Below are positions 1 through 64,000 of a stretch of DNA of 64,000 nt, one piece after another. How positions within the stretch are numbered: position 1 is the first letter of the stretch; each line of letters opens with the position of its first letter. A program made the position numbers and the translations under genes. Source of the stretch: Roseburia sp. 499. GTDB taxonomy: Bacteria; Bacillota; Clostridia; Lachnospirales; Lachnospiraceae. Below the pieces are notes generated by a model. That model saw only the letters and a list, made by a program, of their open reading frames with translations, did not search any database and was not told the DNA's origin. Location: positions 3,100,001-3,164,000 of the forward strand of contig NZ_CP135164.1 of NCBI RefSeq assembly GCF_001940225.2, in the 5' to 3' direction.

Positions 1-51
1 AATATAAATATCTACATCCGCACCAGCTGCCAGCAAAATTGAACTATTCAC
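1..51 (-). CDS. atpB: ATP synthase subunit a (5' end only)
   Basis: This is the first 17 codons of a gene that runs off the left edge. A GTG start at 51 follows an AGGAGG Shine-Dalgarno about 8 bases upstream. The peptide begins MNSSILLAAGADVDIYI. Identification rests mainly on position: it is directly downstream of two ATP synthase assembly/I-type genes on the same strand, the usual place for the membrane proton-channel subunit a of F1Fo ATP synthase. The 17 visible residues are too few to confirm the family independently. Confidence 0.65.
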   Translation of the reverse strand, partial: MNSSILLAAGADVDIYI

Positions 52-84
52 GCTCTCACCTCCTTTAATTCGCTTGATTAATCA

Positions 85-510
85 CTACCCGATTTTGTCC
101 GCAGACAATTCTCCTTTTCTCCTCGCGTATTTTGTGATGAATTTATGTGTAAAAGGCTGTAGATAGGCTGCTACCTTCAGTCCCATTACTCCGATGAACA
201 TGGTAATCAGATTACCTAAATCAAAAATACCTGTAACTGCAAATGCAACTACGACACCAATATATCGTATCGCTGAAAACAGGGCACTCTTTCTGGATGC
301 CCCCTTTTCCGATGCCAATTCTACAGTATCTAAAATCACAACCGCCATATTGACAGCCATAAGACCTGCTACTACTATTCCAAACCACAAACCTGTGCTA
401 TAACGCAATCTGTCTTCCACAAACCACACACCCGTAAACTGTATTACCAATCCATACAGAACCAGCTCCAGTATCAGTTCCGGCAATACCGGATTAATCC
501 TTTTTAACAT
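85..510 (-). CDS. ATP synthase subunit I-like membrane protein
   Basis: The product is a 141-residue hydrophobic protein with about four predicted membrane helices and a basic C-terminus. It matches the small poorly conserved AtpI-type protein encoded just before atpB in Firmicutes atp operons, which is thought to help assemble the c-ring or carry Mg2+ (family knowledge). The ATG at 510 was chosen because it has a GGAAAGGAAG ribosome site. A longer reading would extend into the upstream gene. It overlaps the upstream AtpZ-like gene by 17 bases, consistent with translational coupling. Assignment depends mostly on location and topology. Confidence 0.65.
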   Translation of the reverse strand: MLKRINPVLPELILELVLYGLVIQFTGVWFVEDRLRYSTGLWFGIVVAGLMAVNMAVVILDTVELASEKGASRKSALFSAIRYIGVVVAFAVTGIFDLGNLITMFIGVMGLKVAAYLQPFTHKFITKYARRKGELSADKIG

Positions 511-742
511 GATTCTGCTTCCTTTCCTCTTTTTGCTGATATATCTTTTTGGCCATTTTGTGTACATTCTGGAATCCTGCCAATGCACCCATGAAAAATA
601 ATGGTATTACAATCCAATCCATGTCAAAACGCTTCCCGATATATACACCGGCCAACGAACACATAAAAATAGGCACCAACATGTTAATTCCAAATTGCGT
701 AATTAGAACCAGAGACTGATATACGCTTCTTTTGTATTTCAC
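494..742 (-). CDS. atpZ: AtpZ/AtpI-family protein
   Basis: The product is an 82-residue protein with two membrane helices joined by a short loop (IGKRFDMDW), typical of AtpZ. This family is the first gene of many atp operons and is implicated in ion transport or ATP synthase assembly (family knowledge). The GTG at 742 lies 8 bases after AGGAGG. The GTG at 751 overlaps the ribosome site itself and is unlikely. It is the promoter-proximal gene of the operon, with a good sigma-A promoter just upstream at 775-803. Confidence 0.75.
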   Translation of the reverse strand: MKYKRSVYQSLVLITQFGINMLVPIFMCSLAGVYIGKRFDMDWIVIPLFFMGALAGFQNVHKMAKKIYQQKEERKQNHVKKD

Positions 743-774
743 ATGCGGCACCTCCTATTACTTTTATATTATTT

Positions 775-803
775 ATTATATCTACTTTTCGACAAAATGT
801 CCA
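775..803 (-). promoter_or_regulatory. sigma-A promoter of the atp operon
   Basis: TGGACA and TATAAT are separated by 17 bases on the minus strand. The -10 ends about 33 bases before the atpZ start. Nothing else upstream competes, and the neighbouring gene has its own terminator at 890-928. Confidence 0.6.
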
Positions 804-889
804 TTCCTTCCGGCAACTTTCCGAAAAATGTTTTTAGTCAATTTTTTCCATTTGCAACCAAAGTGCACAACTACTGCTGTTTCCGCAAA

Positions 890-928
890 AAAGAGTAACC
901 AAATATTTTTCTCTTCTGGTTACTCTTT
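890..928 (-). terminator. Rho-independent terminator after the dCMP deaminase gene
   Basis: A perfect 12-bp inverted repeat (AAAGAGTAACCA / TGGTTACTCTTT) is followed on the minus strand by six Ts. It separates the sua5-phosphatase-deaminase group from the atp operon. Confidence 0.85.
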
Positions 929-944
929 CCATTCCACACTATTA

Positions 945-1430
945 TTATACTGTTATTTTAATTTCTTTTCCAGTCCGCTCATATCGATAAAACTTCACTC
1001 CAGCAGCCTTAAACATTCGCTTGGACGCAATCACGGATGGCGCATCTTTATACTTATCATCATCATATATAACGGTTTTTATTCCCGCCTGAATAATTGC
1101 CTTGGCACACTCATTACACGGAAACAAGGACACATACATTTTGGCACCTTCCAGACTTCCGCCCCGATAGTTCAATATCGCATTCAACTCACTGTGGGTC
1201 GTATAAAAATATTTATTCTGCAAAGGTTCTCCTTCTCTCGCCCATGGAAATTCATCATCGGAACACCCTATTGGAAACCCATTATATCCCATAGATAAAA
1301 TCTTATTATCGGGACTTACAATACATGCTCCCACTTGGGTATTGGGGTCTTTAGAACGCATTCCCGACAAAAGGGCAACCCCCATAAAATATTCATCCCA
1401 GGAAATATAATCCTCACGCTTCTGACTCAT
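945..1430 (-). CDS. comEB: dCMP deaminase (ComEB family)
   Basis: This 161-residue zinc enzyme deaminates dCMP to dUMP for thymidylate synthesis. Zinc ligands are visible as H79-S-E81 (E81 is the proton shuttle) and P104-C-N-E-C108, the standard HxE...PCxxC cytidine deaminase-like signature. Length is normal for the family. The ATG at 1430 is preceded by GAGGAAGAG; an upstream ATG at 1451 has no ribosome site. It overlaps the phosphatase gene by 17 bases, so the two are probably co-translated. The name comEB comes from its position in B. subtilis competence operons and does not imply competence here. Confidence 0.9.
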   Translation of the reverse strand: MSQKREDYISWDEYFMGVALLSGMRSKDPNTQVGACIVSPDNKILSMGYNGFPIGCSDDEFPWAREGEPLQNKYFYTTHSELNAILNYRGGSLEGAKMYVSLFPCNECAKAIIQAGIKTVIYDDDKYKDAPSVIASKRMFKAAGVKFYRYERTGKEIKITV

Positions 1431-1896
1431 TCTCTTCCTCGTTTCCTTCATTAATCAAACTTACCAATTTCTTAATCGTCTTATTGAGTGTTTCATAGCA
1501 TAGTCCATAAGACTGCAACGGCCCTCCATACGGATTGATAATTTCTAATTCATCTCCGGTAAGCTCTGTCAAAACCTCAAGTTCCATTCCTTCCGGCAAT
1601 TCATAAGATTCTATAATCTTTTGCTTTTGTGCCTCTCCCATGGCTATAATCAGATTCTCCGGCTCCAAATCTTCTTGTTCCAGTTGTCGCGACATCTGAT
1701 TCTCCCCATTAATTCCATTACTAATCAATACAGCCTCCGCTTTTTGATTTAAAGGCTCCGGAAAAAGAACTACCAGTCCTCTGCTTTCAATCTCCAGCGG
1801 GTATTTTATCATATACTCTTTCATAATTGCTTCTGCCATAGGTGCTCGTGCAGTTCCGCTGTCACATACAAAAATAATTTTCTTGTATTTTTTCAT
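1414..1896 (-). CDS. Low-molecular-weight protein tyrosine phosphatase-like protein
   Basis: The 160-residue product carries the CX5R phosphate-binding loop at C11-R17 (VCDSGTARAPMAEA). The loop diverges from the usual CxGNTCRSP form but keeps the nucleophile and arginine. At the DP loop, where the catalytic general acid Asp normally sits, the sequence reads I-I-N121-P-Y-G-G, so Asn replaces Asp. Activity may be altered, or the protein may bind rather than hydrolyse phospho-residues (inference). Homologues such as YwlE dephosphorylate phosphoarginine. The gene sits between sua5 and the deaminase, echoing the ywlC-ywlE neighbourhood near atp in Bacillus. The start at 1896 follows GGAAGG. Confidence 0.8.
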   Translation of the reverse strand: MKKYKKIIFVCDSGTARAPMAEAIMKEYMIKYPLEIESRGLVVLFPEPLNQKAEAVLISNGINGENQMSRQLEQEDLEPENLIIAMGEAQKQKIIESYELPEGMELEVLTELTGDELEIINPYGGPLQSYGLCYETLNKTIKKLVSLINEGNEEENESEA

Positions 1897-1912
1897 TCTG
1901 CTTCCTTCCATT

Positions 1913-2968
1913 CTACACTTCAATTACCTGATGTCCTGCTGCTTTTAACATGCGGTTCATGATAGCTTGTCCTATTCTGGGTGTGGAAAAGCTTTCCGAA
2001 TAAATCATGTCCACATTCAAATCATCAAATTCCCGTAAAATCCCATATAAATGACGGGCAATGGCGTCTTCATCTTCTCTGCTGCCAATGCTCTTTACAA
2101 CTCCAGCCTGATACAGACCACATGTCTCATCCGTTCCGATAACCCCTGTTTTCTTCCCGGATTTTTCCGCTTCGCAGACCAGGTCATTGATTTTTTCTAC
2201 TACCTTCTCCTGCACTCCATCCACCAGAATTAAATCTGCCTTAGGAGCATAATGCTTGTACTTCATCCCCGGTGCTTTGGGATGAACTGTGGGATCATCT
2301 AGCACAAGTCCCGGATCCATCCGGACTTCTCCGATTATCTCACGAATCATCTCCGGCGTAATATACCCCGGTCGTAAAATCATTGGGATGGTTGTGGAAA
2401 AATCTACAATCGTTGATTCTATACCAATCCCTACCGCACCTCCATCTAGGATCATAGGAATTCTTCCATCCATATCCAACGCAACATGCTCTGCCTTCGT
2501 TGGACTTGGCTTTCCTGACGTATTGGCACTCGGTGCTGCAATATATCCGCCCCCAGCATCAATCAGCGCCAACGCAATGGGATGGTTCGGCATACGAACC
2601 GCAACAGTATTAAGCCCACCGGTTGTTTCCAATGGAACCTGTTCACTCTTTGGAAAAATCATAGTCAGCGGTCCCGGCCAGAAATGCTTTGCCAGTTTTC
2701 TAGCCTTTTCCGGTATATCTGATGTGATTTTCTCCAACGCTCCCATATTAGAAATATGCACAATTAGCGGATTATCTGACGGGCGCCCCTTAGCCGCATA
2801 AATCTTTTTAGACGCTTCCGGATTCAGCGCATCTGCCCCTAATCCATATACCGTTTCTGTAGGAAATGCCACCAGACCGCCATCCTTTAAAATCCGCCCT
2901 GCTTCTTCTATTTTTTTCCTATCTTCCTCTGTTAAAAGGTTTGTTATTTTCTCTACTTCCGTCTTCAT
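1913..2968 (-). CDS. sua5: L-threonylcarbamoyladenylate synthase (Sua5/YwlC type)
   Basis: At 351 residues this is the long two-domain form: an N-terminal YrdC/TsaC domain (about 1-215) and a C-terminal Sua5 domain. It makes threonylcarbamoyl-AMP from Thr, bicarbonate and ATP, the first step of the t6A37 tRNA modification. Visible signatures are the KGRPSDNPL substrate-binding stretch, PSANTSGKPSPT and GIESTIVD. It is the first gene of a three-gene group with the phosphatase and dCMP deaminase, driven by the promoter at 3002-3029. Confidence 0.93.
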   Translation of the reverse strand: MKTEVEKITNLLTEEDRKKIEEAGRILKDGGLVAFPTETVYGLGADALNPEASKKIYAAKGRPSDNPLIVHISNMGALEKITSDIPEKARKLAKHFWPGPLTMIFPKSEQVPLETTGGLNTVAVRMPNHPIALALIDAGGGYIAAPSANTSGKPSPTKAEHVALDMDGRIPMILDGGAVGIGIESTIVDFSTTIPMILRPGYITPEMIREIIGEVRMDPGLVLDDPTVHPKAPGMKYKHYAPKADLILVDGVQEKVVEKINDLVCEAEKSGKKTGVIGTDETCGLYQAGVVKSIGSREDEDAIARHLYGILREFDDLNVDMIYSESFSTPRIGQAIMNRMLKAAGHQVIEV

Positions 2969-3001
2969 GTTTCACTATCCCATTTTACATACTATTTACT
3001 A

Positions 3002-3029
3002 AGTATATCACTTTCTGGGATTTTATCAA
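3002..3029 (-). promoter_or_regulatory. Promoter of sua5
   Basis: TTGATA and TATACT lie 16 bases apart on the minus strand. The -10 is preceded by TGA (extended -10). A near-identical arrangement precedes the neighbouring diguanylate cyclase gene at 4194-4221. Confidence 0.55.
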
Positions 3030-4159
3030 CTTTTTCCTTCTTTTTGCTGTTTTTTCTGTTCATGTTTTTTCAAATACATTTTCTGATCCGCTTCTTTTAT
3101 AATAGCATCTATATCTCCCCCATTTCCCGAAGCGCAACCGATAGCAATCGAAAGTTCCATATTAATAGACGAAGATTTCTGTTTTATCTTTCTCTCCCAT
3201 TTAAAAAGTAATTCCTCTACTTCTCCTTCACTCGGATTTTCAACTATCATAACGAATTCATCGCCGCCTGTACGGTATGCCTTCCTATCCGTATCCGTTA
3301 ATGCCATAATTACTTGTGCTACTTCACAAATGACAAAATCTCCCTTGTCGTGTCCCAGATTATCATTCACATCTTTCAGATTATTTACATCCCAGAATAT
3401 TGCACTAACCCGTTCTACCTTTGGATATTCTTCCTTTACCATTCGCAAAAACTTGTTCCTATTATATAGTCCGGTCATTTCATCTCTTTCACTGCGACGT
3501 TTCATACGCCCTGCATAAGCTGCATATTCTAAAATATTCTCTGAAATATTTTGAACAACAGGCAGCATCAAAAGAAGGATTACGCATCGCGGTACTACAT
3601 AATATACAATCAGTGTATACCACGGATTGGAATTACTGATTTGAATACGAAGTTCTCCTGTAGCATGGTTCCTATAATAAGCGGTCGGCTCTGTTGTCAG
3701 CGTCAACATATTTGCATCACACAGTCCAAAAAAATAGCCGCCCGTAACAATTACAAATACACTTACAATAGAAAGTATATATGTATAGATTATCATTTTC
3801 TTGTTACTATATTGTGCTGCTATCAGCAACGGAAACACACTAATCAGAACAGTATGATAGGTCAAAGTAACTCCAAGTATTGTAATCGCCACTATTGTAT
3901 TAAAAACAAGGATATACTTCACCCATGGCTTATGTAAATCTACACATTTGCCAAACAGAAACGTAATAAGAACAATAACACACCCACAAAAGATTCCTTC
4001 TGATAACAGTTCCATATTTACAATGAAAATCTGGGCTACATTTGCCAACCATATAGCAATCATTCCTATAAAGGTAACCACAAGACACTTGAGGGTGTAT
4101 TTGTTTACTCTATAATCAATTTTTGATTGTTCATATTCACTATAAGTATTCTTCGTCAT
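3026..4159 (-). CDS. Membrane diguanylate cyclase (GGDEF)
   Basis: The 377-residue protein has an N-terminal region with about six hydrophobic segments (residues 25-205) and a C-terminal GGDEF domain (about 222-372). The catalytic motif GGDEF at 298-302 is intact, so it should condense two GTP to c-di-GMP. The inhibitory I-site RxxD normally five residues before GGDEF is absent (DTDR instead), so product inhibition may be weak. The membrane part is not a sensor domain I recognise. The ATG follows AAAGGAGG ideally. An HD-GYP protein at the right end of the window could degrade the product. Confidence 0.88.
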   Translation of the reverse strand: MTKNTYSEYEQSKIDYRVNKYTLKCLVVTFIGMIAIWLANVAQIFIVNMELLSEGIFCGCVIVLITFLFGKCVDLHKPWVKYILVFNTIVAITILGVTLTYHTVLISVFPLLIAAQYSNKKMIIYTYILSIVSVFVIVTGGYFFGLCDANMLTLTTEPTAYYRNHATGELRIQISNSNPWYTLIVYYVVPRCVILLLMLPVVQNISENILEYAAYAGRMKRRSERDEMTGLYNRNKFLRMVKEEYPKVERVSAIFWDVNNLKDVNDNLGHDKGDFVICEVAQVIMALTDTDRKAYRTGGDEFVMIVENPSEGEVEELLFKWERKIKQKSSSINMELSIAIGCASGNGGDIDAIIKEADQKMYLKKHEQKKQQKEGKS

Positions 4160-4193
4160 TGCACACCTCCTTTTCCTAAGGCATTTTTTCTTA

Positions 4194-4221
4194 AGTATAT
4201 CATTTTCTTAGATTTATTCAA
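4194..4221 (-). promoter_or_regulatory. Promoter of the diguanylate cyclase gene
   Basis: TTGAAT and TATACT are 16 bases apart, with a TGA extension before the -10, on the minus strand. The -35 overlaps the last codons of the cwlD-type gene. Confidence 0.5.
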
Positions 4222-4909
4222 CACTTTCTTTCCCTAAATATTCTATGATTCCGCTATGTACTGCATCTGCTACTTTTTTCTGATACTCTTTTGTTACCAG
4301 AAGAGATGCTTCTTCTGAATTACTTAAAAATCCACATTCTACAATTACGGTTGGACTAGATGTTTTTTTCAGTAAATAATAGCTTTCATTTGCCTTTGCC
4401 TGCCGGTGATTTGCAGGGTCTAACTGCTCAATCAAAACTTTTTGCAAAATTTCCGCCAGTTTCTTTCCCTCTGCCGATTCCCCATAATAAAACACCTGGG
4501 CTCCTTTTACATATTCCTCCGGGTAGCTGTTCTGATGAATACTTACCGTAAACATTGGTTTTGCCTCATCAATAATTTCGCAACGTTTACGCATATCTTC
4601 TACTTTTTTGTTGGTGGAGTTTTCTCTATACAATCCGTTTTCATCGGTACGGGTCATAACTACTTCAATATCATCTGCCTCCAATAACTTTTTTAAGTAT
4701 TTCGCAATTTTTAAGTTGATGTCTTTTTCTTCTGCTTTATTGATTCCCACTTTACCCGGATCCGCTCCTCCATGTCCTGCGTCTACTACAATACAGATTT
4801 TTCCTTCTTCTGCTTTTCGACTTTCTACGATATGTGCACCTTCTTTAGCTAAAAAATAGGCTCCCACCAATACGATGACAGCCATAATAAGTTCCAATCT
4901 TTTCTTCAT
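4214..4909 (-). CDS. cwlD: N-acetylmuramoyl-L-alanine amidase, CwlD type
   Basis: This 231-residue Amidase_3 zinc enzyme cleaves the lactyl-L-Ala bond of peptidoglycan. An N-terminal hydrophobic anchor (residues 7-22) places the domain outside the membrane. Zinc and catalytic residues are visible: D-A-G-H46-G-G, the glutamates near 59-60, S-I-H125 and V-E191-C-G-F. Length and anchored layout match CwlD, which helps make muramic-delta-lactam in spore cortex (family knowledge). The spore role is inferred from length and from the other spore genes in the window. An AGGTGAGG site precedes the start. Confidence 0.8.
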   Translation of the reverse strand: MKKRLELIMAVIVLVGAYFLAKEGAHIVESRKAEEGKICIVVDAGHGGADPGKVGINKAEEKDINLKIAKYLKKLLEADDIEVVMTRTDENGLYRENSTNKKVEDMRKRCEIIDEAKPMFTVSIHQNSYPEEYVKGAQVFYYGESAEGKKLAEILQKVLIEQLDPANHRQAKANESYYLLKKTSSPTVIVECGFLSNSEEASLLVTKEYQKKVADAVHSGIIEYLGKESVE

Positions 4910-4962
4910 ATCCTCACCTGAAAATCCTGTTATTAAAGAATATGAAAGTTTCGAAAAAATAT

Positions 4963-5628
4963 TCAGTTTTGCAGTGCCTCTTCCACCGCCTTTTTAATAA
5001 CATTGCTGGAATTTGTTGCTCCCGATACCGCGTCAACATCCGTGTTTTGTTCCTTTATTATTTTATCCACTATCTTTTCAGCCGGTTCTCCTTTCTCATT
5101 TTTATGCTCTATCAGCTCAATATCTACAATCTTTCCACTCTTTACCGTTACTTCTACTTTCGCATAAATATATCCCACATCATAGCTTCCGACATATGTT
5201 CCATCTGCTAATTCATGCGCGTCAATTCCAGATATTTGAATTGCACTCATTTGATCTTGATATTTCACAAAACCGATACTACATATCACTATATGCAAAA
5301 TAATCACAACCAGCAGTCCCGCTGACAGTATTCGATGCCAACGCAATCTCACAGTTTTTTCTTTTATAACATAACAAAACAGAATTATCCCTGCAATAAT
5401 GACAACAGCTACGATTCCTGTCACTAAGACATAGACACTACGTCCCCATAGCACCGGAAAGACAAATATCATATGAAGAACACAACATATTACTGCTATA
5501 ACGCAGACCTTTTTGTGCATTTTCATTAAAATCTTATCTGCTCTTTTTAAGTGCAATTTTCGCGTCAATACTTTTGCAAACAATATGCAAAAACAAACCA
5601 GCAATATATATCCTAAAACAATTCCCAT
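4963..5628 (-). CDS. Membrane cytochrome b-like protein fused to an FMN-binding domain
   Basis: In this 221-residue protein, residues 1-120 form about four membrane helices. Two helices each carry a histidine pair with exactly 13 residues between: H38/H52 and H98/H112. This is the bis-histidine spacing of ferric-reductase/NOX-type heme b proteins. Residues 130-221 form an FMN_bind domain ending in D-A-V-S-G-A-T-N-S-S, the ApbE flavinylation motif that attaches FMN covalently. The likely role is moving electrons across the membrane to an outward-facing flavin (inference). It is the last gene of a TetR-flavodoxin-FMN operon, 3 bases after its neighbour. Confidence 0.75.
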   Translation of the reverse strand: MGIVLGYILLVCFCILFAKVLTRKLHLKRADKILMKMHKKVCVIAVICCVLHMIFVFPVLWGRSVYVLVTGIVAVVIIAGIILFCYVIKEKTVRLRWHRILSAGLLVVIILHIVICSIGFVKYQDQMSAIQISGIDAHELADGTYVGSYDVGYIYAKVEVTVKSGKIVDIELIEHKNEKGEPAEKIVDKIIKEQNTDVDAVSGATNSSNVIKKAVEEALQN

Positions 5629-5631
5629 ATT

Positions 5632-6201
5632 TTACCCAAATCTCCTTTGTATTTTTTTCTTCAATACACTTGACAGTTCTTTGCTTTTCCCTGTGTTTGC
5701 ACATACAACTGTTCCACCATATTTCATTCCTGCTGTCTTAAAAAATTCCTTTACAACTCGAATAGCTCCCCTGCTCTGTCCAAAAATCCAGGAAAAAGGA
5801 GATGCTGTATTGCAAGCAGTAAGGAAGAAATATTTTTTCCCCGGGAGCCTTCCTTTCGGAAATGTTTTGGTCTCTTCCATTGCCACCCCCAACAGTCGGT
5901 CAAACATATTTTTCACAACAGCAGGTACATTTGCCCAGTAAACCGGCGCTGCCAGTACCACCGCATCACATTTTCGCAATAGTTCTGCTATCTGCTGAAT
6001 GTCATCCTTCCTCACACATTCCCGTGTGTCAAGACACACGCGACAGCCCCCACAAAAAGCAATCTTCTTCTCATAAAGGTCTATCTTATCCACTTCCCAA
6101 CCAGCCGCTTCTGCTGCATCTATGGCACAGTCCAGCATTTTAGCTACTACGCCTTTTTTATTGGGACTTCCCAAAATGGCAAGCATTCTTTTATTACTCA
6201 T
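5632..6201 (-). CDS. Flavodoxin-fold NAD(P)H-dependent FMN reductase
   Basis: The 189-residue product begins with the flavodoxin-like phosphate loop ILGSPNKKG, has the Fe-S flavoprotein-like Cys set F-C-G-G-C-R-V-C, and the APVYWANVPAVVKNMFDR flavin-contact region. It is a cytosolic flavoprotein, likely reducing flavins, quinones or a partner protein. The start at 6201 follows AAGGAGGGAAGG. It overlaps tetR by 8 bases and lies 3 bases from the heme/FMN membrane gene. It may deliver NAD(P)H electrons to that protein (inference). Confidence 0.8.
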   Translation of the reverse strand: MSNKRMLAILGSPNKKGVVAKMLDCAIDAAEAAGWEVDKIDLYEKKIAFCGGCRVCLDTRECVRKDDIQQIAELLRKCDAVVLAAPVYWANVPAVVKNMFDRLLGVAMEETKTFPKGRLPGKKYFFLTACNTASPFSWIFGQSRGAIRVVKEFFKTAGMKYGGTVVCANTGKSKELSSVLKKKIQRRFG

Positions 6202-6838
6202 ACCTTCCCTCCTTAGCAATTACACAATACAAATGATCAAATCCATTTTTTAAAAATTCTTGTTTAGACAGTTTCATTTCCCGCACAATATACTCTTCTT
6301 TGTTGACTGCCAGCTGTATCAAACCGGATAACATTCCCCAAAAGGAAAATATAGTGGATATACTGTCTATTTCCTTCCGAAATTCTCCTGCTACAATTCC
6401 TTCTTCTATAAATTGTTTTAAAGCCAGATTGATTTTTTCTCCTATACGAAAGGTCTCTTTTTCCTCGGGCAAGCACTTAGAATGCTCGAAATCAATATTG
6501 ATACCCTCTAAAACCGTTTTAAAATAAAATGGATATTCCTCTTGATATCGCATCAGTGCCTTGCAAATAAGATAATACCGTTCCTTTACACTTTCCTTTT
6601 CTTCTATTGCAGTTACAATATAGTCATACAACTTTTTCATACTTTCCAAAACGAGTACGCCAACAATTTCCTCTTTGTTCCGAAAATACACATACAATGT
6701 GGCTTTGCTATAACCTGCTTTTTTTGCAATATCATCCATAGAGGTGGACTCTATTCCCTTTTCCTCAAACAGCTCCTGTGCCGCTGAAGCGATGTTGTGC
6801 CTGTGTACCTCTTTTGGTTCTTTTTTCCGACGTGCCAT
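6194..6838 (-). CDS. TetR/AcrR-family regulator
   Basis: The 214-residue protein has a TetR_N helix-turn-helix at about residues 14-60 (SMDDIAKKAGYSKATLYVYF is textbook) and a variable ligand-binding C-terminal part. It is first in an operon with the flavodoxin-like and heme/FMN genes and likely represses it. The sequence supports autoregulation: a perfect 9-bp inverted repeat overlaps the -10 of a consensus promoter immediately upstream. The inducer cannot be read from sequence. Confidence 0.92.
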   Translation of the reverse strand: MARRKKEPKEVHRHNIASAAQELFEEKGIESTSMDDIAKKAGYSKATLYVYFRNKEEIVGVLVLESMKKLYDYIVTAIEEKESVKERYYLICKALMRYQEEYPFYFKTVLEGINIDFEHSKCLPEEKETFRIGEKINLALKQFIEEGIVAGEFRKEIDSISTIFSFWGMLSGLIQLAVNKEEYIVREMKLSKQEFLKNGFDHLYCVIAKEGRYE

Positions 6839-6853
6839 CTATGTCATCTCCTT

Positions 6854-6876
6854 TAATTAAACCGACAGTTTAATTA
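6854..6876. promoter_or_regulatory. Palindromic TetR operator
   Basis: The arms TAATTAAAC and GTTTAATTA (9/9 matching) are separated by CGACA. The repeat covers the -10 of the tetR promoter (6873-6878) and reaches to the ribosome site, so binding would block RNA polymerase. Confidence 0.75.
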
Positions 6877-6901
6877 TAAACACGATATTGGTTTTTGTCA
6901 A
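6873..6901 (-). promoter_or_regulatory. Consensus promoter of the tetR redox operon
   Basis: TTGACA and TATAAT are exactly 17 bases apart on the minus strand, a perfect sigma-A consensus and one of the strongest promoters in the window. Its -10 is overlapped by the 6854-6876 operator. Confidence 0.85.
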
Positions 6902-6916
6902 TTTCTTTTCAAATTA

Positions 6917-6960
6917 AAATACGTCTATCTCCCTCTACCATTAGGGAAATAGACGTATTT
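6917..6960 (-). terminator. Terminator of the GH18 gene
   Basis: This is an 18-bp inverted repeat with one mismatch (AAATACGTCTAT... / ...ATAGACGTATTT) and an 8-base loop, with TTTTAATTT on the minus-strand side. Confidence 0.8.
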
Positions 6961-6980
6961 CATATACTCTATTAAAATTC

Positions 6981-8807
6981 TTAATTATTCACATACTTAA
7001 TTATCGTATCCCATGCTGAGTTACGCTCAAAACCTATCTTCCAGTACGCGGCTCCTGCCAAGGAATTTTCTTTCATAACTTTTAATTTTTCTTCCAGAGA
7101 TGCCTCATTTTCTATCCAGATTTTATAGGTTTTTCCACCATTTTCGTATTCCACATAATACTGACCTGCAGATTCATCCCAAGTTGCTTGTGCTCCATTT
7201 ACAGTATAGCGATTCTCTACGGTCTGCATACCTTCTTCGCTGCAAGTAAAGGTGTATGGCAAATAATCTTCTGATGCAGATTCTACATCTTCTCCAGCAT
7301 CTTCCTTCGGTGTCAGCTCCCACACTCTGGTATAAAATGGCATTCCAAGAATGGTCTGCTCTGCCGGAACTTCTTTTAATGTATTTTCTACGCCTTCTTT
7401 TACAAATCCTATCGACGCAACCGGTCCTATATCCTCCGATACTCTGGTATGTTCATCATATGCCATAATAATCACATAATCAGCAAACAATGCTTGTTCA
7501 CTTCGATTATAAAATGCAGTATAGGCAGATGGAACATAATTGTCTACTGATAATACAATATTATTGTTCTCACATTTAATGGACAGTTCTCTGATAAACT
7601 GAATATATGCATCCCCCACTTCTGACTCCAATGCTTCAAAGTCCAGGTTAATACCATCCAGATTATATTCGATCGCTGCTGCAATAATCTGATTTACCAG
7701 ATAATCTCTGGTAGAAGTATGTGTCAGTACATAGGTCGTATCTACATCCGGATTCTCCAGATTACTAATCAATGCCCACACTTCTACTCCCTGCTGGTGA
7801 CAATAATCCACATAACTGCGATTTGCCAGAGAATAAATATTTCCGTTATTGTCATTCAGATAGAACCACGTTGGCGAAAGTACATTAATTCCTTTTGTGG
7901 ACTGCAGTACATTTGCCACTCGATTATTCCCCTCCTGATTTGTCACCTGATGCCATCCCAGACTGATTGTTTTATTCTTCAGCAAATGGTTAAACACAGG
8001 CTTTTCTCCCTTAGCCTCAACTTTCTTTTCTTGTGTTTCACCCATCTTGCTGTTTTTCATATAGCCAATCATTCCATCCCGAGTGCAAACTTTACTCCAA
8101 TTATCTCCGCTTTCCAGAATCGTTACTTCACTACCCTTTTCCACATCAGCTACAATCGGGCTCTTAATCCCACCTTTTTGGCGTATTTCCGTATCACGTT
8201 TTGCCTCTGCAACCTCTACTTTTCCGCCCTTGTTTTCAATTTTGACACGATTTGGTTTCTCATATACCATATAGCTAATCGCCGGATATTCTGTACATTT
8301 CTGTACGAAATCCAACGCAATATACATCTGTTCTCCATCTACTTTTACAATGGTATAATCTGTATTTTCGCTGGTCTTTGTTACGGTATAACTCTGTTCT
8401 CCAACGTTTGCTGAAATTACATCTGTCGGTGTGACATATCTTAAAATATTTTCATTCGCATCCCAGTAAAAACGCTGGTTCAAATAATCATGCACCGTCT
8501 GATATTCCAAATACACATGACCTTCCCAATACTTTGCTACGTCTTCTAACCGCTCATTATTTACAATGATTGCCATATCGTCTTCATTTTGTATATTATA
8601 GTAAGCATTTACATCTACTCGTTCCTTGCTTGGACTATATTTCTTAACAAGCATGCTAATCCCTGCAATCAATATAACTACTACAATAAAAACTGCTGCA
8701 ACAATTACAGAATTGTTATTTTTCTGCTGCTTTTTGCTCCTTATCGGTCTTCTGTTTGGAACTCTGCCCGGATTCTGTCCAGGTCTTCGTCTGTCCATTT
8801 CTGTCAT
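6981..8807 (-). CDS. GH18 family glycoside hydrolase with SH3 domain, membrane-anchored (spore-type)
   Basis: This is a 608-residue protein. A basic N-terminus is followed by a signal anchor (33-54), a copper amine oxidase N-like region (about 75-190), a bacterial SH3 domain (about 200-255) and a GH18 catalytic domain (about 275-605). The catalytic motif D384-G-I-N-L-D389-F-E391 is complete. Relatives such as YaaH/SleL and YdhD act on cortex peptidoglycan (family knowledge), so cell-wall or spore-cortex hydrolysis is more likely than chitin degradation. The start is preceded by AGGAGG, and the gene is monocistronic with a strong terminator. Confidence 0.85.
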   Translation of the reverse strand: MTEMDRRRPGQNPGRVPNRRPIRSKKQQKNNNSVIVAAVFIVVVILIAGISMLVKKYSPSKERVDVNAYYNIQNEDDMAIIVNNERLEDVAKYWEGHVYLEYQTVHDYLNQRFYWDANENILRYVTPTDVISANVGEQSYTVTKTSENTDYTIVKVDGEQMYIALDFVQKCTEYPAISYMVYEKPNRVKIENKGGKVEVAEAKRDTEIRQKGGIKSPIVADVEKGSEVTILESGDNWSKVCTRDGMIGYMKNSKMGETQEKKVEAKGEKPVFNHLLKNKTISLGWHQVTNQEGNNRVANVLQSTKGINVLSPTWFYLNDNNGNIYSLANRSYVDYCHQQGVEVWALISNLENPDVDTTYVLTHTSTRDYLVNQIIAAAIEYNLDGINLDFEALESEVGDAYIQFIRELSIKCENNNIVLSVDNYVPSAYTAFYNRSEQALFADYVIIMAYDEHTRVSEDIGPVASIGFVKEGVENTLKEVPAEQTILGMPFYTRVWELTPKEDAGEDVESASEDYLPYTFTCSEEGMQTVENRYTVNGAQATWDESAGQYYVEYENGGKTYKIWIENEASLEEKLKVMKENSLAGAAYWKIGFERNSAWDTIIKYVNN

Positions 8808-8843
8808 GATGTCCTCCTATGTACTCCCTTTTTCAACTGCAAA

Positions 8844-8869
8844 CCCCCTCATGCATGAGCACAAGGGGG
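8844..8869 (-). terminator. Possible weak terminator after mecA
   Basis: CCCCCT and AGGGGG form a 6-bp GC stem on the minus strand, with an internal palindrome CTCATGCATGAG. It is followed by only three Ts, so efficiency is doubtful. Confidence 0.35.
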
Positions 8870-8881
8870 CTGCTTTCCATA

Positions 8882-9682
8882 CTATATCTCGCTCAATATC
8901 TGCAATGCATTTTCCTTCAATATGATATCATAATGCTCTTCAAAATATGCTCTGATTGCATTGGAATATTTTTCCTGATGTGCATATTCCGACAAAATAT
9001 TGCATACCTTGTTAAATTCTTCCGGGCTGTGCTGACTTTTACTGATTACCAAATAGTACTTCCTGTTTAGTTTGTTCTTATACAATACGTTACAGCCGTT
9101 ATAAAATCCTTTCAGCACATGGGCCAAACGATTCACTTCATCAAATCCGTCAAACACAAACAGTTTCGTAATATCTACTACTACCGTCTCCTGCGGTTGC
9201 TGTTGTGCCGGCTTCTCTCCGTTAATTGCCTTTTCCAATGGAACAAACTGACTCTCTTTCCGCAAACTTTCTGCCTTATTGTGTTCTGCCTGAATCTTAC
9301 GGAACAAGTCTAATATATCATCCGCTCCGGCTGCCTCATAAATCTTCTCGCCCTCTTCATTTTCAAAGGCTTCTTCTGCCTCTTCCAACGAATCTCCCGG
9401 TGCAAACTGAGAAAATCTGGTGTCCAGCTCTTCCGGATATTCTACCTTAGTAATAATCAAAATTATTGTATCTGCTGACAACGGAATTGCTTCAATCATC
9501 AGTGGTATATCTTCTGCTTCAAATCCACATTCATATGCTGCCTGCTGCATCATGTCCCGAAATAGTGCCTTCGCCTTCTCCGTTCCATATGCCAATTCAC
9601 TTAACTTAATCTGGCGATCTGCCAAATCTTCCTTCGTAAGGGTGCATCGAATCTGATTCTCACTTACTTTTTCAATTTTCAT
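8882..9682 (-). CDS. mecA: MecA-family adaptor protein
   Basis: The 266-residue product starts MKIEKVSENQIRCTLTKEDL, the conserved MecA N-terminal substrate-binding domain. An acidic linker (about residues 90-145) leads to a C-terminal domain that in B. subtilis docks on ClpC. MecA delivers substrates to ClpCP and regulates competence and stress responses (family knowledge). The C-terminal half is recognisable (FDGFDEVNRLAHVL...YKNKLNRKYYLVI). The gene appears monocistronic, with its own promoter and an overlapping inverted repeat. Confidence 0.88.
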   Translation of the reverse strand: MKIEKVSENQIRCTLTKEDLADRQIKLSELAYGTEKAKALFRDMMQQAAYECGFEAEDIPLMIEAIPLSADTIILIITKVEYPEELDTRFSQFAPGDSLEEAEEAFENEEGEKIYEAAGADDILDLFRKIQAEHNKAESLRKESQFVPLEKAINGEKPAQQQPQETVVVDITKLFVFDGFDEVNRLAHVLKGFYNGCNVLYKNKLNRKYYLVISKSQHSPEEFNKVCNILSEYAHQEKYSNAIRAYFEEHYDIILKENALQILSEI

Positions 9683-9723
9683 ATAATCACTTCCTTCTTT
9701 TATGTTGCCACATCAGGAATTAA

Positions 9724-9748
9724 TATACTTTTGAGTATACAAAGTATA
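9724..9748. promoter_or_regulatory. Inverted repeat at the mecA promoter
   Basis: TATACTTT and AAAGTATA (8/8) flank 9 bases that themselves contain GTATAC. The right arm covers the -10, so this is a plausible repressor operator. No cognate regulator gene is adjacent. Confidence 0.45.
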
Positions 9749-9772
9749 TTACATATTGTAACCTTTCGTCAA
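9743..9772 (-). promoter_or_regulatory. mecA promoter
   Basis: TTGACG and TATACT are 18 bases apart on the minus strand, about 60 bases before the start codon. Confidence 0.5.
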
Positions 9773-10422
9773 GTTGAACTCCCCCCGATTTTATTAAAAA
9801 ACTATTAAATTTCTAAAAATTCTGCAAAAAATATTGTTTTTTTTGACATTTTTGTGTATAAAGAGACAAGAGATGTTTTTCTGACTCAGACAGAAAGGAG
9901 TCAAACACACAATATAACGTCAGACCATTGGTCTTTTCTTTCTCATCCCTTCGGATGAGTCTTATGGTTTTTCCAGAGAATCATATTTTCCCCTATTTTA
10001 TATTATGCATACGAATGCAAAAATTATTTTATACAGTCTGTGTCAGATATTTCTATTTTCATCTCTGTCTGGTTTTCTTTTCCGGTATTTCTTTCGCAGC
10101 ATTGGAAATGTTGCCTTTACGTCCATTATTATTAAAAATTGAATAAGTAAAAAAACACTCTTTTCATACCGGATGTTCATTCCATAATTACTTTTCAAAA
10201 ATAAAATTATTGCTGTGCTGGCAATACGGGAATCATTTTGGAATGTCTGAAAACCAAAGCATTTTATCGCAAGATAATCTGGATATCTTACGACAATCTA
10301 ATATATCACGAAATCCAACAAGGAAGGAGGACCGTTCGGAACTTTAAACAATTTGAGATGGGAAAATCTTATTCACGAAACAGATTTCTTATCAAGATAC
10401 AAAAACAGATAAAAAGATAATA
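9773..10422. other. Gene-poor stretch with one weak candidate transcript and a short reading frame
   Basis: No convincing protein gene is present. A possible plus-strand promoter (TTGTTT at 9834, TATAAA at 9857, 17-base gap) precedes several hairpins: GACTC/GAGTC near 9882-9901, AGACC/GGTCT near 9921, and CTCATCC/GGATGAG at 9942-9959. CAGACAGA (near 9887) can pair with TCTGTCTG (near 10064), which is followed by a T-rich run. This could be a roughly 200-nt small RNA. A 34-codon frame at 10243-10347 begins MSENQSILSQDNLDILRQ but has no good ribosome site. The stretch may also be decayed sequence. Confidence 0.3.
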
Positions 10423-10462
10423 AATGGCTGCCACTTCTGTACAGACAGGAGTGACAGCCATT
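10423..10462 (-). terminator. Terminator of the DUF1858 gene
   Basis: An 18-bp imperfect stem (AATGGCTG.CACT.CTGT and its complement) is followed on the minus strand by TTTATTATCTTTTT. Confidence 0.75.
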
Positions 10463-10479
10463 CTCGCATCATATGTCTA

Positions 10480-10680
10480 TTATTTTGCTAAAAAGTCATT
10501 AATTTTATTTACTAATGCATCTGGTTCAATACCATGTACCATTGCTGCTTCTGCAATTGTTTCCATCTGAGAAGATGGGCATCCAAGGCAGTGCATTCCA
10601 ATCTCTAACAGAATTGGTGCAACATTTTCATCAATCTGAAGCAATTCGCCAATCATTGTGTCTTTGGTTACCTGTGCCAT
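10480..10680 (-). CDS. DUF1858 domain protein
   Basis: This 66-residue cytosolic protein consists entirely of the DUF1858 fold ([20 protein letters not shown]), with a Cys pair in M-H-C-L-G-C-P. That pair is the redox-disulfide motif noted in relatives found near hybrid-cluster and other redox proteins. Molecular function is not established. The gene has an AAGGAGG-type ribosome site and its own terminator, so it is probably a single-gene unit. Confidence 0.85.
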
Positions 10681-10772
10681 TTCGTTACCTCCTTAACTTT
10701 TAACATGTTCCTTATTATAATACCATTCTGTCCATTATGCAATCTTTTATTAAAAAATTGATATTGCCGCTC

Positions 10773-11201
10773 TCAATTCAGACAAGCGGAAAATTTCTCA
10801 TAGATATCCGGTGCCACTTTTTTCAATCGAATAGGCCGAAACTGTGCATCTAAAAAGCAGTGTTCCGTAGTCCCCTCTGCATGAAGAACGGTACGGCTCT
10901 CATCATAGACCTTATAGGCAACCGAAAACTTCAATCCGTTAAAACTGGTAATCTCCGTATCAATCCATACACTTTCTCCAAACTTTACAGCTTGACGATA
11001 TTGACAGGATGCTCCCAATACCGGAATCATAATCTGTCGTCTTTCAATCTCATCATACGGAAGACCAATCTGCTCCAAATAATCCAATCTCGCTTCTTCA
11101 AACCACCGGATATAATTGGAATGATGCACTATTGCCATTGCATCAGTTTCATAATATTGTACTTTGTGTTTATAAGATTTTAATTTTTCCATGTAAACCA
11201 T
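10773..11201 (-). CDS. Acyl-CoA thioesterase, YbgC/4HBT hotdog family
   Basis: The 142-residue hotdog-fold protein has the YbgC signature Y-Y-E-T-D-A-M-A-I-V-H-H-S-N-Y, with the catalytic Asp at residue 20 of this reading. It likely hydrolyses short-chain or hydroxybenzoyl-type acyl-CoA; the true substrate is unknown. The ATG at 11201 lies about 10 bases after GGGAGGAG. A further ATG 9 bases downstream would also give a normal N-terminus. It stands alone between DUF1858 and the divergent ferredoxin gene. Confidence 0.88.
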   Translation of the reverse strand: MVYMEKLKSYKHKVQYYETDAMAIVHHSNYIRWFEEARLDYLEQIGLPYDEIERRQIMIPVLGASCQYRQAVKFGESVWIDTEITSFNGLKFSVAYKVYDESRTVLHAEGTTEHCFLDAQFRPIRLKKVAPDIYEKFSACLN

Positions 11202-11280
11202 TTTAACACTTCTCCTCCCGAAATTCAATTTTTCTCACACTCTGTACACAAAAAAATACCAAAACCCCCATCAATTCCCC

Positions 11281-11309
11281 TTGTAATCACTACCTATTTG
11301 TATTAAAAT
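11281..11309 (+). promoter_or_regulatory. Promoter of the ferredoxin gene
   Basis: TTGTAA and TAAAAT are separated by 17 bases. The site lies 60 bases before the ATG and no other gene intervenes. Confidence 0.5.
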
Positions 11310-11368
11310 AGAAGAAAGCTACCATTTGTAGCTCAAATGAATATTCATTTTTAAAGGAGGAAAATAGT

Positions 11369-11539
11369 ATGGCATACGTAATTACTGACGCTTGTGTAAG
11401 CTGTGGTACATGTGAAGGAGAATGTCCAGTAGGCGCTATCTCCGCTGGTGATGGCAAATTCGAAATCAACGCTGATTCTTGCGTAGATTGTGGTACATGC
11501 GCTGGTGCTTGTCCTACAGGAGCTATTGAGCAGGGCTAA
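11369..11539 (+). CDS. 2[4Fe-4S] ferredoxin
   Basis: This 56-residue clostridial-type ferredoxin carries two CxxCxxCxxxCP clusters: C9-V-S-C12-G-T-C15-E-G-E-C19-P and C38-V-D-C41-G-T-C44-A-G-A-C48-P. It is a low-potential electron carrier for anaerobic oxidoreductases such as hydrogenase and pyruvate:ferredoxin oxidoreductase. AAAGGAGG lies 8 bases before the ATG. Codon use is highly biased (GCT, GGT, TGT), suggesting strong expression. It is a single-gene unit bounded by its own promoter and a perfect hairpin terminator. Confidence 0.96.
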   Translation: MAYVITDACVSCGTCEGECPVGAISAGDGKFEINADSCVDCGTCAGACPTGAIEQG

Positions 11540-11558
11540 TTTCACAATAAGAGAAGTA

Positions 11559-11588
11559 ATAGGAGCTGTAAAATCAGCTCCTATTTTT
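11559..11588 (+). terminator. Terminator of the ferredoxin gene
   Basis: ATAGGAGCTG and CAGCTCCTAT (10/10) flank a six-base loop followed by TTTTT. The gene on the other strand ends just beyond it, so it may work in both directions. Confidence 0.9.
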
Positions 11589-11594
11589 ATGTCC

Positions 11595-12206
11595 TTATGT
11601 TGTTAAATTTGGATTCAATTTTTTCTTTACAAACAATTTTTTCTCCGTTTTTTCTTTTCGGAACCGTTTTCCCTTCTGATGATTCCGAATCGCTTCATCC
11701 AGTTTTCGAAACCGTTCTTCCTCTGCCTCATCCTGCTCTCTCATAAGATAATTCATTTCTTTTAAGACCCTGTCTCCTACCTGGATTCCAACCTCCTTTC
11801 CCAACGCCTGATTGTTGGCTTCAACTGCCTGCTTCACAATCCCTATCATCATATTTTGAAATTGTTCCAGCTTGACAGTGTTTAAAGCGGAATTATTATG
11901 ATGTTTATTAGAAACTATCGGCTGCTGCATACTGGAAATCACCTGATTTTCTTCAAAATCTTGCGCTTTTTCCATTGTTGTTTCTCCATTATGTATCATC
12001 ATTCGGATTGCCTTTAGCTGATATCCTTTTTCCTTCCACTCTTTTATCTTTTGAAACTGCGCTATATTCTCTTCTGTATAATAGCGGTGCCCCATCTCAT
12101 TTCTGGGAATTTGAAGTTCTAGTTCTTCTTCCCAATATCGTAAGACGTGAGACTCTACATTCACTATATTTGCCGCGTCTGAAATCATATAGCGTAATTT
12201 TTCCAC
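11595..12206 (-). CDS. MerR-like DNA-binding protein with C-terminal coiled coil
   Basis: This 203-residue protein has an N-terminal MerR winged helix (about 3-70: MISDAANIVNVESHVLRYWE, then the wing HRYYTEENI). A helical, highly charged tail includes REQDEAEEERFRKLDEAI and a Lys-rich end. No metal-binding cysteines are visible. The layout resembles RacA-type or structural MerR proteins more than metal sensors (inference). The GTG at 12206 is strongly favoured by AAAGGAGG seven bases upstream. Its promoter is at 12254-12282. Confidence 0.8.
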   Translation of the reverse strand: MEKLRYMISDAANIVNVESHVLRYWEEELELQIPRNEMGHRYYTEENIAQFQKIKEWKEKGYQLKAIRMMIHNGETTMEKAQDFEENQVISSMQQPIVSNKHHNNSALNTVKLEQFQNMMIGIVKQAVEANNQALGKEVGIQVGDRVLKEMNYLMREQDEAEEERFRKLDEAIRNHQKGKRFRKEKTEKKLFVKKKLNPNLTT

Positions 12207-12253
12207 AATTCTACCTCCTTTAGGAATATGCATGTCCATTTCCTTTACTTACT

Positions 12254-12282
12254 ATTCTAACGATTTCACAGACAGGTTACAA
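12254..12282 (-). promoter_or_regulatory. Promoter of the MerR-like gene
   Basis: TTGTAA and TAGAAT are 17 bases apart on the minus strand, about 48 bases before the GTG start. Confidence 0.5.
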
Positions 12283-12313
12283 TCATTTTTCATCGTGAAA
12301 TAATGACACAAAA

Positions 12314-12349
12314 AAACAGATACTTTTCTTTTTAGAAAAATATCTGTTT
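12314..12349 (-). terminator. Terminator after dnaB
   Basis: AAACAGATA and TATCTGTTT form a 9-bp stem, extended by TTTTCT/AGAAAA inside. A seven-A run on the plus strand gives the U tract on the minus strand. Confidence 0.75.
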
Positions 12350-12391
12350 CCTTTTACAACAAATACACATTTTTGCATATTAAATCTAAAA

Positions 12392-13723
12392 TTAATTTTT
12401 CTCCATATTCGCAAACTTGGTGTACTGCGGAAGCCAAACCAGATTAACTGTACCAATAGGACCGTTTCTTTGTTTTGCTATAATGATTTCTGCAATGTTC
12501 TTATCCGGTGTATCCTTATTATAATAATCATCACGATAGATGAACATTACCACGTCGGCGTCCTGCTCGATAGCTCCGGACTCACGAAGGTCCGAAAGCA
12601 TTGGGCGATGGTCCGGTCGCTGCTCCACCTGACGACTTAACTGGGACAATGCAATTACCGGTACATTGAGCTCTCTGGCAAGACTTTTCAGCGAACGGGA
12701 AATATCAGAGATTTCCTGCTGTCTGGAATCACTCTTTCCATTCCCGGACATCAACTGCAAATAGTCGATAATAATCAGTTTCAAATCATGTTCTAACTTA
12801 TACTTACGACACTTAGAACGCAACTCAGAAATCGAAATACCCGGCGTATCATCAATAATCAATTTGGAACGTCCAATGGTACCCGCTCCCTCTATCAGCT
12901 TTTCCCAATCAGAGTCCGCAAGATTACCGGAACGAAGTAACTGCGCATCCACTCTGGATTCAAGGGAGAACAGACGGTTTACCAACTGCTCCTTTGACAT
13001 TTCCAGACTGAAGATAGCCGTACATAAATCACTGTGGAACGCCACATACTGCGCTATATTTAAGACGAACGCCGTTTTTCCCATAGAAGGACGTGCTGCA
13101 ACAAGAATCAGGTCAGATGGTTGAAGCCCGGACATCCGGTAATCCAAATCCACAAATCCGGTTGCAATTCCCGTAACGCTTCCTTTCGTCTTAGATGCCT
13201 GTTCAATTTTCTCCAGTGCATTAATTACTACCGTCTTAATCGGTACATAATCCCCGCCACTTTTATTTTGCAAAAGATTAAATATCTTCTTTTCTGTATC
13301 CGCCATAATGTCATCTACACTCTCGTTCTGAAGATAACATTCATTTGCAATCTCTTCATTTACCTTGATAAGCTTACGCAGGGTTGCTTTTTCCTTGACA
13401 ATATTGGCATAATATTTAATATTTGCAGAAGTTGGCACAGCCGTTACCAGCTCTCCCACAAATTCCATACTACTCAGTTCCGCCGGAACATCCTTTTCAC
13501 GCAAACGATTCTGTAAAGTAACCACATCCACCGGCTGTTCTTCATTGTACAACTCAATCATGGCTTCAAACAAAATTCCATACTGCTGATGATAAAAATC
13601 TTCCTTTATCAAAGTTTCAGAGGCAATAACAATTGCCTCCTTGTCCATAATCATGGAACCGATAACCGACTGCTCTGCTTCGAGACTATTTGGCATAATC
13701 CGTTTGATAAGAGCTTCCTCCAT
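12392..13723 (-). CDS. dnaB: Replicative DNA helicase DnaB
   Basis: The 443-residue hexameric helicase unwinds DNA at replication forks. The N-terminal domain (about 10-110, starting PNSLEAEQSVIGSM) is followed by the RecA-like domain with Walker A A-R-P-S-M-G-K-T, Walker B L-I-I-I-D-Y-L-Q-L-M, and the conserved ALSQLSRQVEQRPDHRPMLS. Length is normal. It is the third gene of a gdpP-rplI-dnaB run, a gene order conserved across Firmicutes, separated from rplI by 12 bases and ended by the terminator at 12314-12349. Confidence 0.97.
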   Translation of the reverse strand: MEEALIKRIMPNSLEAEQSVIGSMIMDKEAIVIASETLIKEDFYHQQYGILFEAMIELYNEEQPVDVVTLQNRLREKDVPAELSSMEFVGELVTAVPTSANIKYYANIVKEKATLRKLIKVNEEIANECYLQNESVDDIMADTEKKIFNLLQNKSGGDYVPIKTVVINALEKIEQASKTKGSVTGIATGFVDLDYRMSGLQPSDLILVAARPSMGKTAFVLNIAQYVAFHSDLCTAIFSLEMSKEQLVNRLFSLESRVDAQLLRSGNLADSDWEKLIEGAGTIGRSKLIIDDTPGISISELRSKCRKYKLEHDLKLIIIDYLQLMSGNGKSDSRQQEISDISRSLKSLARELNVPVIALSQLSRQVEQRPDHRPMLSDLRESGAIEQDADVVMFIYRDDYYNKDTPDKNIAEIIIAKQRNGPIGTVNLVWLPQYTKFANMEKN

Positions 13724-13735
13724 AACCGGGTCCTC

Positions 13736-14185
13736 CTATTCCTCTGTTACTTTCACCTTCAAGGTTGCCGTTACCTTTGGATGAAGTTTAATGGTTACTT
13801 CATGTACACCCAAAGTTTTTAATCCCCCATCCTCTAACTGCATTTTCTTTTTATCCAATTCCAGATTCAACTGCTGCTTTGCTGCGGCTGAAATTTCTTT
13901 ACTAGAAACAGAACCGAAAGTCTTTCCGCCTTCTCCTGTCTTAATCTTAACCGTTACCTGCTTTGTAGCAATTTCTTCTGCCAGTGCCTTTGCAGCCTCC
14001 AGATTCTCTTTTGCCACCTTGTCTGCATGCTGGTTTTGGAGTTTTAAATCATTCATATTCTTACTGGTTGCTTCTACTCCAAGTTTTTTCGGTAAAATCA
14101 TATTTCTTGCATAACCGTCACTGACGTTTACAATGTCACCTTTTTTTCCCAACGACTTCACATCTTCTAATAATATTACTTTCAT
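13736..14185 (-). CDS. rplI: 50S ribosomal protein L9
   Basis: The 149-residue protein starts [21 protein letters not shown] and contains the L9 signature [14 protein letters not shown] long connecting helix rich in Lys/Ala (about 40-75) precedes the C-terminal domain. It binds 23S rRNA near the L1 stalk. Its start overlaps the end of gdpP by 4 bases (ATGA), indicating translational coupling, and dnaB follows 12 bases downstream. Confidence 0.98.
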
Positions 14186-16233
14186 ATTTCTATATCTCCT
14201 TCTTCAATCATTTCATCCAACGTTTCCATCAACTGTTCTTCTGCCTCATCCAGTGTGCAGTTTATCAGCTGCGCTCCTGCCATATTTAAATGGCCGCCTC
14301 CGCCCATTCTTTCCATAATAATCTGTACATTGATTTCGTCGATAGAACGAGAGCTGATATATATTTTATCATTATATTCTGTCAGCACGAAGGAGGCTTT
14401 GATTCCTACAATATTTAACAACTCATTTGCCGCCTGTGCTCCCACAATGGTTGGACTCTCAATATTCTCACCCGGACAAACAGAAATGGCAAAAGAGCCG
14501 CGGTATACCTTGGCATGGCGCACTGCTTCTGCCCGCGCTTTATAAGCTGTCATGTCATCACGCAATAATTTCCGCACACGCGTCACCTCTGCTCCACAGC
14601 GGCGTAGATATGCAGCTGCTTCAAAAGTACGCACGCCTGTCTTGGTCATGAAATTATTGGTATCAATCAGAATACCTGCATAAATACAATCTGCTTCTGC
14701 TGGTTTCAGATGAATATTTTCATTAAAATACTGTAACACTTCTGCTACCATTTCACAAGTAGAGGACGCATAAGTCTCGATATAAGATAGCACCGCATTA
14801 TCAATCACTTCACTACTCTGTCTGTGATGGTCAAATACCACTATCGTTCTGGTTCGATTTAACAAATCCGGACATTCCACTAAATTTGGGCGGTTGGTAT
14901 CTACTACTACAACTGCAGTATTATAATCCACCAGTTCCATCGCCTTTTCACTTCTTACAAACATATCCACCGGATAACCTTTTTCCTCGGAAAAACATTC
15001 CTTTACCGGACGTAATGACGAAGTCACTTCATCAATGACAATATGTGCCTTTTTCCCCAACACCTGTGCTGCACAGTAAACTCCCACTGCTGCTCCAAAT
15101 GAATCCATATCGCTGATTCTATGTCCCATAATCAGAACCTGATCCTTGGTCTCCATAATTTCCCGAAGAGCATGCGCCTTGACACGGGCCTTGACACGGG
15201 TCATTTTTTCCACCTGTCTAGACTTTCCACCAAAATAGGAAATCTTCTCGCCATCTTTCACTACGACCTGATCTCCACCACGACCTAATGCAAGGTCAAT
15301 CGCCATACGGGAATACTCGTACTTCTGATTGTAATTGGAAGCATTCACACCCACACCTATACTCAGCGTTACTGCCATTTCATTTCCCACTTTAATGGTC
15401 TTTACTTCTTCCAGAATACTAAACTTATCTTGAATCAGTTCCTCCAGATATTTATGTTTGAACACTACAAAATATTTGTCTTTTTCAATCTTTTTTATAA
15501 TACTGTCTCGCTCTGAAAAGTATTTGCTTACTTTTCTGTCTACCAATGCCACCAGCAAAGAACGTTTTACTTCTTCAATACTTTCCAACGCCTCTTCGTA
15601 ATTATCGATATACACTAGTGCTGATACCAACTGCTGTTCTTGATTTTCCTGAATATAATGGTGAAGTTCTGTCTCATCAAACAAGTACATTGCTGTCAAA
15701 TACTGTTCATTATTTTCCAGTTCTATAACGCCACTGTCTTCTGTTACTTCATCAAAATAAATCCGGCTCATACTTGCACGGTAAATCTTTTCTTCATAGG
15801 TTATCTGCACATTACTTCCATCACCTTCTTTTTCCAATAATTCTCTGGTGATAGTCGGAAAAATAGTCGTAACGGACTTATGATATTTCTTGTCTTTTCC
15901 AGTAATTTTCATAAATGCTTCATTCATCCACAAAATCTTACTGTTATAATCCAATAGTGCATAAGGTATCTCGAATTCATTCAACAAATGCTTCTGTACC
16001 GTAGCGTATTGGGTTGCAAAATTGATAACCTCATTGAGCATTGCCGGCTTATTAAAAAAATACGCCACCAATACAACAATAAAATATAATACGGTAAAAA
16101 TAGAAACACAGATACCTGCATTCGTATTCATATAATATACCGGTATATTCATCAATACTACCAATATAGTAAGCATCAATGGCCAGTACATATAACTTTT
16201 TAGGTGTCCTTTCAGACGAATCTTTCTTTTCAT
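14182..16233 (-). CDS. gdpP: Cyclic-di-AMP phosphodiesterase GdpP
   Basis: In this 683-residue membrane enzyme, two N-terminal helices (about 15-60) lead to a PAS-like region, a degenerate GGDEF domain (GRGGDQVVV in place of an intact motif) and a C-terminal DHH-DHHA1 phosphodiesterase. The DHH part shows H-R-I-S-D-M-D-S and F-D-H-H-R; DHHA1 shows [11 protein letters not shown]. It cleaves c-di-AMP to pApA, controlling potassium and wall homeostasis. The start follows AGGAGAG. It is the first gene of the gdpP-rplI-dnaB unit. Confidence 0.95.
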
Positions 16234-16371
16234 TTACTCTCTCCTGCATATACATGCTTAACATTTCCGCAGTGCTCATTGCCTAATACGCACATTATAC
16301 CATTTTCGGACGGCAAGTTAAAGGGGTTTTTTCTTTGCTTGTATCGCGAACGGTTTCAAAATAGTATATGC

Positions 16372-16412
16372 AAAAAACGCCACCTCCGACTGAAACTCAG
16401 CCAGAAGCAGCG
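16372..16412 (-). terminator. Terminator after rpsR
   Basis: On the minus strand CGC.CTTC.GGCTGA pairs with TCAGTC.GAGG.GCG, including one G-T wobble, and six Ts follow. It separates the rpsF-ssb-rpsR operon from gdpP. Confidence 0.65.
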
Positions 16413-16424
16413 CTTCTAAATTAC

Positions 16425-16688
16425 TTAGTCTGTTACATATGGCATTAAAGCAATATGTCTTGCTCTCTTGATTGCTACAGTGAGAGCTCTCTGATGTTTT
16501 GCACAGTTTCCTGTGATTCTTCTAGGAAGAATTTTTCCTCTTTCAGAGATGTATCTTTTTAATTTGTTTGTATCTTTGTAATCGATCACATTATCTTTTC
16601 CACAGAATACGCAAACTTTTTTTCTTCTACGCATTCCGCCTCTTCTCTTCATTGGAGAATCGCTTTTTTCGGTTTTATTGTAAGCCAT
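16425..16688 (-). CDS. rpsR: 30S ribosomal protein S18
   Basis: The 87-residue protein ends in the S18 core: [25 protein letters not shown], then C-A-K-H-Q-R. An N-terminal C-V-F-C pair suggests the zinc-binding form of S18, though only C26/C29 plus C62 of this reading are visible. It is third in the rpsF-ssb-rpsR operon, 17 bases after ssb. Confidence 0.97.
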
Positions 16689-16705
16689 TGCCTTTACCTC
16701 CTGTT

Positions 16706-17149
16706 CTAATTAAAGGGTAATTCTTCATCAATTCCATCTGGAATGTTCATGAAACCATCTCCAGCGGCTGCACTAGGTTCCGGTCTGCCAGCTGGCTGAA
16801 AACCGCCACCCTGACCTTCACTTGCTGCCTTGCTCTCTGCAAATTCCTGATCTTCTACGACAACGTCAGTTGTGTAAACCTTCTGTCCCTCCTGGTTTGT
16901 ATAGCTTCCAGTCTGGATTCTTCCGGTTACAACAACCTTCATTCCTTTATGGAAATATTTTTCTGCAAATTCACCGCTTCTTCCGAATGCAACACAGTTG
17001 ATAAAATCTGCTGTCTGCTGGTCTCCGTCACGTCTGAATCTTCTATCTACTGCCAGAGTATATCTTGCAATTGCCATAGCCTGCTCGCCTTGTGAATAGC
17101 GAACCTCAGGATCTCTGGTTAATCTACCCATCAGTATAACCTTATTCAT
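16706..17149 (-). CDS. ssb: Single-stranded DNA-binding protein
   Basis: The 147-residue protein has an N-terminal OB fold ([20 protein letters not shown], about 1-105), a Gly/Pro-rich linker and the acidic C-terminal tip D-E-E-L-P-F that docks replication and repair proteins. It lies between rpsF and rpsR, the standard Firmicutes order, and is co-transcribed with them. Confidence 0.97.
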
Positions 17150-17166
17150 GTTATCTCCTCTTTCTA

Positions 17167-17457
17167 TTACGCCTCGTCCTGTCTAACGCATAAGAAACGA
17201 AGTACATTGTCCATAATACGTACACGAGATTCTACTTCTGCCGGACAATCTGCTTCCGCATCGAACTGAATAAAGTAGTAGTAACCTTCTCTCATCTTCT
17301 GGATTTCGTAAGCTAATCTCTTCTTACCCCAGTCATCTACGTTGGTTACTGTTCCACCGAAACGAGTAATAATCTCTTTTGCCTTTTCTACGGTTTCGGT
17401 TCTTACATCATCCTCGACTTTTGCATTAACAACGAGTGCTAATTCATATTTGTTCAT
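17167..17457 (-). CDS. rpsF: 30S ribosomal protein S6
   Basis: The 96-residue S6 protein starts MNKYELALVVNAKVEDD and contains the conserved DDWGKKRLAYEIQKMREGYY stretch. It partners S18 on the 30S platform. The ATG at 17457 follows AAAGGAGG. Readings that start further upstream have no ribosome site. It is the first gene of the operon, behind the promoter at 17544-17572. Confidence 0.97.
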   Translation of the reverse strand: MNKYELALVVNAKVEDDVRTETVEKAKEIITRFGGTVTNVDDWGKKRLAYEIQKMREGYYYFIQFDAEADCPAEVESRVRIMDNVLRFLCVRQDEA

Positions 17458-17543
17458 GCTTGTCTTACCTCCTTTTGGTCTTTTGGCCCCCTGCATCTGC
17501 AAGGAGCAAGGATAAATTAATAACTAATATATCACGGACTAAT

Positions 17544-17572
17544 ATATTACCATACCTATCCAGATTTTTCAA
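17544..17572 (-). promoter_or_regulatory. Promoter of rpsF-ssb-rpsR
   Basis: TTGAAA and TAATAT are 17 bases apart on the minus strand. The -35 partly overlaps the end of the DUF951 gene, and the leader before rpsF is about 80 bases. Confidence 0.6.
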
Positions 17573-17757
17573 GTATTTTTCCGAATTCCCTTTGTATTTT
17601 TTTCTACCAGCTTTCTGGCTATCATAATCTGATGTCCGCACCCTAAACACTTCAAGCGAAAATCTGCTCCTACGCGAAGCACTTCCCACTCCTGACTTCC
17701 ACAAGGATGCTGTTTTTTTAGTTTTACAATATCTCCTACTTCATATTGTATCGGCAT
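17569..17757 (-). CDS. DUF951 family protein
   Basis: This 62-residue protein matches DUF951 along its length: VGDIVKLKKQHPCGSQEWE, then VGADFRLKCLGCGHQIMIAR. Three cysteines (H-P-C-G and C-L-G-C-G) suggest a small metal-binding β-barrel. Function is unknown, though the gene is common in Firmicutes near rpsF or other housekeeping genes. The ATG at 17757 is set by AAAAGGAGG. The reading frame continues upstream but without a ribosome site. Confidence 0.88.
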   Translation of the reverse strand: MPIQYEVGDIVKLKKQHPCGSQEWEVLRVGADFRLKCLGCGHQIMIARKLVEKNTKGIRKNT

Positions 17758-17788
17758 GTTATGTCCTCCTTTTGAATTCTCAATTGCA

Positions 17789-18520
17789 TTAGACACGAAT
17801 CTTTGCAAACAGCTCTCCAATTGCCACCGGAAGCACTAAATTCGCACTATTATCTTTAGATGTTTCCGATTTATTAATCAACACCAATTTATTTCCCTGA
17901 TAATAATCCACAAGTCCCGCTGCCGGATATACCGCAAGAGAAGTTCCTCCAATAATCAACATGTCCGCCTGACTGATATAATAGATAGCCTCCTGAATAG
18001 TTTGATTATCCAGTCCTTCCTCGTACAGCACCACATCCGGCTTAATATCGCCACCACACACTTCACACTTTGGTACACCTTCGCTATGCAAAATATACTC
18101 TGCATCGTAAAATGCATGACAAGATTCACAGTAATTTCGATGTACACTTCCATGAAGCTCCAAAACTTTTTTGCTACCTGCTTTCTGGTGAAGCCCATCA
18201 ATATTCTGAGTAATGACAGCTCTTACCTTTCCTGCCCGTTCTAATTCTGCAATTTTTTTATGAGCCATGTTGGGTTCCGCATCCAAACAAAGCATTTTAT
18301 TCCGATAAAAACGATAAAATTCCTCTGGTTTTTGCCTATAAAAACTATGACTCAATATCATTTCCGGCGGATAATCGTATTCTTGATGATACAAACCATC
18401 TACACTTCGAAAATCCGGTATTCCACTTTCTGTAGAAACTCCTGCTCCACCAAAAAACACAATATTATCACTTTCTTCTACCATTTTCAAAAACTGCTGC
18501 ACTTTTGCTGATTCTTCCAT
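17789..18520 (-). CDS. Sir2-family NAD-dependent protein deacylase
   Basis: The 243-residue sirtuin shows the NAD loop G-A-G-V-S-T-E-S-G-I-P-D-F-R, T-Q-N-I-D-G-L-H, the catalytic His in E-L-H-G-S, and a four-Cys zinc ribbon (C-E-S-C ... C-E-V-C). It removes acyl groups from lysines using NAD+. The start at 18520 follows GGGAGA; upstream in-frame sequence belongs to the neighbouring sortase region. It may form an operon with the sortase gene 17 bases upstream, but no functional link is known. Confidence 0.95.
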   Translation of the reverse strand: MEESAKVQQFLKMVEESDNIVFFGGAGVSTESGIPDFRSVDGLYHQEYDYPPEMILSHSFYRQKPEEFYRFYRNKMLCLDAEPNMAHKKIAELERAGKVRAVITQNIDGLHQKAGSKKVLELHGSVHRNYCESCHAFYDAEYILHSEGVPKCEVCGGDIKPDVVLYEEGLDNQTIQEAIYYISQADMLIIGGTSLAVYPAAGLVDYYQGNKLVLINKSETSKDNSANLVLPVAIGELFAKIRV

Positions 18521-18537
18521 ATTTCTCCCTGCCTTTC

Positions 18538-19314
18538 TTATTCCGTCTTTCGCTCTATCACTTCCACCAATGTCCCATGCACCAAAAAACGATAGTTCTC
18601 TCCATCCGGTGTACACGTCATCAATGTTACCGTCTTTTGTTCCTGTGTCGGTGTAATTCCCGTATCATAATTACTTTTTTCCTTTACGTTTTGGAGCCAC
18701 TCTCCATATGATTCTTCACTTCCAAATTGATATGTAAAAGAATCCCAGCTCACATCTGCTACATAACAGGAAAAAATATTATATCGATAAACGGCATCTT
18801 CTGTATAAATCAAAAACTCTGGATTTTCTCGATAAATCTGCTCATCTTTAAACTGATTAAGTTTGGCAAACATGGACTTATCCTTCATATTATGTCCATA
18901 TATAAAGGTATTATCATCGCTAAAATCCGCCGCATTTTCCGCCTCCACAAAAATGCTTCCGCACTTTATTTCCTGTTTATCAAAAGTATGTGTCAGATAA
19001 TACTCGTTGTCAGTTCCATGTACAACCGGATAACTAATATCCATATTTTCAAAGCGAATCCATCCCACAATATCCGGATTTATCTTTTTTAATGCTTCAA
19101 AATCTACCGAAAAATCTTCCGGTACTACATCGGAGCTATCTTCAGCTTCTACGGTATTGGTAAACTCTTCTAATCTATCGTAACTCTTCTGCCCCTTTGT
19201 ATACTCCCAGAAAATCAAACAAAGACGAACCAACGCATAAATAAAAACAAAAAGTGCAATGACCAAAACTATGGTACTTTTTATATCCTTTTTTCCTTTT
19301 TGCATTTTTTCCAT
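18538..19314 (-). CDS. srtB: Class B sortase
   Basis: The 258-residue protein has a short cytosolic tail, one membrane anchor (about 12-36) and an extracellular sortase domain (about 75-255). Catalytic residues are visible: I-Y-G-H (His), T-L-M-T-C-T-P (Cys) and Y-R-F (Arg). Class B assignment rests on the N-terminal anchor and the C-terminal Cys context. Sortases attach sorting-motif proteins to peptidoglycan; no LPxTG-like substrate is encoded nearby. The ATG at 19314 follows GGGAGG by seven bases. Confidence 0.85.
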   Translation of the reverse strand: MEKMQKGKKDIKSTIVLVIALFVFIYALVRLCLIFWEYTKGQKSYDRLEEFTNTVEAEDSSDVVPEDFSVDFEALKKINPDIVGWIRFENMDISYPVVHGTDNEYYLTHTFDKQEIKCGSIFVEAENAADFSDDNTFIYGHNMKDKSMFAKLNQFKDEQIYRENPEFLIYTEDAVYRYNIFSCYVADVSWDSFTYQFGSEESYGEWLQNVKEKSNYDTGITPTQEQKTVTLMTCTPDGENYRFLVHGTLVEVIERKTE

Positions 19315-19425
19315 AAAAAAAGCCTCCCAGTCATACATCTAGCTATTTACTAGTATAATGTATTTCCGGGAAACTTTCAATTTATTATTAATTTCGCTGC
19401 TTTCGTTGCTTTTGCCATAGAAATT

Positions 19426-20406
19426 TTATTCTACAATTCCTGTTGCAACAAAATCATAATGAATAGGACACACATTTTTGCCACCAAAAAGATGGTTCAT
19501 GCCGATTGCAATATGGAACGTTCCAATCACGTTTTCATCCAAAACAGAATCTCCTAATACTCCTGTTACGTTCGGATTCATTCCAATTCCAAGTTCTGCA
19601 ACAACACCCCCATTTTCCGGAAGTTCTTTTAAAAATGCATTAAATTCTTCATTGGTTGAAGAAATCAAATGTCCGTTTTCAATGGTAACTGTAACATCAT
19701 GGAATACTCCCACCTCTTCTACTGATAATGTCTCAAAATAAACTTTTCCATTACTCTTTTCTTCCACAGGTGCAATGTAAACTTCCCCACATGGAAGTGC
19801 TCCATCTCCGGCATCTGCAATCCATTCGCGCCCGGTTGTATCTAAGGTCAGTACACAATCTTTTCCGGTTCGAATCGTTCGTACATTTCCGGTAAAACTG
19901 TCGATTTTTGCCTGGCAATCAGTCTTCATCTTTGCATAATCAATATCAAGAGCCTTCATGATTCTTTCCTTATATGCTTCCGGTTCCATTCCTACACATT
20001 TTGCATTTGTATCAGAAGGCATTGTAACCTGAATCATTTTTTTCTTCTTGCTGAATGCCCCAAACAATTTTTGCAAATATGTACCAAATACCGGATATTT
20101 CTCTTTAGATAAGTCTGCTGGCGGAAGCCCTGCCGGCTTTTCTATAATATCAATTACCGTATCTACGATAGCAAACTGCTCCATCCATTTTTCCGGAACT
20201 TCTCCATTCATATTTTCTACCAATTCCCGTTCATACTGATTGGTATGAAGAAGTGTCATCGGCATTGCCCCTTCTGCTGCTACTGCTCCCACAAAATCAT
20301 ACAGATCCTGTATCTCAGTATCCTCCCCCCAAAAGTTTAACAATACGACTTCCCCTTTTTGTAACTCCATTGCCTTCACTAATTTACATACTAAATTTTT
20401 TTCCAT
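19426..20406 (-). CDS. M29-like aminopeptidase
   Basis: This 326-residue cytosolic protein is related to thermophilic aminopeptidases of family M29. C-terminal metal-site segments are recognisable: L-P-C-G-E-V-Y-I-A-P, then G-I-G-M-N-P-N, then T-F-H-I-A-I-G-M-N-H, then H-Y-D-F-V. It is shorter than classical M29 enzymes (about 400 residues), as in many Clostridia, so the exact substrate is uncertain. It forms a single-gene unit with a GGAGG-type ribosome site. Confidence 0.75.
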   Translation of the reverse strand: MEKNLVCKLVKAMELQKGEVVLLNFWGEDTEIQDLYDFVGAVAAEGAMPMTLLHTNQYERELVENMNGEVPEKWMEQFAIVDTVIDIIEKPAGLPPADLSKEKYPVFGTYLQKLFGAFSKKKKMIQVTMPSDTNAKCVGMEPEAYKERIMKALDIDYAKMKTDCQAKIDSFTGNVRTIRTGKDCVLTLDTTGREWIADAGDGALPCGEVYIAPVEEKSNGKVYFETLSVEEVGVFHDVTVTIENGHLISSTNEEFNAFLKELPENGGVVAELGIGMNPNVTGVLGDSVLDENVIGTFHIAIGMNHLFGGKNVCPIHYDFVATGIVE

Positions 20407-20566
20407 TACTTGTATCCTCCTTTTACATTGATACTCATCTAATCAAATTCCTTAATCATTTATAACATGTCTTTGTTTTGTTGTCAATATTTATTTTTAT
20501 ATCTATCTAATTGCTTTTCATTCATTTTAATTGATCCCCACCTTGCATTCTCCTACAGAGAAATCA

Positions 20567-20620
20567 AAAGCCGCCCCGTCATGCCAATAGCTTCAACTAT
20601 TAGCATGACTGAGCGGCTTT
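20567..20620 (-). terminator. Terminator of the ABC exporter operon
   Basis: AAAGCCGC / GCGGCTTT closes a long hairpin with inner GTCATGC/GCATGAC and AATAG/CTATT pairs. TTTTGATTT follows on the minus strand. Confidence 0.85.
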
Positions 20621-20630
20621 CAATTTAGCA

Positions 20631-21866
20631 TTAATTTCTTCGCAATGCTTCAATCGGACTTAACTTCGCTGCTTTTTTTGCCGGGTAAATACCAAAGAAG
20701 ATTCCAATCGCACAAGAAAACAATGTTGCACCTATAATAGTACTTGCCTTGATTCCCGGGCTGATTGCACTTGCCATGACACTACTCATAATTCCACAAA
20801 TTCCTAATGCTCCAAGAAATCCTAACAATATACCCAAAATTCCTCCTACAATTGTGAGGATTGCAGCCTCTGCCAAAAACTGCATTAGTATAGATGATGT
20901 TTTCGCTCCTAAGGACTTACGAATTCCTATTTCTCTTGTTCGTTCTGTTACAGATACTAACATAATATTCATAACACCAATTCCACCTACAAACAGAGAT
21001 ATCGCTGCTACACATGAAATAAATGTTGTTACAATAGCTAACATGCCATTCATTTGTGAAATCGTATCTTGAAAGCTCTGTATCTGATAGTAATCCTCAC
21101 CTGAACTTTGATGTCTGGAATCCAACAAATGAATCAAATCTTTCGTCACTTGTTTTGCATCTGCCCCATCTGCGGTGAACACATAGAAAGAATAGAATCC
21201 ATCACTTTCCCATCCAAACGATTCAAAAGATGTATATGGTACATTTAATGTTACCGGCATTCCTTCATAAGTATAGCTAACAAAGCTTCCATTTTCCTTT
21301 TGCTGCGTAACTCCTATAATACGATAACTTTGGCTAATACCATTTACATTTACGTCAATATCCATTCCCACTACATCATCCGAACCAAACAGTCTCTTAG
21401 CATCTTCATTTGTAAGTACGCAAACCCTGTTTCCTTCCTGTACATCTACCTCTGTATAATAATTGCCACGCTTCATATTGTAATTCAAAGATTTCCAGGA
21501 GTCCTCTGTTCCACCGCTAAGTGTTAAGGAAAACTCTCCTTTTCCTGTGATTGTTGTCCCGCTGGCGCCATCATTCGGGCTGACCCCTTCTACACCATCT
21601 ACTTTATTTTTAACAGCTGCCATATCCTCCGATGTAATCCACTCTTCCGCATTCACGGCATCATCGCTACAGCGTACATAAATCTGTCCGGTACCAAGGT
21701 CTTCTACTTCCGCATTCATAGCATTTGCTGTTCCATCTCCAACTGCCATAACCATAATAACCGAAGCAATTCCGATGATAATACCTAACATGGTCAGAAA
21801 AGAACGTCCTTTATTAGCAGTAATGTTCTTTAACGCCATTTTTATATATTCTAATATCTTTCCCAT
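20631..21866 (-). CDS. MacB-type ABC transporter permease
   Basis: The 411-residue protein has the FtsX/MacB plan: one N-terminal helix (about 20-42), a large extracytoplasmic MacB_PCD domain (about 45-275) and three C-terminal helices. The GIGVMNIMLVSVTERTREIGIRKSLGA segment, given here only as its ends GIGVMNIML and REIGIRKSLGA, is diagnostic. It works with the ATPase and HlyD-like adaptor encoded just upstream, using a mechanotransmission mechanism. The cargo could be a peptide, lipid or antimicrobial and cannot be read from sequence. Confidence 0.93.
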   Translation of the reverse strand: MGKILEYIKMALKNITANKGRSFLTMLGIIIGIASVIMVMAVGDGTANAMNAEVEDLGTGQIYVRCSDDAVNAEEWITSEDMAAVKNKVDGVEGVSPNDGASGTTITGKGEFSLTLSGGTEDSWKSLNYNMKRGNYYTEVDVQEGNRVCVLTNEDAKRLFGSDDVVGMDIDVNVNGISQSYRIIGVTQQKENGSFVSYTYEGMPVTLNVPYTSFESFGWESDGFYSFYVFTADGADAKQVTKDLIHLLDSRHQSSGEDYYQIQSFQDTISQMNGMLAIVTTFISCVAAISLFVGGIGVMNIMLVSVTERTREIGIRKSLGAKTSSILMQFLAEAAILTIVGGILGILLGFLGALGICGIMSSVMASAISPGIKASTIIGATLFSCAIGIFFGIYPAKKAAKLSPIEALRRN

Positions 21867-21894
21867 TTAAGTACCTCTTTTCCGCTCTGCTCCA

Positions 21895-23547
21895 CTATTC
21901 TGCTTCTGCACCGGAGGTCCCAACTGTAATCTGGTCACCCTCTTCATAATTTCCCGGATCCGGAATTACCTCTTCTCCAACTTCCAATCCTGTGGTAATT
22001 TCGATACAATCATCCGATGTTGTACCGGTTTCTATGATACGTTTTGTCAATATACCATCTTCGCATACCCAGCAGAAGCTACCATCTTTTCCAATATTTA
22101 CAGCCTCTGTCGGTAAAATTACCACATCCTTTGCCTCTGCTGCCTGAATGGATACCTTTGCTTCTACGCCAAGAAAAATCTTGTCATCCGGATTATCAAT
22201 ATGAACAGTTGCTGTAATTGCAGTAGAAGTTGCTGCCTGATTACTTCCACTCATACCACTGGTTGCAATACGACTGATTCTGGTAACCGTTCCTCCATAG
22301 GTCTGACCTGCAAAAGTAATCGTCGCCTTCTGTCCCTCCTGTACCTTTTCATATACGTTTTTCGACAATGTAACATCAACATTTACATCATCTATACTCT
22401 GAAGCGTAAACATCTGCATTCCCTGCGCTACAGTTGCACCTTCCACTACCTGTCTATCCGAAATAACTCCGTTAAATTCTGCGCTGATTCCTTTTTTACC
22501 TTCTTCAATCAGCTCTGCTAAGGACTTCTGCTCTAACTCTGCCAGATTATTATTGGTCTGCATCTGTGCCTTTGCTTCTTTACTAAGAGCTGCTGTATCT
22601 CCTTCTGCAATTGCTTTCTGTGTCTCTAGCTGAGCCTGCAAATCTGCCAGTTCAGACTGTGCTGTCGTAAGTTTCTTCTGCAATTCTGCATTTCCGCTTT
22701 CTCCAGTTCCGATAGACATAGATGCCTGCAATGTTGTAATCTGAGTATTAACATTATCTAACTGGGATTTCTTGGTATCATAATCATTCTTTGCTGTACT
22801 TAATGCTGCATTTGCTGCTTTTAAAGCTTCAGAAGCTGTTGCTATGTCTGTTGCATTTCCTGTTGCCGTTGCTGCATCAAAATTGACCTGTGCATTCTGC
22901 TGTACATTCTGAGCTGCATTATAGGCTGCCTGTGCCTGTTCTACCGTTACTGCCAACTCTCCCTGCTGTTGCTGTAAGGTTGCTATTTGAGCGTTAATAC
23001 TGTCATTTGCCTGCTGCTGCGCTGCCGCCTGTGCCTGAGCATCTCCTGCAACAGCCGCCGTAAGATTTGCCACTTCCTGCTTCTTAGCATCTACCTGCTG
23101 TTGTAATGTTGCTGCTTTATTCTTCGCTTCCGCCTGCTTTTGCGCCGCTTCTGCTGACTTATTTATCGTATCCTGATATCCAAGACTATTGGCTTTTACT
23201 GTAAGTTCTGCCTTCTGGTTCTGAGCTTCTAAATCATCCAAATTGAACTCTACCAACTTATCCCCTGCCTTTACCAAATCTCCCACTTGGAAATCTGCCG
23301 TTTTTACAGTTGCATTTACCGGTGAAAAGAAAACTTTCTGCTGACCGCTTACCACAGTTCCGCTGGTCTCTACCGTTTCCTTTACATCTCCCTTTTCCAC
23401 CTTTATCGTTTCTACTGCCATTGATTGTGCCATGGCTTCTCCTGCACTTGCAATGTTCTTCGCAACGACAGCCCCTAAAACAACCACTACCCCCACAATC
23501 GGAATTACAATTTTCAACACTTTTTTACTGGTTTTATTCTTTTTCAT
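21895..23547 (-). CDS. HlyD/MacA-like adaptor of an ABC exporter
   Basis: The 550-residue protein has an N-terminal membrane anchor (about 10-33), then a split lipoyl domain around a very long coiled-coil hairpin (about 95-335). The hairpin is rich in Ala and Gln and includes a run of Q-A-Q-A-A-A-Q-Q. β-barrel and membrane-proximal domains follow (about 350-540). The coiled coil is much longer than typical Gram-positive MacA-like proteins. It bridges the permease to the envelope or cargo. It is the second gene of the ATPase-adaptor-permease operon. Confidence 0.9.
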   Translation of the reverse strand: MKKNKTSKKVLKIVIPIVGVVVVLGAVVAKNIASAGEAMAQSMAVETIKVEKGDVKETVETSGTVVSGQQKVFFSPVNATVKTADFQVGDLVKAGDKLVEFNLDDLEAQNQKAELTVKANSLGYQDTINKSAEAAQKQAEAKNKAATLQQQVDAKKQEVANLTAAVAGDAQAQAAAQQQANDSINAQIATLQQQQGELAVTVEQAQAAYNAAQNVQQNAQVNFDAATATGNATDIATASEALKAANAALSTAKNDYDTKKSQLDNVNTQITTLQASMSIGTGESGNAELQKKLTTAQSELADLQAQLETQKAIAEGDTAALSKEAKAQMQTNNNLAELEQKSLAELIEEGKKGISAEFNGVISDRQVVEGATVAQGMQMFTLQSIDDVNVDVTLSKNVYEKVQEGQKATITFAGQTYGGTVTRISRIATSGMSGSNQAATSTAITATVHIDNPDDKIFLGVEAKVSIQAAEAKDVVILPTEAVNIGKDGSFCWVCEDGILTKRIIETGTTSDDCIEITTGLEVGEEVIPDPGNYEEGDQITVGTSGAEAE

Positions 23548-23550
23548 CTT

Positions 23551-24249
23551 CTATTCTTTCTCCTGTTCGTTATAATAATCTTCTACTATTTTTCCATCTA
23601 AAATTCGAACAACTCGCTTTGCCTGGTCCGCAATATCATTGTCATGGGTAATCAAAATCACACTTCTTCCGGTATTATGCAATTCTTTTAAGATTCCCAT
23701 AATCTCTTTGGTAGATGCAGAGTCCAAGTTTCCCGTTGGCTCATCTGCCAAAATCACCGGTGGCTTTGCCGCTATTGCCCTTGCAATGGCAACTCTTTGC
23801 TGTTGTCCTCCTGACATTTCCGACGGTTTGTGATGAATACGTTTTTCCAGGCCCACCATTTTCAATGCTTCTAATGCCAGTTTGTGACGTTCACTGCGCC
23901 CAATTCCACGATATATCAGCGGCAATTCTACGTTTTCTATAGCCGTCAGATTTGCAATCAGATTAAATCCCTGAAAAATAAATCCTATCTCTTCATTTCG
24001 AATTTCTGAAAGCTGATTATCCCTCATTTGAGACACATCTTTCCCATTCAGATAATATTCTCCCGAGGTTGGCACATCCAAACAACCTAACATGTTCATC
24101 AAAGTAGACTTTCCTGAGCCGGAATGACCGATGATTGCTACAAACTCACCCTTTTGAATCTCCAGGCTCACATGATCCAACGCCCGTACTTCATTTTCAC
24201 CGGGATTATAAATCTTACACATATCCCTTACTCTTATCAGTGCTTCCAA
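23551..24249 (-). CDS. MacB/LolD-type ABC transporter ATPase
   Basis: The 232-residue ATPase shows Walker A G-H-S-G-S-G-K-S-T, the Q-loop, signature M-S-G-G-Q-Q-Q-R, Walker B V-I-L-A-D-E-P-T-G-N-L-D and the His switch L-I-T-H-D. The S-x-L-D-S spacing and overall length match the LolD/MacB subfamily that powers FtsX-like permeases. It is the first gene of the exporter operon. An inverted repeat at 24311-24336 lies upstream and may be an operator. Confidence 0.95.
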   Translation of the reverse strand: MEALIRVRDMCKIYNPGENEVRALDHVSLEIQKGEFVAIIGHSGSGKSTLMNMLGCLDVPTSGEYYLNGKDVSQMRDNQLSEIRNEEIGFIFQGFNLIANLTAIENVELPLIYRGIGRSERHKLALEALKMVGLEKRIHHKPSEMSGGQQQRVAIARAIAAKPPVILADEPTGNLDSASTKEIMGILKELHNTGRSVILITHDNDIADQAKRVVRILDGKIVEDYYNEQEKE

Positions 24250-24306
24250 CGTTTTCCCTTCCTTCCCTTTACTTTTTCCATTTTCTGTTTATTATGATAG
24301 TATAAG

Positions 24307-24336
24307 TTTCTTAAGAAAAATGTTGCTTTTTCTTAA
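24307..24336. promoter_or_regulatory. Nested palindromes upstream of the ABC exporter operon
   Basis: TTTCTTAAGAAA (24307-24318) is a perfect palindrome. TTAAGAAAAA and TTTTTCTTAA (24311-24336) form a perfect 10-bp inverted repeat with a 6-base spacer, so the TTCTTAA unit recurs. The site lies 60-90 bases before the ATPase start, as an operator would. Confidence 0.5.
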
Positions 24337-24463
24337 CTTAACCTAAAAATCATTTTGTTACTCTAGTTATATAACGAAATAAAATCCATTATGTCTTCAG
24401 GAATTTTTTCCCTGTAAAGTACATAACATGGATAGAAACGCTTTTACAAAGGAAGGAAATACG

Positions 24464-25423
24464 ATGAAAATTGTTGATATGCACTGTGACACCATTTCCA
24501 GAATATATAAACATCCCGGCTCTGCCCTTTTAAAAAATAATTTCCAATTGGACCTTCAGAAAATGAAATCTGCCGGATACCTCTTACAGAACTTTGCCAT
24601 GTTTATAAATTTGGATGAGACTGATTCCCCGTATGACACCTGTAAGAAACAGATTGCTATTTTTCAAAGGGAAATGGAAGAAAACCGGGACTTGATTCGC
24701 CCTGTTACTACCTATGAGGAAATTGTAGAAAACGAAAAACAAGGAAAAATGTCTGCCTTAATGACCATCGAAGAAGGTCAGGTATGTAAAGGAGATTTAA
24801 AAATACTAAAGGAGTTCTACGATGCCGGTGCTCGTATGATGACCTTTACCTGGAATCATAAAAATACATTAGGTTTTCCGGCTGAACCTGCTCACGGCAC
24901 TGAAAAAGGCGGGCTTACCCACCTTGGAATTGCATTTTTAGATGCCATGGAACAACTGGGCATTATCCCGGATGTTTCCCATTTATCAGACCGGGGAATT
25001 ATGGATGTGTGTCAGCTTGCCAAAAAGCCTTTTGTAGCAAGTCATTCTAACGCACGGACACTTTGCGGCAGAGGTCGAAATCTCCCGGATGAATTGATAC
25101 AAAAAATTTCCCAAAAAGGCGGCGTAATTGGTGCCAATTTTTACGGTCCATTTCTTACCCCTGTCCCAGATGACACCGGTTGCTATTATAGCTATGTAAA
25201 GGATATTGCAAAACATATTCGCCATATGGTAAATGTGGGTGGCATCTCCTGTGTCGGACTTGGCTCTGATTTTGATGGTATTGATAATAATATAGAAATG
25301 AAAAATTGCAGTCATATAGAAATGCTGGAAGCAGAACTTCGAAAAAACGGATTCCACGAAAGTGAAATAGAACGTATTTTTTATAAAAATGTACTTGATT
25401 TATATAAAGAATTACTGGTTTAA
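24464..25423 (+). CDS. Membrane dipeptidase family M19 (renal dipeptidase-like)
   Basis: This 319-residue TIM-barrel zinc dipeptidase has metal ligands visible as V-D-M-H-C-D-T at the N-terminus, the bridging Glu in T-I-E-E-G-Q, P-D-V-S-H-L-S, and S-H-S-N-A-R, plus G-L-G-S-D-F-D-G near the end. Bacterial members cleave L-D and other dipeptides. No signal peptide is present, so it is cytosolic. The start at 24464 follows AAGGAAGG. It is followed 32 bases later by an NlpC/P60 peptidase, suggesting joint breakdown of wall peptides. Confidence 0.93.
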   Translation: MKIVDMHCDTISRIYKHPGSALLKNNFQLDLQKMKSAGYLLQNFAMFINLDETDSPYDTCKKQIAIFQREMEENRDLIRPVTTYEEIVENEKQGKMSALMTIEEGQVCKGDLKILKEFYDAGARMMTFTWNHKNTLGFPAEPAHGTEKGGLTHLGIAFLDAMEQLGIIPDVSHLSDRGIMDVCQLAKKPFVASHSNARTLCGRGRNLPDELIQKISQKGGVIGANFYGPFLTPVPDDTGCYYSYVKDIAKHIRHMVNVGGISCVGLGSDFDGIDNNIEMKNCSHIEMLEAELRKNGFHESEIERIFYKNVLDLYKELLV

Positions 25424-25455
25424 TTCAATTATTCTATATATGGAGAGGATTTTAT

Positions 25456-26292
25456 ATGTATACAGGAATTGTAATTGTTCCCAAAGCAACACTTTATGAA
25501 AATCCTACCAAAGAAACAGTCTCTGACGAATTGCTGTCCGGCTGGCTCGTTACTGTCGTGCAGGAACTGGGCAGATTCTTAAAAATCGTTACTGACTATG
25601 GCTATTCAGGTTGGCTGGAAAGACCTACAATATGCAAAATATCTCCGAAATCATTGAAACGCTGGCGGGAAGCTCCTACTGCAGCGCTTTTATGTAGAAA
25701 AGCAACCGACCTACTAAAAACGCCAAAGGTTCAGGCTCCTATTTTATCTACTCTTTTTATGGGTAGTCGGGTGATGCTATGCGGCAATGCATTAGATGGT
25801 TGGCAAAAAATACGAACGGCTGACGGATGCTGTGGCTATGTTCCAGCCATCTCGCTTTTATCCTCTACTTGTCAGGAACCTGGTTCCTTTGACTCCCAGC
25901 ATAATGATGAATGGAATATCCGCTCCTGTATTCTAAACTATGCCATGTCATTTTTAGGCACGCAGTATCGCTGGGGCGGAAAAACTGCCATGGGGCTCGA
26001 CTGTTCCGGCCTTACTTTTATGAGTTACTATATGTGCGGCATTGTGATTTATCGGGATGCGATAATAAAGGAAGGTTTTCCGGTACATGAAATTCCATTT
26101 TCCTCTATAAAACCTGCTGACCTGTTATATTTTCCCGGTCATGTGGCTCTTTATCTTGGAAATGGAAAGTATATTCACTGTACCGGAAACCTCAGTAGCT
26201 TTGGCTGTGTCATTAACAGCCTGCGCCCGGAAGATAATGATTACCGGGCTGATTTGGCAGAGAGTTTAGTGGCTGTGGGGAGTGTGTTTTAG
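25456..26292 (+). CDS. NlpC/P60 peptidase with two SH3-like domains, no signal peptide
   Basis: In this 278-residue protein, residues 1-60 and about 75-135 form SH3-like domains. The NlpC/P60 domain (about 150-278) has the catalytic Cys in L-D-C-S-G-L and His in P-G-H-V-A-L. Layout resembles YkfC, a γ-D-Glu-diamino-acid endopeptidase releasing L-Ala-D-Glu from muropeptides. The lack of an export signal and the adjacent M19 dipeptidase suggest cytosolic muropeptide recycling (inference). Its last four bases overlap the convergent small gene that follows. Confidence 0.88.
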   Translation: MYTGIVIVPKATLYENPTKETVSDELLSGWLVTVVQELGRFLKIVTDYGYSGWLERPTICKISPKSLKRWREAPTAALLCRKATDLLKTPKVQAPILSTLFMGSRVMLCGNALDGWQKIRTADGCCGYVPAISLLSSTCQEPGSFDSQHNDEWNIRSCILNYAMSFLGTQYRWGGKTAMGLDCSGLTFMSYYMCGIVIYRDAIIKEGFPVHEIPFSSIKPADLLYFPGHVALYLGNGKYIHCTGNLSSFGCVINSLRPEDNDYRADLAESLVAVGSVF

Positions 26293-26465
26293 TTTTCCGT
26301 TGTTTCTAAATTCTCCAACGCATACTCACACGCCTGAATTACAAATCCCGAAAAGGTTACATCATTTTCTTGTATCACATCATTGATTCTCTCTACCAAT
26401 GGCAGAGGGAATCTTATTGTTTTATTCTCTGTTTCTTTTTTATCTGATTTGATTTGAAACGCCAT
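26289..26465 (-). CDS. Small ribbon-helix-helix-like protein
   Basis: The 58-residue product has a Lys-rich start, then T-I-R-F-P-L-P-L-V-E-R-I (β-strand plus helix) and FSGFVIQACEYALENL (second helix). This is the pattern of Arc/CopG-type ribbon-helix-helix DNA-binding or antitoxin proteins. The ATG at 26465 lies 9 bases after AAGGAGG; a GTG upstream overlaps the ribosome site. It faces a promoter carrying four TGCAT repeats, which such dimers could bind. Assignment is by motif only. Confidence 0.65.
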   Translation of the reverse strand: MAFQIKSDKKETENKTIRFPLPLVERINDVIQENDVTFSGFVIQACEYALENLETTEN

Positions 26466-26517
26466 TTCCTGCACCTCCTTCTACCTTACAATACTAATTC
26501 TCATTTTCTTTGTTTTA

Positions 26518-26562
26518 TGCATTGCATATTGCATTGCATTTGTATTGCTTTCGTGGTAAAAT
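26518..26562 (+). promoter_or_regulatory. Promoter with TGCAT repeat array
   Basis: The decamer TGCATTGCAT occurs twice (26518-26527 and 26530-26539) separated by AT, giving four TGCAT units. The last unit supplies the -35 TTGCAT (26534-26539). TAAAAT at 26557-26562 is the -10 after 17 bases and is preceded by TGG. The divergent ribbon-helix-helix gene begins 53 bases away. Tandem short repeats over a -35 are typical targets of such regulators. Confidence 0.6.
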
Positions 26563-26592
26563 GCAGTTTAAAAAGACACGGAGGATAATTCA

Positions 26593-27075
26593 ATGTAAAA
26601 AACTTTACAAAATGGATTAAAAATAATTTGCAACATATTAGACAACGAACAAAAAGAAATTTTCCAATTATTAAATGCACGTCTTTCCCCTAATCAAAAA
26701 TCAACTCTTAAATGCAATACTTTACAACTAAGACAGGGTTGCAAGAATGCCTATGTGGATTACTCGGCTTATTTCTGGATAACTATTGCAGGTGCTCATT
26801 CCACCTATCGGATTACACTGTTTTATACTGATGCAAATACAGAAAACGGTAACTTCCGTACACAGCTTGGAAAAATCCAATTTTGGAAAGATATCCACTA
26901 TACCGACGAAGATTCTATCGGTTCCCCAAATTACAAATCCCCTGATGGTCATTGGTCACTTTATTCCGAAAACAGCCATGACCCTCATTTAAAAATTGAT
27001 GAAAATGGCTATTCTGCACAGGCAGTAATAGATAAATTTATGGCTTTCCTTAAGGAAAACAACGAAACCATATAG
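26593..27075 (+). pseudogene. Unknown gene A, interrupted at codon 2 (ATG-TAA)
   Basis: GGAGG sits 8 bases before ATG at 26593, but the next codon is TAA. The same frame then stays open for 159 codons (KTLQNGLKIICNILDNEQ...), ending at 27075. A single base change from AAA, CAA or GAA would explain the stop. The first usable in-frame alternative start is GTG at 26755, which would leave a 106-residue protein lacking the N-terminus. The predicted product is soluble with aromatic-rich strands; I recognise no family. It is the first gene after the TGCAT promoter, followed by unknown gene B. Confidence 0.55.
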
Positions 27076-27126
27076 AAACTCTACACTTTTTAATACAAAA
27101 GGCGATAAAAAAGGAGCACACAAATT

Positions 27127-27715
27127 ATGAAGGAAAAATTTAGGAACTTAAACAAGAAGCAACAAGTCTCAAATTGAAGCTATTGTATTATCAGAAGAGA
27201 TAAAAGAAAACAAAGACGAATTAAGCAAATTAAAAGAACAGTTAAATACTATTTTAACTAGTTTAAATGAAAATAAAGATAATATCGAGGAAGAACATTA
27301 CACTGAATTGACTGAAATGGTAAATAATAAAATTACTGAAATTGATACTTTAATTGCTGCTATCGAGCAAAAAGAAACGGAGGAATTAGCAAACGATGAC
27401 TTTGAAGTTCCAACTCTTCCTACACCTACAGAACCTTGGCCGGCATATTTGGAAGTAAGGTTCGGAGCTGATCCAGGAAAAGTAAATGGTATTGGCTGGT
27501 ATCATGGCTCTTTACATTATATTTGGACATGTACGGATACTATGACAGGTGAATATAGATGGTTCAATGATTCAATGCAGCCACCTGCTTTCTTATCTCA
27601 GAGTGAAATAAATACAATAAGAGATATTGTTTATAGTTATCCTGGACCAAGTGGTGAAGGAACTCCTGGAGAAGAAAGAACTATTGATTATTGGGTTTGG
27701 GGCGCAAATTATTAA
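27127..27715 (+). pseudogene. Unknown gene B, one-base frameshift at codon 14
   Basis: AAAGGAG precedes ATG at 27127. The frame reads MKEKFRNLNKKQQ then stops after three more codons. Removing one base (the G at 27166) joins it to a frame open to 27715, giving about 195 residues. Residues 1-95 form a Lys/Glu coiled coil; the rest is a Trp/Tyr-rich domain after a T-L-P-T-P-T-E-P-W-P linker. No ATG lies in the second frame before 27317. The family is not recognised. A clean terminator follows. It may be an inactivated gene, a recoding event or a sequencing error. Confidence 0.5.
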
Positions 27716-27721
27716 TATTTT

Positions 27722-27747
27722 AAAGAGGTCTTTGCGACCTCTTTTTT
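27722..27747 (+). terminator. Terminator after unknown gene B
   Basis: AAAGAGGTC and GACCTCTTT (9/9) flank a five-base loop, with TTT following. Confidence 0.9.
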
Positions 27748-27783
27748 CTCTAAAATTGCATTCCAAAATGACCTATTTTCCCA

Positions 27784-28614
27784 TTACTTCCAGTATTTCT
27801 TCACATAATCCTCAGCTTCCTCTTCACCTAGAGAAAACTTTTCTTTTATCTTTTGCAACGTATCCTCTTGTGAAATCTGTAGCTCACAAAATGATTCTAC
27901 TAATGCCTGTATTCCTTGTTCTTTCCCCTTTTCAATACCTATTTCAAGAATGTTCATCTGTATCGCCTCCCATTCTTCGGATTCCTTTACTTCCGACACA
28001 ATATTGTCAAGTTCTAAAATGCGCTTATCCTTTACTAGTATATTCGGATTCTCTAACGTTGTTTCTTTCATATATTGTAACAAACTTACCAATTCTTTGG
28101 AACCCTTTTTACTGGACATATTCAAGAAAATCTTGGTAGTTCCATCTTCCAAGTGCAATCCTTCCACTTCTTCACACTGCTCTGTAAATGTATATTTTGC
28201 CAAATCCTTCTTAAAAATATCCTCTTGGGTAATAAAAATAATTACAGTAGACGGTAACTCTTTGTATTTTGTTTCTTTCCCCGATTTTAATATCGGCGTA
28301 TCCAACATCCCCTGATAATAGCGAGAACGTTTAGGAATATTATCACTGCTGCTATCATTTTGCATTTCCATATTAAATTGCCGATTATTTTTGTCCTTTG
28401 CCCAGGCATCCAGGCGAATAGCTCGTTTCCCTGAACGATTCAGTATCACCTGCTCCACCTTTACTTCTTCCAGTTCCAGATTTTCTTCCTCCAGAATAAT
28501 ACTGAGTGTACATTCATACGCACGCTTGTTCTTCATGACAGATAGAAACAAAGCAAAATCACTCAGATTAAACTGATACTCTGTTGGAAATACATTTTTT
28601 GTGTCTTTCTCCAT
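27784..28614 (-). CDS. Rpn family recombination-promoting nuclease/putative transposase
   Basis: The 276-residue PD-(D/E)XK nuclease-like protein shows an N-terminal DFALFLSVMKNKRAYECTLS region and the core R-L-D-A-W-A ... F-N-M-E-M-Q with Asp and E-x-Q catalytic positions. A charged helical C-terminus (about 210-276) ends EDYVKKYWK. Rpn proteins stimulate recombination in E. coli and are often multicopy in Lachnospiraceae. No inverted repeats or target duplications are seen, so it is not an intact insertion sequence. It lies at the edge of the accessory patch. Confidence 0.88.
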   Translation of the reverse strand: MEKDTKNVFPTEYQFNLSDFALFLSVMKNKRAYECTLSIILEEENLELEEVKVEQVILNRSGKRAIRLDAWAKDKNNRQFNMEMQNDSSSDNIPKRSRYYQGMLDTPILKSGKETKYKELPSTVIIFITQEDIFKKDLAKYTFTEQCEEVEGLHLEDGTTKIFLNMSSKKGSKELVSLLQYMKETTLENPNILVKDKRILELDNIVSEVKESEEWEAIQMNILEIGIEKGKEQGIQALVESFCELQISQEDTLQKIKEKFSLGEEEAEDYVKKYWK

Positions 28615-28718
28615 AGATTGTCCTCCTGATATAAAATTTGAATTGTGATAAATATGAAATTTGCGGGATATTACCGCTTTGACAAGCCATTGCTTGCTAG
28701 AAATGAATTTCTTATGTA

Positions 28719-28748
28719 AAAAGCATTACCAATAACGGTAATGCTTTT
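28719..28748 (-). terminator. Terminator after the initiator tRNA
   Basis: AAAAGCATTACC and GGTAATGCTTTT (12/12) flank a six-base loop, and the U tract falls on the minus strand five bases beyond the tRNA 3' end. Confidence 0.85.
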
Positions 28749-28752
28749 CGAG

Positions 28753-28826
28753 TTGCGGGGACAGGATTTGAACCTGTGACCTTCGGGTTATGAGCCCGAC
28801 GAGCTTCCAGACTGCTCCACCCCGCG
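28753..28826 (-). tRNA. Initiator tRNA-Met (CAT)
   Basis: This is a 74-nt cloverleaf with a CAT anticodon. Initiator features are present: an unpaired C1-A72 at the acceptor end, three G-C pairs at the base of the anticodon stem (GGG/CCC), and GGTTCAAATCC in the T arm. CCA is not encoded. The promoter (28839-28867) is perfect consensus and the terminator is immediate, so it is a stand-alone unit. Confidence 0.95.
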
Positions 28827-28838
28827 TCAACGTTACAT

Positions 28839-28867
28839 ATTATAGTCCTTTTTTCTTCTTTTGTCAA
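28839..28867 (-). promoter_or_regulatory. Promoter of the initiator tRNA
   Basis: TTGACA and TATAAT are 17 bases apart on the minus strand, ending 12 bases before the tRNA 5' end. This is exact consensus, as expected for stable RNA. Confidence 0.9.
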
Positions 28868-28942
28868 ATTTTGGTTTTTTCTTTTCAATTTTCCTTTCTT
28901 CTTTACTAAGTATATGCCATTTTAGCCGGATTATTCATAATA

Positions 28943-30355
28943 TTATAAATGTTTTTTCTTCTCAAAGAATTCTTTCGTTTCCTTCACTACCACTCCACTC
29001 AATGCAAAAATAGCAATCATATTAGGTAACGCCATCATTCCGTTAAAAATATCCGCTAACGTCCACACTGCTTTTATAGTCATATAAGGTCCAATAAATA
29101 CTGCCAGAATATATAACCACCTGAATACTCCTACAACCTTTTTCCTTCCTCCTGACAGATACTCCAGACACCGTTCGGAATAATAATCCCATCCTAAAAT
29201 AGTAGTAAATGCAAAAAAGACAAGACATAGCATCAATAGGAAAGACGCAACTTCTGCCGGTATAGGCAATCCCTTTCCAAATGCATATGCAGTTACTTCC
29301 ACTCCTTCTAACCCATCTACTTTCCAAGCTCCGGTAAGTACAATAGCAAGTCCGGTCATAGTACAGATTAATATGGTATCAATAAAAGTTCCTGTCATAG
29401 ATACCAAGCCCTGACGCACCGGTTCTTTCGTCTGTGCTGCTGCAGCTGCAATCGGTGCTGAACCAAGCCCTGCTTCGTTAGAAAAGATTCCTCTGGCAAC
29501 TCCCTTTTGCATTGCAACAAATATACTTCCCACAATACCGCCCGTCACTGCTGATGGTTGAAATGCTCCCTTTACAACAGTCACGATTGCCTGTGGTATT
29601 TCCCTAATATTACAAATAATCAATGTTACACAAAATAGAATATAAATCACTGCCATAAATGGAACAACAACCTGTGACACACTGGCAATACGCTTAATTC
29701 CCCCAATTAATATCAAAGCTACGAAAATACTTAATACCAGTGAAGCAATTACTACGGTCCAGGAATATGTTCCAATCCCCGGAATCGTAACTGTCCACAA
29801 CTGATTCGGATCAAAAACATTATTAACTGCCGAAGAAATACCATTAACCTGCGAAAAAGTTCCAATTCCTAATAATCCTACGCAAACGCCAAAAAAAGCA
29901 AATATCTTTGCCAACCACTTCCATTTTACTCCCATTCCACGTTCTATATAATAGAAAGGACCTCCCAAAACATGATTTTCTTCATCTACCACACGATATT
30001 TTACAGCCAACAAACCTTCTGCATATTTTGTGGCCATTCCAAAAAGCGCCGCTACTTCCATCCAAAAAAGAGCTCCCGGACCGCCTGCGGCAATAGCCGT
30101 TGCCACACCCACGATATTTCCGGTTCCGATTGTAGCTGACAACGCTGTACACAAAGCACCAAAAGAGCTGACTTCCCCGTCACCTTCTTCTTCATTTTTT
30201 ATCATCCATTTCAGCGCCAACGGAAGTCGTCGTATCTGCAATACTCCCAAACGCACCGTAAGCATAATGCCTCCAACTAGTATTAATACCATAAGGGGCA
30301 CGCCCCAAACAAAATTATCTACTATTCCTAATATCTCATTGATTGTATTCCACAT
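28943..30355 (-). CDS. Alanine/glycine:cation symporter (AGCS family)
   Basis: This 470-residue protein has about ten to eleven membrane helices. Family signatures are visible, including S-A-T-I-G-T-G-N-I-V-G-V-A-T-A-I-A-A-G-G-P-G and the GIFSNEAGLGSAP motif. It imports D- or L-alanine or glycine with Na+ or H+. The ATG at 30355 (MWNTINEIL) fits the family start; the ribosome site is weak (GGCGG). It is transcribed divergently from the PLP decarboxylase gene, with an inverted repeat in its promoter spacer. Confidence 0.92.
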   Translation of the reverse strand: MWNTINEILGIVDNFVWGVPLMVLILVGGIMLTVRLGVLQIRRLPLALKWMIKNEEEGDGEVSSFGALCTALSATIGTGNIVGVATAIAAGGPGALFWMEVAALFGMATKYAEGLLAVKYRVVDEENHVLGGPFYYIERGMGVKWKWLAKIFAFFGVCVGLLGIGTFSQVNGISSAVNNVFDPNQLWTVTIPGIGTYSWTVVIASLVLSIFVALILIGGIKRIASVSQVVVPFMAVIYILFCVTLIICNIREIPQAIVTVVKGAFQPSAVTGGIVGSIFVAMQKGVARGIFSNEAGLGSAPIAAAAAQTKEPVRQGLVSMTGTFIDTILICTMTGLAIVLTGAWKVDGLEGVEVTAYAFGKGLPIPAEVASFLLMLCLVFFAFTTILGWDYYSERCLEYLSGGRKKVVGVFRWLYILAVFIGPYMTIKAVWTLADIFNGMMALPNMIAIFALSGVVVKETKEFFEKKKHL

Positions 30356-30389
30356 ATCCGCCGCCCCGTTTCCTTCGTAAATATGGGAT

Positions 30390-30418
30390 AAAATACCATA
30401 TTTTATGGTAAAAGTCAA
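30390..30418 (-). promoter_or_regulatory. Promoter of the symporter gene with embedded palindrome
   Basis: TTGACT and TATTTT are 17 bases apart on the minus strand. A perfect inverted repeat, TACCATA-TTT-TATGGTA (30394-30410), fills the spacer and could bind a repressor. Confidence 0.5.
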
Positions 30419-30424
30419 TTTTGT

Positions 30425-30453
30425 ATGACATTGTTTCTAACTCGTGATATAAT
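30425..30453 (+). promoter_or_regulatory. Promoter of the decarboxylase gene
   Basis: ATGACA and TATAAT are 17 bases apart, with a TGA extended -10. It lies back to back with the symporter promoter. Confidence 0.6.
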
Positions 30454-30490
30454 GAGCGCAAGCAATGACCGAACATTGAAAGGAACCATC

Positions 30491-31948
30491 ATGAATCATA
30501 ACTTTGAACAAGACATTTACTTAGATAAAAAATTAGCAACCCTTGAGAACTCAGATTACTACCCGTTTCATATGCCGGGACACAAACGGCAAAGCATTGA
30601 TTTTCCCAATCCCTACAAAATTGACATTACGGAAATTGACAGTTTTGACAATCTCCATCACGCAGAAGGAATCTTACAGGAGGCCCAGAAACGTGCTTCT
30701 GACCTCTATCATACAAAGGAAACCTTTTACCTGATTAACGGAAGTACCTGCGGTATTCTAAGTGCTATCAGCGCTGCCTTACCAAGAGGTGGTACTCTTC
30801 TTATGGGAAGAAACTGCCACAAGGCAGCATATCACGCCGCTTTTCTGCGTCAGCTAAAAACCATTTACCTAATGCCTGCCATGACGGATTTTGGTATTAT
30901 GGGCTCTATTCGCCCTCAGGACATTGCTGATGCATTAGAAAAAAATCCGGATATTCATGGAGTATTTCTTACCTCACCTACCTATGATGGTGTGGTATCC
31001 GATATCCGTACCATTGCAGAAATTGTGCATGCACATAACCTCCCTCTGATTGTAGACGAGGCACACGGTGCTCACTTTAGATTCGCTGAGGAATTTCCTA
31101 TCTCTGCACTAGAATGTGGTGCAGACATTGTTATCCACAGTGTACACAAAACGTTACCTTGTTTTACACAAACAGCACTGCTGCATGTGAATTCCGACCG
31201 TGTTCCCTTAAACTCTATCAAAAGTTTTCTAGGAATCTATGAAACAAGTTCTCCGTCTTATTTACTAATGGCTTCGATAGAACAGGGACTTCGCACTATG
31301 GCAGAACAGGGCGCCGAACTTATGGGAAACTTTACCCGATTACTGACAGACTTTTATACTCAGGGAAAAAAACTAAAGCACCTTTCTGTCTTTACCAGTG
31401 ACTTTTGTAATCAGAATACTTGCTTTGACTGGGATTTTTCTAAAATTTTGATTTCTACTGAAAACACCAACTTAAATGGGCAGAAACTTTATGACATATT
31501 AAGAGAAAAATATCATATACAGTTGGAAATGGCTTCCGGTCATTATGTGACCGCTCTTACCAGCGTTATGGATACTGCCGAGGGATTTGAACGATTGATT
31601 GAGGCTTTGTTGGAAATTGACCGTGATATTGACTGTAACAGTAACGGAAAAACTTCATCAGAGAACGCTGTCCTGACTTGTCAAGAACTCTATCGTATTC
31701 CTCTGCAAAAGCTTACTCTAAATGATGCTATAGAAAAAGCCTACGACACCATTTTGCTAAAAGATGCCGCAGGCTGTATCAGCCGGGAATATATTTATCT
31801 GTATCCTCCGGGAATTCCACTCATCACTCCCGGTGAGATTATTACTACAGAACTTATTGAAAATATAGCGTTATGCAAAATGCAAGGATTGTCTGTAGAA
31901 GGACTAGCCGATATGCAAGGTGAAAAAATTCAGGTGGTAAGAGATTAG
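30491..31948 (+). CDS. Orn/Lys/Arg decarboxylase family PLP enzyme
   Basis: The 485-residue fold-type I PLP enzyme shows P-F-H-M-P-G-H-K at the N-terminus, the cofactor Asp in I-V-D-E-A-H-G-A-H-F, and the Schiff-base Lys in V-I-H-S-V-H-K-T-L-P. It is close in size to the short YaaO/SpeA-type members that decarboxylate arginine, lysine or ornithine to polyamine precursors. The substrate cannot be fixed from sequence. The ATG at 30491 follows AAAGGA. It converges with cbiO, overlapping its end by 4 bases. Confidence 0.88.
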   Translation: MNHNFEQDIYLDKKLATLENSDYYPFHMPGHKRQSIDFPNPYKIDITEIDSFDNLHHAEGILQEAQKRASDLYHTKETFYLINGSTCGILSAISAALPRGGTLLMGRNCHKAAYHAAFLRQLKTIYLMPAMTDFGIMGSIRPQDIADALEKNPDIHGVFLTSPTYDGVVSDIRTIAEIVHAHNLPLIVDEAHGAHFRFAEEFPISALECGADIVIHSVHKTLPCFTQTALLHVNSDRVPLNSIKSFLGIYETSSPSYLLMASIEQGLRTMAEQGAELMGNFTRLLTDFYTQGKKLKHLSVFTSDFCNQNTCFDWDFSKILISTENTNLNGQKLYDILREKYHIQLEMASGHYVTALTSVMDTAEGFERLIEALLEIDRDIDCNSNGKTSSENAVLTCQELYRIPLQKLTLNDAIEKAYDTILLKDAAGCISREYIYLYPPGIPLITPGEIITTELIENIALCKMQGLSVEGLADMQGEKIQVVRD

Positions 31949-32679
31949 CGCCGCTGCATCCCCAGCGGCAGCTCCAACCCATTTTCTTCCAACAATTTTT
32001 GATTTGACAATATCTCTTCTGTCTTTCCATCTGCTACAATTTTTCCATCTGCCAACAGGATGGTCCTCTCACAGGTATCCAATATCATATCCAAATCATG
32101 ACTTGTAATGATTTTCAAATGAGAAAATTCATTCAAAATCCGAATTAGATTTCGTCTATTTCTTGGGTCTAATGCAATAGACGGTTCATCCATCAAAATA
32201 ATATCCGGGGTCATGGAAAGAACCGTTGCAATGGACACCAGCTTTTTCTCTCCTCCGGACAACTTATAAATCTGCCGTTCCTTCAAATGTTCAATATGAA
32301 TCCGGGAAAGTGCATGCTCCACTCTTCGCTGAACTTCCTCTTCCGGCAACCCATAGTTACGAGGCGCAAAGGCAATATCTTCATAAGCCGTTGACATAAA
32401 TAACTGGCTATCCGAATCTTGAAATACATACCCGATTTTTTCCCGCACCTTTGCCAATGTTTCCTTCTGAACCGGAATCTCTTCTACCCGAATACTTCCA
32501 TCATATCCTGTATTTAATCCTACCAGCAATTTTAATAAGGTAGATTTTCCAGCACCATTGGCACCAATGAGTCCGATAGATTCCTGCTCCGTTGCTGTAA
32601 ATGTGATATTTTCTAATATGTTTTTCCCTTTTTCATATCCAAAGGAAACACCTTCTAATTCTACTTTAATATGACTCAT
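31945..32679 (-). CDS. cbiO: Energy-coupling factor ABC ATPase CbiO
   Basis: The 244-residue ATPase has Walker A G-A-N-G-A-G-K-S-T, signature L-S-G-G-E-K-K, Walker B I-I-L-M-D-E-P-S-I-A-L-D and switch T-S-H-D-L-D. It energises the CbiMQ membrane complex for Co2+ or Ni2+ uptake. It is third in the cbiM-cbiQ-cbiO operon, one base after cbiQ. Only one ATPase gene is present, so it likely works as a homodimer. Confidence 0.93.
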   Translation of the reverse strand: MSHIKVELEGVSFGYEKGKNILENITFTATEQESIGLIGANGAGKSTLLKLLVGLNTGYDGSIRVEEIPVQKETLAKVREKIGYVFQDSDSQLFMSTAYEDIAFAPRNYGLPEEEVQRRVEHALSRIHIEHLKERQIYKLSGGEKKLVSIATVLSMTPDIILMDEPSIALDPRNRRNLIRILNEFSHLKIITSHDLDMILDTCERTILLADGKIVADGKTEEILSNQKLLEENGLELPLGMQRR

Positions 32680-32680
32680 C

Positions 32681-33484
32681 TTAGCCAGTCACCATCCTTC
32701 CTACTACTGTCATCACCGGTACTACCCGAAGAAAACTTAAAATTATCAACCATATAATCAGATACAAGTAGTCTTTTCCACATGCCTTCCTTCTACCCGG
32801 ATAATAAAATTCTCCTTGATACCCTCGCAAACACATACTCTCATATATCTCTCCGGCGCGGTCCATGCTGCGTAGCAGAAGCTGTCCTGCCAAGGAGCCC
32901 CATACCTTATAGTGAACTCCCTTCTGATTCGGTGCCCGTAAGGAATATGCCTGAGTCATGCGATTTACTTCACCCAGTAAAACCGTGATATAGCGGTAGG
33001 TCAAAAGTATCTGCGTTACCAGAATTGCAGGAATATGTAATAGCCGCATGGCATAACAAATTTTCTCAATGTTGGTAGTAGCTATGAGAATATAAGAGGC
33101 CAATACACTGAAAATCCCCTTCATCATCAGGGTAATCATAGATATCATTCCTGTGGTGACGGTAAAAGCCCCTACCTCAAAGAGTGGTGTCTTATCAAAA
33201 AACGGATTAAAAATTCCCACAAAGCACACTAACGGCAGAATAATTCTAAGCCGTTTGAGACTATCCCGAAAAGATAGTTCCGTTATGTTAAATAAAACAA
33301 TTGGATAAATCACCATTCCCGCAAGCCCGATGATGTTATATTTATCAAAGGATACTACCAGCACGATATAATAAATCGTAAGAACGAATTTAACCAGTGG
33401 ATGAACTCGGTTCACCCACTGGTCTCTTTCCGCTAGTTGATCCATCGTATGAATTTCATAAATTGCACTGTCTATTTTACTCAT
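32681..33484 (-). CDS. cbiQ: Energy-coupling factor transmembrane protein CbiQ
   Basis: The 267-residue T component has about five to six membrane helices and the coupling-helix arginine-rich motifs, visible as S-M-D-R-A-G-E-I-Y-E-S-M-C-L-R-G-Y. It transmits ATPase movement to CbiM. The ATG at 33484 overlaps the end of cbiM by four bases (ATGA) and follows GAGAAAGG. The frame extends further upstream but inside cbiM. Confidence 0.92.
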   Translation of the reverse strand: MSKIDSAIYEIHTMDQLAERDQWVNRVHPLVKFVLTIYYIVLVVSFDKYNIIGLAGMVIYPIVLFNITELSFRDSLKRLRIILPLVCFVGIFNPFFDKTPLFEVGAFTVTTGMISMITLMMKGIFSVLASYILIATTNIEKICYAMRLLHIPAILVTQILLTYRYITVLLGEVNRMTQAYSLRAPNQKGVHYKVWGSLAGQLLLRSMDRAGEIYESMCLRGYQGEFYYPGRRKACGKDYLYLIIWLIILSFLRVVPVMTVVGRMVTG

Positions 33485-34470
33485 GATACCTTTCTCTTTC
33501 GGAAAAATCGAAATGCATAACATGCACCTACACAAACCGCGATTACTACTACTCCTCCCACAATACCGGAAAATGTGGTTCCAAGTGTACTGTCTGAATT
33601 CTTGAATGCATAGTCCGGTAAAAGTGCTGTTTTCTCTTGAATATCTGCCGCACTATCATAGACATCGCTATCCGCTTCTAACTCTGTAGAACCGGTTATC
33701 TTTTCAATGGACCACTCCAATCCATCCGGATGAGAAGAAGCAAACAAAGATACGCCTCCTCCGATAACAACTGCTGCTACAAATAATGCTACAATCGTTC
33801 CCTTTAAAGACATGCGACTTTTCTTTTCCTGCGAACTCTGTAAAAGTTCCGGTCTTGCCTCATATACAAAGAGAAGTACCGCTGCTGTAATCAATCCCTC
33901 TACCAATCCGATTGCCAGATGAATTGGCTGCATCGTTGCCACAAATGTAGTAAATGGAAGTTCTGTAATACCGGAAACCAACGTTTCTAATGTCACACTG
34001 AATGCACCAAACTGCAAACTCAACATACATCCAATGACGGATGCCACTATGATTTTTGCTCTGGACATTCCCTTCTTCATCATCGGACGCCAAATGAGAA
34101 ACGCTCCCAGAAAGCACCCGTAAAATGCCATATTCCAGATATTGCATCCAAGTGCCAGCAATCCTCCGTCTGCAAATAAGAGACATTGTATCAACAACAC
34201 TCCTATCATCGTAAGGAAAGCCGCATACGGTCCTAATAATGCAGTGAGCAACATACCGCCACACAAATGTCCGCTAGAACCGGTCCCCGGTATGGTAAAG
34301 TTAATCATTTGAGTTGCAAACACAAACGCCCCCATCACACCCATTACCGGAATCTTCTTTGGGTCATCGTCTTCTCTTACTTTCTTAATAGAATAAGCTG
34401 CTGCCGCTGCCGAACAGGCATACATGGTTCCTGCTACTGCCGGAGCAACTAAAGCATCTGCCATATGCAT
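33481..34470 (-). CDS. cbiM: Cobalt/nickel substrate-binding component CbiM, with CbiN-like C-terminal extension
   Basis: The 329-residue product combines CbiM (about 1-205; H-L-C-G-G-M-L-L-T-A-L-L-G-P) with a tail of two helices around an extracytoplasmic loop (about 220-320), resembling CbiN or NikN fused to CbiM. The start matters: family members chelate metal with the N-terminal Met-His. ATG at 34470 gives M-H-M-A-D-A-L and lies 8 bases after AGGAGG, whereas the ATG six bases earlier is only 2 bases from it. Co2+ versus Ni2+ cannot be decided. No cobalamin riboswitch is seen upstream. Confidence 0.88.
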   Translation of the reverse strand: MHMADALVAPAVAGTMYACSAAAAAYSIKKVREDDDPKKIPVMGVMGAFVFATQMINFTIPGTGSSGHLCGGMLLTALLGPYAAFLTMIGVLLIQCLLFADGGLLALGCNIWNMAFYGCFLGAFLIWRPMMKKGMSRAKIIVASVIGCMLSLQFGAFSVTLETLVSGITELPFTTFVATMQPIHLAIGLVEGLITAAVLLFVYEARPELLQSSQEKKSRMSLKGTIVALFVAAVVIGGGVSLFASSHPDGLEWSIEKITGSTELEADSDVYDSAADIQEKTALLPDYAFKNSDSTLGTTFSGIVGGVVVIAVCVGACYAFRFFRKRKVS

Positions 34471-34504
34471 ACTCATAACCTCCTCTTTTGTTCCATTTTT
34501 CTCC

Positions 34505-34548
34505 CAAAAAACAAATAGCGTCATCTTGATTTTTCTAAGATAACGCTA
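34505..34548 (-). terminator. Hairpin with U tract between the HAD gene and cbiM
   Basis: TAGCGT.ATCTT and AAGAT.ACGCTA (11 of 12 paired, 9-base loop) are followed on the minus strand by TTTGTTTTTT. It can terminate the upstream HAD gene. However, a possible cbiM promoter (CTTAAA, 18 bases, then TGC-TATAGT) lies before it, so it could instead act as a cbiM leader attenuator or operator. Confidence 0.65.
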
Positions 34549-34614
34549 CTATAGCACATGAATTTTTACAATTTAAGCCCCTTGGGGGGTTATTTTTTTA
34601 TTTCTTATAAATAT

Positions 34615-35331
34615 TTATAACATCTCCATGAGCTTTTTCATATCCATCTCTTCCAAGAAATAGGTACTATCCGGCTCTCCCTTCAATTCCGGTGACAAAT
34701 TAGAATGAATATAAAGAGAATCCATTCCTAATTCTTTTGCTCCTGCAATGTCGGTCGTATTATCATTTCCAATCATCAGACATTCCTCGATATTAAGCTG
34801 ATGTTTATCTATCAGCATCTGATAAAACTTTGTATCCGGCTTCTTACACTGACAACTGGAAGAAATAAAAATATCATCAAAGTATGGTGTCAATCCAAGA
34901 TACCGCAGTTCATAAGAAGTAAATATGTCCTGTGCATTAGACAACAGATATACTTTTTTTCCTTTTTTATGTAACAGTTCTAACATTTCCTTGGTACCAT
35001 CATATACCTTTACATACTCCATAGAAAGGATTCGGAAAAACTGTCCCGCATGTACCGCCAGCTCCATATCTGCCTTTACGCCCTTTTTCTCAAATAGTTT
35101 CTGGAATACATATTCCAACTCAATCTCCGGATATGCCTCTTGTGCATAATTATTTTCCTCTTGTGCTACCATTGCAGAATAGCTCTCTTTCAATTCCTCC
35201 GGTTCATACATTGCACCGTAGAATCCATAAAAAAATGATAATTTTTCCCACAATTCTGCTGTCCACTCGTCCGTATGAATATCTACCAGGGTTCCATACA
35301 AATCAAAAATGTAATTTTTATAGTCTTTCAT
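34615..35331 (-). CDS. HAD-superfamily hydrolase (subfamily IA)
   Basis: The 238-residue phosphatase has motif I F-D-L-Y-G-T-L-V-D, motif II L-L-S-N-A, motif III Lys in C-K-K-P-D and motif IV I-G-N-D-N-T-T-D. An α-helical cap lies at about 18-90. It is similar to YjjG-like nucleotide or sugar phosphatases; the substrate is unknown. It is a single gene, transcribed divergently from the guanylate-kinase-like operon through overlapping promoters. Confidence 0.9.
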   Translation of the reverse strand: MKDYKNYIFDLYGTLVDIHTDEWTAELWEKLSFFYGFYGAMYEPEELKESYSAMVAQEENNYAQEAYPEIELEYVFQKLFEKKGVKADMELAVHAGQFFRILSMEYVKVYDGTKEMLELLHKKGKKVYLLSNAQDIFTSYELRYLGLTPYFDDIFISSSCQCKKPDTKFYQMLIDKHQLNIEECLMIGNDNTTDIAGAKELGMDSLYIHSNLSPELKGEPDSTYFLEEMDMKKLMEML

Positions 35332-35343
35332 ACTTCTCGCTCC

Positions 35344-35394
35344 TTGTAAAATTGTAATTCTTATATTATACTAGTAAAGTGTATTATACCACAA
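35344..35394. promoter_or_regulatory. Overlapping divergent promoters (HAD gene and guanylate-kinase-like operon)
   Basis: On the plus strand, TTGTAA (35344) and TATACT (35367) are 17 bases apart. On the minus strand, TTGTGG (35394-35389) and TATAAT (35370-35365) are 18 apart, and a second TATAAT (35388-35383) has a TGG extension. The two -10 elements share bases, so expression may be mutually exclusive. Confidence 0.55.
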
Positions 35395-35433
35395 TTACGA
35401 AATATGTATATACTAATTATTTAAGGAACAAAT

Positions 35434-36048
35434 ATGGGAAAAATATTTTGTTTAATCGGAAAAAGTTCCTGCGGGAAAGACACTTTATATAAACGTATTT
35501 TATCAGAAGGAAACCTCCCCTTAAAAACTTTGGTTTCCTACACTACACGCCCCATCCGAAGCGGTGAAACAAATGGTGTGGAATATTACTTTTTATCAGA
35601 AGATGAATTAGCGATTCTGGAGCAAGAGGATAAAATCATTGAGCTGCGTGCTTACCACACAATACACGGCATCTGGAAATATTTCACAGTAAATGACCAC
35701 CAGATTGACCTGGCAAAAAATGATTATCTGGTCATCGGTACACTGGAATCCTTTCAAAAACTTCAGGAATACTTTGGCAGCGACCATCTGGTCCCGCTCT
35801 ACATCGAGGTAGATTCCGGCGAACGCCTACAACGTGCATTGACCCGGGAACGCCTTCAACAGGAACCGAAATACGCTGAACTATGTCGCCGTTTTCTGGC
35901 AGATGAGTCTGACTTTTCTCCGGAAAAACTTGCACAGGCAGGAATCACAGATATTTTTCACAATGATGATTTAGATGAATGTCTGTCAGAACTGATTTCC
36001 TATATTCGAAAAAGACTTTGTTTTTCAGATAAAAAAGCCGATATATAA
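35434..36048 (+). CDS. Guanylate kinase-like protein
   Basis: The 204-residue P-loop kinase has Walker A G-K-S-S-C-G-K-D-T, the GMP-binding segment S-Y-T-T-R-P-I-R-S-G-E, and G-V-E-Y-Y-F-L. The P-loop departs from the usual G-P-S-G-x-G-K and several GMP-site residues differ, so it may be a second, specialised Gmk homologue. The canonical gmk is not in this window. It opens the yaaR-holB-yaaT-trmN6 run, as is common in Lachnospiraceae. Confidence 0.82.
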   Translation: MGKIFCLIGKSSCGKDTLYKRILSEGNLPLKTLVSYTTRPIRSGETNGVEYYFLSEDELAILEQEDKIIELRAYHTIHGIWKYFTVNDHQIDLAKNDYLVIGTLESFQKLQEYFGSDHLVPLYIEVDSGERLQRALTRERLQQEPKYAELCRRFLADESDFSPEKLAQAGITDIFHNDDLDECLSELISYIRKRLCFSDKKADI

Positions 36049-36072
36049 ATCATAAGAAAGGCAGGTGACTCC

Positions 36073-36513
36073 ATGGATATCAAAGTAAATCAGGTAAATA
36101 CCACCACTCAGGTAGATACTTCTCAGACCGTAGAAAAAAGCGACGGTACCTTTAAGTTTACACTTGCAAGTCACATTGAAGAAGCTGAGTTACAGGAAAA
36201 ACTCAACGGATTGATGGAAGACATCACCACGCAGGGAGAAAAACTAGCGGAACATATGGATATCCGCGATATGAAGAAATACCGCGAACTGGTAAAAGAC
36301 TTTTTAAATGAAGTAGTAAACCGTTCACATAAGTTTTCCAGAGAGAACTTTTTGGACCGCCGTGGACGCCATCGTGTCTATGGCATCGTAAAACTGGTAG
36401 ATAAGAATCTGGATGACCTGGCCAGCGAGCTGGTAAAGGACGAAAAGGATCATCTTACCATTTTAAGCAAAGTCGGAGAGATTCGTGGACTTCTTCTGGA
36501 TGTTTCCACCTAA
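36073..36513 (+). CDS. yaaR: YaaR family protein (DUF327)
   Basis: The 146-residue soluble helical protein matches YaaR. Recognisable parts are [17 protein letters not shown] and the conserved R-R-G-R-H-R-V-Y. Function is unknown, but the gene sits just before holB in many Firmicutes. It lies 24 bases after the kinase-like gene and 22 before holB. Confidence 0.88.
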
Positions 36514-36535
36514 CCCAATAGAGAGAGGGATTAAT

Positions 36536-37525
36536 ATGGCAGGATTTTCAAGCATTATCGGACACCAACAGATAATTGAACATTTACAGAATGCTATTTC
36601 CATGGATAAGGTAAGCCATGCATATATTTTTAACGGACCGGAAAAGTCCGGCAAAATGATGCTGGCAAAGAGTTTTGCCATGGCACTTCAATGTGAAAAA
36701 CACGGCACTGACGGATGTATGGAATGTCATTCCTGCAAGCAGGCACTTTCCAACAATCACCCGGATATCATTTATCTTCATCATGAAAAGCCTAACACCA
36801 TTTCTGTAGATGACATTCGTACACAGATTAATAATGATGTAGATATAAAGCCTTATGCTTCTCCGTATAAGGTCTATATTATTGATGAAGCAGAAAAAAT
36901 GAACCCACAGGCACAAAATGCTCTTTTAAAAACCATTGAAGAGCCGCCTGCATACGTTATTATCCTGCTTCTTACCACCAATGCAGATTCTTTTCTGCCA
37001 ACCATTCTTTCCAGATGCATCACGCTGAACCTGAAGGTGGTTCCGGATGATGTAATCCGAGAATTTTTAATGAAAGACTGTCAGGTCCCGGACTACAAAG
37101 CTGATATTTGTACTGCTTTTGCCCAAGGTAATGTTGGAAAAGCAATTCAGCTGGCAAATTCTGAGGATTTTAATGAGATAAAAGCTTCTGCGATTCAGTT
37201 ATTGAAGCGAATTAAGGACATTGAACTTTATGAAATGATGGAAGCTGTAAAACAAATCGGTGAATACAAGCTTTCTATCAATGATTATTTTGACATCATG
37301 ACCATCTGGTTTCGTGATGTGTTGCTATACAAAGCAACTTCAGATGTAAACTCCCTTATTTTTAAGGATGAGGTTTATGATATAAAATTGCAAGCAAGTA
37401 AAAGTTCCTACGGAGGAATCGAGACCATTATCGAGACTCTGGATAAGGCAAAGCGCCGACTCAATGCCAACGTTAATTTTGACCTGGTAATGGAATTATT
37501 ACTGCTGACTATAAAGGAGAATTAA
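36536..37525 (+). CDS. holB: DNA polymerase III subunit delta'
   Basis: This 329-residue clamp-loader subunit has an AAA+ domain (about 1-190) with a degenerate P-loop G-P-E-K-S-G-K, the four-Cys zinc module C-x8-C-M-E-C-H-S-C, Walker B-like Y-I-I-D-E-A-E-K-M and the S-R-C sensor I motif. The start at 36536 (MAGFSSIIGH) is supported by AGAGGG; earlier in-frame sequence lies in the yaaR end region. It loads β clamps with DnaX and HolA. Confidence 0.93.
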   Translation: MAGFSSIIGHQQIIEHLQNAISMDKVSHAYIFNGPEKSGKMMLAKSFAMALQCEKHGTDGCMECHSCKQALSNNHPDIIYLHHEKPNTISVDDIRTQINNDVDIKPYASPYKVYIIDEAEKMNPQAQNALLKTIEEPPAYVIILLLTTNADSFLPTILSRCITLNLKVVPDDVIREFLMKDCQVPDYKADICTAFAQGNVGKAIQLANSEDFNEIKASAIQLLKRIKDIELYEMMEAVKQIGEYKLSINDYFDIMTIWFRDVLLYKATSDVNSLIFKDEVYDIKLQASKSSYGGIETIIETLDKAKRRLNANVNFDLVMELLLLTIKEN

Positions 37526-37528
37526 AAC

Positions 37529-38437
37529 ATGATAAAAGTAGTTGGAGTCAGATTCCGTACTGCCGGAAAAATCTATTATTTTGACCCACAGAAATTTGAC
37601 CTGACCACCGGAAGCCACGTTATTGTGGAAACCGCCCGCGGGGTGGAGTTCGGAACAGTCATTATTGCTCCAAGAGATGTAGATGAAGAACATGTCATCC
37701 AGCCTTTGAAGCCGGTCATCCGTATTGCAACACTGGAAGATGAAAAAATAGAAGCAAAAAATCGCGAAAAAGAAAAGGATGCTTTTAAAATCTGTCTGGA
37801 AAAAATCCAGAAGCACCAGTTGGAGATGAAACTGGTAGATGCAGAATATACCTTTGATAACAACAAATTATTATTTTACTTTACCGCAGATGGACGTATT
37901 GACTTTCGTGAACTGGTAAAAGATTTGGCTGCGGTATTCCGCACTCGTATTGAATTACGCCAGATTGGTGTCAGAGATGAAACTAAGATTTTAGGTGGCA
38001 TCGGCATCTGCGGACGCCCATTATGCTGCAATACCTTTTTATCTGAATTTGCACCGGTTTCCATTAAAATGGCGAAGGAACAGAACCTTTCCCTGAATCC
38101 CGCCAAAATTTCCGGTGTATGTGGCAGACTGATGTGCTGTCTTAAAAATGAAGAAGAGACTTATGAATACTTAAATAGTCGCCTTCCAAGTGTAGGAGAC
38201 TATGTTACCACCGATGACCATCTGAAAGGCGAAGTGCAGAGTGTTAGTGTTTTACGCCAGACAGTTAAGGTTATTGTAGAATTAGATGATGAAAAAGAAA
38301 TCCGTGAATATAAGGTAGATCAGCTTCGTTTCAAACCAAAGCGTAAACGTGACAATGTAAAGCTGTCACAGGAAGAATTGAAAGAGTTGGCAGCTTTAGA
38401 AGATAAAGGCGGTTCTAAACTTGACGATACCAAGTAA
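37529..38437 (+). CDS. yaaT: PSP1-domain protein YaaT/RicT
   Basis: The 302-residue protein has the PSP1 C-terminal domain (about 60-150). A Cys-rich segment I-C-G-R-P-L-C-C ... V-C-G-R-L-M-C-C-L matches the Fe-S-binding RicT. In B. subtilis RicT, with RicA and RicF, guides RNase Y and affects sporulation and competence. It is separated from holB by 3 bases. Confidence 0.93.
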   Translation: MIKVVGVRFRTAGKIYYFDPQKFDLTTGSHVIVETARGVEFGTVIIAPRDVDEEHVIQPLKPVIRIATLEDEKIEAKNREKEKDAFKICLEKIQKHQLEMKLVDAEYTFDNNKLLFYFTADGRIDFRELVKDLAAVFRTRIELRQIGVRDETKILGGIGICGRPLCCNTFLSEFAPVSIKMAKEQNLSLNPAKISGVCGRLMCCLKNEEETYEYLNSRLPSVGDYVTTDDHLKGEVQSVSVLRQTVKVIVELDDEKEIREYKVDQLRFKPKRKRDNVKLSQEELKELAALEDKGGSKLDDTK

Positions 38438-38464
38438 AGTACTTCACATAAATAAGGAGTTATT

Positions 38465-39202
38465 ATGTCAGTCACCTTATTAGAACAGGAACGGTTGGAC
38501 GAGCTTCACCGTAATGGCTACCGTATTATTCAGAATCCTGCTAAGTTCTGTTTTGGCATGGATGCAGTTTTACTTTCCGGATTTGCCAATGTAAAACCGG
38601 GAGAAACTGCCATTGACCTTGGAACCGGAACCGGAATTATTCCTATTTTATTGGAAGCAAAGACCAAGGGAGAACACTTTACCGGATTGGAGATTCAACC
38701 GGAAAGCGCAGATATGGCAAGACGCAGTGTAGCCTACAACCATCTGGAAGATAAGATTAACATTGAAATTGGAAATATCAAAGATGCTTCAGCACAGTTT
38801 GGAGCATCTTCTTTTCATGTGGTAACCACCAATCCCCCCTATATGACCGGACAGCATGGACTTACCAATCCCAATGAAGCCAAAGCCATTGCCCGTCATG
38901 AGATTCTTTGTAATCTGGAGGATGTGATTCGTGAAAGCGCAAGACTTCTGAAGCCCAACGGACGTTTTTACATGGTACACCGCCCGTTTCGTCTGGCAGA
39001 AATTATGAGTCTGATGCACCAGTATGGACTGGAGCCAAAACGTATGCGGTTGGTCTATCCTTTTGTGGATAAAGAGCCGAATATGGTACTGATTGAGGGA
39101 CTCCGTGGTGGGAAACCACGAATTACGGTGGAAAAACCCCTTATTGTGTATAAAGAACCAGGGGTATATACAGATGAGATTTTTGAGATTTATGGGTATT
39201 AG
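38465..39202 (+). CDS. trmN6: tRNA1(Val) (adenine(37)-N6)-methyltransferase family
   Basis: The 245-residue SAM-dependent methyltransferase has the glycine loop I-D-L-G-T-G-T-G-I-I-P and the N6-adenine catalytic N-P-P-Y. It is a YabB/TrmN6-type enzyme. It ends the conserved run here; in many Lachnospiraceae rsmI follows directly, but in this genome a 2.5 kb block intervenes. The stop is nine bases from the convergent VanZ-like gene. Confidence 0.9.
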   Translation: MSVTLLEQERLDELHRNGYRIIQNPAKFCFGMDAVLLSGFANVKPGETAIDLGTGTGIIPILLEAKTKGEHFTGLEIQPESADMARRSVAYNHLEDKINIEIGNIKDASAQFGASSFHVVTTNPPYMTGQHGLTNPNEAKAIARHEILCNLEDVIRESARLLKPNGRFYMVHRPFRLAEIMSLMHQYGLEPKRMRLVYPFVDKEPNMVLIEGLRGGKPRITVEKPLIVYKEPGVYTDEIFEIYGY

Positions 39203-39210
39203 CATACTAC

Positions 39211-39807
39211 TTACACACTTTTTGACGCCCCAAATATTCCACGTAACTTTTCAGGAAATATGGTAAATTTCTTTTCTATTATTCTACAAACTACAAGACA
39301 TAATATGCCCCCTACTACATTAAAGATAATATCATTAATATCTGCTACATGCGATGGGCATAATGTAATACGATTTATGATATACTGCGTTACCTCTATT
39401 CCTATACTAATAAAAAAAATTCCCAGAATAATTTTTTTATTTGAGTACCTCTTTTTTGAAAACCACACCAACATAACAACTATCGGTGTAAGTAGGATAA
39501 TATTTCCCACCAACTGAACAATTCCCCAAAAAGAATAAAAGTACTGCTCGATTCTTGAAAATGGAATATACTGTATTACTAACGCCGTTTTGGAAAACTC
39601 CTCTTTTAATTGCTCCGAGGTACTATTATTCCATATACAAATTGGTAAAATTGTGACTTTTATCAACAATAAATAATAAAGTTCTGATAACATCCAATAG
39701 AAAAAAGTATGAAATTTTTGTCTTTTTCTATAAATAATATAAGAAATTATTAGAACTATAGCATACAATACTATAAATGTTGGTAAATGCAAGTCAATTA
39801 TTTTCAT
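39211..39807 (-). CDS. VanZ-like membrane protein
   Basis: The 198-residue protein has about four to five membrane helices. The VanZ-type core is recognisable: LVGNIILLTPIVVMLVWF, then ISIGIEVTQYIINR and ADINDIIFNVVGGILC. The family includes a teicoplanin-resistance determinant, but most members have no proven role. The ATG at 39807 is seven bases after GAGGAG. It is downstream of a secreted protein gene inside the AT-rich insert between trmN6 and rsmI. Confidence 0.85.
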   Translation of the reverse strand: MKIIDLHLPTFIVLYAIVLIISYIIYRKRQKFHTFFYWMLSELYYLLLIKVTILPICIWNNSTSEQLKEEFSKTALVIQYIPFSRIEQYFYSFWGIVQLVGNIILLTPIVVMLVWFSKKRYSNKKIILGIFFISIGIEVTQYIINRITLCPSHVADINDIIFNVVGGILCLVVCRIIEKKFTIFPEKLRGIFGASKSV

Positions 39808-39828
39808 CACTATACTCCTCTTCCATAA

Positions 39829-40203
39829 TTAATCCCAAGTAAATGATACATTTCCTTTCCACCTTGTCCCAGCAAAATTTCTTAACCATACTTTTCGTTT
39901 TTCTGAACTATTAAAAGATACCTCACTTTCTTTTACAGAAGACGTCGATTCCATTGGTCCATCCCATCCATACCAATACTTTTTTGCCCATATAACACCC
40001 ATACTACAATCTGGTGTCCCTTGTGTTGGGGTAATGTGAACGGTAACTATAGATTTTGGTTGTATATACCTTGAGAAGACCCCTCCTGTCATATCATATG
40101 TAGATGAATAACTACCTGATGCCGCAAAAACCGACATTGGAATTACAAAAATACAAAATCCTCCTATAATTGTCGTTACAATACGTTTTTTAATTCTTTT
40201 CAT
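39829..40203 (-). CDS. Small secreted protein of unknown function
   Basis: In this 124-residue protein, a basic N-terminus and hydrophobic core (about 5-26) end in V-F-A-A-S, a signal peptidase I site. The mature ~97 residues are Ser/Thr/Trp rich and look like a small β-sandwich. No family is recognised and there are no cysteine pairs. It has its own promoter (40271-40299) and is followed 21 bases later by the VanZ-like gene. It is divergent from padR, so it may be under PadR control (inference). Confidence 0.7.
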   Translation of the reverse strand: MKRIKKRIVTTIIGGFCIFVIPMSVFAASGSYSSTYDMTGGVFSRYIQPKSIVTVHITPTQGTPDCSMGVIWAKKYWYGWDGPMESTSSVKESEVSFNSSEKRKVWLRNFAGTRWKGNVSFTWD

Positions 40204-40270
40204 TACTCATTTCCTCCTACTCTTTTTTGTGCTAAAACTTCATCCCTTAATAATTACGTAATCTATTTGC

Positions 40271-40299
40271 ATTATCACATACTTATATATCTTTGTCAA
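40271..40299 (-). promoter_or_regulatory. Promoter of the secreted-protein/VanZ pair
   Basis: TTGACA and GATAAT are 17 bases apart on the minus strand, with a TGT extension before the -10. Confidence 0.6.
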
Positions 40300-40321
40300 T
40301 AATATATTTTTATTCTAGGTA

Positions 40322-40350
40322 TTGATTTATAAATACTTTCAGCGCATAAT
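40322..40350 (+). promoter_or_regulatory. Promoter of the padR operon
   Basis: TTGATT and CATAAT are 17 bases apart. GTATT/AATAC arms eight bases apart (40319-40336) overlap the -35 and could be the PadR operator. Confidence 0.5.
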
Positions 40351-40371
40351 ATCACCGTATGAGGTGCTATT

Positions 40372-40749
40372 ATGAAAACATCAAATTTGATATCAAATTA
40401 CAAAAAAGCAACAATTGAAATGATGCTGTTAAAGCTTTTATCTGAACAAGACATGTATGGCTATCAGCTTTCACAAGAATTAAAAAAACGCAGTAATCAG
40501 AATTACACCATATTGGAGGGCTCCATGTATCCCATTTTGTATCGTCTAACAGATGAACAATATATTTCTTTTTATGAGAAAAAAGTCGGTGTTCGGCAGA
40601 CGCGTGTTTATTATCATTTAGAGGATAGCGGACGTACTTACTATGACGGACTACTTCAATCTTACCGTGATTTTTCTGAACTGATTCAATTTTTACTAGA
40701 TTCTACCGAGGGGGATATTTATGAAAAAGAAATTAACATCAAAGCTTAA
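40372..40749 (+). CDS. PadR-family transcriptional regulator
   Basis: The 125-residue winged-helix protein has the PadR core MLLKLLSEQDMYGYQLSQEL, LEGSMYPILYRL and Y-Y-H-L-E-D-S-G-R. It is likely a ligand- or partner-controlled repressor. It overlaps the next gene by 29 bases, a hallmark of PadR paired with a small membrane signalling protein. It heads a three-gene operon ending in a secreted protein. Confidence 0.92.
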   Translation: MKTSNLISNYKKATIEMMLLKLLSEQDMYGYQLSQELKKRSNQNYTILEGSMYPILYRLTDEQYISFYEKKVGVRQTRVYYHLEDSGRTYYDGLLQSYRDFSELIQFLLDSTEGDIYEKEINIKA

Positions 40750-41140
40750 ACGATACTATAAACAAATTAACTCTTATATTCCCAAAAACTATCCTCATAG
40801 ACAGGAAATTATTTCTTCCATTCATCAGGATATTACTTCTTATGTATCAGAACATCCTGATATTTCCTATGAGGGCATTATTGAACATTTTGGAACAGCG
40901 GAGGAAATGACTCTTTCTTTTGCAGAATCACTTTCTCTGGAAGATATTGTTTTAACTTCACGCAAGCAACACAGAATTCATGTTATTTTTCTTTCTATAG
41001 CACTTGTTTTTTTATGTGTCTTTACTGCTCTAATTACCTATTACTATTTAGCAATAAAAACTGATCCTGTCAGCATAGATGAAACAATTATCATTTATGA
41101 AGAAACAGAAGTAGATGAAGAAGATTCTGTTCTTAAGTAA
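40721..41140 (+). CDS. PadR-associated membrane protein (DUF1700/HAAS-like)
   Basis: In this 139-residue protein, residues 1-75 form the helical HAAS/DUF1700-type module (L-K-R-Y-Y-K-Q-I, then HFGTAEEMTLSFAESL). A single membrane helix (about 88-110) is followed by a short acidic outer tail. Such proteins are encoded with PadR regulators and may convey an envelope signal. Family assignment is from pattern and context. Confidence 0.7.
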   Translation: MKKKLTSKLKRYYKQINSYIPKNYPHRQEIISSIHQDITSYVSEHPDISYEGIIEHFGTAEEMTLSFAESLSLEDIVLTSRKQHRIHVIFLSIALVFLCVFTALITYYYLAIKTDPVSIDETIIIYEETEVDEEDSVLK

Positions 41141-41195
41141 TTCACAATTGTTGAATTTTATACTCAAAACTAATATTTATATGAAGGAGGTTTCT

Positions 41196-41708
41196 ATGAA
41201 ACGTACATTCACATTACTTTTCTCGTTTTGTTTACTTTTTAATACCTATCTTCCATTGGAAGCAAAAACCCCTGACACTTCTACTGTCACTTCTACATAT
41301 ACTGAATATATCAATGATGACCTATATGCAGAAGTAGAACTATGCATTACTTCTGAAAATGATAATACATTTTCTACCTATGGTTATTCAAGAACAACTG
41401 CTTCAGTATACGCTTCTACCAAACAGCGGACTGCTTCCAAAACATACAATATAAAAAACAGTTCCGGTACAACAATTGGTTCTTATACATTAACCGGAAC
41501 CTTCCAATACAATGGTTCTTCCTCAGCCTGCACAAAAGCTTCTTGTTCTACTTCAGTTTCTAACTCTAATTACTATTTCAGCAGTAAATCTGCTAGTAAA
41601 TCAGGAAATACTGCAACAGGTTCCTTTACTTTTGTCAACCCCCTTACTGGAACAAAAACTATAAAAACACTGACGCTAAAGTGCAACGCTGACGGAACTA
41701 TTCAATAA
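41196..41708 (+). CDS. Secreted Ser/Thr-rich protein of unknown function
   Basis: In this 170-residue protein, a signal peptide (about 1-22) ends near L-E-A-K. The mature part is rich in Ser, Thr, Tyr and Asn with two cysteines (S-A-C-T-K-A-S-C), suggesting a β-rich exported domain. The ATG at 41196 follows AAGGAGG; upstream in-frame sequence lacks a ribosome site. It is the third gene of the PadR operon. No family is recognised. Confidence 0.7.
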   Translation: MKRTFTLLFSFCLLFNTYLPLEAKTPDTSTVTSTYTEYINDDLYAEVELCITSENDNTFSTYGYSRTTASVYASTKQRTASKTYNIKNSSGTTIGSYTLTGTFQYNGSSSACTKASCSTSVSNSNYYFSSKSASKSGNTATGSFTFVNPLTGTKTIKTLTLKCNADGTIQ

Positions 41709-41735
41709 TAGTGAAACGCAAGGAGAACACACACC

Positions 41736-42578
41736 ATGCAGGGAAAATTATACTTATGCGCAACACCTATCGGAAACTTAGAAGACATTACCTTAAGGGT
41801 GCTACGAACCTTAGAAGAAGTTGATTTGATTGCGGCAGAGGACACCAGAAATTCCATTAAGCTGTTAAATCATTTTGAAATAAAGACACCCATGACCAGC
41901 TATCATGAGTTCAATAAAATAGAAAAAGCCTACCAATTGGTAGACAAAATGAAGTCCGGGCTTAACGTGGCACTCATTACGGATGCCGGAACTCCGGGAA
42001 TTTCGGACCCTGGTGAAGACTTGGTGCGTATCTGCTATGAATCCGGCATTGAAGTTACTTCTCTTCCGGGAGCGGCTGCATGTATTACAGCACTGACACT
42101 TTCCGGTCTTCCTACCAGACGTTTTGCCTTTGAGGCATTTCTGCCAAGGGAGAAAAAGGAACGTCAGACCATTCTGGCTTCTCTGGAAAAAGAAACACGC
42201 ACCATTATCCTCTATGAAGCGCCTCATCATCTGAAGAAAACACTGGAGGAACTTCATGAAGTTCTGGGAGACCGCCCACTTACGCTTTGTCGTGAACTGA
42301 CAAAACGCTATGAAACCGCTTTTCAGACTACCCTTTCCGGTGCCATTTCCTATTATCAGGAAAATGAACCGAAGGGAGAATTCGTTCTTGTCATTCAGGG
42401 AAAACTTCAGGAAGAGCTTATACAGGAAGAACGGGAAGCTTGGGAAGAACTTTCCCTAGAAGAACACATGGCTCACTATGAGAAGCAGGGGATTTCCAGA
42501 AAAGAAGCTATGAAGCTGGTGGCAAAGGACAGGGGAATTTCTAAGAGAGAGGTATATGCGGCATTGCTGTCTGAATAA
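41736..42578 (+). CDS. rsmI: 16S rRNA (cytidine(1402)-2'-O)-methyltransferase
   Basis: The 280-residue tetrapyrrole-methylase-fold enzyme shows C-A-T-P-I-G-N-L-E-D-I-T, A-E-D-T-R and I-T-D-A-G-T-P-G-I-S-D-P-G. It modifies C1402 in the ribosomal P site. An AAGGAG site precedes the ATG. Its usual partner trmN6 is 2.5 kb upstream, beyond the inserted block. Confidence 0.96.
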   Translation: MQGKLYLCATPIGNLEDITLRVLRTLEEVDLIAAEDTRNSIKLLNHFEIKTPMTSYHEFNKIEKAYQLVDKMKSGLNVALITDAGTPGISDPGEDLVRICYESGIEVTSLPGAAACITALTLSGLPTRRFAFEAFLPREKKERQTILASLEKETRTIILYEAPHHLKKTLEELHEVLGDRPLTLCRELTKRYETAFQTTLSGAISYYQENEPKGEFVLVIQGKLQEELIQEEREAWEELSLEEHMAHYEKQGISRKEAMKLVAKDRGISKREVYAALLSE

Positions 42579-42588
42579 GAGTTATTTA

Positions 42589-42624
42589 AATAGAGGCTAC
42601 CTGAAAACTCAGATAGCCTCTATT
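42589..42624. terminator. Bidirectional terminator between rsmI and the alarmone synthetase gene
   Basis: AATAGAGGCTA and TAGCCTCTATT (11/11) form the stem, with CTTTTC following on the plus strand and ATAACTC on the minus. The stem includes the last codons of the convergent synthetase gene. Confidence 0.7.
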
Positions 42625-43232
42625 CTTTTCCTTAATTCCAACACTTTCCTATCAATTTCCTCAATAGCATTGGCGTATTCTTTTAATTCTTCCCCGATGC
42701 GTCGTGCCTCTTTATTTTCCTTTTTATACTGAAGCTGGTAATCCAGTCCCGCCCAGTAATCCATTGCCGCAGTACGCAACTGCAACTCCATTTTCACCCA
42801 TTGGGTTTCTCCCTGAAGAGAGATGGGGATTTCCAGAATCAGATGCAGACTTCGGTACCCCGACTTTTTCGGATTCTTGATATAATCCTTTTCCTTAATT
42901 ACTTTTACATCTTCCTGGGCATACAACATTTTTACGATCTCGTACAAATCGTCTGTATAAGTACACACAGCTCTTACCCCTACTAAATCATTTATCTTTT
43001 CCTGTACGGTTGCTATATCTTCCGACAATTCCTTCCGTTTTAATTTTGCCTTAATACTGTCATAAGACTTGATTCTGTTGGTCTTACTGTGAATCACCTT
43101 ACGATGATACCGCATTCCCAAGTCTGCATCTATGATTTTCAATTTCGTATTTAATAAACTAATGGCGCATTCGCTTTTTACGATAAAATCTTCATTTTGC
43201 AGATACTCCTGCAATGACATCTTTTCTTTCAA
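42609..43232 (-). CDS. Small alarmone synthetase (RelA/SpoT domain, YjbM/YwaC-like)
   Basis: The 207-residue single-domain (p)ppGpp synthetase has family motifs R-I-K-S-Y-D-S-I-K, D-L-V-G-V-R-A-V-C-T-Y, G-Y-R-S-L-H-L and M-E-L-Q-L-R-T-A-A-M-D-Y-W-A. No hydrolase or regulatory domains are present. It makes ppGpp/pppGpp/pGpp in stress. The start may be TTG at 43232 (8 bases after GGAAGGG) or ATG at 43220. It is a single-gene unit. Confidence 0.92.
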   Translation of the reverse strand: MKEKMSLQEYLQNEDFIVKSECAISLLNTKLKIIDADLGMRYHRKVIHSKTNRIKSYDSIKAKLKRKELSEDIATVQEKINDLVGVRAVCTYTDDLYEIVKMLYAQEDVKVIKEKDYIKNPKKSGYRSLHLILEIPISLQGETQWVKMELQLRTAAMDYWAGLDYQLQYKKENKEARRIGEELKEYANAIEEIDRKVLELRKRIEAI

Positions 43233-43338
43233 ATTTTAATCCCTTCCCAACCATTTATTTTCCTCTTTCACTTTATCCTTTCCCTTTGTATTTTACTATC
43301 ACAATTTGTAAACTAGCGGTAAATATCCCGTAAAACAG

Positions 43339-45171
43339 TTAGTTCTCCCAATATTTTGACAAGTATTCCCTTAAAATAGGAAACGGTGCATTTCCCATTT
43401 TCATCAATGCCTGATGAAACTTATAGTTGCTGTAATTTTCCCCGTAGGTTTCCATAGCATATTCTTTTAAATTTAAAAACTCCAGATATCCAATATAATA
43501 TTTCAAATAGTGTGCCGGCTCTTCTACTATCAACTGATATATCTTTGTGATGGCTTCTTTATCTGTAATCTTATAGGTTCCGAAAAAATCAATAGTATCC
43601 GCCAGACTCCATCCCTCATAATGAATTCCCATGTCTGTGGTAGCATACAGGCTTAACAGCGCAGATTGATTTTTTTGCAAAAACGCTGCCAAATCCTTAT
43701 CAATGTCGGCATAATAATAAGACATCATCTCCACATAAGTTGCCCATCCTTCCGCATAACCGTTACTTCCAAACAGACTCCGTATAGGTTCCAGACCACA
43801 GCTTCTTTCCATTACATTTTGGTAAAGATGTCCGGGAAATCCTTCATGAGCAAGCGTTGTATATAACTGCATTTTCTCATAATGATTAGAGCCATTGATG
43901 TAAATAGAGTTTTGTGAAATATCATCAATGGGCGGTGTCAGATAAAATGCCGGTGCTGTATATTTCTCCAGTGACGGATGAACGAACTTTATGGTAAAGG
44001 AAGTGTCTGGTGTTGCCGGAAAGTCCTGTTGCATTTTTCCTTGAATATCCTCAAGAATTTTGGTAGGATCTTCTGTGGGAATACTATAATCAGCAGATTT
44101 TTTTGCAATACCCGGATTTTTCTTTAATAGCTCTGCCAATTCTGACATATCCTTTGAACGCTGTTTTTCTGTCTGCTTCTGCATCTCTTCTACGGACATG
44201 TCAGAACCCGTGGTACAGGCTACCAGATATGTATAATAATCCTTTCCATTTTCCAGATAACAAAGTCCCTGACTGTTTTTTCCGGTATCTTTTAGTGCTT
44301 CTATTTCATCCGCCAGCTTATTATATGCAGGTATTATCTGTTGGGTTACCAGTTCTCGATTCTGAATCTTATATTCTTCTGCCATTTCCGGACTAATTTC
44401 CTCCATAGCATCCACTCTGTCATCAAAGGTAGAAAGCATATAATTATCTTCCGGATTTTCCGTAAAATTCCGACACTGAGTAATTACATCTTCTGCTGCA
44501 AACTCTGACATGAATAATCCTTTCTGTGCCTTCTTTTTTTCAAAATTCACAATACCGGAAAAATAATCCGGGGTACAACCAAGAAGTTCTAAATAATCCT
44601 TTACATCTTGTTCATCATAAAAAGTATACTCTGCCAACAATACCGGAAGCTGCGATTGAATTCCTGTGGTAGGCTTCAATGGTTCTTGATAATAATTGTA
44701 CTTTTCCGCAGATACTTCCTCCTCAATAAAGTCCATCATGATATCATATGTCATCTGCTGAGGTATGGTTAATTCTTCTTTTTCGAAGTTCTTCAGATTA
44801 TATTTCCAATTTTCCAGAATAGCAGATGCCTCCACGGTCTGTTCTGAAGTGGCTTGACCATAGGTAATTTGATATTCTGTAATACCATAATTCTCCGGAT
44901 GTGCCAAAGTATAATGCATATTTAAGGTACTAGAAACAATTTCTGCCTGAAATACCTGTTCCAGATAATCCGAAAAAGCTTGCTGTACTGCTGTCTTGGA
45001 TTCCTCTTTTTCCTGCTGCGGCTGATTTCCATTGCTTTGACTCTTCTGTATTTGGTCACTTTCTAAAAAATCACATGCTGCTGTTAACGAAAAAGAGACT
45101 GCCAGTAAAAATACCAGCAGTCTTTTTATTGTTTCTGTTAATTTATTTCTTTTCTTCATAATAATATCCAT
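43339..45171 (-). CDS. DUF885 family lipoprotein (putative zinc peptidase)
   Basis: This 610-residue protein has an N-terminal signal ending in T-A-A-C (weak lipobox), then a Gln/Ser/Lys-rich spacer and a long DUF885 domain (about 60-605). The conserved L-A-H-E-G-F-P-G-H motif carries likely zinc ligands, with a distal Glu in G-Y-A-E-G-W-A. The family resembles M32-like carboxypeptidases, but activity is unproven. Acting on external peptides is inferred from the signal. It may be regulated by the MarR gene 66 bases upstream. Confidence 0.82.
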   Translation of the reverse strand: MDIIMKKRNKLTETIKRLLVFLLAVSFSLTAACDFLESDQIQKSQSNGNQPQQEKEESKTAVQQAFSDYLEQVFQAEIVSSTLNMHYTLAHPENYGITEYQITYGQATSEQTVEASAILENWKYNLKNFEKEELTIPQQMTYDIMMDFIEEEVSAEKYNYYQEPLKPTTGIQSQLPVLLAEYTFYDEQDVKDYLELLGCTPDYFSGIVNFEKKKAQKGLFMSEFAAEDVITQCRNFTENPEDNYMLSTFDDRVDAMEEISPEMAEEYKIQNRELVTQQIIPAYNKLADEIEALKDTGKNSQGLCYLENGKDYYTYLVACTTGSDMSVEEMQKQTEKQRSKDMSELAELLKKNPGIAKKSADYSIPTEDPTKILEDIQGKMQQDFPATPDTSFTIKFVHPSLEKYTAPAFYLTPPIDDISQNSIYINGSNHYEKMQLYTTLAHEGFPGHLYQNVMERSCGLEPIRSLFGSNGYAEGWATYVEMMSYYYADIDKDLAAFLQKNQSALLSLYATTDMGIHYEGWSLADTIDFFGTYKITDKEAITKIYQLIVEEPAHYLKYYIGYLEFLNLKEYAMETYGENYSNYKFHQALMKMGNAPFPILREYLSKYWEN

Positions 45172-45236
45172 TTCAGCTCTTTCTACCTATTTTATGCATG
45201 GTTTTTTATACCTATGCCTAGAACTGAAATGCATTT

Positions 45237-45677
45237 TTATTTCCCATATTCCTTAAAAAACTTACTTAAGTTCTGCAATGCTCTTACCAGCACCTGCGTC
45301 TCTTCCCCATTTAAGTCCTGTAAGGTTGCCTCTACCATTTCCTCATGAAATCTTTTGTGATGGTCAAATGCCTTCTCTCCTTTTTCTGATAAGGAAATCA
45401 ATACCACTCGACGGTCCTCTTCGCTGCGAACACGATTCACATATCCTTTTTTTACCAGGTTATTGATAGCTATCGTCAAGGTTCCTACGGTTACAGACAA
45501 TCTTTTTGCAATGGCAGACATATTCTTCGGCTCTTCTTTCCCAATTGCCTCAATAATATGCATATCATTATTGGAAATATCCTTAAACTCTTCCGTAATA
45601 ATTGCCTTTTCTTCAATATCCATAATTTCATTAAATAACTTTACTAGTACTTCATATATGGTATTATAACTATCCAC
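45237..45677 (-). CDS. MarR-family transcriptional regulator
   Basis: The 146-residue winged-helix protein shows N-M-S-A-I-A-K-R-L-S-V-T-V-G-T-L-T-I-A recognition helices and the wing R-V-R-S-E-E-D-R-R-V-V. It is similar to FabT-like MarR proteins by sequence feel only; no fab genes are adjacent. Its promoter at 45709-45737 is close to consensus. It may be co-transcribed with the DUF885 gene. Confidence 0.92.
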   Translation of the reverse strand: MDSYNTIYEVLVKLFNEIMDIEEKAIITEEFKDISNNDMHIIEAIGKEEPKNMSAIAKRLSVTVGTLTIAINNLVKKGYVNRVRSEEDRRVVLISLSEKGEKAFDHHKRFHEEMVEATLQDLNGEETQVLVRALQNLSKFFKEYGK

Positions 45678-45708
45678 AAGAATACCTCCTGCCAGCTAAA
45701 TTATCTTT

Positions 45709-45737
45709 ATTATACAATACTTATTCACATTTTGCAA
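45709..45737 (-). promoter_or_regulatory. Promoter of the MarR gene
   Basis: TTGCAA and TATAAT are 17 bases apart on the minus strand, about 32 bases before the start codon. Confidence 0.6.
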
Positions 45738-45779
45738 AAACTGCATATAATAAAATAACTACATATTGCGGAGTACACA

Positions 45780-46379
45780 ATGCTTAATTACTTATGGGGC
45801 TTTATGATTTTAATTGGTATTATATATGCTGCTCTTACCGGAAACCTGACTTCTGTTACAGATGCAGCTCTGGATTCTGCCAGAGAAGCTGTTACTTTAT
45901 GTATTACTATGGTAGGAGTCATGTCCTTCTGGGTAGGACTCATGCGGATTGCAGAAAATTCCGGTATTATTTCCGGGGCTGCAAAAAAACTAGATCCTTT
46001 TTTGCGCTTTCTTTTTCCCGGAATTCCAAAAGGACATAAAGCAAATGAATATATCTCTACCAACATGATTGCAAATATCTTCGGTTTGGGATGGGCTGCC
46101 ACCCCGGCAGGTCTAAAGGCAATGGAGGAACTTGGCAAATTAAATCACCACAGAAAAACAGCCAGCAAGGATATGTGTACCTTTCTTATTATAAACATTT
46201 CTTCTCTACAGCTGATTCCGGTAAACATGATTGCCTACCGAAGTCAATATGGTTCAGCGAATCCTACCCGTATTGTAGGACCTGCCATTATTGCTACTTT
46301 ACTCTCTACCTTTGCCGGTATTTTATTTGCAAAACTCATGCTTACTTTACCAGAAAAAAAAGGAGGTTCCCTCAAATGA
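45780..46379 (+). CDS. spmA: Spore maturation protein A
   Basis: The 199-residue membrane protein of the nucleoside-recognition (Gate) family includes G-L-M-R-I-A-E-N-S-G and N-I-F-G-L-G-W-A-A-T-P-A-G-L-K-A-M. In B. subtilis SpmA and SpmB affect spore core dehydration. It overlaps spmB by four bases (ATGA). This is one of the clearer signs that the host forms spores or descends from a spore former. Confidence 0.92.
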   Translation: MLNYLWGFMILIGIIYAALTGNLTSVTDAALDSAREAVTLCITMVGVMSFWVGLMRIAENSGIISGAAKKLDPFLRFLFPGIPKGHKANEYISTNMIANIFGLGWAATPAGLKAMEELGKLNHHRKTASKDMCTFLIINISSLQLIPVNMIAYRSQYGSANPTRIVGPAIIATLLSTFAGILFAKLMLTLPEKKGGSLK

Positions 46380-46900
46380 ACTTTCTCCTTTTTCTCTCTG
46401 ATGCTATTATTCCGCTGTTAATTTTTTGTATTGTAGGATACGGTCTTTTCAATAAACACAACATCTATGATGACTTTATCAAAGGTGCCAAGGACGGCTT
46501 CGAAACAGTCATTGGCATTATGCCAACCTTAATCGGACTTATGATTGGCGTAGGCATTCTACGAGCCTCCGGTTTTTTGGACTTTCTCGCCTCACTCCTT
46601 GGACACATTACGGAACCTTTGCGTTTTCCGGCTGCACTGGTTCCCGTTTCCATTGTAAAAATGTTTTCTTCTTCTGCTGCCACCGGACTGGTGTTGGATA
46701 TTTTCAAAGAATACGGTCCCGATTCCTACTACGGTACCATTACCTCTATTATGATGAGCTGCACCGAAACCATTTTTTATACTATGAGCGTTTATTTTAT
46801 GAGTGCAAAAGTACAAAAAACTCGTTACACGCTGGTCGGTGCTCTTTTTACCACTTTGATAGGAACCATTGCAAGTGTCATTCTTGCCGGATTTCTATAA
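46376..46900 (+). CDS. spmB: Spore maturation protein B
   Basis: The 174-residue Gate-domain membrane protein includes G-I-M-P-T-L-I-G-L-M-I-G-V-G and FSSSAATGLVLDIF. ATG at 46376 follows AGGAGG and overlaps the spmA stop; the open frame upstream is a shadow within spmA. It works with SpmA. The last six bases overlap the convergent AbiEii-like gene. Confidence 0.93.
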   Translation: MNFLLFLSDAIIPLLIFCIVGYGLFNKHNIYDDFIKGAKDGFETVIGIMPTLIGLMIGVGILRASGFLDFLASLLGHITEPLRFPAALVPVSIVKMFSSSAATGLVLDIFKEYGPDSYYGTITSIMMSCTETIFYTMSVYFMSAKVQKTRYTLVGALFTTLIGTIASVILAGFL

Positions 46901-47656
46901 ATATCTGCCCAACTGAGGCATCCAATCTTCAAAGAAGATTTCATCCCGAATGATTGCATCGAATATGGGAGAGAAAAAAGTAACAAGAAGAGAAACTACC
47001 TCATTCCATTCCGGAAATTCCCCGCTTTGACGTTTCTTTTCATTCTTCCATTTCTTTTTCATATAACCATAATTCTCGTAACTCTTTATGGTATCTAACC
47101 GTTTTTCCAGGGATGGAATCTTCTTAGATTCTAACAGTTTTCCAAAACAATCCCGTACCCTTCTTCCATCTACCGCCTCCACTAAAATAATGTCATATAT
47201 CTCTTTATACCAAGACAAATTATTTAACAGTTCAAGTTTATTCAAAATCTCATAAAATCCTTGAGCTATATACTCTTCCGTCGGAAACCGAAAATATTTC
47301 AGCTTTTCAAATTCTTCCTCAGCCGGATACATATCCACTTTTTTATACGGCTGCACTTCTATAAAAAAGGGAATTCGATATTTCTCTTTTTCAAATTCCA
47401 ATGGAATCCGGTTCTTGATTTCTACGGAAATAGGAAGCTGCTTTGTTTCCATTACTTCTTTTTGAAAAAGATTTCGTAGATTTTCTAACATTTCCTGTTG
47501 ATTATCTTTCGCAGGATAAAAGATAAAATGCGACTCTATCTTATCTTTCTCTATTTTTTTCTTCATCCAAAGCTTTTCCTGATAACCAGCTTTCAGTATT
47601 CGTTCCAATACCAAGTGACGCACCTGTCCTGTCAGAACTTCTATCTGTTCTTTCAT
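46895..47656 (-). CDS. AbiEii-like protein without visible nucleotidyltransferase motifs
   Basis: In this 253-residue protein, the C-terminal half (about 105-253) recalls the AbiEii/DUF1814 pattern: F-P-T-E-E-Y-I-A-Q-G-F-Y-E-I-L-N-K-L then W-Y-K-E-I-Y-D-I-I-L-V. I cannot find the G-G-T/S and S-x-D-x-D nucleotidyltransferase motifs in the N-terminal 100 residues. It overlaps the AbiEi-like gene by one base (TAATG), as a toxin-antitoxin partner would. It may be a degenerate or divergent toxin. Family placement is tentative. Confidence 0.5.
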   Translation of the reverse strand: MKEQIEVLTGQVRHLVLERILKAGYQEKLWMKKKIEKDKIESHFIFYPAKDNQQEMLENLRNLFQKEVMETKQLPISVEIKNRIPLEFEKEKYRIPFFIEVQPYKKVDMYPAEEEFEKLKYFRFPTEEYIAQGFYEILNKLELLNNLSWYKEIYDIILVEAVDGRRVRDCFGKLLESKKIPSLEKRLDTIKSYENYGYMKKKWKNEKKRQSGEFPEWNEVVSLLVTFFSPIFDAIIRDEIFFEDWMPQLGRYL

Positions 47657-48279
47657 TACAGCCACACCCCAATTCTATTCTGCACCTTCTGGGTAACCTT
47701 CCGTTCTCTTGCATATTCCATTAACCGTTGAATATCTTTTTCCGGTTCCCTAAGATACATCAAAATTGCCTGCTGCATGACACTGCGCTCCAGCTTTTCT
47801 TCAAACTTCAAGCAATCACAAATCATTCTTTCTTTATTATATATCCACATTTCTTTGCTTCCGACAGATACTTTTTCCACACCCAGTTTAAGCACCTCCG
47901 GTTCTGCATAATAGGGCTGTACCAATGGATACTCCATTTTAAACCGAGACTTGGATGTATTTTTATCCACAGCAATATGCCAATAAGCAGGGCGCACTGT
48001 AATGTAGCCCTGATAATAAAGTGCGCTTTCCATACACAGTACACCATCCGAAAATAATTCTGCTACCATATCCTCTTCCGGCTGATTGGAAAATCCCATT
48101 CCATAACAACCGTTTTTTACACGTTCTAAAATTCCTTCTTCTACAAACTTTTGTATTTTGCGGTAGTCCATATCCAATTCATAAAGTTGGGATGTTCGTA
48201 ACAATCCCCCATTACGTTCCATTTCCGCCTGAATTTTTTCAATCAAAGCGTTCCTTTTTTCTTGTTGTCCTTCTCCCAT
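47656..48279 (-). CDS. AbiEi-type antitoxin/regulator
   Basis: The 207-residue protein has an N-terminal winged helix G-G-L-L-R-T-S-Q-L-Y-E-L-D-M-D-Y and V-E-E-G-I-L-E-R-V-K-N-G-C-Y-G-M, typical of AbiEi antitoxin domains. The middle part S-A-L-Y-Y-Q-G-Y-I-T also fits. AbiEi proteins repress their operon and neutralise AbiEii (family knowledge). ATG at 48279 follows GGAG. It is expressed from a perfect consensus promoter. Confidence 0.75.
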   Translation of the reverse strand: MGEGQQEKRNALIEKIQAEMERNGGLLRTSQLYELDMDYRKIQKFVEEGILERVKNGCYGMGFSNQPEEDMVAELFSDGVLCMESALYYQGYITVRPAYWHIAVDKNTSKSRFKMEYPLVQPYYAEPEVLKLGVEKVSVGSKEMWIYNKERMICDCLKFEEKLERSVMQQAILMYLREPEKDIQRLMEYARERKVTQKVQNRIGVWL

Positions 48280-48316
48280 ATTTTTTCCGCTCCATTCCTC
48301 TTTATGTGGTAATTTT

Positions 48317-48345
48317 ATTATATTATTCCATTTCTTTCCTGTCAA
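48317..48345 (-). promoter_or_regulatory. Consensus promoter of the AbiE-like pair
   Basis: TTGACA and TATAAT are 17 bases apart on the minus strand. It lies 11 bases from the divergent promoter at 48357-48385. Confidence 0.8.
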
Positions 48346-48356
48346 TTCTCTTTTCC

Positions 48357-48385
48357 TTGAAAACTTCCCATCCTTGTTTTATAAT
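48357..48385 (+). promoter_or_regulatory. Promoter of the ArgR-like gene
   Basis: TTGAAA and TATAAT are 17 bases apart on the plus strand, 34 bases before the ATG. Confidence 0.7.
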
Positions 48386-48418
48386 CAAAATCAGAAACCA
48401 CAGAAAAGAGAAAATTCT

Positions 48419-48928
48419 ATGAGTGAAAAAAACAAATCAAGTAAAAATCCTTCTAGAGAAACTTGTGAAAATATCATTCGTCGTATTCTAATGACGGAGG
48501 TTTTGGAAAAAGGAACGAATGCCCATTTTCGTCAGGCATCAGACTTCATAAGCTATTTTGAATCTCTTTACCCAGCCTCTGACGCCCTTACCAAGCAGGT
48601 ACAACGCGCTATAAAATCTATGGATATGCCCAAGGATGAACAGGGTTTTTTTATTATAAATAAAACACGGGAACAACTGGCACAGGAAGCTGAACTAAAA
48701 CATCTTATCAAACAGAATAACTTCCATTTGAATTCCATGGAACAATGCGAAACTGTTTTTATAGAAGCTCCTGTGGAATGTCTCGATTATCTGATTCACC
48801 AATTATGCAACTGGGAATTACTGAAAAACAAATACATTACTATGACAAAAACCTGTAACGGTATTATCATTTATACAGAAGACAAATCAAGACTTCTCTC
48901 TATTATTAACAGTATTATAGATAATTAA
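48419..48928 (+). CDS. ArgR-like two-domain protein of unknown function
   Basis: In this 169-residue protein, residues 10-80 form a helical region that could be a winged helix. Residues 105-169 (V-F-I-E-A-P-V-E-C-L-D-Y-L-I through L-S-I-I-N-S-I-I-D) have the α/β pattern of the ArgR C-terminal arginine-binding domain, but the GTxAGDDT core is replaced by M-T-K-T-C-N-G-I-I-I-Y. It is probably a diverged regulator. It faces the AbiE-like pair across back-to-back promoters and ends at a strong terminator. Confidence 0.45.
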   Translation: MSEKNKSSKNPSRETCENIIRRILMTEVLEKGTNAHFRQASDFISYFESLYPASDALTKQVQRAIKSMDMPKDEQGFFIINKTREQLAQEAELKHLIKQNNFHLNSMEQCETVFIEAPVECLDYLIHQLCNWELLKNKYITMTKTCNGIIIYTEDKSRLLSIINSIIDN

Positions 48929-48980
48929 TTTGAATTTTTCTGATATTTTACAATATATTTTTCGATGTCCTATAAAATCC

Positions 48981-49016
48981 AAAAAGACAATACATTTTTC
49001 ATGTATTGTCTTTTTT
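48981..49016 (+). terminator. Strong terminator between the ArgR-like and dacF-type genes
   Basis: AAAAAGACAATACAT and ATGTATTGTCTTTTT (15/15) flank a five-base loop. A and T runs on both sides make it bidirectional. Confidence 0.92.
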
Positions 49017-49067
49017 AATTATATTATTCTTTTTTATATGTCTTTTTTATCTTTTCAGACATTAAAA

Positions 49068-50420
49068 TCATCTTTTTTTTCGTCTTCGCTTTCTTTGCTT
49101 TATTTCCTTAAACCCTTTTTGCCGTTTTGACATCAATTTGTACCGAATGAGATAAAAGTTGTCTGCAAAATGGTAAATTCCAAATCCAATTCCTACCAGC
49201 AATATTACAACTAAAATTCCAATTAAAATATATTTCGTATTAATGTGCACAACTTTTTTCTCGTTATCAGAAGCATCTTCCTTTTCAAACGGGAACTGTG
49301 ATACCTTAGCTCCGTTGATTTTAATATCTGCACCACCAACATTTCGATCTGCATAAGTATACTGAATGGTTCCCACTTTATCCTCAGCCTTGGTATCCTC
49401 TTTTATTTCCGGAACTGCATCTGTAAAGCCTGCCGCCTTTGGAAGTACAACAAATCCTTGTGGATCTATAGAAAGAAAGGATTCTTCATTGGCAAAAATC
49501 TTATTTTCTGTTTTGTCCGATGTATAATTATTTTCATTCTCTGCCACATTCCAAAGTTGAAAGTTTTCAAAGCAGTAATTCAAAAGATTCGTAGTATCCA
49601 CATAATGATTTGGTGACTCTTCATTCATTACCACACAAATTAATGTCATTCCGTCTCTTTCTGCAAAAGTAACTAAAGTACTGTTTGCGGCAGTAGTATA
49701 ACCCGTTTTTCCTCCAATACATCCCTCATAAAGATAACTCGAATCACCTTTCCAGTTATTTAACATTTTATGATGATTACTTAAGTATGTCTCTTCTGCA
49801 TGCTTATTTGTTGCAGGAATGGTATATCTCTTTGTACTGGTAATCAGGCGAAACGTCTCATTCTGCAATGCAGCTCTTGAAATCAATGCCATATCATAAG
49901 CACTGGTATGATGGCTTTCATCCGGTAACCCATGTGGATTATTAAAATGTGTATTCTGACATCCTAATTCAGTTGCTTTATCATTCATCATCTGAACAAA
50001 CGTATCATAGTTACCACCCACGTGCTCTGCAATTGCATATGCACATTCATTTGCTGATTCCAACATTAATGCATACAAGCATTCCTTCATGGTCATGACT
50101 TCGTCTACATCACGCCAAATACCGGAACCTTCTGTCTTATAAACTGCATTTGCAGAAAAAGTAACCTGCTCATCTAAACTACTATTTTCAACTGCCAAAA
50201 GAGCTGTCATAATCTTCGTAATACTTGCCGGATATAGTTCCTGATGTGAATTTTTCTCATATAATACGGTTCCTGTAGAAGCCTCCATAACAATAGCAGA
50301 ATCTCCTGCAATTGTTGGTCCTTCCGGCCAGTAGGCTTCTGCCTGTACCGGCAATATATTTATCTGAAAAAGACTTACTGCACCAAGCAGCAAACCAATC
50401 CATTTCTTGCTTTTTTTCAT
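49068..50420 (-). CDS. dacF: D-alanyl-D-alanine carboxypeptidase (DacF/PBP5 type)
   Basis: This 450-residue penicillin-binding protein has a signal peptide (about 1-28), then peptidase S11 domain motifs S-I-T-K (SxxK), S-A-N (SxN) and K-T-G. A C-terminal β domain and membrane helix (about 405-427) end in a strongly basic tail. It removes terminal D-Ala from wall peptides. The symbol is by type only: dacA, dacB or dacF roles cannot be separated. It has its own promoter and shares the terminator at 48981. Confidence 0.88.
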   Translation of the reverse strand: MKKSKKWIGLLLGAVSLFQINILPVQAEAYWPEGPTIAGDSAIVMEASTGTVLYEKNSHQELYPASITKIMTALLAVENSSLDEQVTFSANAVYKTEGSGIWRDVDEVMTMKECLYALMLESANECAYAIAEHVGGNYDTFVQMMNDKATELGCQNTHFNNPHGLPDESHHTSAYDMALISRAALQNETFRLITSTKRYTIPATNKHAEETYLSNHHKMLNNWKGDSSYLYEGCIGGKTGYTTAANSTLVTFAERDGMTLICVVMNEESPNHYVDTTNLLNYCFENFQLWNVAENENNYTSDKTENKIFANEESFLSIDPQGFVVLPKAAGFTDAVPEIKEDTKAEDKVGTIQYTYADRNVGGADIKINGAKVSQFPFEKEDASDNEKKVVHINTKYILIGILVVILLVGIGFGIYHFADNFYLIRYKLMSKRQKGFKEIKQRKRRRKKR

Positions 50421-50456
50421 TGATTCCCAATCCTTCCTAATTTCTACAATACTTAT

Positions 50457-50485
50457 AGTATAATATTAGAAATCTTTTTTATCAA
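50457..50485 (-). promoter_or_regulatory. Promoter of the carboxypeptidase gene
   Basis: TTGATA and TATACT are 17 bases apart on the minus strand, 37 bases before the ATG. Confidence 0.65.
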
Positions 50486-50560
50486 TATTTTTTTATACAG
50501 GGTTTTTTTCACCTGGTTTTTATAGTAAAATAAGTGGTATCGAATATATTGGAGGTACTT

Positions 50561-51199
50561 ATGAGATTAAGAAATATACCAGGTTCTCGAGAAGTCATTG
50601 CAGAAAATAAATGGTGTATCCAAGAACCGGAACAACAAAAGGGACATTGGCATGAAGCTTTTGGGAATGACCATCCTATCTATATCGAAATCGGTATGGG
50701 AAAAGGACAATTTTTGACAACTCTTGCCAAACAAAATCCTAACATTAATTATGTAGGTATTGAAAAATACTCTAGCGTACTTTTACGTGGACTTCAGAAA
50801 ATGGAAGAAGAACCATTGGAAAATGTTCGTTTTATCCGCATGGATGCAGAAACTATTTGTGACGTTTTTGATAAAGATGAAGTATCTAAAATTTACCTGA
50901 ACTTTTCCGATCCTTGGCCAAAAGACCGTCATGCAAAGCGTCGTCTGACTTCCCGTCAGTTCTTCGCCCGCTATGATAAGATTTTGAAAAAAGATGGTGT
51001 AGTAGAATTTAAAACAGATAATGTAGATTTGTTTGATTTTTCTTTAGAAGAAATAAAAGAGGCCAACTGGAATCTTGATGCTTTTACTCGCGATCTTCAT
51101 CATGATTCTGCTATGAACGAAGGTAATGTTATGACAGAATATGAAGAAAGATTTTCTTCTATGGGAAATCCAATTCACAAACTGATAGCATCCCGATAA
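50561..51199 (+). CDS. trmB: tRNA (guanine-N7-)-methyltransferase
   Basis: The 212-residue SAM enzyme makes m7G46 in tRNA. Motifs I-E-I-G-M-G-K-G-Q-F (SAM loop), Y-L-N-F-S-D-P-W-P-K-D-R-H-A-K-R-R-L and the C-terminal TEYEERF are clear. ATG at 50561 (MRLRNIPGS) follows GGAGG by six bases; upstream in-frame codons lack a ribosome site. It is a single gene. Confidence 0.96.
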   Translation: MRLRNIPGSREVIAENKWCIQEPEQQKGHWHEAFGNDHPIYIEIGMGKGQFLTTLAKQNPNINYVGIEKYSSVLLRGLQKMEEEPLENVRFIRMDAETICDVFDKDEVSKIYLNFSDPWPKDRHAKRRLTSRQFFARYDKILKKDGVVEFKTDNVDLFDFSLEEIKEANWNLDAFTRDLHHDSAMNEGNVMTEYEERFSSMGNPIHKLIASR

Positions 51200-51357
51200 T
51201 CAGAACTATTTCAACTTACTTAACCTTTTATTATTCTTATCATAAAATATTGAACTCCCCTTGCATAAATATTGTAAATGTTCGCTATGCTTCTTCTCCA
51301 ATTATGCAGGGAGCTGCTGAAGTTATTGCATATGGCACAGCTGTAAAATTTCAATAA
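51200..51357 (+). pseudogene. Possible C-terminal gene fragment
   Basis: A frame ending at 51357 reads NIVNVRYASSPIMQGAAEVI then A-Y-G-T-A-V-K-F-Q, with natural codon usage but no start, ribosome site or upstream domain. It looks like the last ~30 residues of a larger protein whose 5' part has been deleted. The G-A-A-E ending resembles ROK-type sugar kinase/repressor C-termini, but this is only an impression. It sits between trmB and a bidirectional terminator. Confidence 0.3.
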
Positions 51358-51366
51358 TTTTTAACG

Positions 51367-51404
51367 AAAAAGAGTATTTCACCATTCCTGAAATACTCTT
51401 TTTT
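51367..51404. terminator. Bidirectional terminator between trmB and pepT
   Basis: AAAAAGAGTATTTCA and TGAAATACTCTTTTT (15/15) flank a seven-base loop, with U tracts possible in both directions. Confidence 0.9.
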
Positions 51405-51426
51405 CCACTTATTTTTTCATATTTTA

Positions 51427-52647
51427 TTACTTATCCACAGGATTCTTAATAATTTCCTTGATAATCTTAACAACTGTTTCCATTCCTTCTACTGTCACAT
51501 GCTCTTTTGGTCCATGGAATGCATATCCACCTGTTCCAAGATTCGGACAAGGCAACCCCATGAAGCTTAATCTTGCTCCATCTGTTCCTCCTCTTACCGG
51601 AAGTGAAATTGGTTCCAATCCGACTGCCTGTATTGCTTTCTTTGCATTTTCCACTACAAAAAAGTTCTTCTCAATTACTTCTAACATATTACGATAGCTT
51701 TCTGTTAACTTCAGCGTTACCGTACCTGCACCATATTTTTGATTCATTTTTCCCTCGATTTTTCGAAGAACCTGCTGACGTTTTTCAAACATTTCACTGT
51801 CATGGTCTCTTACAATATAGTCAAGATGCGCTTCATTTACATCTCCATGCATTTCATCCAAATGATAGAATCCTTCCCGTCCTTCTGTATGCTCCGGTGT
51901 TTCCTGTTCCGGAAGCAGACTCTGTATCTCACAAGCAATGGATGCCGCATTTACCATAATATCTTTCGCAGATCCCGGATGCACATTGACTCCCCGAATG
52001 GTAAAATGTGCAGAAGCTGCATTAAAGTTCTCGTAAGCAACTTCTCCCTCATAATCACCATCCACAGTATATGCATATTCTGCTTTAAAATAATCCAAAT
52101 CAAATAAATCCGCTCCGGCACCTACTTCTTCATCCGGTGTAAATCCAATCCAGATATCTCCATGTGGAACCTTTTCTGCAATCACTTCTTCTACCGCTGT
52201 TAAAATATCCGCAATTCCTGCCTTATCGTCTGCACCCAGAAGTGTTGTTCCATCCGTAGTAATCAGTGTTCTTCCCTTTAAAGAAGTAAGATGCGGAAAA
52301 TCAGATACCTTTATCACATCACCGTTTCCGGGTAATACCACATCCTTACCATCATAGTTTTCTATTATCTGTGGCTTAATATCCTTCCCGGAAAAAGAAG
52401 GTGCGGTATCCATATGTGCAATAAATCCCATTGCCTTTTTGTTTTCATATCCCTTGGTAGCCGGAAGTAATCCATAAACATAGCAATGCTCATCACGTTT
52501 CACCTGTTCCAGCCCCAGTTCCTTTAATTCTTCTGCCAGCACATCTGCCAACACAAACTGTCTGTCTGTACTTGGAATTACATCCTTATTATCTTCTGAT
52601 GTAGTCCAATATGATACATATTTTAAAAGTCTTTCTTGTACTTTCAT
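51427..52647 (-). CDS. pepT: Peptidase T (tripeptide aminopeptidase)
   Basis: The 406-residue M20B metallopeptidase has metal site residues in G-F-I-A-H-M-D-T-A-P, T-L-L-G-A-D-D-K-A-G, F-T-P-D-E-E-V-G-A-G and V-D-G-D. It removes N-terminal residues from tripeptides in the cytosol. Length matches PepT. It follows the large unknown membrane gene by 12 bases and may be co-transcribed with it. Confidence 0.96.
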   Translation of the reverse strand: MKVQERLLKYVSYWTTSEDNKDVIPSTDRQFVLADVLAEELKELGLEQVKRDEHCYVYGLLPATKGYENKKAMGFIAHMDTAPSFSGKDIKPQIIENYDGKDVVLPGNGDVIKVSDFPHLTSLKGRTLITTDGTTLLGADDKAGIADILTAVEEVIAEKVPHGDIWIGFTPDEEVGAGADLFDLDYFKAEYAYTVDGDYEGEVAYENFNAASAHFTIRGVNVHPGSAKDIMVNAASIACEIQSLLPEQETPEHTEGREGFYHLDEMHGDVNEAHLDYIVRDHDSEMFEKRQQVLRKIEGKMNQKYGAGTVTLKLTESYRNMLEVIEKNFFVVENAKKAIQAVGLEPISLPVRGGTDGARLSFMGLPCPNLGTGGYAFHGPKEHVTVEGMETVVKIIKEIIKNPVDK

Positions 52648-52659
52648 ATGATGCCTCCA

Positions 52660-54297
52660 TTATTTTATCTCTGTTACTTTTGCCGGAGTTTCCCCTTCCA
52701 TATAAGAAAATTTTATGTTATCTCCGACTTTATATTTTATTATATCAAGTAATTCAGAATTAGAAAGGTCTATATCAAAAACCTCTTCTTTTCCCTCAAT
52801 CGCCATATAAATATGTGAATTTCCTTCCAACGTCACTGACAGTAAATTCTTAATTATTCCGGATACCTGTTTACTGTCTTCACTTATGGCAGCGGAAATA
52901 CCGTTATTTTTCAACAACTGTTTATAAGACTTCTCACATTCTTTAATAGAATCTCCGGTAGCTACCCACTGGTATTTTTGAATATTTACCATGGCATACA
53001 TTTTTACTAATCCTGCGTCATCTTTTAATGCCATGAAATAGGTTGGTTCTCCCGATATATTTAATAATAATGGGAACGTTGCTGTATAACCCAAGTTCTG
53101 TACCTGTCCTTCTGCTGAAGACATGGCTGAACTTTCTGTTGCTCCCTCTACCTTGTAAAAACGGGTTTCCATGGTTCGCTGATTCATTAAAACAAATCCT
53201 ACATTTGACTGGTCTCCGCTGACACTGGTAACACCAGAATATACCCACACATCATCATCCAACGCAATGTAATTATATCCGTCCGTAGTCTGAAGACAAT
53301 CCTTCTGTCCTAAAATACTGTTAAAATATCCATGCTTTAAGGTTCCGCTATAATCGTATAAATCCATCAACATTTCTGCCTGATATACCTTATCAATCCA
53401 TTGTGGTACATCTTCAATATCATAGCTGGTGCAGTCTCCGGTCTGTGCATTACATACCACTACTTTTCCTATGGTTTCGCCTCCAAATAAACCAATATTA
53501 AATTTCTTTACCGGGCAAATCCAATACGGTGTTCCTTCGTCATCAATTTCAAAGAAAATTTGTTCACTAAAGATATACGTCGGATATTTAAATCTCAAAT
53601 GACGATAAATATTTCGATTAAAATGCTCTGATTTAGAATATTTAATTGGTTTATCCAATTTTACACATTCCGTATCCTGTGTTGCCATATCAATCTTGAT
53701 ATAAGCCGGAATACCGTCACTCTGATTGGTAAGCCATTTAATTGGACTTGCATATACCAGAGGGGTAACTCGTACCGGACGATTATTTACATTAATCTGA
53801 GTATAATCATCAGATACTTCAAACTGAGATACCATATCTACCATACTTCCCATTTTTCTATCTCCCAAAAGTGCTGCAGAATCCTTATCTAAAATAGGAA
53901 TGGTGCTATAGTCCACTTGAGAAATATCTCCTGTAAAATTCCCCTCTTCTACCACCATTAATTCCTGATATTTTTTTGCATTTACAATTGGAGAAGATAG
54001 TATACTTCCAATTACAAGAATAATCAATAAAACTCCTACAATTCCAAAACCAATTTTTGCAATACCACTTGCCTTAATGTCAATATTTATACTTCCTTTT
54101 TTTCCTTCTATTCTCCAATGATCTTTGATTGCCTTTCTTATCATTGCAAAAATACTTAATAATACAATCCCACCAATTACAAACATCCATGTTCCAATGG
54201 AATGTATGTTAATTGCCGGAAGAGTAATATAATAATAAATAAATGCCGCTAGTAATACTATTATTGTTATTAAAATATTTCTTGCTATTTTCTTCAT
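52660..54297 (-). CDS. Large membrane protein of unknown function
   Basis: In this 545-residue protein, three hydrophobic segments (about 5-25, 35-55 and 80-105) are followed by a ~430-residue domain, probably extracytoplasmic. That domain contains P-L-V-Y-A-S-P-I-K-W-L, G-T-P-Y-W-I-C-P-V and repeated strand-like units. No catalytic motif or family is recognised. The final ~100 residues may form an OB-like fold (V-G-D-N-I-K-F-S-Y). ATG follows GGAGAG, and a near-consensus promoter lies at 54332-54360. It may be co-transcribed with pepT. Confidence 0.75.
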   Translation of the reverse strand: MKKIARNILITIIVLLAAFIYYYITLPAINIHSIGTWMFVIGGIVLLSIFAMIRKAIKDHWRIEGKKGSINIDIKASGIAKIGFGIVGVLLIILVIGSILSSPIVNAKKYQELMVVEEGNFTGDISQVDYSTIPILDKDSAALLGDRKMGSMVDMVSQFEVSDDYTQINVNNRPVRVTPLVYASPIKWLTNQSDGIPAYIKIDMATQDTECVKLDKPIKYSKSEHFNRNIYRHLRFKYPTYIFSEQIFFEIDDEGTPYWICPVKKFNIGLFGGETIGKVVVCNAQTGDCTSYDIEDVPQWIDKVYQAEMLMDLYDYSGTLKHGYFNSILGQKDCLQTTDGYNYIALDDDVWVYSGVTSVSGDQSNVGFVLMNQRTMETRFYKVEGATESSAMSSAEGQVQNLGYTATFPLLLNISGEPTYFMALKDDAGLVKMYAMVNIQKYQWVATGDSIKECEKSYKQLLKNNGISAAISEDSKQVSGIIKNLLSVTLEGNSHIYMAIEGKEEVFDIDLSNSELLDIIKYKVGDNIKFSYMEGETPAKVTEIK

Positions 54298-54331
54298 TGA
54301 TTCTCTCCTTTTGTATTATTTAGATAGTACA

Positions 54332-54360
54332 ATTCTACTCTCTTCCATATCATGTGTCAA
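54332..54360 (-). promoter_or_regulatory. Promoter of the large membrane protein gene
   Basis: TTGACA and TAGAAT are 17 bases apart on the minus strand, 35 bases before the start codon. Confidence 0.65.
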
Positions 54361-54408
54361 GGTTGCAAACATTATATAAACTTTTCTTAATTTTTTTTAA
54401 AAAAGTTC

Positions 54409-54437
54409 TTGCATTTCTTACTAGTTTATTATATAAT
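54409..54437 (+). promoter_or_regulatory. Promoter of tRNA-Lys
   Basis: TTGCAT and TATAAT are 17 bases apart, 35 bases before the tRNA 5' end. Confidence 0.7.
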
Positions 54438-54472
54438 AATCCTTGCGTTGATGAGTACGCAATAAAAAATAA

Positions 54473-54545
54473 GCGCTTCTAGCTCAGTTGGTAGAGCACC
54501 TGACTCTTAATCAGGGTGTCCAGGGTTCGAACCCCTGGAGGCGCA
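54473..54545 (+). tRNA. tRNA-Lys (CTT)
   Basis: This is a 73-nt cloverleaf: acceptor GCGCTTC/GAGGCGC, D arm AGCTCAGTTGGTAGAGC, anticodon loop CTCTTAA with anticodon CTT, and T arm GGGTTCGAACCCC. CCA is not encoded. It is a stand-alone gene with its own promoter and a likely terminator at 54551-54597. Confidence 0.96.
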
Positions 54546-54550
54546 TTACA

Positions 54551-54597
54551 AAAGCACTGTTTTCGATGACGAAATGAGCTCGGGGGCGGTGTTTTTT
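54551..54597 (+). terminator. Likely terminator of tRNA-Lys
   Basis: CACTG pairs with CGGTG (one T-G wobble) enclosing TTTCG/CGAAA, followed by eight Ts. The stem is interrupted but the U tract is long. Confidence 0.6.
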
Positions 54598-54606
54598 TTC
54601 GTTCTT

Positions 54607-54741
54607 TTATTGTTTTTTCCCATTTAATACATTATCCACTTCCTTGATACATTTTTGAAGATGTATCATTTTTTTCTGTAAAGATTGCTTTTCGTAAGCT
54701 ACTTCTGTTATTTTTTGTTTTACACTTTTTTTTCGTTTCAT
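54607..54741 (-). CDS. Possible small Lys-rich helical protein (44 aa)
   Basis: A 44-codon frame starts MKRKKSVKQKITEVAYEKQS and continues as a single amphipathic, basic helix ending L-N-G-K-K-Q. Codon choice is natural, but the ribosome site is weak (GGGT, 11 bases upstream) and no clear promoter is seen. It lies downstream of the terminator of the coiled-coil gene, so it would need its own promoter. It may be a genuine small protein or chance. Confidence 0.35.
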   Translation of the reverse strand: MKRKKSVKQKITEVAYEKQSLQKKMIHLQKCIKEVDNVLNGKKQ

Positions 54742-54798
54742 AACAAAATACCCGCATACAGTTTCTTTATTATATGCAAACAGACTATTTTATATGAC

Positions 54799-54842
54799 AA
54801 AAAAATCCTTATGAGAAATCTTAAACTGATAACTCATAAGGA
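54799..54842 (-). terminator. Terminator of the coiled-coil repeat gene
   Basis: TCCTTATGAG and CTCATAAGGA (10/10) enclose further GAT/ATC pairing and are followed by seven Ts on the minus strand. Confidence 0.85.
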
Positions 54843-54849
54843 CTACATA

Positions 54850-56193
54850 TTACATATTTGCAATTAAAGCTGCGATATCTTCCGGACTCATCTTCTTATT
54901 CGGATCTGATAAATCCGGCATAGATGGTTCCACTGATGCTTCTTCTTTTGGCTCTTCTACTTCCGCTTCTTCCATTGTTTCCGGAAGTGCTTCTTCCTCT
55001 CCACCAGCAATCAATGCAGCAATCTCTTCCGGTGTCATTATCTTATTTGTATCCATTACAGGAGTCGGCGCTTCTGATATTGGTTCCGGTTCTATTTCTG
55101 TCTCTAGTTCTTCATTCATTGGCTCCGGTTCTATTTCTGTCTCTAGTTCTTCCAATATTGGCTCTGGTTCTATTTCTATCTCTGATTCTTCTAATATTGG
55201 ATCAATCTCAGTTTCTTCCTCTACTAGTTCTTCCAGTATTGGTTCTTCTTCTAATATTGGTTCCTCTTCTAGTATTGGAGTCTCTTCTATTTCTGTCTCT
55301 AGTTCTTCCAATATTGGCTCAATCTCAGTTTCTTCCTCTACCAGTTCTTCCAGTATTGGTTCTTCTTCCAGTATTGGTTCCTCTTCTAGTATTGGTTCTT
55401 CTTTCAATATTAGTTCTTCTTCCAGCATTGGTTCTGGTTCTATTTCATCCACTTTCGATTCTTCCGCTACCTGTCTGGATGCTTCTATCCTGATTTCAGA
55501 CTTTAATTCTTCCATCATTTCTCTTTCCATATTTGGCATTTCCTGAACCTTATCTGCCAACACATCCATCTGGCTCTTTAAAGAATCTTCCAACTGTTGC
55601 ATCTTTGCTAACAGCTCCTGCTGTCCTTCTTCTATTTTAACAAATTGCTCTGCATGATTCTCTTCTGTTCCATTTCCATTCTGTTCCATTATCTGATTAA
55701 CAGTTTCCTGAACTTTAATCATCTCTTCCAATACCTTATCATTGGAATTCATCATAGCATTAGCATTTTCCTTACTTCTACTTAAAGTAAGCTTTGCTAC
55801 TTTCTTCTGATCCTCCATAAGAGCACTTAAAAGTTCGCCAATTTTCTTATAATTTGCATCATTACTAACTGTGAGAGGGGCAATCTTTTCATCCAACGCA
55901 TTTATTTTTCCACTTGTCTCACGAAAATTTTTACGCGCTTGTAAATAGCATGCCTTTTGAGAAGTCATAAGATTATGATATTGCTCTTCTGCCTTCTGAC
56001 TACTCAAATCTCGTAATTGCAGTTTTCCACTTATAACCAAATATACTGCTACCAGAAGAATCAAACTTACGATTGCCAGTAATACATAGTTATTTGGTGC
56101 ATTCACAATAACATAAATGTTCACCATTGCTGCTACCACTGCTACTAATGAAGCAATTAAAACCTTAATCCTTTGTAAATTCCCATTTCCCAT
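54850..56193 (-). CDS. Membrane coiled-coil protein with acidic repeats and two FliM-like motifs
   Basis: In this 447-residue protein, two membrane helices (about 10-55) are followed by a long coiled coil (about 65-235) and a Glu/Pro/Ile repeat zone (about 245-375, E-E-P-I-L-E-E units). The tail contains two copies of a short motif: N-K-I-M-T-P-E-E-I-A-A-L-I-A and N-K-K-M-S-P-E-D-I-A-A-L-I-A-N-M at the C-terminus. The motif resembles the S-Q-x-E-I-D-A-L-L CheY-binding peptide of FliM/FliY. Function is unknown. ATG at 56193 follows GGTGGAGG. A structured leader lies upstream. Confidence 0.75.
   Translation of the reverse strand: MGNGNLQRIKVLIASLVAVVAAMVNIYVIVNAPNNYVLLAIVSLILLVAVYLVISGKLQLRDLSSQKAEEQYHNLMTSQKACYLQARKNFRETSGKINALDEKIAPLTVSNDANYKKIGELLSALMEDQKKVAKLTLSRSKENANAMMNSNDKVLEEMIKVQETVNQIMEQNGNGTEENHAEQFVKIEEGQQELLAKMQQLEDSLKSQMDVLADKVQEMPNMEREMMEELKSEIRIEASRQVAEESKVDEIEPEPMLEEELILKEEPILEEEPILEEEPILEELVEEETEIEPILEELETEIEETPILEEEPILEEEPILEELVEEETEIDPILEESEIEIEPEPILEELETEIEPEPMNEELETEIEPEPISEAPTPVMDTNKIMTPEEIAALIAGGEEEALPETMEEAEVEEPKEEASVEPSMPDLSDPNKKMSPEDIAALIANM
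55090..55430 (-). repeat. In-gene tandem repeats encoding Glu/Pro/Ile units
   Basis: Degenerate units reading (on the plus strand) CCAATATTGG/CCAGTATTGG with TTCTTC or GGTTC recur about 15 times at spacings of 18-27 bases. They encode E-E-P-I-L-E-E and E-I-E-P-E-P-I blocks. The array is likely prone to length variation by slippage or recombination. Confidence 0.8.
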
Positions 56194-56226
56194 ACTTTTT
56201 TCCTCCACCTTTGTGAATTTTTAGGA

Positions 56227-56303
56227 AACGTTCCCGAGGTAATTCGCCCCCGACCTACCGCTTAAAAGCTTTAGTCAGCGATGTCCCCCTGTCAAAGAAC
56301 GTT
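56227..56303 (-). ncRNA. Candidate structured leader RNA
   Basis: A 77-nt GC-rich island sits in a very AT-rich gap. Its ends pair perfectly (AACGTTC with GAACGTT). Inside are GGGGGACATCGC, GACTAAAGC, GGTAGGTCGGGGGCG and TTACC; GGTAG can pair with TTACC around a G-rich loop. It ends 34 bases before the ATG of the coiled-coil gene, with a possible promoter at 56331-56359. It could be a riboswitch-like leader. The GGTAGGT..GGGG..TTACC part recalls GEMM-I, but the other conserved GEMM blocks are missing. Confidence 0.45.
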
Positions 56304-56330
56304 CATCTAATTCAAGGAAAGTCTTGATTT

Positions 56331-56359
56331 TTTCTAACTTTCCTGTTATTTACTATCAA
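56331..56359 (-). promoter_or_regulatory. Possible promoter of the coiled-coil gene leader
   Basis: TTGATA and TAGAAA are 17 bases apart on the minus strand. Transcription would begin near 56324 and include the whole structured element. Confidence 0.4.
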
Positions 56360-56630
56360 AATAATGCAAATTTTTCTGAGTAAAACACACTCTGTTAGCA
56401 AATTGTTAGAATTACAAACAAACCCTATTAGATTACCTATATTATAACGTGTATGAAGTCGGATGTCGATGTTTTTTTGACTATCATTGATTTATTTTTT
56501 AGATATTTTCTTATATTGTAAAAGCTAGGAAAAAAAATTTGATCTTTCTCATTTTTTCTGTTACTATCAAAAAGCATGTCACATCATTTCAAATTTTTTA
56601 ACAAAAGATTATGTGGAGGTTATAAGTAAT
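56360..56630. other. AT-rich intergenic region between the coiled-coil and lipoprotein genes
   Basis: No gene is seen. The right part holds a possible plus-strand promoter for the lipoprotein (TTGACT at 56477 and TAGATA at 56500, 17 bases apart), followed by a leader of about 120 bases with no obvious structure. Confidence 0.45.
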
Positions 56631-57698
56631 ATGAGGAAAAACAAATTATTAAGAACTGTAACTACCGGAATGATAGCCGGTGTATTGTTATGTGGTTGTG
56701 CCAACACAACTAATAACACCCCAGATGCAACTGTATCAGATACCAAAGAACAGAAAATTTCAGAAACTACAAATAATGAAGAAGGAACTTGGGATAAGAC
56801 TGTAATCCTAAATGGCGAAAAATACCAGATAGGTGATCCTGTTAGTACATTAAGCTGGGCTGCCGAAAGTGGTCTTAACAGTTGGCCATCCGATGTCCCT
56901 TACCTACCTGTCGATTTGGGAGAAGACGGTAATACATACATTGAACTAAATTGTGGTCTTACTACATTTGTAACTAATATTCAAGAAAAAGCATGCCGAC
57001 CTGATGAATGTGCAATTTCAATGTTATCTTTAATGGGAGATTCAGCGAAAGACGCTTTTCCTGATTTTACAGATATGAATAAGGCTGATGAATTCTTTGG
57101 TGGTAAATATCGTACTGAATATGAAGTTGAGAATGGTGAATATGATTTAAAATATGAATATGCGGATTTCTATATTTATGTACACGGTACGGATGAAGAC
57201 GGGTTAGATGACTTTAGTATGTCATATGGTACGGTTGAAGATTCTTCAGTTGCCCCATTACACCCATCTGATTTAAAAGAACATAACTCATTTAATGAAT
57301 TTGAAATGGGATTAAGTAATTTCAAATTCAATAGTTTAGATAAAGTATCTAATCTTACAGGCGAATTTATCAAAAACAGCGACTATGCAACAGACATCTC
57401 TTTCGACTATAACTTTAATGGAAAAGATTATTCCATAGAAATGTATGAAATATCAAGTACAGGATTTCATCTTTCAGGTCTTGATCTCCGTGGCAAAAAC
57501 AACAGATCTATTACAGTCGCAGAAAATACATATGAGATTTCTGATGGTGATTGTGAATATGATACCATGTACTGCAGATATAAAGGGAATGTTGATATAA
57601 GAATTAATGGCCCTGACCTTACAGAGGCAGACCTCTCCGCATTATTAGAAGACTTTGAAAATTTCATTACAGTATCTGACCGGGAAGATTTGCAGTAA
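56631..57698 (+). CDS. Putative lipoprotein of unknown function
   Basis: In this 355-residue protein, the signal peptide ends in L-L-C-G-C-A, an acceptable lipobox with Cys at about 25. A Thr/Asn-rich linker is followed by an acidic domain with many Asp and Tyr residues (for example Y-D-L-K-Y-E-Y-A-D-F-Y-I-Y-V). No family is recognised. ATG at 56631 follows GGAGG. It faces away from the coiled-coil gene across a 437-base gap and is followed by a perfect hairpin lacking a U tract. Confidence 0.7.
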   Translation: MRKNKLLRTVTTGMIAGVLLCGCANTTNNTPDATVSDTKEQKISETTNNEEGTWDKTVILNGEKYQIGDPVSTLSWAAESGLNSWPSDVPYLPVDLGEDGNTYIELNCGLTTFVTNIQEKACRPDECAISMLSLMGDSAKDAFPDFTDMNKADEFFGGKYRTEYEVENGEYDLKYEYADFYIYVHGTDEDGLDDFSMSYGTVEDSSVAPLHPSDLKEHNSFNEFEMGLSNFKFNSLDKVSNLTGEFIKNSDYATDISFDYNFNGKDYSIEMYEISSTGFHLSGLDLRGKNNRSITVAENTYEISDGDCEYDTMYCRYKGNVDIRINGPDLTEADLSALLEDFENFITVSDREDLQ

Positions 57699-57725
57699 CA
57701 ATATTTTTTATCTGCAATATGTACA

Positions 57726-57757
57726 AGGAGCTACGCATTAATTAGTGCGTAGCTCCT
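57726..57757. other. Perfect 12-bp hairpin without U tract
   Basis: AGGAGCTACGCA and TGCGTAGCTCCT flank eight bases. Neither side is followed by a T run, so it is a poor intrinsic terminator. It may protect the lipoprotein mRNA 3' end. Confidence 0.45.
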
Positions 57758-57798
57758 GTTCAAGTCCATGTAGAAAACACAAATTATTATCTGTAAAT

Positions 57799-58785
57799 CT
57801 AAGTCAAGGAATACCTTTCTAAGATTCTTTCATCTAATCTTCGTATGTACGAATATGTATATGGTGCAAAATATTTCGTCCAAAAACGCAATGCAGTTGG
57901 ATTAATTGTTTCATAATCAGTCCCCAAATAGGTATATCCCTGCTTTGCAACATGCTCAACCACTTCATCCAACAATGCTTTTGCAATTCCCATATGTCGA
58001 AATTCTGGTTTTACATAACAACCACAAATACTTCTCACATTATCATACTCGGACAAATAAGTTTCTCCACCATGAGTCAATGTCATATATCCTACAATGT
58101 CATTTTCAATATATGCAGCAATAACCTCTTTTTCATTGTCACTTACTAAATTTTCCAAATCGGTATCTTTTGAAATGAAACAGCAGGGACTTGCTAATAA
58201 ATGTTTCGTTAATGCTTGATCCAACTCTTGAATTTCCAATCGTCTTTTCCCATTAAGAATCTCAAAACGAATCACCTTGTTACCTTTATTATCAGATTCA
58301 TATTTGTAATTCTCCACCAACATTATCGCATCTGAACATCGCATTCCAAAACTACTTAAATTCAAAATTCTTCCTACTTCATCATCATTGGCATATCTTG
58401 ATAATGCCATATGTGTTATACCATTTTTATAAAGTTCTTCTATACAATATTCTATTAGAATAGATGCAATTTTTTCACGATTCGATGAACCGAATGCACT
58501 ATATCCGAGTGGTGAAAATGCACCTTTACAATTTCCAAAAAAATTATCTTTTGGTCCGAAAAATGCGAGAAAGCCAGCTAATTTACCATTTAATAATATT
58601 GCTTTCCCAATTGTATTATTTATTACATTATCCAGAATTATTGAAAACTGTCTTTCTTCCTGTTTAATGTTTCTAGATAAAATATATTGAGAATTTTTTA
58701 TCTCATTTTCCAGTTCAAGAATCATTATTTTAAGTGCATCTTCACGATTTATATTCTCTAATTCAATTATTTCTATTTTATCCAT
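57799..58785 (-). CDS. GNAT-family N-acetyltransferase
   Basis: The 328-residue protein appears to hold two GNAT-like halves. The C-terminal one (about 175-325) has the acetyl-CoA motif I-C-G-C-Y-V-K-P-E-F-R-H-M-G-I-A-K-A-L-L (Q/R-x-x-G-x-G/A), and N-P-T-A-L-R-F-W-T-K-Y-F. The N-terminal half is more diverged. The acceptor is unknown. ATG at 58785 follows GGTGAG. Confidence 0.88.
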   Translation of the reverse strand: MDKIEIIELENINREDALKIMILELENEIKNSQYILSRNIKQEERQFSIILDNVINNTIGKAILLNGKLAGFLAFFGPKDNFFGNCKGAFSPLGYSAFGSSNREKIASILIEYCIEELYKNGITHMALSRYANDDEVGRILNLSSFGMRCSDAIMLVENYKYESDNKGNKVIRFEILNGKRRLEIQELDQALTKHLLASPCCFISKDTDLENLVSDNEKEVIAAYIENDIVGYMTLTHGGETYLSEYDNVRSICGCYVKPEFRHMGIAKALLDEVVEHVAKQGYTYLGTDYETINPTALRFWTKYFAPYTYSYIRRLDERILERYSLT

Positions 58786-58856
58786 ATATCTCACCATTCT
58801 CTTCATGTAACTTTTGTCCAACCATCTTATCATACCGATAAACCGGAAGTTTCACA

Positions 58857-59546
58857 TTAGATAAACTTATTCTCTGTACCTAAATTATAGGGACAAATGT
58901 CTCGGCACTTATGGCACGAAATAACCCATGTCTTAGTTGCTTCATCATCGCCAAAAGCATTATCCCAACACACTGACTGATTTATCTCTTCATTTTCCAG
59001 TGCATTAGCAGGACATACTTGTACACATCTGTTGCAATGGATATATATATCCTCTATCATCTCATCTGGTTCGATTTCTGCCTCACACAAAACACTTCCT
59101 AACCATACCATGCTACCAAATTGTTTGGTAATTAGTAATGAATGTCTTCCTATTCTTCCTATTCCAGCCGCTTGTGCTACGTGCTTCTGTGAAATAATTG
59201 AACGCCATCTATTTGTCTTCTCATCCCACAAACTTTCATTTGTTGGAATAGGCACTGACACTATTCCTCTTTTCTCAAGTTCAATGCATAAATTCAATGC
59301 TATTGCATCCATTTTAGGTGTGAGTGAATTTCGTATACGAGTATATGGAACTGGTGTCTCACATTTAAGTGCTCCTACAGGAAAATGAACAGCAAACGAT
59401 ATTACAGATTTACAACTTGGCAATACATCTAATGGATGAAATCCCTTTGGTGCATTGTTAAATCTCTCTATGCAGGCAACACCACACAAATCAGCACCTA
59501 AAGAATATACAATTTCTTTTATTTCATAATTACCGATATTTATCAT
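58857..59546 (-). CDS. QueG-like 4Fe-4S protein (short form)
   Basis: The 229-residue protein shares the epoxyqueuosine reductase-type core (G-A-D-L-C-G-V-A, A-G-I-G-R-I-G-R-H-S-L-L-I). Two cluster motifs are C-N-R-C-V-Q-V-C-P and C-H-K-C-R-D-I-C-P. It is much shorter than QueG (about 380 residues) and lacks its C-terminal HEAT-like part, so a different substrate is likely. It lies in an operon with a DinB-like gene, both opposite a LysR regulator. Confidence 0.82.
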   Translation of the reverse strand: MINIGNYEIKEIVYSLGADLCGVACIERFNNAPKGFHPLDVLPSCKSVISFAVHFPVGALKCETPVPYTRIRNSLTPKMDAIALNLCIELEKRGIVSVPIPTNESLWDEKTNRWRSIISQKHVAQAAGIGRIGRHSLLITKQFGSMVWLGSVLCEAEIEPDEMIEDIYIHCNRCVQVCPANALENEEINQSVCWDNAFGDDEATKTWVISCHKCRDICPYNLGTENKFI

Positions 59547-59563
59547 CTGTTCCTTTCTCTGCA

Positions 59564-60157
59564 CTAACTTCCGATTTGTACTTTCTCTAATATCTTATCA
59601 CATAATTTTCGTATAGTATAGATATCATTTTTTTTAGGTTTGTAATTTCTATATCGATATCGACCAAAGAATTTGCCATCGTCAACGTATTGATTTGTTT
59701 CAGATATCCACATAGGAAATTCACCAGTTACAATGGCAGTCTGTCCATTCAGCATTCCTGTATGGAATGACAAATGTCTAAATTGACGAAGTACAAGTTC
59801 CATACGTGTATATGGGCAGTTATCTGGTTTTTCGTATAGCATATCATCTGTGAGTGTATCCAGATAATTAAGTGTTCTGTTTTCTATTTTTTCAAGGTAT
59901 TCTAGCAATTGCTCATCTGAAAGTACAACAGAACTAGGATTATCAGGATTATCCATACCATCTTCATGAAACTCAGGTTCATTGTAGTCAAAAGGATTTA
60001 TGAACCATTTATCAGCTGAATGAAGTGCGTGATAAGCCCATCTCCAACAAGGACGACCACAACAAAGATCATCACGGTTATATGTTTGAATAGATGTTCT
60101 AATATTAATAAAATTAGGCTTTACAGCATCTTTAATTATCATACATAGTTCATTCAT
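59564..60157 (-). CDS. DinB-like domain protein
   Basis: This 197-residue four-helix-bundle protein shows conserved histidines in W-A-Y-H-A-L-H-S-A-D-K-W and Q-F-R-H-L-S-F-H-T-G-M-L, suggesting a metal site as in DinB/YfiT proteins. These often act as thiol-dependent transferases or hydrolases. Start follows GAAGGG. It is the first gene of the LysR-divergent operon, 17 bases before the QueG-like gene. Confidence 0.8.
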   Translation of the reverse strand: MNELCMIIKDAVKPNFINIRTSIQTYNRDDLCCGRPCWRWAYHALHSADKWFINPFDYNEPEFHEDGMDNPDNPSSVVLSDEQLLEYLEKIENRTLNYLDTLTDDMLYEKPDNCPYTRMELVLRQFRHLSFHTGMLNGQTAIVTGEFPMWISETNQYVDDGKFFGRYRYRNYKPKKNDIYTIRKLCDKILEKVQIGS

Positions 60158-60241
60158 AAATTTTTCCCTTCATTAGTAATTGAATTTAATAGTCTCTACG
60201 TGTATAATATCATTGAATAAACCATTAGTAAAATTGATAAA

Positions 60242-60258
60242 TTTGAATTAATAATTCA
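60242..60258. promoter_or_regulatory. Palindromic site in the lysR/dinB-like intergenic region
   Basis: TTGAATTAATAATTCAA is a perfect 17-bp palindrome 24 bases before lysR. ATTGAAT-type half-sites recur near 60178 and 60211. This is as expected for a LysR protein controlling itself and the divergent operon. Confidence 0.6.
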
Positions 60259-60281
60259 ATTTAGTTGAAAAGGTGGTTTCT

Positions 60282-61172
60282 ATGACAATAATTCAATTAA
60301 AAACATTTCTTGAAATAGCTAGTTTGGGAAATTTTACCTTAGCGGCAGAATCTCTCGGATATGCACAATCAACAGTCACTATGCAGATAAAGCAATTGGA
60401 AGAGGAACTAGGTGTTGAGCTATTCGACAGATTGGGGAAGTCTGTAGTATTAACAGTTTCAGGAACGAGACTGATAGAATATGCAGAAAAAATAAAACAG
60501 TTGGAGCGTGAAATTCTACTAGATGTCCCTATAAGTGATGAACCTAATGGAACTTTGAAAATAGGAGTATCAGAAACACTTTGTTATAACTTGTTTCCAC
60601 AGTATTTACTAGCATATAAAAAGAAATATCCTAAGGTTGAAATTCAGCTTATGTTTGTCACACATGATACTTTTCCAGAAATGTTAAAAAAAGGGACTTT
60701 AGATATTGTATATACTTTAAATCCACTTATTGTAAGGGATGATTTATTATTGCTTTATAACAAACCCGAGAATCTAAGTTTTTTTGCAAGTCCGAAAAAT
60801 ATTCTTGCTTCTAAAAATGAAATTGCGGAGAAGGATTTAGACAGCATTCCATTATTATTAACTCCGAATAATTGCAATTTTCATAACATGCTAATTACAG
60901 ATTTGAAGAAACATGATATTACTCCCAAAATTGAATTGGAGACAAGCAGTAAGGAAATATTAAAACAATTTGCGATAAATGATTTAGGGGTTACATTTAT
61001 TCCGGATATGTCAGCAATAGATGAGATGAAAAGCGGAAAACTGGTAAAACTAAATTGGTCAGGTTGCTCGTTCCCAATTTATTCGCAGATACTAATACAT
61101 AAGGATAAAAATGTGAATAATGCTATGAAAGAATTTGTGAATATTATTGATAGTAGTGTATATAGAGAATAA
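60282..61172 (+). CDS. LysR-family transcriptional regulator
   Basis: The 296-residue protein has an N-terminal LysR helix-turn-helix (about 1-60: LKTFLEIASLGNFTLAAESL, QSTVTMQIKQLEEELG) and a periplasmic-binding-like effector domain (about 90-290). ATG at 60282 follows AAAAGGTGG. Its divergent position suggests it controls the DinB-like/QueG-like pair. The inducer is unknown. Confidence 0.95.
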   Translation: MTIIQLKTFLEIASLGNFTLAAESLGYAQSTVTMQIKQLEEELGVELFDRLGKSVVLTVSGTRLIEYAEKIKQLEREILLDVPISDEPNGTLKIGVSETLCYNLFPQYLLAYKKKYPKVEIQLMFVTHDTFPEMLKKGTLDIVYTLNPLIVRDDLLLLYNKPENLSFFASPKNILASKNEIAEKDLDSIPLLLTPNNCNFHNMLITDLKKHDITPKIELETSSKEILKQFAINDLGVTFIPDMSAIDEMKSGKLVKLNWSGCSFPIYSQILIHKDKNVNNAMKEFVNIIDSSVYRE

Positions 61173-61199
61173 GATATATTCTTGAAATAGCACTTGCGT

Positions 61200-61236
61200 G
61201 AAAAAAGCAGCAATGATTTCATCGTCATTACTGCTT
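61200..61236 (-). terminator. Terminator of tRNA-Arg
   Basis: AAGCAG.AATGA and TCATT.CTGCTT (11 of 12 paired) are followed on the minus strand by TTTTTT. Confidence 0.8.
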
Positions 61237-61244
61237 AAAAAGAA

Positions 61245-61316
61245 TGTTCCCAGCGGGAATCGAACCCACAACTAGCGCTTAGGAGGCGCTTGTTATATCC
61301 ATTTAACTATGAGAAC
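61245..61316 (-). tRNA. tRNA-Arg (CCT)
   Basis: This is a 72-nt cloverleaf: acceptor GTTCTCA/TGGGAAC (with wobble), anticodon loop CTCCTAA with anticodon CCT reading AGG, and T arm GGGTTCGATTCCC. CCA is not encoded. A terminator follows immediately. A short frame abuts its 5' end (61317-61364). Confidence 0.93.
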
Positions 61317-61381
61317 GAATGCCGTATTTTCATACTTTTTAAGCTGTTTGGCAACGGCAGCCATATCTATGAATCATAAAA

Positions 61382-62257
61382 TTATATATGGTAATTAATC
61401 CGGCCTTGCATCCAAATAGTTCCCTTGAATCTGCGTCCAATTGCAGGTTCTCCTAACAAATCTTCCTGATTGATGCACACATCAAAAACCAGATTATTAC
61501 TTTCTATTGTCATAACATAACTTTTCTCTGAAGTCATGTTATTCTCGACCGTATAGAAATTCAAAATTTCTCCCATAATACTATACTGGTCGCTTTCAAT
61601 TCCATAAGGCATAAAGTAGGTATCTACAATAGACAGAATATCCTCTTTCATAACTCTTCTGGAAATCATAGAATAGGTATCAATGTCTTCTAATGTCAGA
61701 CTTTCTATTGCTTCCTCATCTCCATCTCTTGCAGCTGCAATCAGATGACTTCTCTTCTGATTATAATTTTGGCCACTTTTTATCTGAGACTCATTCTTAT
61801 AGATAGGAAAAACAATCTTTCCACTAGTAGACAATGCAGACAAAGTTGTATTCACCGGAATCTTTCTTGCAATACTTCCGGTTTCCTGTAAATATTCAAT
61901 TACATTCTGCAAATAAAAAATCAAAGTAACCCCTATTCGCAATTCATCACAAATTCCGGCATAGGCTTCTCTGTCAGAACGTCTTTCTATCTCTACCTTT
62001 TCCTCGGTAGTAATTCCGCTTCCTATAAAATAGGGATAGTAGTAATCCATTTGAAATTCATCTTCGATATATTCACCACGGACTGCAATTCCAATAAATT
62101 CACCATATTCCTTACTTAATTCTGCAAAAACATTTCCTTTTGCATCTTCAGTAATCAATTTGTTATCCGGGTTTTTAATAATATCATCTATTAAAATATC
62201 CAGTTCTTTTTTCTTTGCTAAATTCTTAAATCCAATACTTCTCAAATAATTGTGCAT
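61382..62257 (-). CDS. DUF3881 family protein
   Basis: The 291-residue cytosolic protein begins MHNYLRSIGFKNLAKKKEL and matches DUF3881, a family nearly confined to Lachnospiraceae and relatives. It contains a long acidic middle and G-E-P-A-I-G-R-R-F-K-G-T-I-W-M-Q-G near the end. Function is unknown. ATG at 62257 follows GAAGGGAG. It is downstream of HD-GYP and DUF4446 genes. Confidence 0.85.
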   Translation of the reverse strand: MHNYLRSIGFKNLAKKKELDILIDDIIKNPDNKLITEDAKGNVFAELSKEYGEFIGIAVRGEYIEDEFQMDYYYPYFIGSGITTEEKVEIERRSDREAYAGICDELRIGVTLIFYLQNVIEYLQETGSIARKIPVNTTLSALSTSGKIVFPIYKNESQIKSGQNYNQKRSHLIAAARDGDEEAIESLTLEDIDTYSMISRRVMKEDILSIVDTYFMPYGIESDQYSIMGEILNFYTVENNMTSEKSYVMTIESNNLVFDVCINQEDLLGEPAIGRRFKGTIWMQGRINYHI

Positions 62258-62338
62258 ACTATCACTCCCTTCATGGGAAACTTCTCTTTTTATTATATAA
62301 TACAAAATATTCTTTTTCCACACTATTTTAAATATTTT

Positions 62339-63346
62339 TTAAAATATGTGGATTACATTTTCTGTCAATAATTTAGGGTGGATATCCTTTTCCTCTAATT
62401 CTATTATTTCCGGTTGAAAAGGATTTTCCGTCTGTGAAACAACTATTGCTTTTTTCCCGCTTTCTAACTGTAATTGTGTCCCCACCGGATATCTGGCAAT
62501 TTTGGCTTTTAAAATTCCTACTATTTCCTCATCATATTTCTGGCTATCGCTTATTTCTTCCAACGCTTTTTCCACAGAAACTTTTTGCCGTTCCATACCA
62601 CACAAACTACCATCCATGGCATCGCATATTTGTATGATTTTACATTCCAGTTCCTGATTTTTCTGTTTTAAGGGATAACCACTTCCATCGATTTTTTCGT
62701 GATGTGATAAAATCATCTTTTTGGAAATTTCCGGAATCCATGTCTCTTGCTCTAGGGCGGTATATGCCAAAATGGTATGTTTCTTTAACTCAAAAATTTC
62801 CAAAGGTGTCATTTCTTCCATATGACAATCCCGATAGTTTACATTTATATAACATAATCCCAAATCATGTAAAAGTCCACCTAAAGCAAGATGTGCTGAC
62901 TGTTCTTTCGCAAATCCATATTCCTTTGCGAGAATAAGACTCCACATAGTTGTAAATATAATATGTTCATAAAGATTTCCACTATGTTCTACCACATCAA
63001 TTAGTTTTTTATTTTCTACCTGGAAGATCTCTTCTGCTATCTCTTCTGCAAGAGTTTTTAATCTTTTTAATTTTTTATTTTCTTTATACACGTGATGAGA
63101 TAATATCTCTTCTAATTGTTTCTGAAAATTTATTATTTTTTCCCGTTCCAGATAAAAATTCGGTCTTTCATATTTTTCATATGGACCCTGAACAAAAACA
63201 TCCTGTATATTCAGTGCAATCAAAGATTCTTTATAGGATTCATCTAAACTGATTCCTTTTTCTAATAAAAGCTGACCATTTTCCAAATACACAGATTTGG
63301 CGAGTATCTCATTTCCAGCCAATTCTGATACACGGTATTTTTTCAT
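62339..63346 (-). CDS. HD-GYP domain phosphodiesterase
   Basis: In this 335-residue protein, the N-terminal region (about 1-110) has no clear domain. The HD-GYP domain (about 120-290) shows G-L-L-H-D-L-G and H-H-E-K-I-D-G-S-G-Y-P. Catalytic metal ligands look intact, so it probably hydrolyses c-di-GMP. ATG at 63346 follows GGGAG. It could counteract the diguanylate cyclase at 3026-4159. Confidence 0.88.
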   Translation of the reverse strand: MKKYRVSELAGNEILAKSVYLENGQLLLEKGISLDESYKESLIALNIQDVFVQGPYEKYERPNFYLEREKIINFQKQLEEILSHHVYKENKKLKRLKTLAEEIAEEIFQVENKKLIDVVEHSGNLYEHIIFTTMWSLILAKEYGFAKEQSAHLALGGLLHDLGLCYINVNYRDCHMEEMTPLEIFELKKHTILAYTALEQETWIPEISKKMILSHHEKIDGSGYPLKQKNQELECKIIQICDAMDGSLCGMERQKVSVEKALEEISDSQKYDEEIVGILKAKIARYPVGTQLQLESGKKAIVVSQTENPFQPEIIELEEKDIHPKLLTENVIHIF

Positions 63347-63359
63347 CTTATACTCCCAA

Positions 63360-63884
63360 TTATTCCGGCTTCTTTTCACTTACTCCCATTGCGATATTCA
63401 ATGCTTCTTTTTCTTCTTCTGCTAAAACAATAACAGAATTTCCATCAATAATTTCTTTGATATAAGTATAACAGCCTTCTCTACTATGCATTGCATTGAT
63501 AATGAATCCATCATTTTTCTGATCTAATAACGCCAAAGAAAAACTAAGTTTTCCCCCCATTTCATTAAAAGCATCATATTTTACCATTCCAACCTTCTGG
63601 AAGGTAAACTTCAAATTATTAAATATTTTTTCAATATTTTCTTCGTTTCTTTTTTCAGATACTAACAAATCTTCTACCTGGTGAATTCTTTTTATAAGAT
63701 TTTCTTCTAATGATTTTGCATCTTTTCCTACCATAAAAGATTCATACTTTTTCTTTATCTTACTTGTCTTTACCATGTTGACAATTACTAAAATAAGTAA
63801 TATCAACATGACACCCGCCATAATCGCAAAAGTAAGTAAAAAATCATCTGCTGTAAATTCTAAATGTAAAAATTCTGATATCAT
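63360..63884 (-). CDS. DUF4446 family membrane protein
   Basis: In this 174-residue protein, one membrane helix (about 14-38) leads to a coiled-coil segment and a C-terminal domain with M-G-G-K-L-S-F-S-L-A-L-L-D and G-F-I-I-N-A-M-H-S-R-E-G-C-Y-T-Y. DUF4446 genes commonly lie directly after parB in Firmicutes. Function is unknown. ATG at 63884 follows GGAGG. Confidence 0.85.
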   Translation of the reverse strand: MISEFLHLEFTADDFLLTFAIMAGVMLILLILVIVNMVKTSKIKKKYESFMVGKDAKSLEENLIKRIHQVEDLLVSEKRNEENIEKIFNNLKFTFQKVGMVKYDAFNEMGGKLSFSLALLDQKNDGFIINAMHSREGCYTYIKEIIDGNSVIVLAEEEKEALNIAMGVSEKKPE

Positions 63885-63923
63885 AAGTACCTCCATCGTA
63901 TAGAACATATGTTTGTTTTCTTT

Positions 63924-64000
63924 TTATTCATGTATTGACTGAAATAATTCCATAATTCTTTCTAATTCATCTGTAGAATAATAATCTATTTCTATCTTTC
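63924..64000 (-). CDS. parB: Chromosome-partitioning protein ParB (C-terminal end only)
   Basis: Only the last 24 codons are in the window, reading KIEIDYYSTDELERIMELFQ then S-I-H-E. This matches the dimerisation tail of ParB/Spo0J (K-I-E-I-x-Y-Y-S-x-x-x-L-E-R). Its position before DUF4446 supports the call. The rest lies beyond 64000. Confidence 0.72.
   Translation of the reverse strand, partial: KIEIDYYSTDELERIMELFQSIHE

Follow-up and report, generated by a model that had tools for sequence, protein, structure and literature searches.

A small regulator of ribbon-helix-helix type, a tandem operator and a broken divergent gene pair in Roseburia sp. 499, a probable case of a widespread unit with variable cargo

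Results

An accessory block between an NlpC/P60 peptidase gene and an Rpn-family gene

The window analysed here, a stretch of 64,000 nucleotides from Roseburia sp. 499 (contig NZ_CP135164.1, positions 3,100,001 to 3,164,000), carries at 26292..27784 an accessory block of 1,493 bp that consists of a small ribbon-helix-helix (RHH) gene, an operator-promoter region and two genes, A and B, which point in the opposite direction. The block is bounded on the left by a gene for a protein with SH3 and NlpC/P60 peptidase domains (25456..26292, forward strand), the stop codon of which overlaps the stop of the RHH gene, and on the right by an Rpn-family PD-(D/E)XK gene (27784..28614, reverse strand). The sibling species G320 shows the empty site: its NlpC/P60 region (71% identity) and its Rpn-tRNA stretch (84%), in which the Rpn gene is also present, lie about 51 bp apart. 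Genes A and B were found in one of the 29 genomes of the genus, that of the window, and are missing from the other 28; they occur in 1 of 299 genomes of a sample of the family, and A occurs in 1 of 391 genomes of a sample of the class. An earlier note on this DNA, made from the sequence alone, had called the region an accessory module, and the empty site as well as this distribution bear that out. Taken by itself, the locus is a modest accessory block in decay.

In the sibling genome G305 the Rpn gene adjoins a MarR-family gene and a DUF6198 gene, and RHH, A and B are absent there (L005, G305:C39, 1-1303). The Rpn side in G305 is probably the same site, with the NlpC/P60 gene on another G305 contig, and the intergenic NlpC/P60-Rpn site may be a hotspot. 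By eye, Rpn genes or short open reading frames (ORFs) resembling an Rpn C-terminus were also seen near several RHH loci (window 27784-28614; L024, L053, L064), where they may simply be abundant neighbours.

The 58-residue regulator

The RHH-type protein of 58 amino acids is encoded on the reverse strand at 26289..26465 (ATG at 26465, stop at 26289) behind the ribosome site AGGAGGTG, which agrees with the RHH-like protein divergent from a promoter that the earlier note had described. A score of 32.8 bits (cutoff 30) places it in the YlcI/YnfO family (NCBIfam NF041551). Its top match in PHROGs is phrog_949, a family of unknown function (E 8.5e-07), followed at a distance by the Arc-like phrog_582 (E 0.0022) and a HicB-like phrog (E 0.012); Pfam and PADLOC gave no match at E <= 1, and the sequences of solved structures in the PDB gave none at E <= 10. 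In an alignment of 28 of 81 regulators, picked for variety, residues K10, E11, E13, K15, R18, F19 and P20 are invariant in all 28; they are located around the presumed DNA-contact strand. The window protein is intact and retains every one of them.

Operator and divergent promoter

Four TGCAT units (26518, 26523, 26530 and 26535) upstream of the regulator gene make up two perfect TGCATTGCAT decamers 12 bp apart, just as first noticed from the sequence. This tandem operator occupies 26518..26539 and reads ATGCAATGCA from the RHH side. In shuffled versions of the window the 22-bp pattern is expected 0.06 times with up to three mismatches. Across the 3.38-Mb single-contig genome the double decamer occurs once with no mismatch, three further sites have two to three mismatches, and the GCAATGC unit pair has one occurrence. 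The operator itself is intact and is followed by a degenerate further unit, GTATTGC (26542..26548; GCAATAC from the RHH side), of a type that is common upstream of the relatives.

The fourth TGCAT is located inside the -35 element of a predicted forward promoter, TTGCAT-N17-TAAAAT (26534..26562), so that the -35 overlaps the operator as the note had proposed. A simple promoter scan did not list this promoter and returned five promoters in comparison to a shuffle mean of 5.8; the support for it is thus comparative and comes from the related loci described below. Downstream follow the ribosome sites of A (GGAGG, 26580..26584, forward) and of B (AGGAG, 27112..27116, forward), both of which had been recognised correctly. 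Of the clean terminator claimed at the end of the unit, the hairpin with its T run was found (27722..27744, forward), yet one such element against 1.0 expected does not exceed chance.

Genes A and B are broken

The same note had spoken of repaired proteins A and B, and lesions are indeed present in both genes. In gene A (26593..27075, forward strand) the ATG is immediately followed by a stop (ATG-TAA at 26593-26598, the stop being codon 2), after which 26599-27075 is open for 158 codons and a stop. Phase variation of A by slippage was rejected on reading the sequence, because no codon separates the ATG from the stop. Gene B (27127..27715, forward strand) is frameshifted: the frame of its ATG at 27127 closes after 16 codons and differs from the long frame at 27152-27715, which codes for a coiled coil and then a C-terminal domain without known relatives. 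An intact natural relative of A exists in P0001, a protein of 160 residues and 96% identity with an ordinary start. Another relative, P0002, is a form of 106 residues that fits the broken version and represents three sequences on 14 contigs; judged by its length, the genomes concerned would share the lesion of A. Because this form recurs on 14 contigs, the lesion is probably no assembly error. The sole relative found for B, P0003, is short like B, and a search for distant relatives of B returned none.

Searches of 5.8 billion proteins yielded two relatives of A with the single sequence and six with a profile. The A family comprises small proteins in which the region around ITLFY-D and TQ-G-IQFW forms a conserved core. 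Pfam, PHROGs, NCBIfam and PADLOC contained no family of weight for A; in particular, there was no match to a known toxin family in Pfam, PHROGs or NCBIfam and no PADLOC match at all at E <= 1. The matches of B are weak and lie over its coiled coil (best PHROGs match a head protein, E 3.4e-05; best PADLOC match, E 0.0021). PDB sequences gave no match of weight for A, and neither A nor B matched phages or plasmids or had a confirmed match in viral contigs. The AlphaFold model of A is poor (pLDDT 51), and Foldseek, which the note had proposed as a check, found nothing at E <= 0.001 with it; for these two reasons we claim no fold for A. The model of B is reliable over a helical hairpin only, so that neither model is good enough for classification. 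A resemblance of B to a lipoprotein C-terminus in locus L055 (E 0.41) was dropped after phmmer gave no support, and a match of the A profile in L009 (E 0.002) coincides with the Rpn match of that locus.

One convincing match to A was obtained in all fetched loci, namely in L055 from another Lachnospiraceae genome (34% identity over 99 residues, E 9.5e-13), the protein of which is also P0004 of the profile search. Here the divergent promoter of the genome's own RHH gene, a member of the same family, leads to the A relative as its second gene. The note had stated that homologues of A situated away from the regulator would speak against a module; this sole distant A relative with visible context lies behind such a regulator. 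It also carries an in-frame stop (L055:1826-1374, reverse strand), and the promoter-proximal ORF of that operon starts like an A-family N-terminus, a combination that suggests repeated decay of the A family. P0007, another A relative, starts with MQIAIQYALQEAERFDIICAKGGG, which is nearly the translation of the operator and promoter of L055 and suggests that the P0007 gene likewise starts directly behind such a promoter.

One might ask whether A and B are broken at all, or rather translated by means of start-site choice or programmed frameshifting. Both frames are open for more than 470 bases, and the in-frame stop of the L055 relative would fit such a mechanism, but the ordinary start of the 160-residue relative P0001 makes this explanation very improbable in our judgement. 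The opposite view, that the whole block including the regulator is neutral debris in which nothing is regulated, takes its strength from the two broken genes and from the lack of A and B in the other 28 genomes of the genus. It does not account for the intact RHH gene, the intact operator and the retention of all residues that are invariant in the 28 aligned members, and we regard it as unlikely.

The operator is conserved upstream of related regulators

A scan of GTDB contigs identified 157 relatives of the regulator, of which the best 80 (63-87% identity) were kept; they come from Lachnospiraceae, Enterococcus, Streptococcus, Lactobacillus and others, with the reservation that many of the genomes are metagenome-assembled and single taxon labels may be wrong. 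The 150 bp upstream of these 80 genes and of the window gene were inspected (a shorter stretch in L057 and L095). The hexamer TGCAAT/ATTGCA is present in 79 of the 81 regions in comparison to a mean of 28.6 and a maximum of 41 in 200 shuffles, and the octamer in 67 of 81 (shuffle mean 5.1, maximum 13), where the shuffles were generated by first-order Markov resampling, which is not an exact dinucleotide shuffle, and the contrasts overstate independence because the loci are related to one another and were chosen as the top 80 of 157. Repeated sites upstream of the regulator gene are accordingly conserved across the relatives. The spacing between TGCAAT units peaks at 12 bp (22 cases) and at 24-25 bp (33 cases), and the repeats are most frequent at positions about 60 and 35 bp ahead of the RHH start.

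In 15 more distant RHH relatives, in which the DNA-contact stretch differs, the octamer was found once and the hexamer four times, as expected if operator and contact strand go together. A divergent ORF is nevertheless present in 11 of these 15 octamer-poor loci; the divergent layout is therefore not unique to the TGCAAT operator. In L032/L042 (G308), L033 (G306) and L034 (G309) a more distant RHH occurs in tandem pairs with another, AT-rich upstream pattern, and several of these loci also face a divergent ORF.

A divergent gene faces the regulator, and its product varies

Of the 80 loci kept from the 157, 74 offer no less than 330 bp of upstream sequence, and six were dropped as too short. 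In 64 of these 74, an ORF that has a ribosome-site motif starts 60-320 bp from the RHH gene in the divergent direction (median distance 165.5 bp); the same rule is satisfied by 24 of 134 controls, which are the other ORFs of these loci. The remaining ten loci had no divergent ORF by this rule. With a second gene-calling rule, restricted to upstream gaps of 100-350 bp (which left out eight RHH loci), 63 of 66 regulators had a divergent neighbour as compared to 14 of 55 controls. A strict promoter in which an operator repeat forms the -35 (TTGCAW-N16..18-TAWRAT) is present in 29 of 75 upstream regions including the window, against a shuffle mean of 0.65 and a maximum of 4. The arrangement first read from this single locus, in which an accessory unit diverges from a small regulator across a tandem operator, thus recurs among its relatives at the level of operator, layout and promoter.

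The 64 divergent (cargo) proteins fall into 44 BLAST clusters, and their Pfam content is spread over 53 families, the commonest of which, two leucine-rich-repeat models, are found in four proteins. Export-type N-termini, recognised by a simple rule on hydrophobicity and lipobox, are present in 42 of the 64 (29 of 44 with one protein per cluster) compared to 55 of 171 control ORFs, and absent from 22; a lipobox is present in 20 of 64 and in 11 of 171 controls. In 29 of 53 cargo genes with a visible end, a second ORF follows closely in the same direction. A family of 66-residue proteins provides the first cargo gene in L072, L088, L100 and L105; the second genes differ there and some look pilin-like by eye. 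Neither P0001 nor the long frame of B has an export-type N-terminus, and A and B are therefore not of the commoner cargo kind.

These data bear on the possibility that the operator serves autoregulation of the RHH gene only and that the divergent gene is a chance bystander. The preferred positions of the repeats, close to the RHH start, and the change of cargo from locus to locus would be in line with this assumption. The prevalence of the divergent layout over controls, the coincidence of an operator repeat with the cargo -35 in more than a third of the regions and the enrichment of export-type N-termini would not, and we consider a bystander rather unlikely, hardly more probable than the neutral debris discussed above.

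The module had also been compared to a toxin-antitoxin, bacteriocin or defence system, in which the RHH protein would be an antitoxin-like repressor and A or B the effector. Such a function is suggested by a small RHH gene adjoining small uncharacterised genes and by the HicB-like match. In type II toxin-antitoxin systems with an RHH antitoxin, the antitoxin is a small autoregulator that shares its operon with the toxin. The window protein resembles such antitoxins in size and type, but it is divergent from A and B instead of co-operonic with them, and its partners are unrelated across loci and often of surface type. PADLOC is blank for the regulator and A and touches only the coiled coil of B, and broken versions of A and B are tolerated. 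We therefore abandon this part of the earlier interpretation as having very little likelihood. The profile matches of the five proteins tested (the three of the block and the two flanking ones) included no bacteriocin exporter or immunity gene.

Cargo turnover at fixed sites

Similarity of the RHH-side flank of at least 80 bits was found for 26 pairs of loci (two weaker pairs were left unclassed). Seven of them involve L092 or L095, for which too little upstream sequence is available, leaving 19 informative pairs. Cargo-side sequence is common to 16 of these and absent in three. Two pairs show a replacement of the cargo at an identical site: in L059/L102 the similarity extends from 69 bp upstream, inside the operator, through the RHH gene and resumes in the right flank, while it ends on the cargo side, and in L096/L104 it stops close to the start codon of the cargo. 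Of the 16 pairs with common cargo-side sequence, 15 are alike and L120/L123 differs by one extra first gene. Compared with L121/L123 (94-99% identical around it), L120 has an additional gene for a lipoprotein of 118 residues, located 130-560 bp upstream of the RHH gene, between the leader of the putatively regulated promoter and the next gene; gain and loss are indistinguishable in this case. The pair L072/L097 was dropped as a cargo swap, as only one gene is common and has the opposite orientation. Turnover of cargo at fixed sites does occur, and it is the minority case, given that 15 of the 19 informative pairs still share their cargo-side sequence.

Discussion

We consider it likely that the block is one case of a widespread unit, in which an autoregulated RHH repressor and its tandem operator are placed over the promoter of a divergent variable-cargo gene. 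The operator would consist of tandem TGCAATGCA sites that overlap the promoter of the cargo gene or operon. We infer that the regulator binds this DNA, with dimers that probably stack along the sites at the 12-bp spacing. Bound in this way it would cover the -35 of the cargo promoter and at the same time lie over its own putative promoter region, and expression in both directions would be kept low until an inducing signal lifts the repression. The cargo would be mostly unrelated between loci and often exported, as exemplified by lipoproteins, leucine-rich-repeat and SH3 proteins. In the window, A and B presumably entered between the NlpC/P60 and Rpn genes, and both have been broken since.

MetJ, Arc and omega-type RHH repressors bind closely spaced repeated sites cooperatively as dimers and act on fixed targets. 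The window operator shares the close spacing of repeated sites, and it differs from theirs in sequence and in the distance between the sites, as well as in the variable nature of what is presumably controlled. The YlcI/YnfO family, to which the window protein belongs as a small RHH-type protein, is known here as a sequence model that has neither an operator nor a divergent cargo attached to it. phrog_949 is similar in being the best PHROGs match, and here too a difference is apparent: the only phage record that matches the RHH protein itself (57.9% identity, in an unverified, unannotated faecal phage record) has no divergent ORF and no hexamer by the rules used. The RHH protein had no match in plasmids, and viral contigs gave 112 pattern matches, none of them confirmed. 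ArtA of plasmid pSK41 is described as an RHH repressor that binds pseudo-palindromic promoter sites and has a conversely oriented neighbour gene; acting at six sites on the plasmid, it governs genes for conjugation and segregation (PMC6540685). The placement of an RHH-type regulator beside a conversely oriented gene is thus common to both systems; the window genome, unlike pSK41, has one perfect operator, and the gene linked to the regulator varies between loci. Among the papers listed by full-text searches of open-licence literature, none describes the RHH-operator-cargo unit in its title or in the opening of its abstract.

A more far-reaching reading, which we put forward tentatively and regard as possible though doubtful, is that the RHH gene and the operator-promoter form a conserved expression site of Firmicutes, in which unrelated, mostly envelope or secreted genes are inserted directly behind one repressed promoter and exchanged at that place. 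Each lineage would then keep one replaceable surface gene under tight control, and A-B would be a rare cytoplasmic-looking variant.

The main value of the present analysis lies in the family, in which a miniature regulator and its operator are conserved and the cargo, often exported, varies. If the proposed unit is real, a short motif and a regulator of 58 residues would predict which surface genes of many gut Firmicutes share a switch, and bacteria for which genetic tools are scarce would gain a repressor-operator pair that is simple to test. The presence of unrelated lipoprotein and leucine-rich-repeat genes beside one tiny protein would be explained as well.
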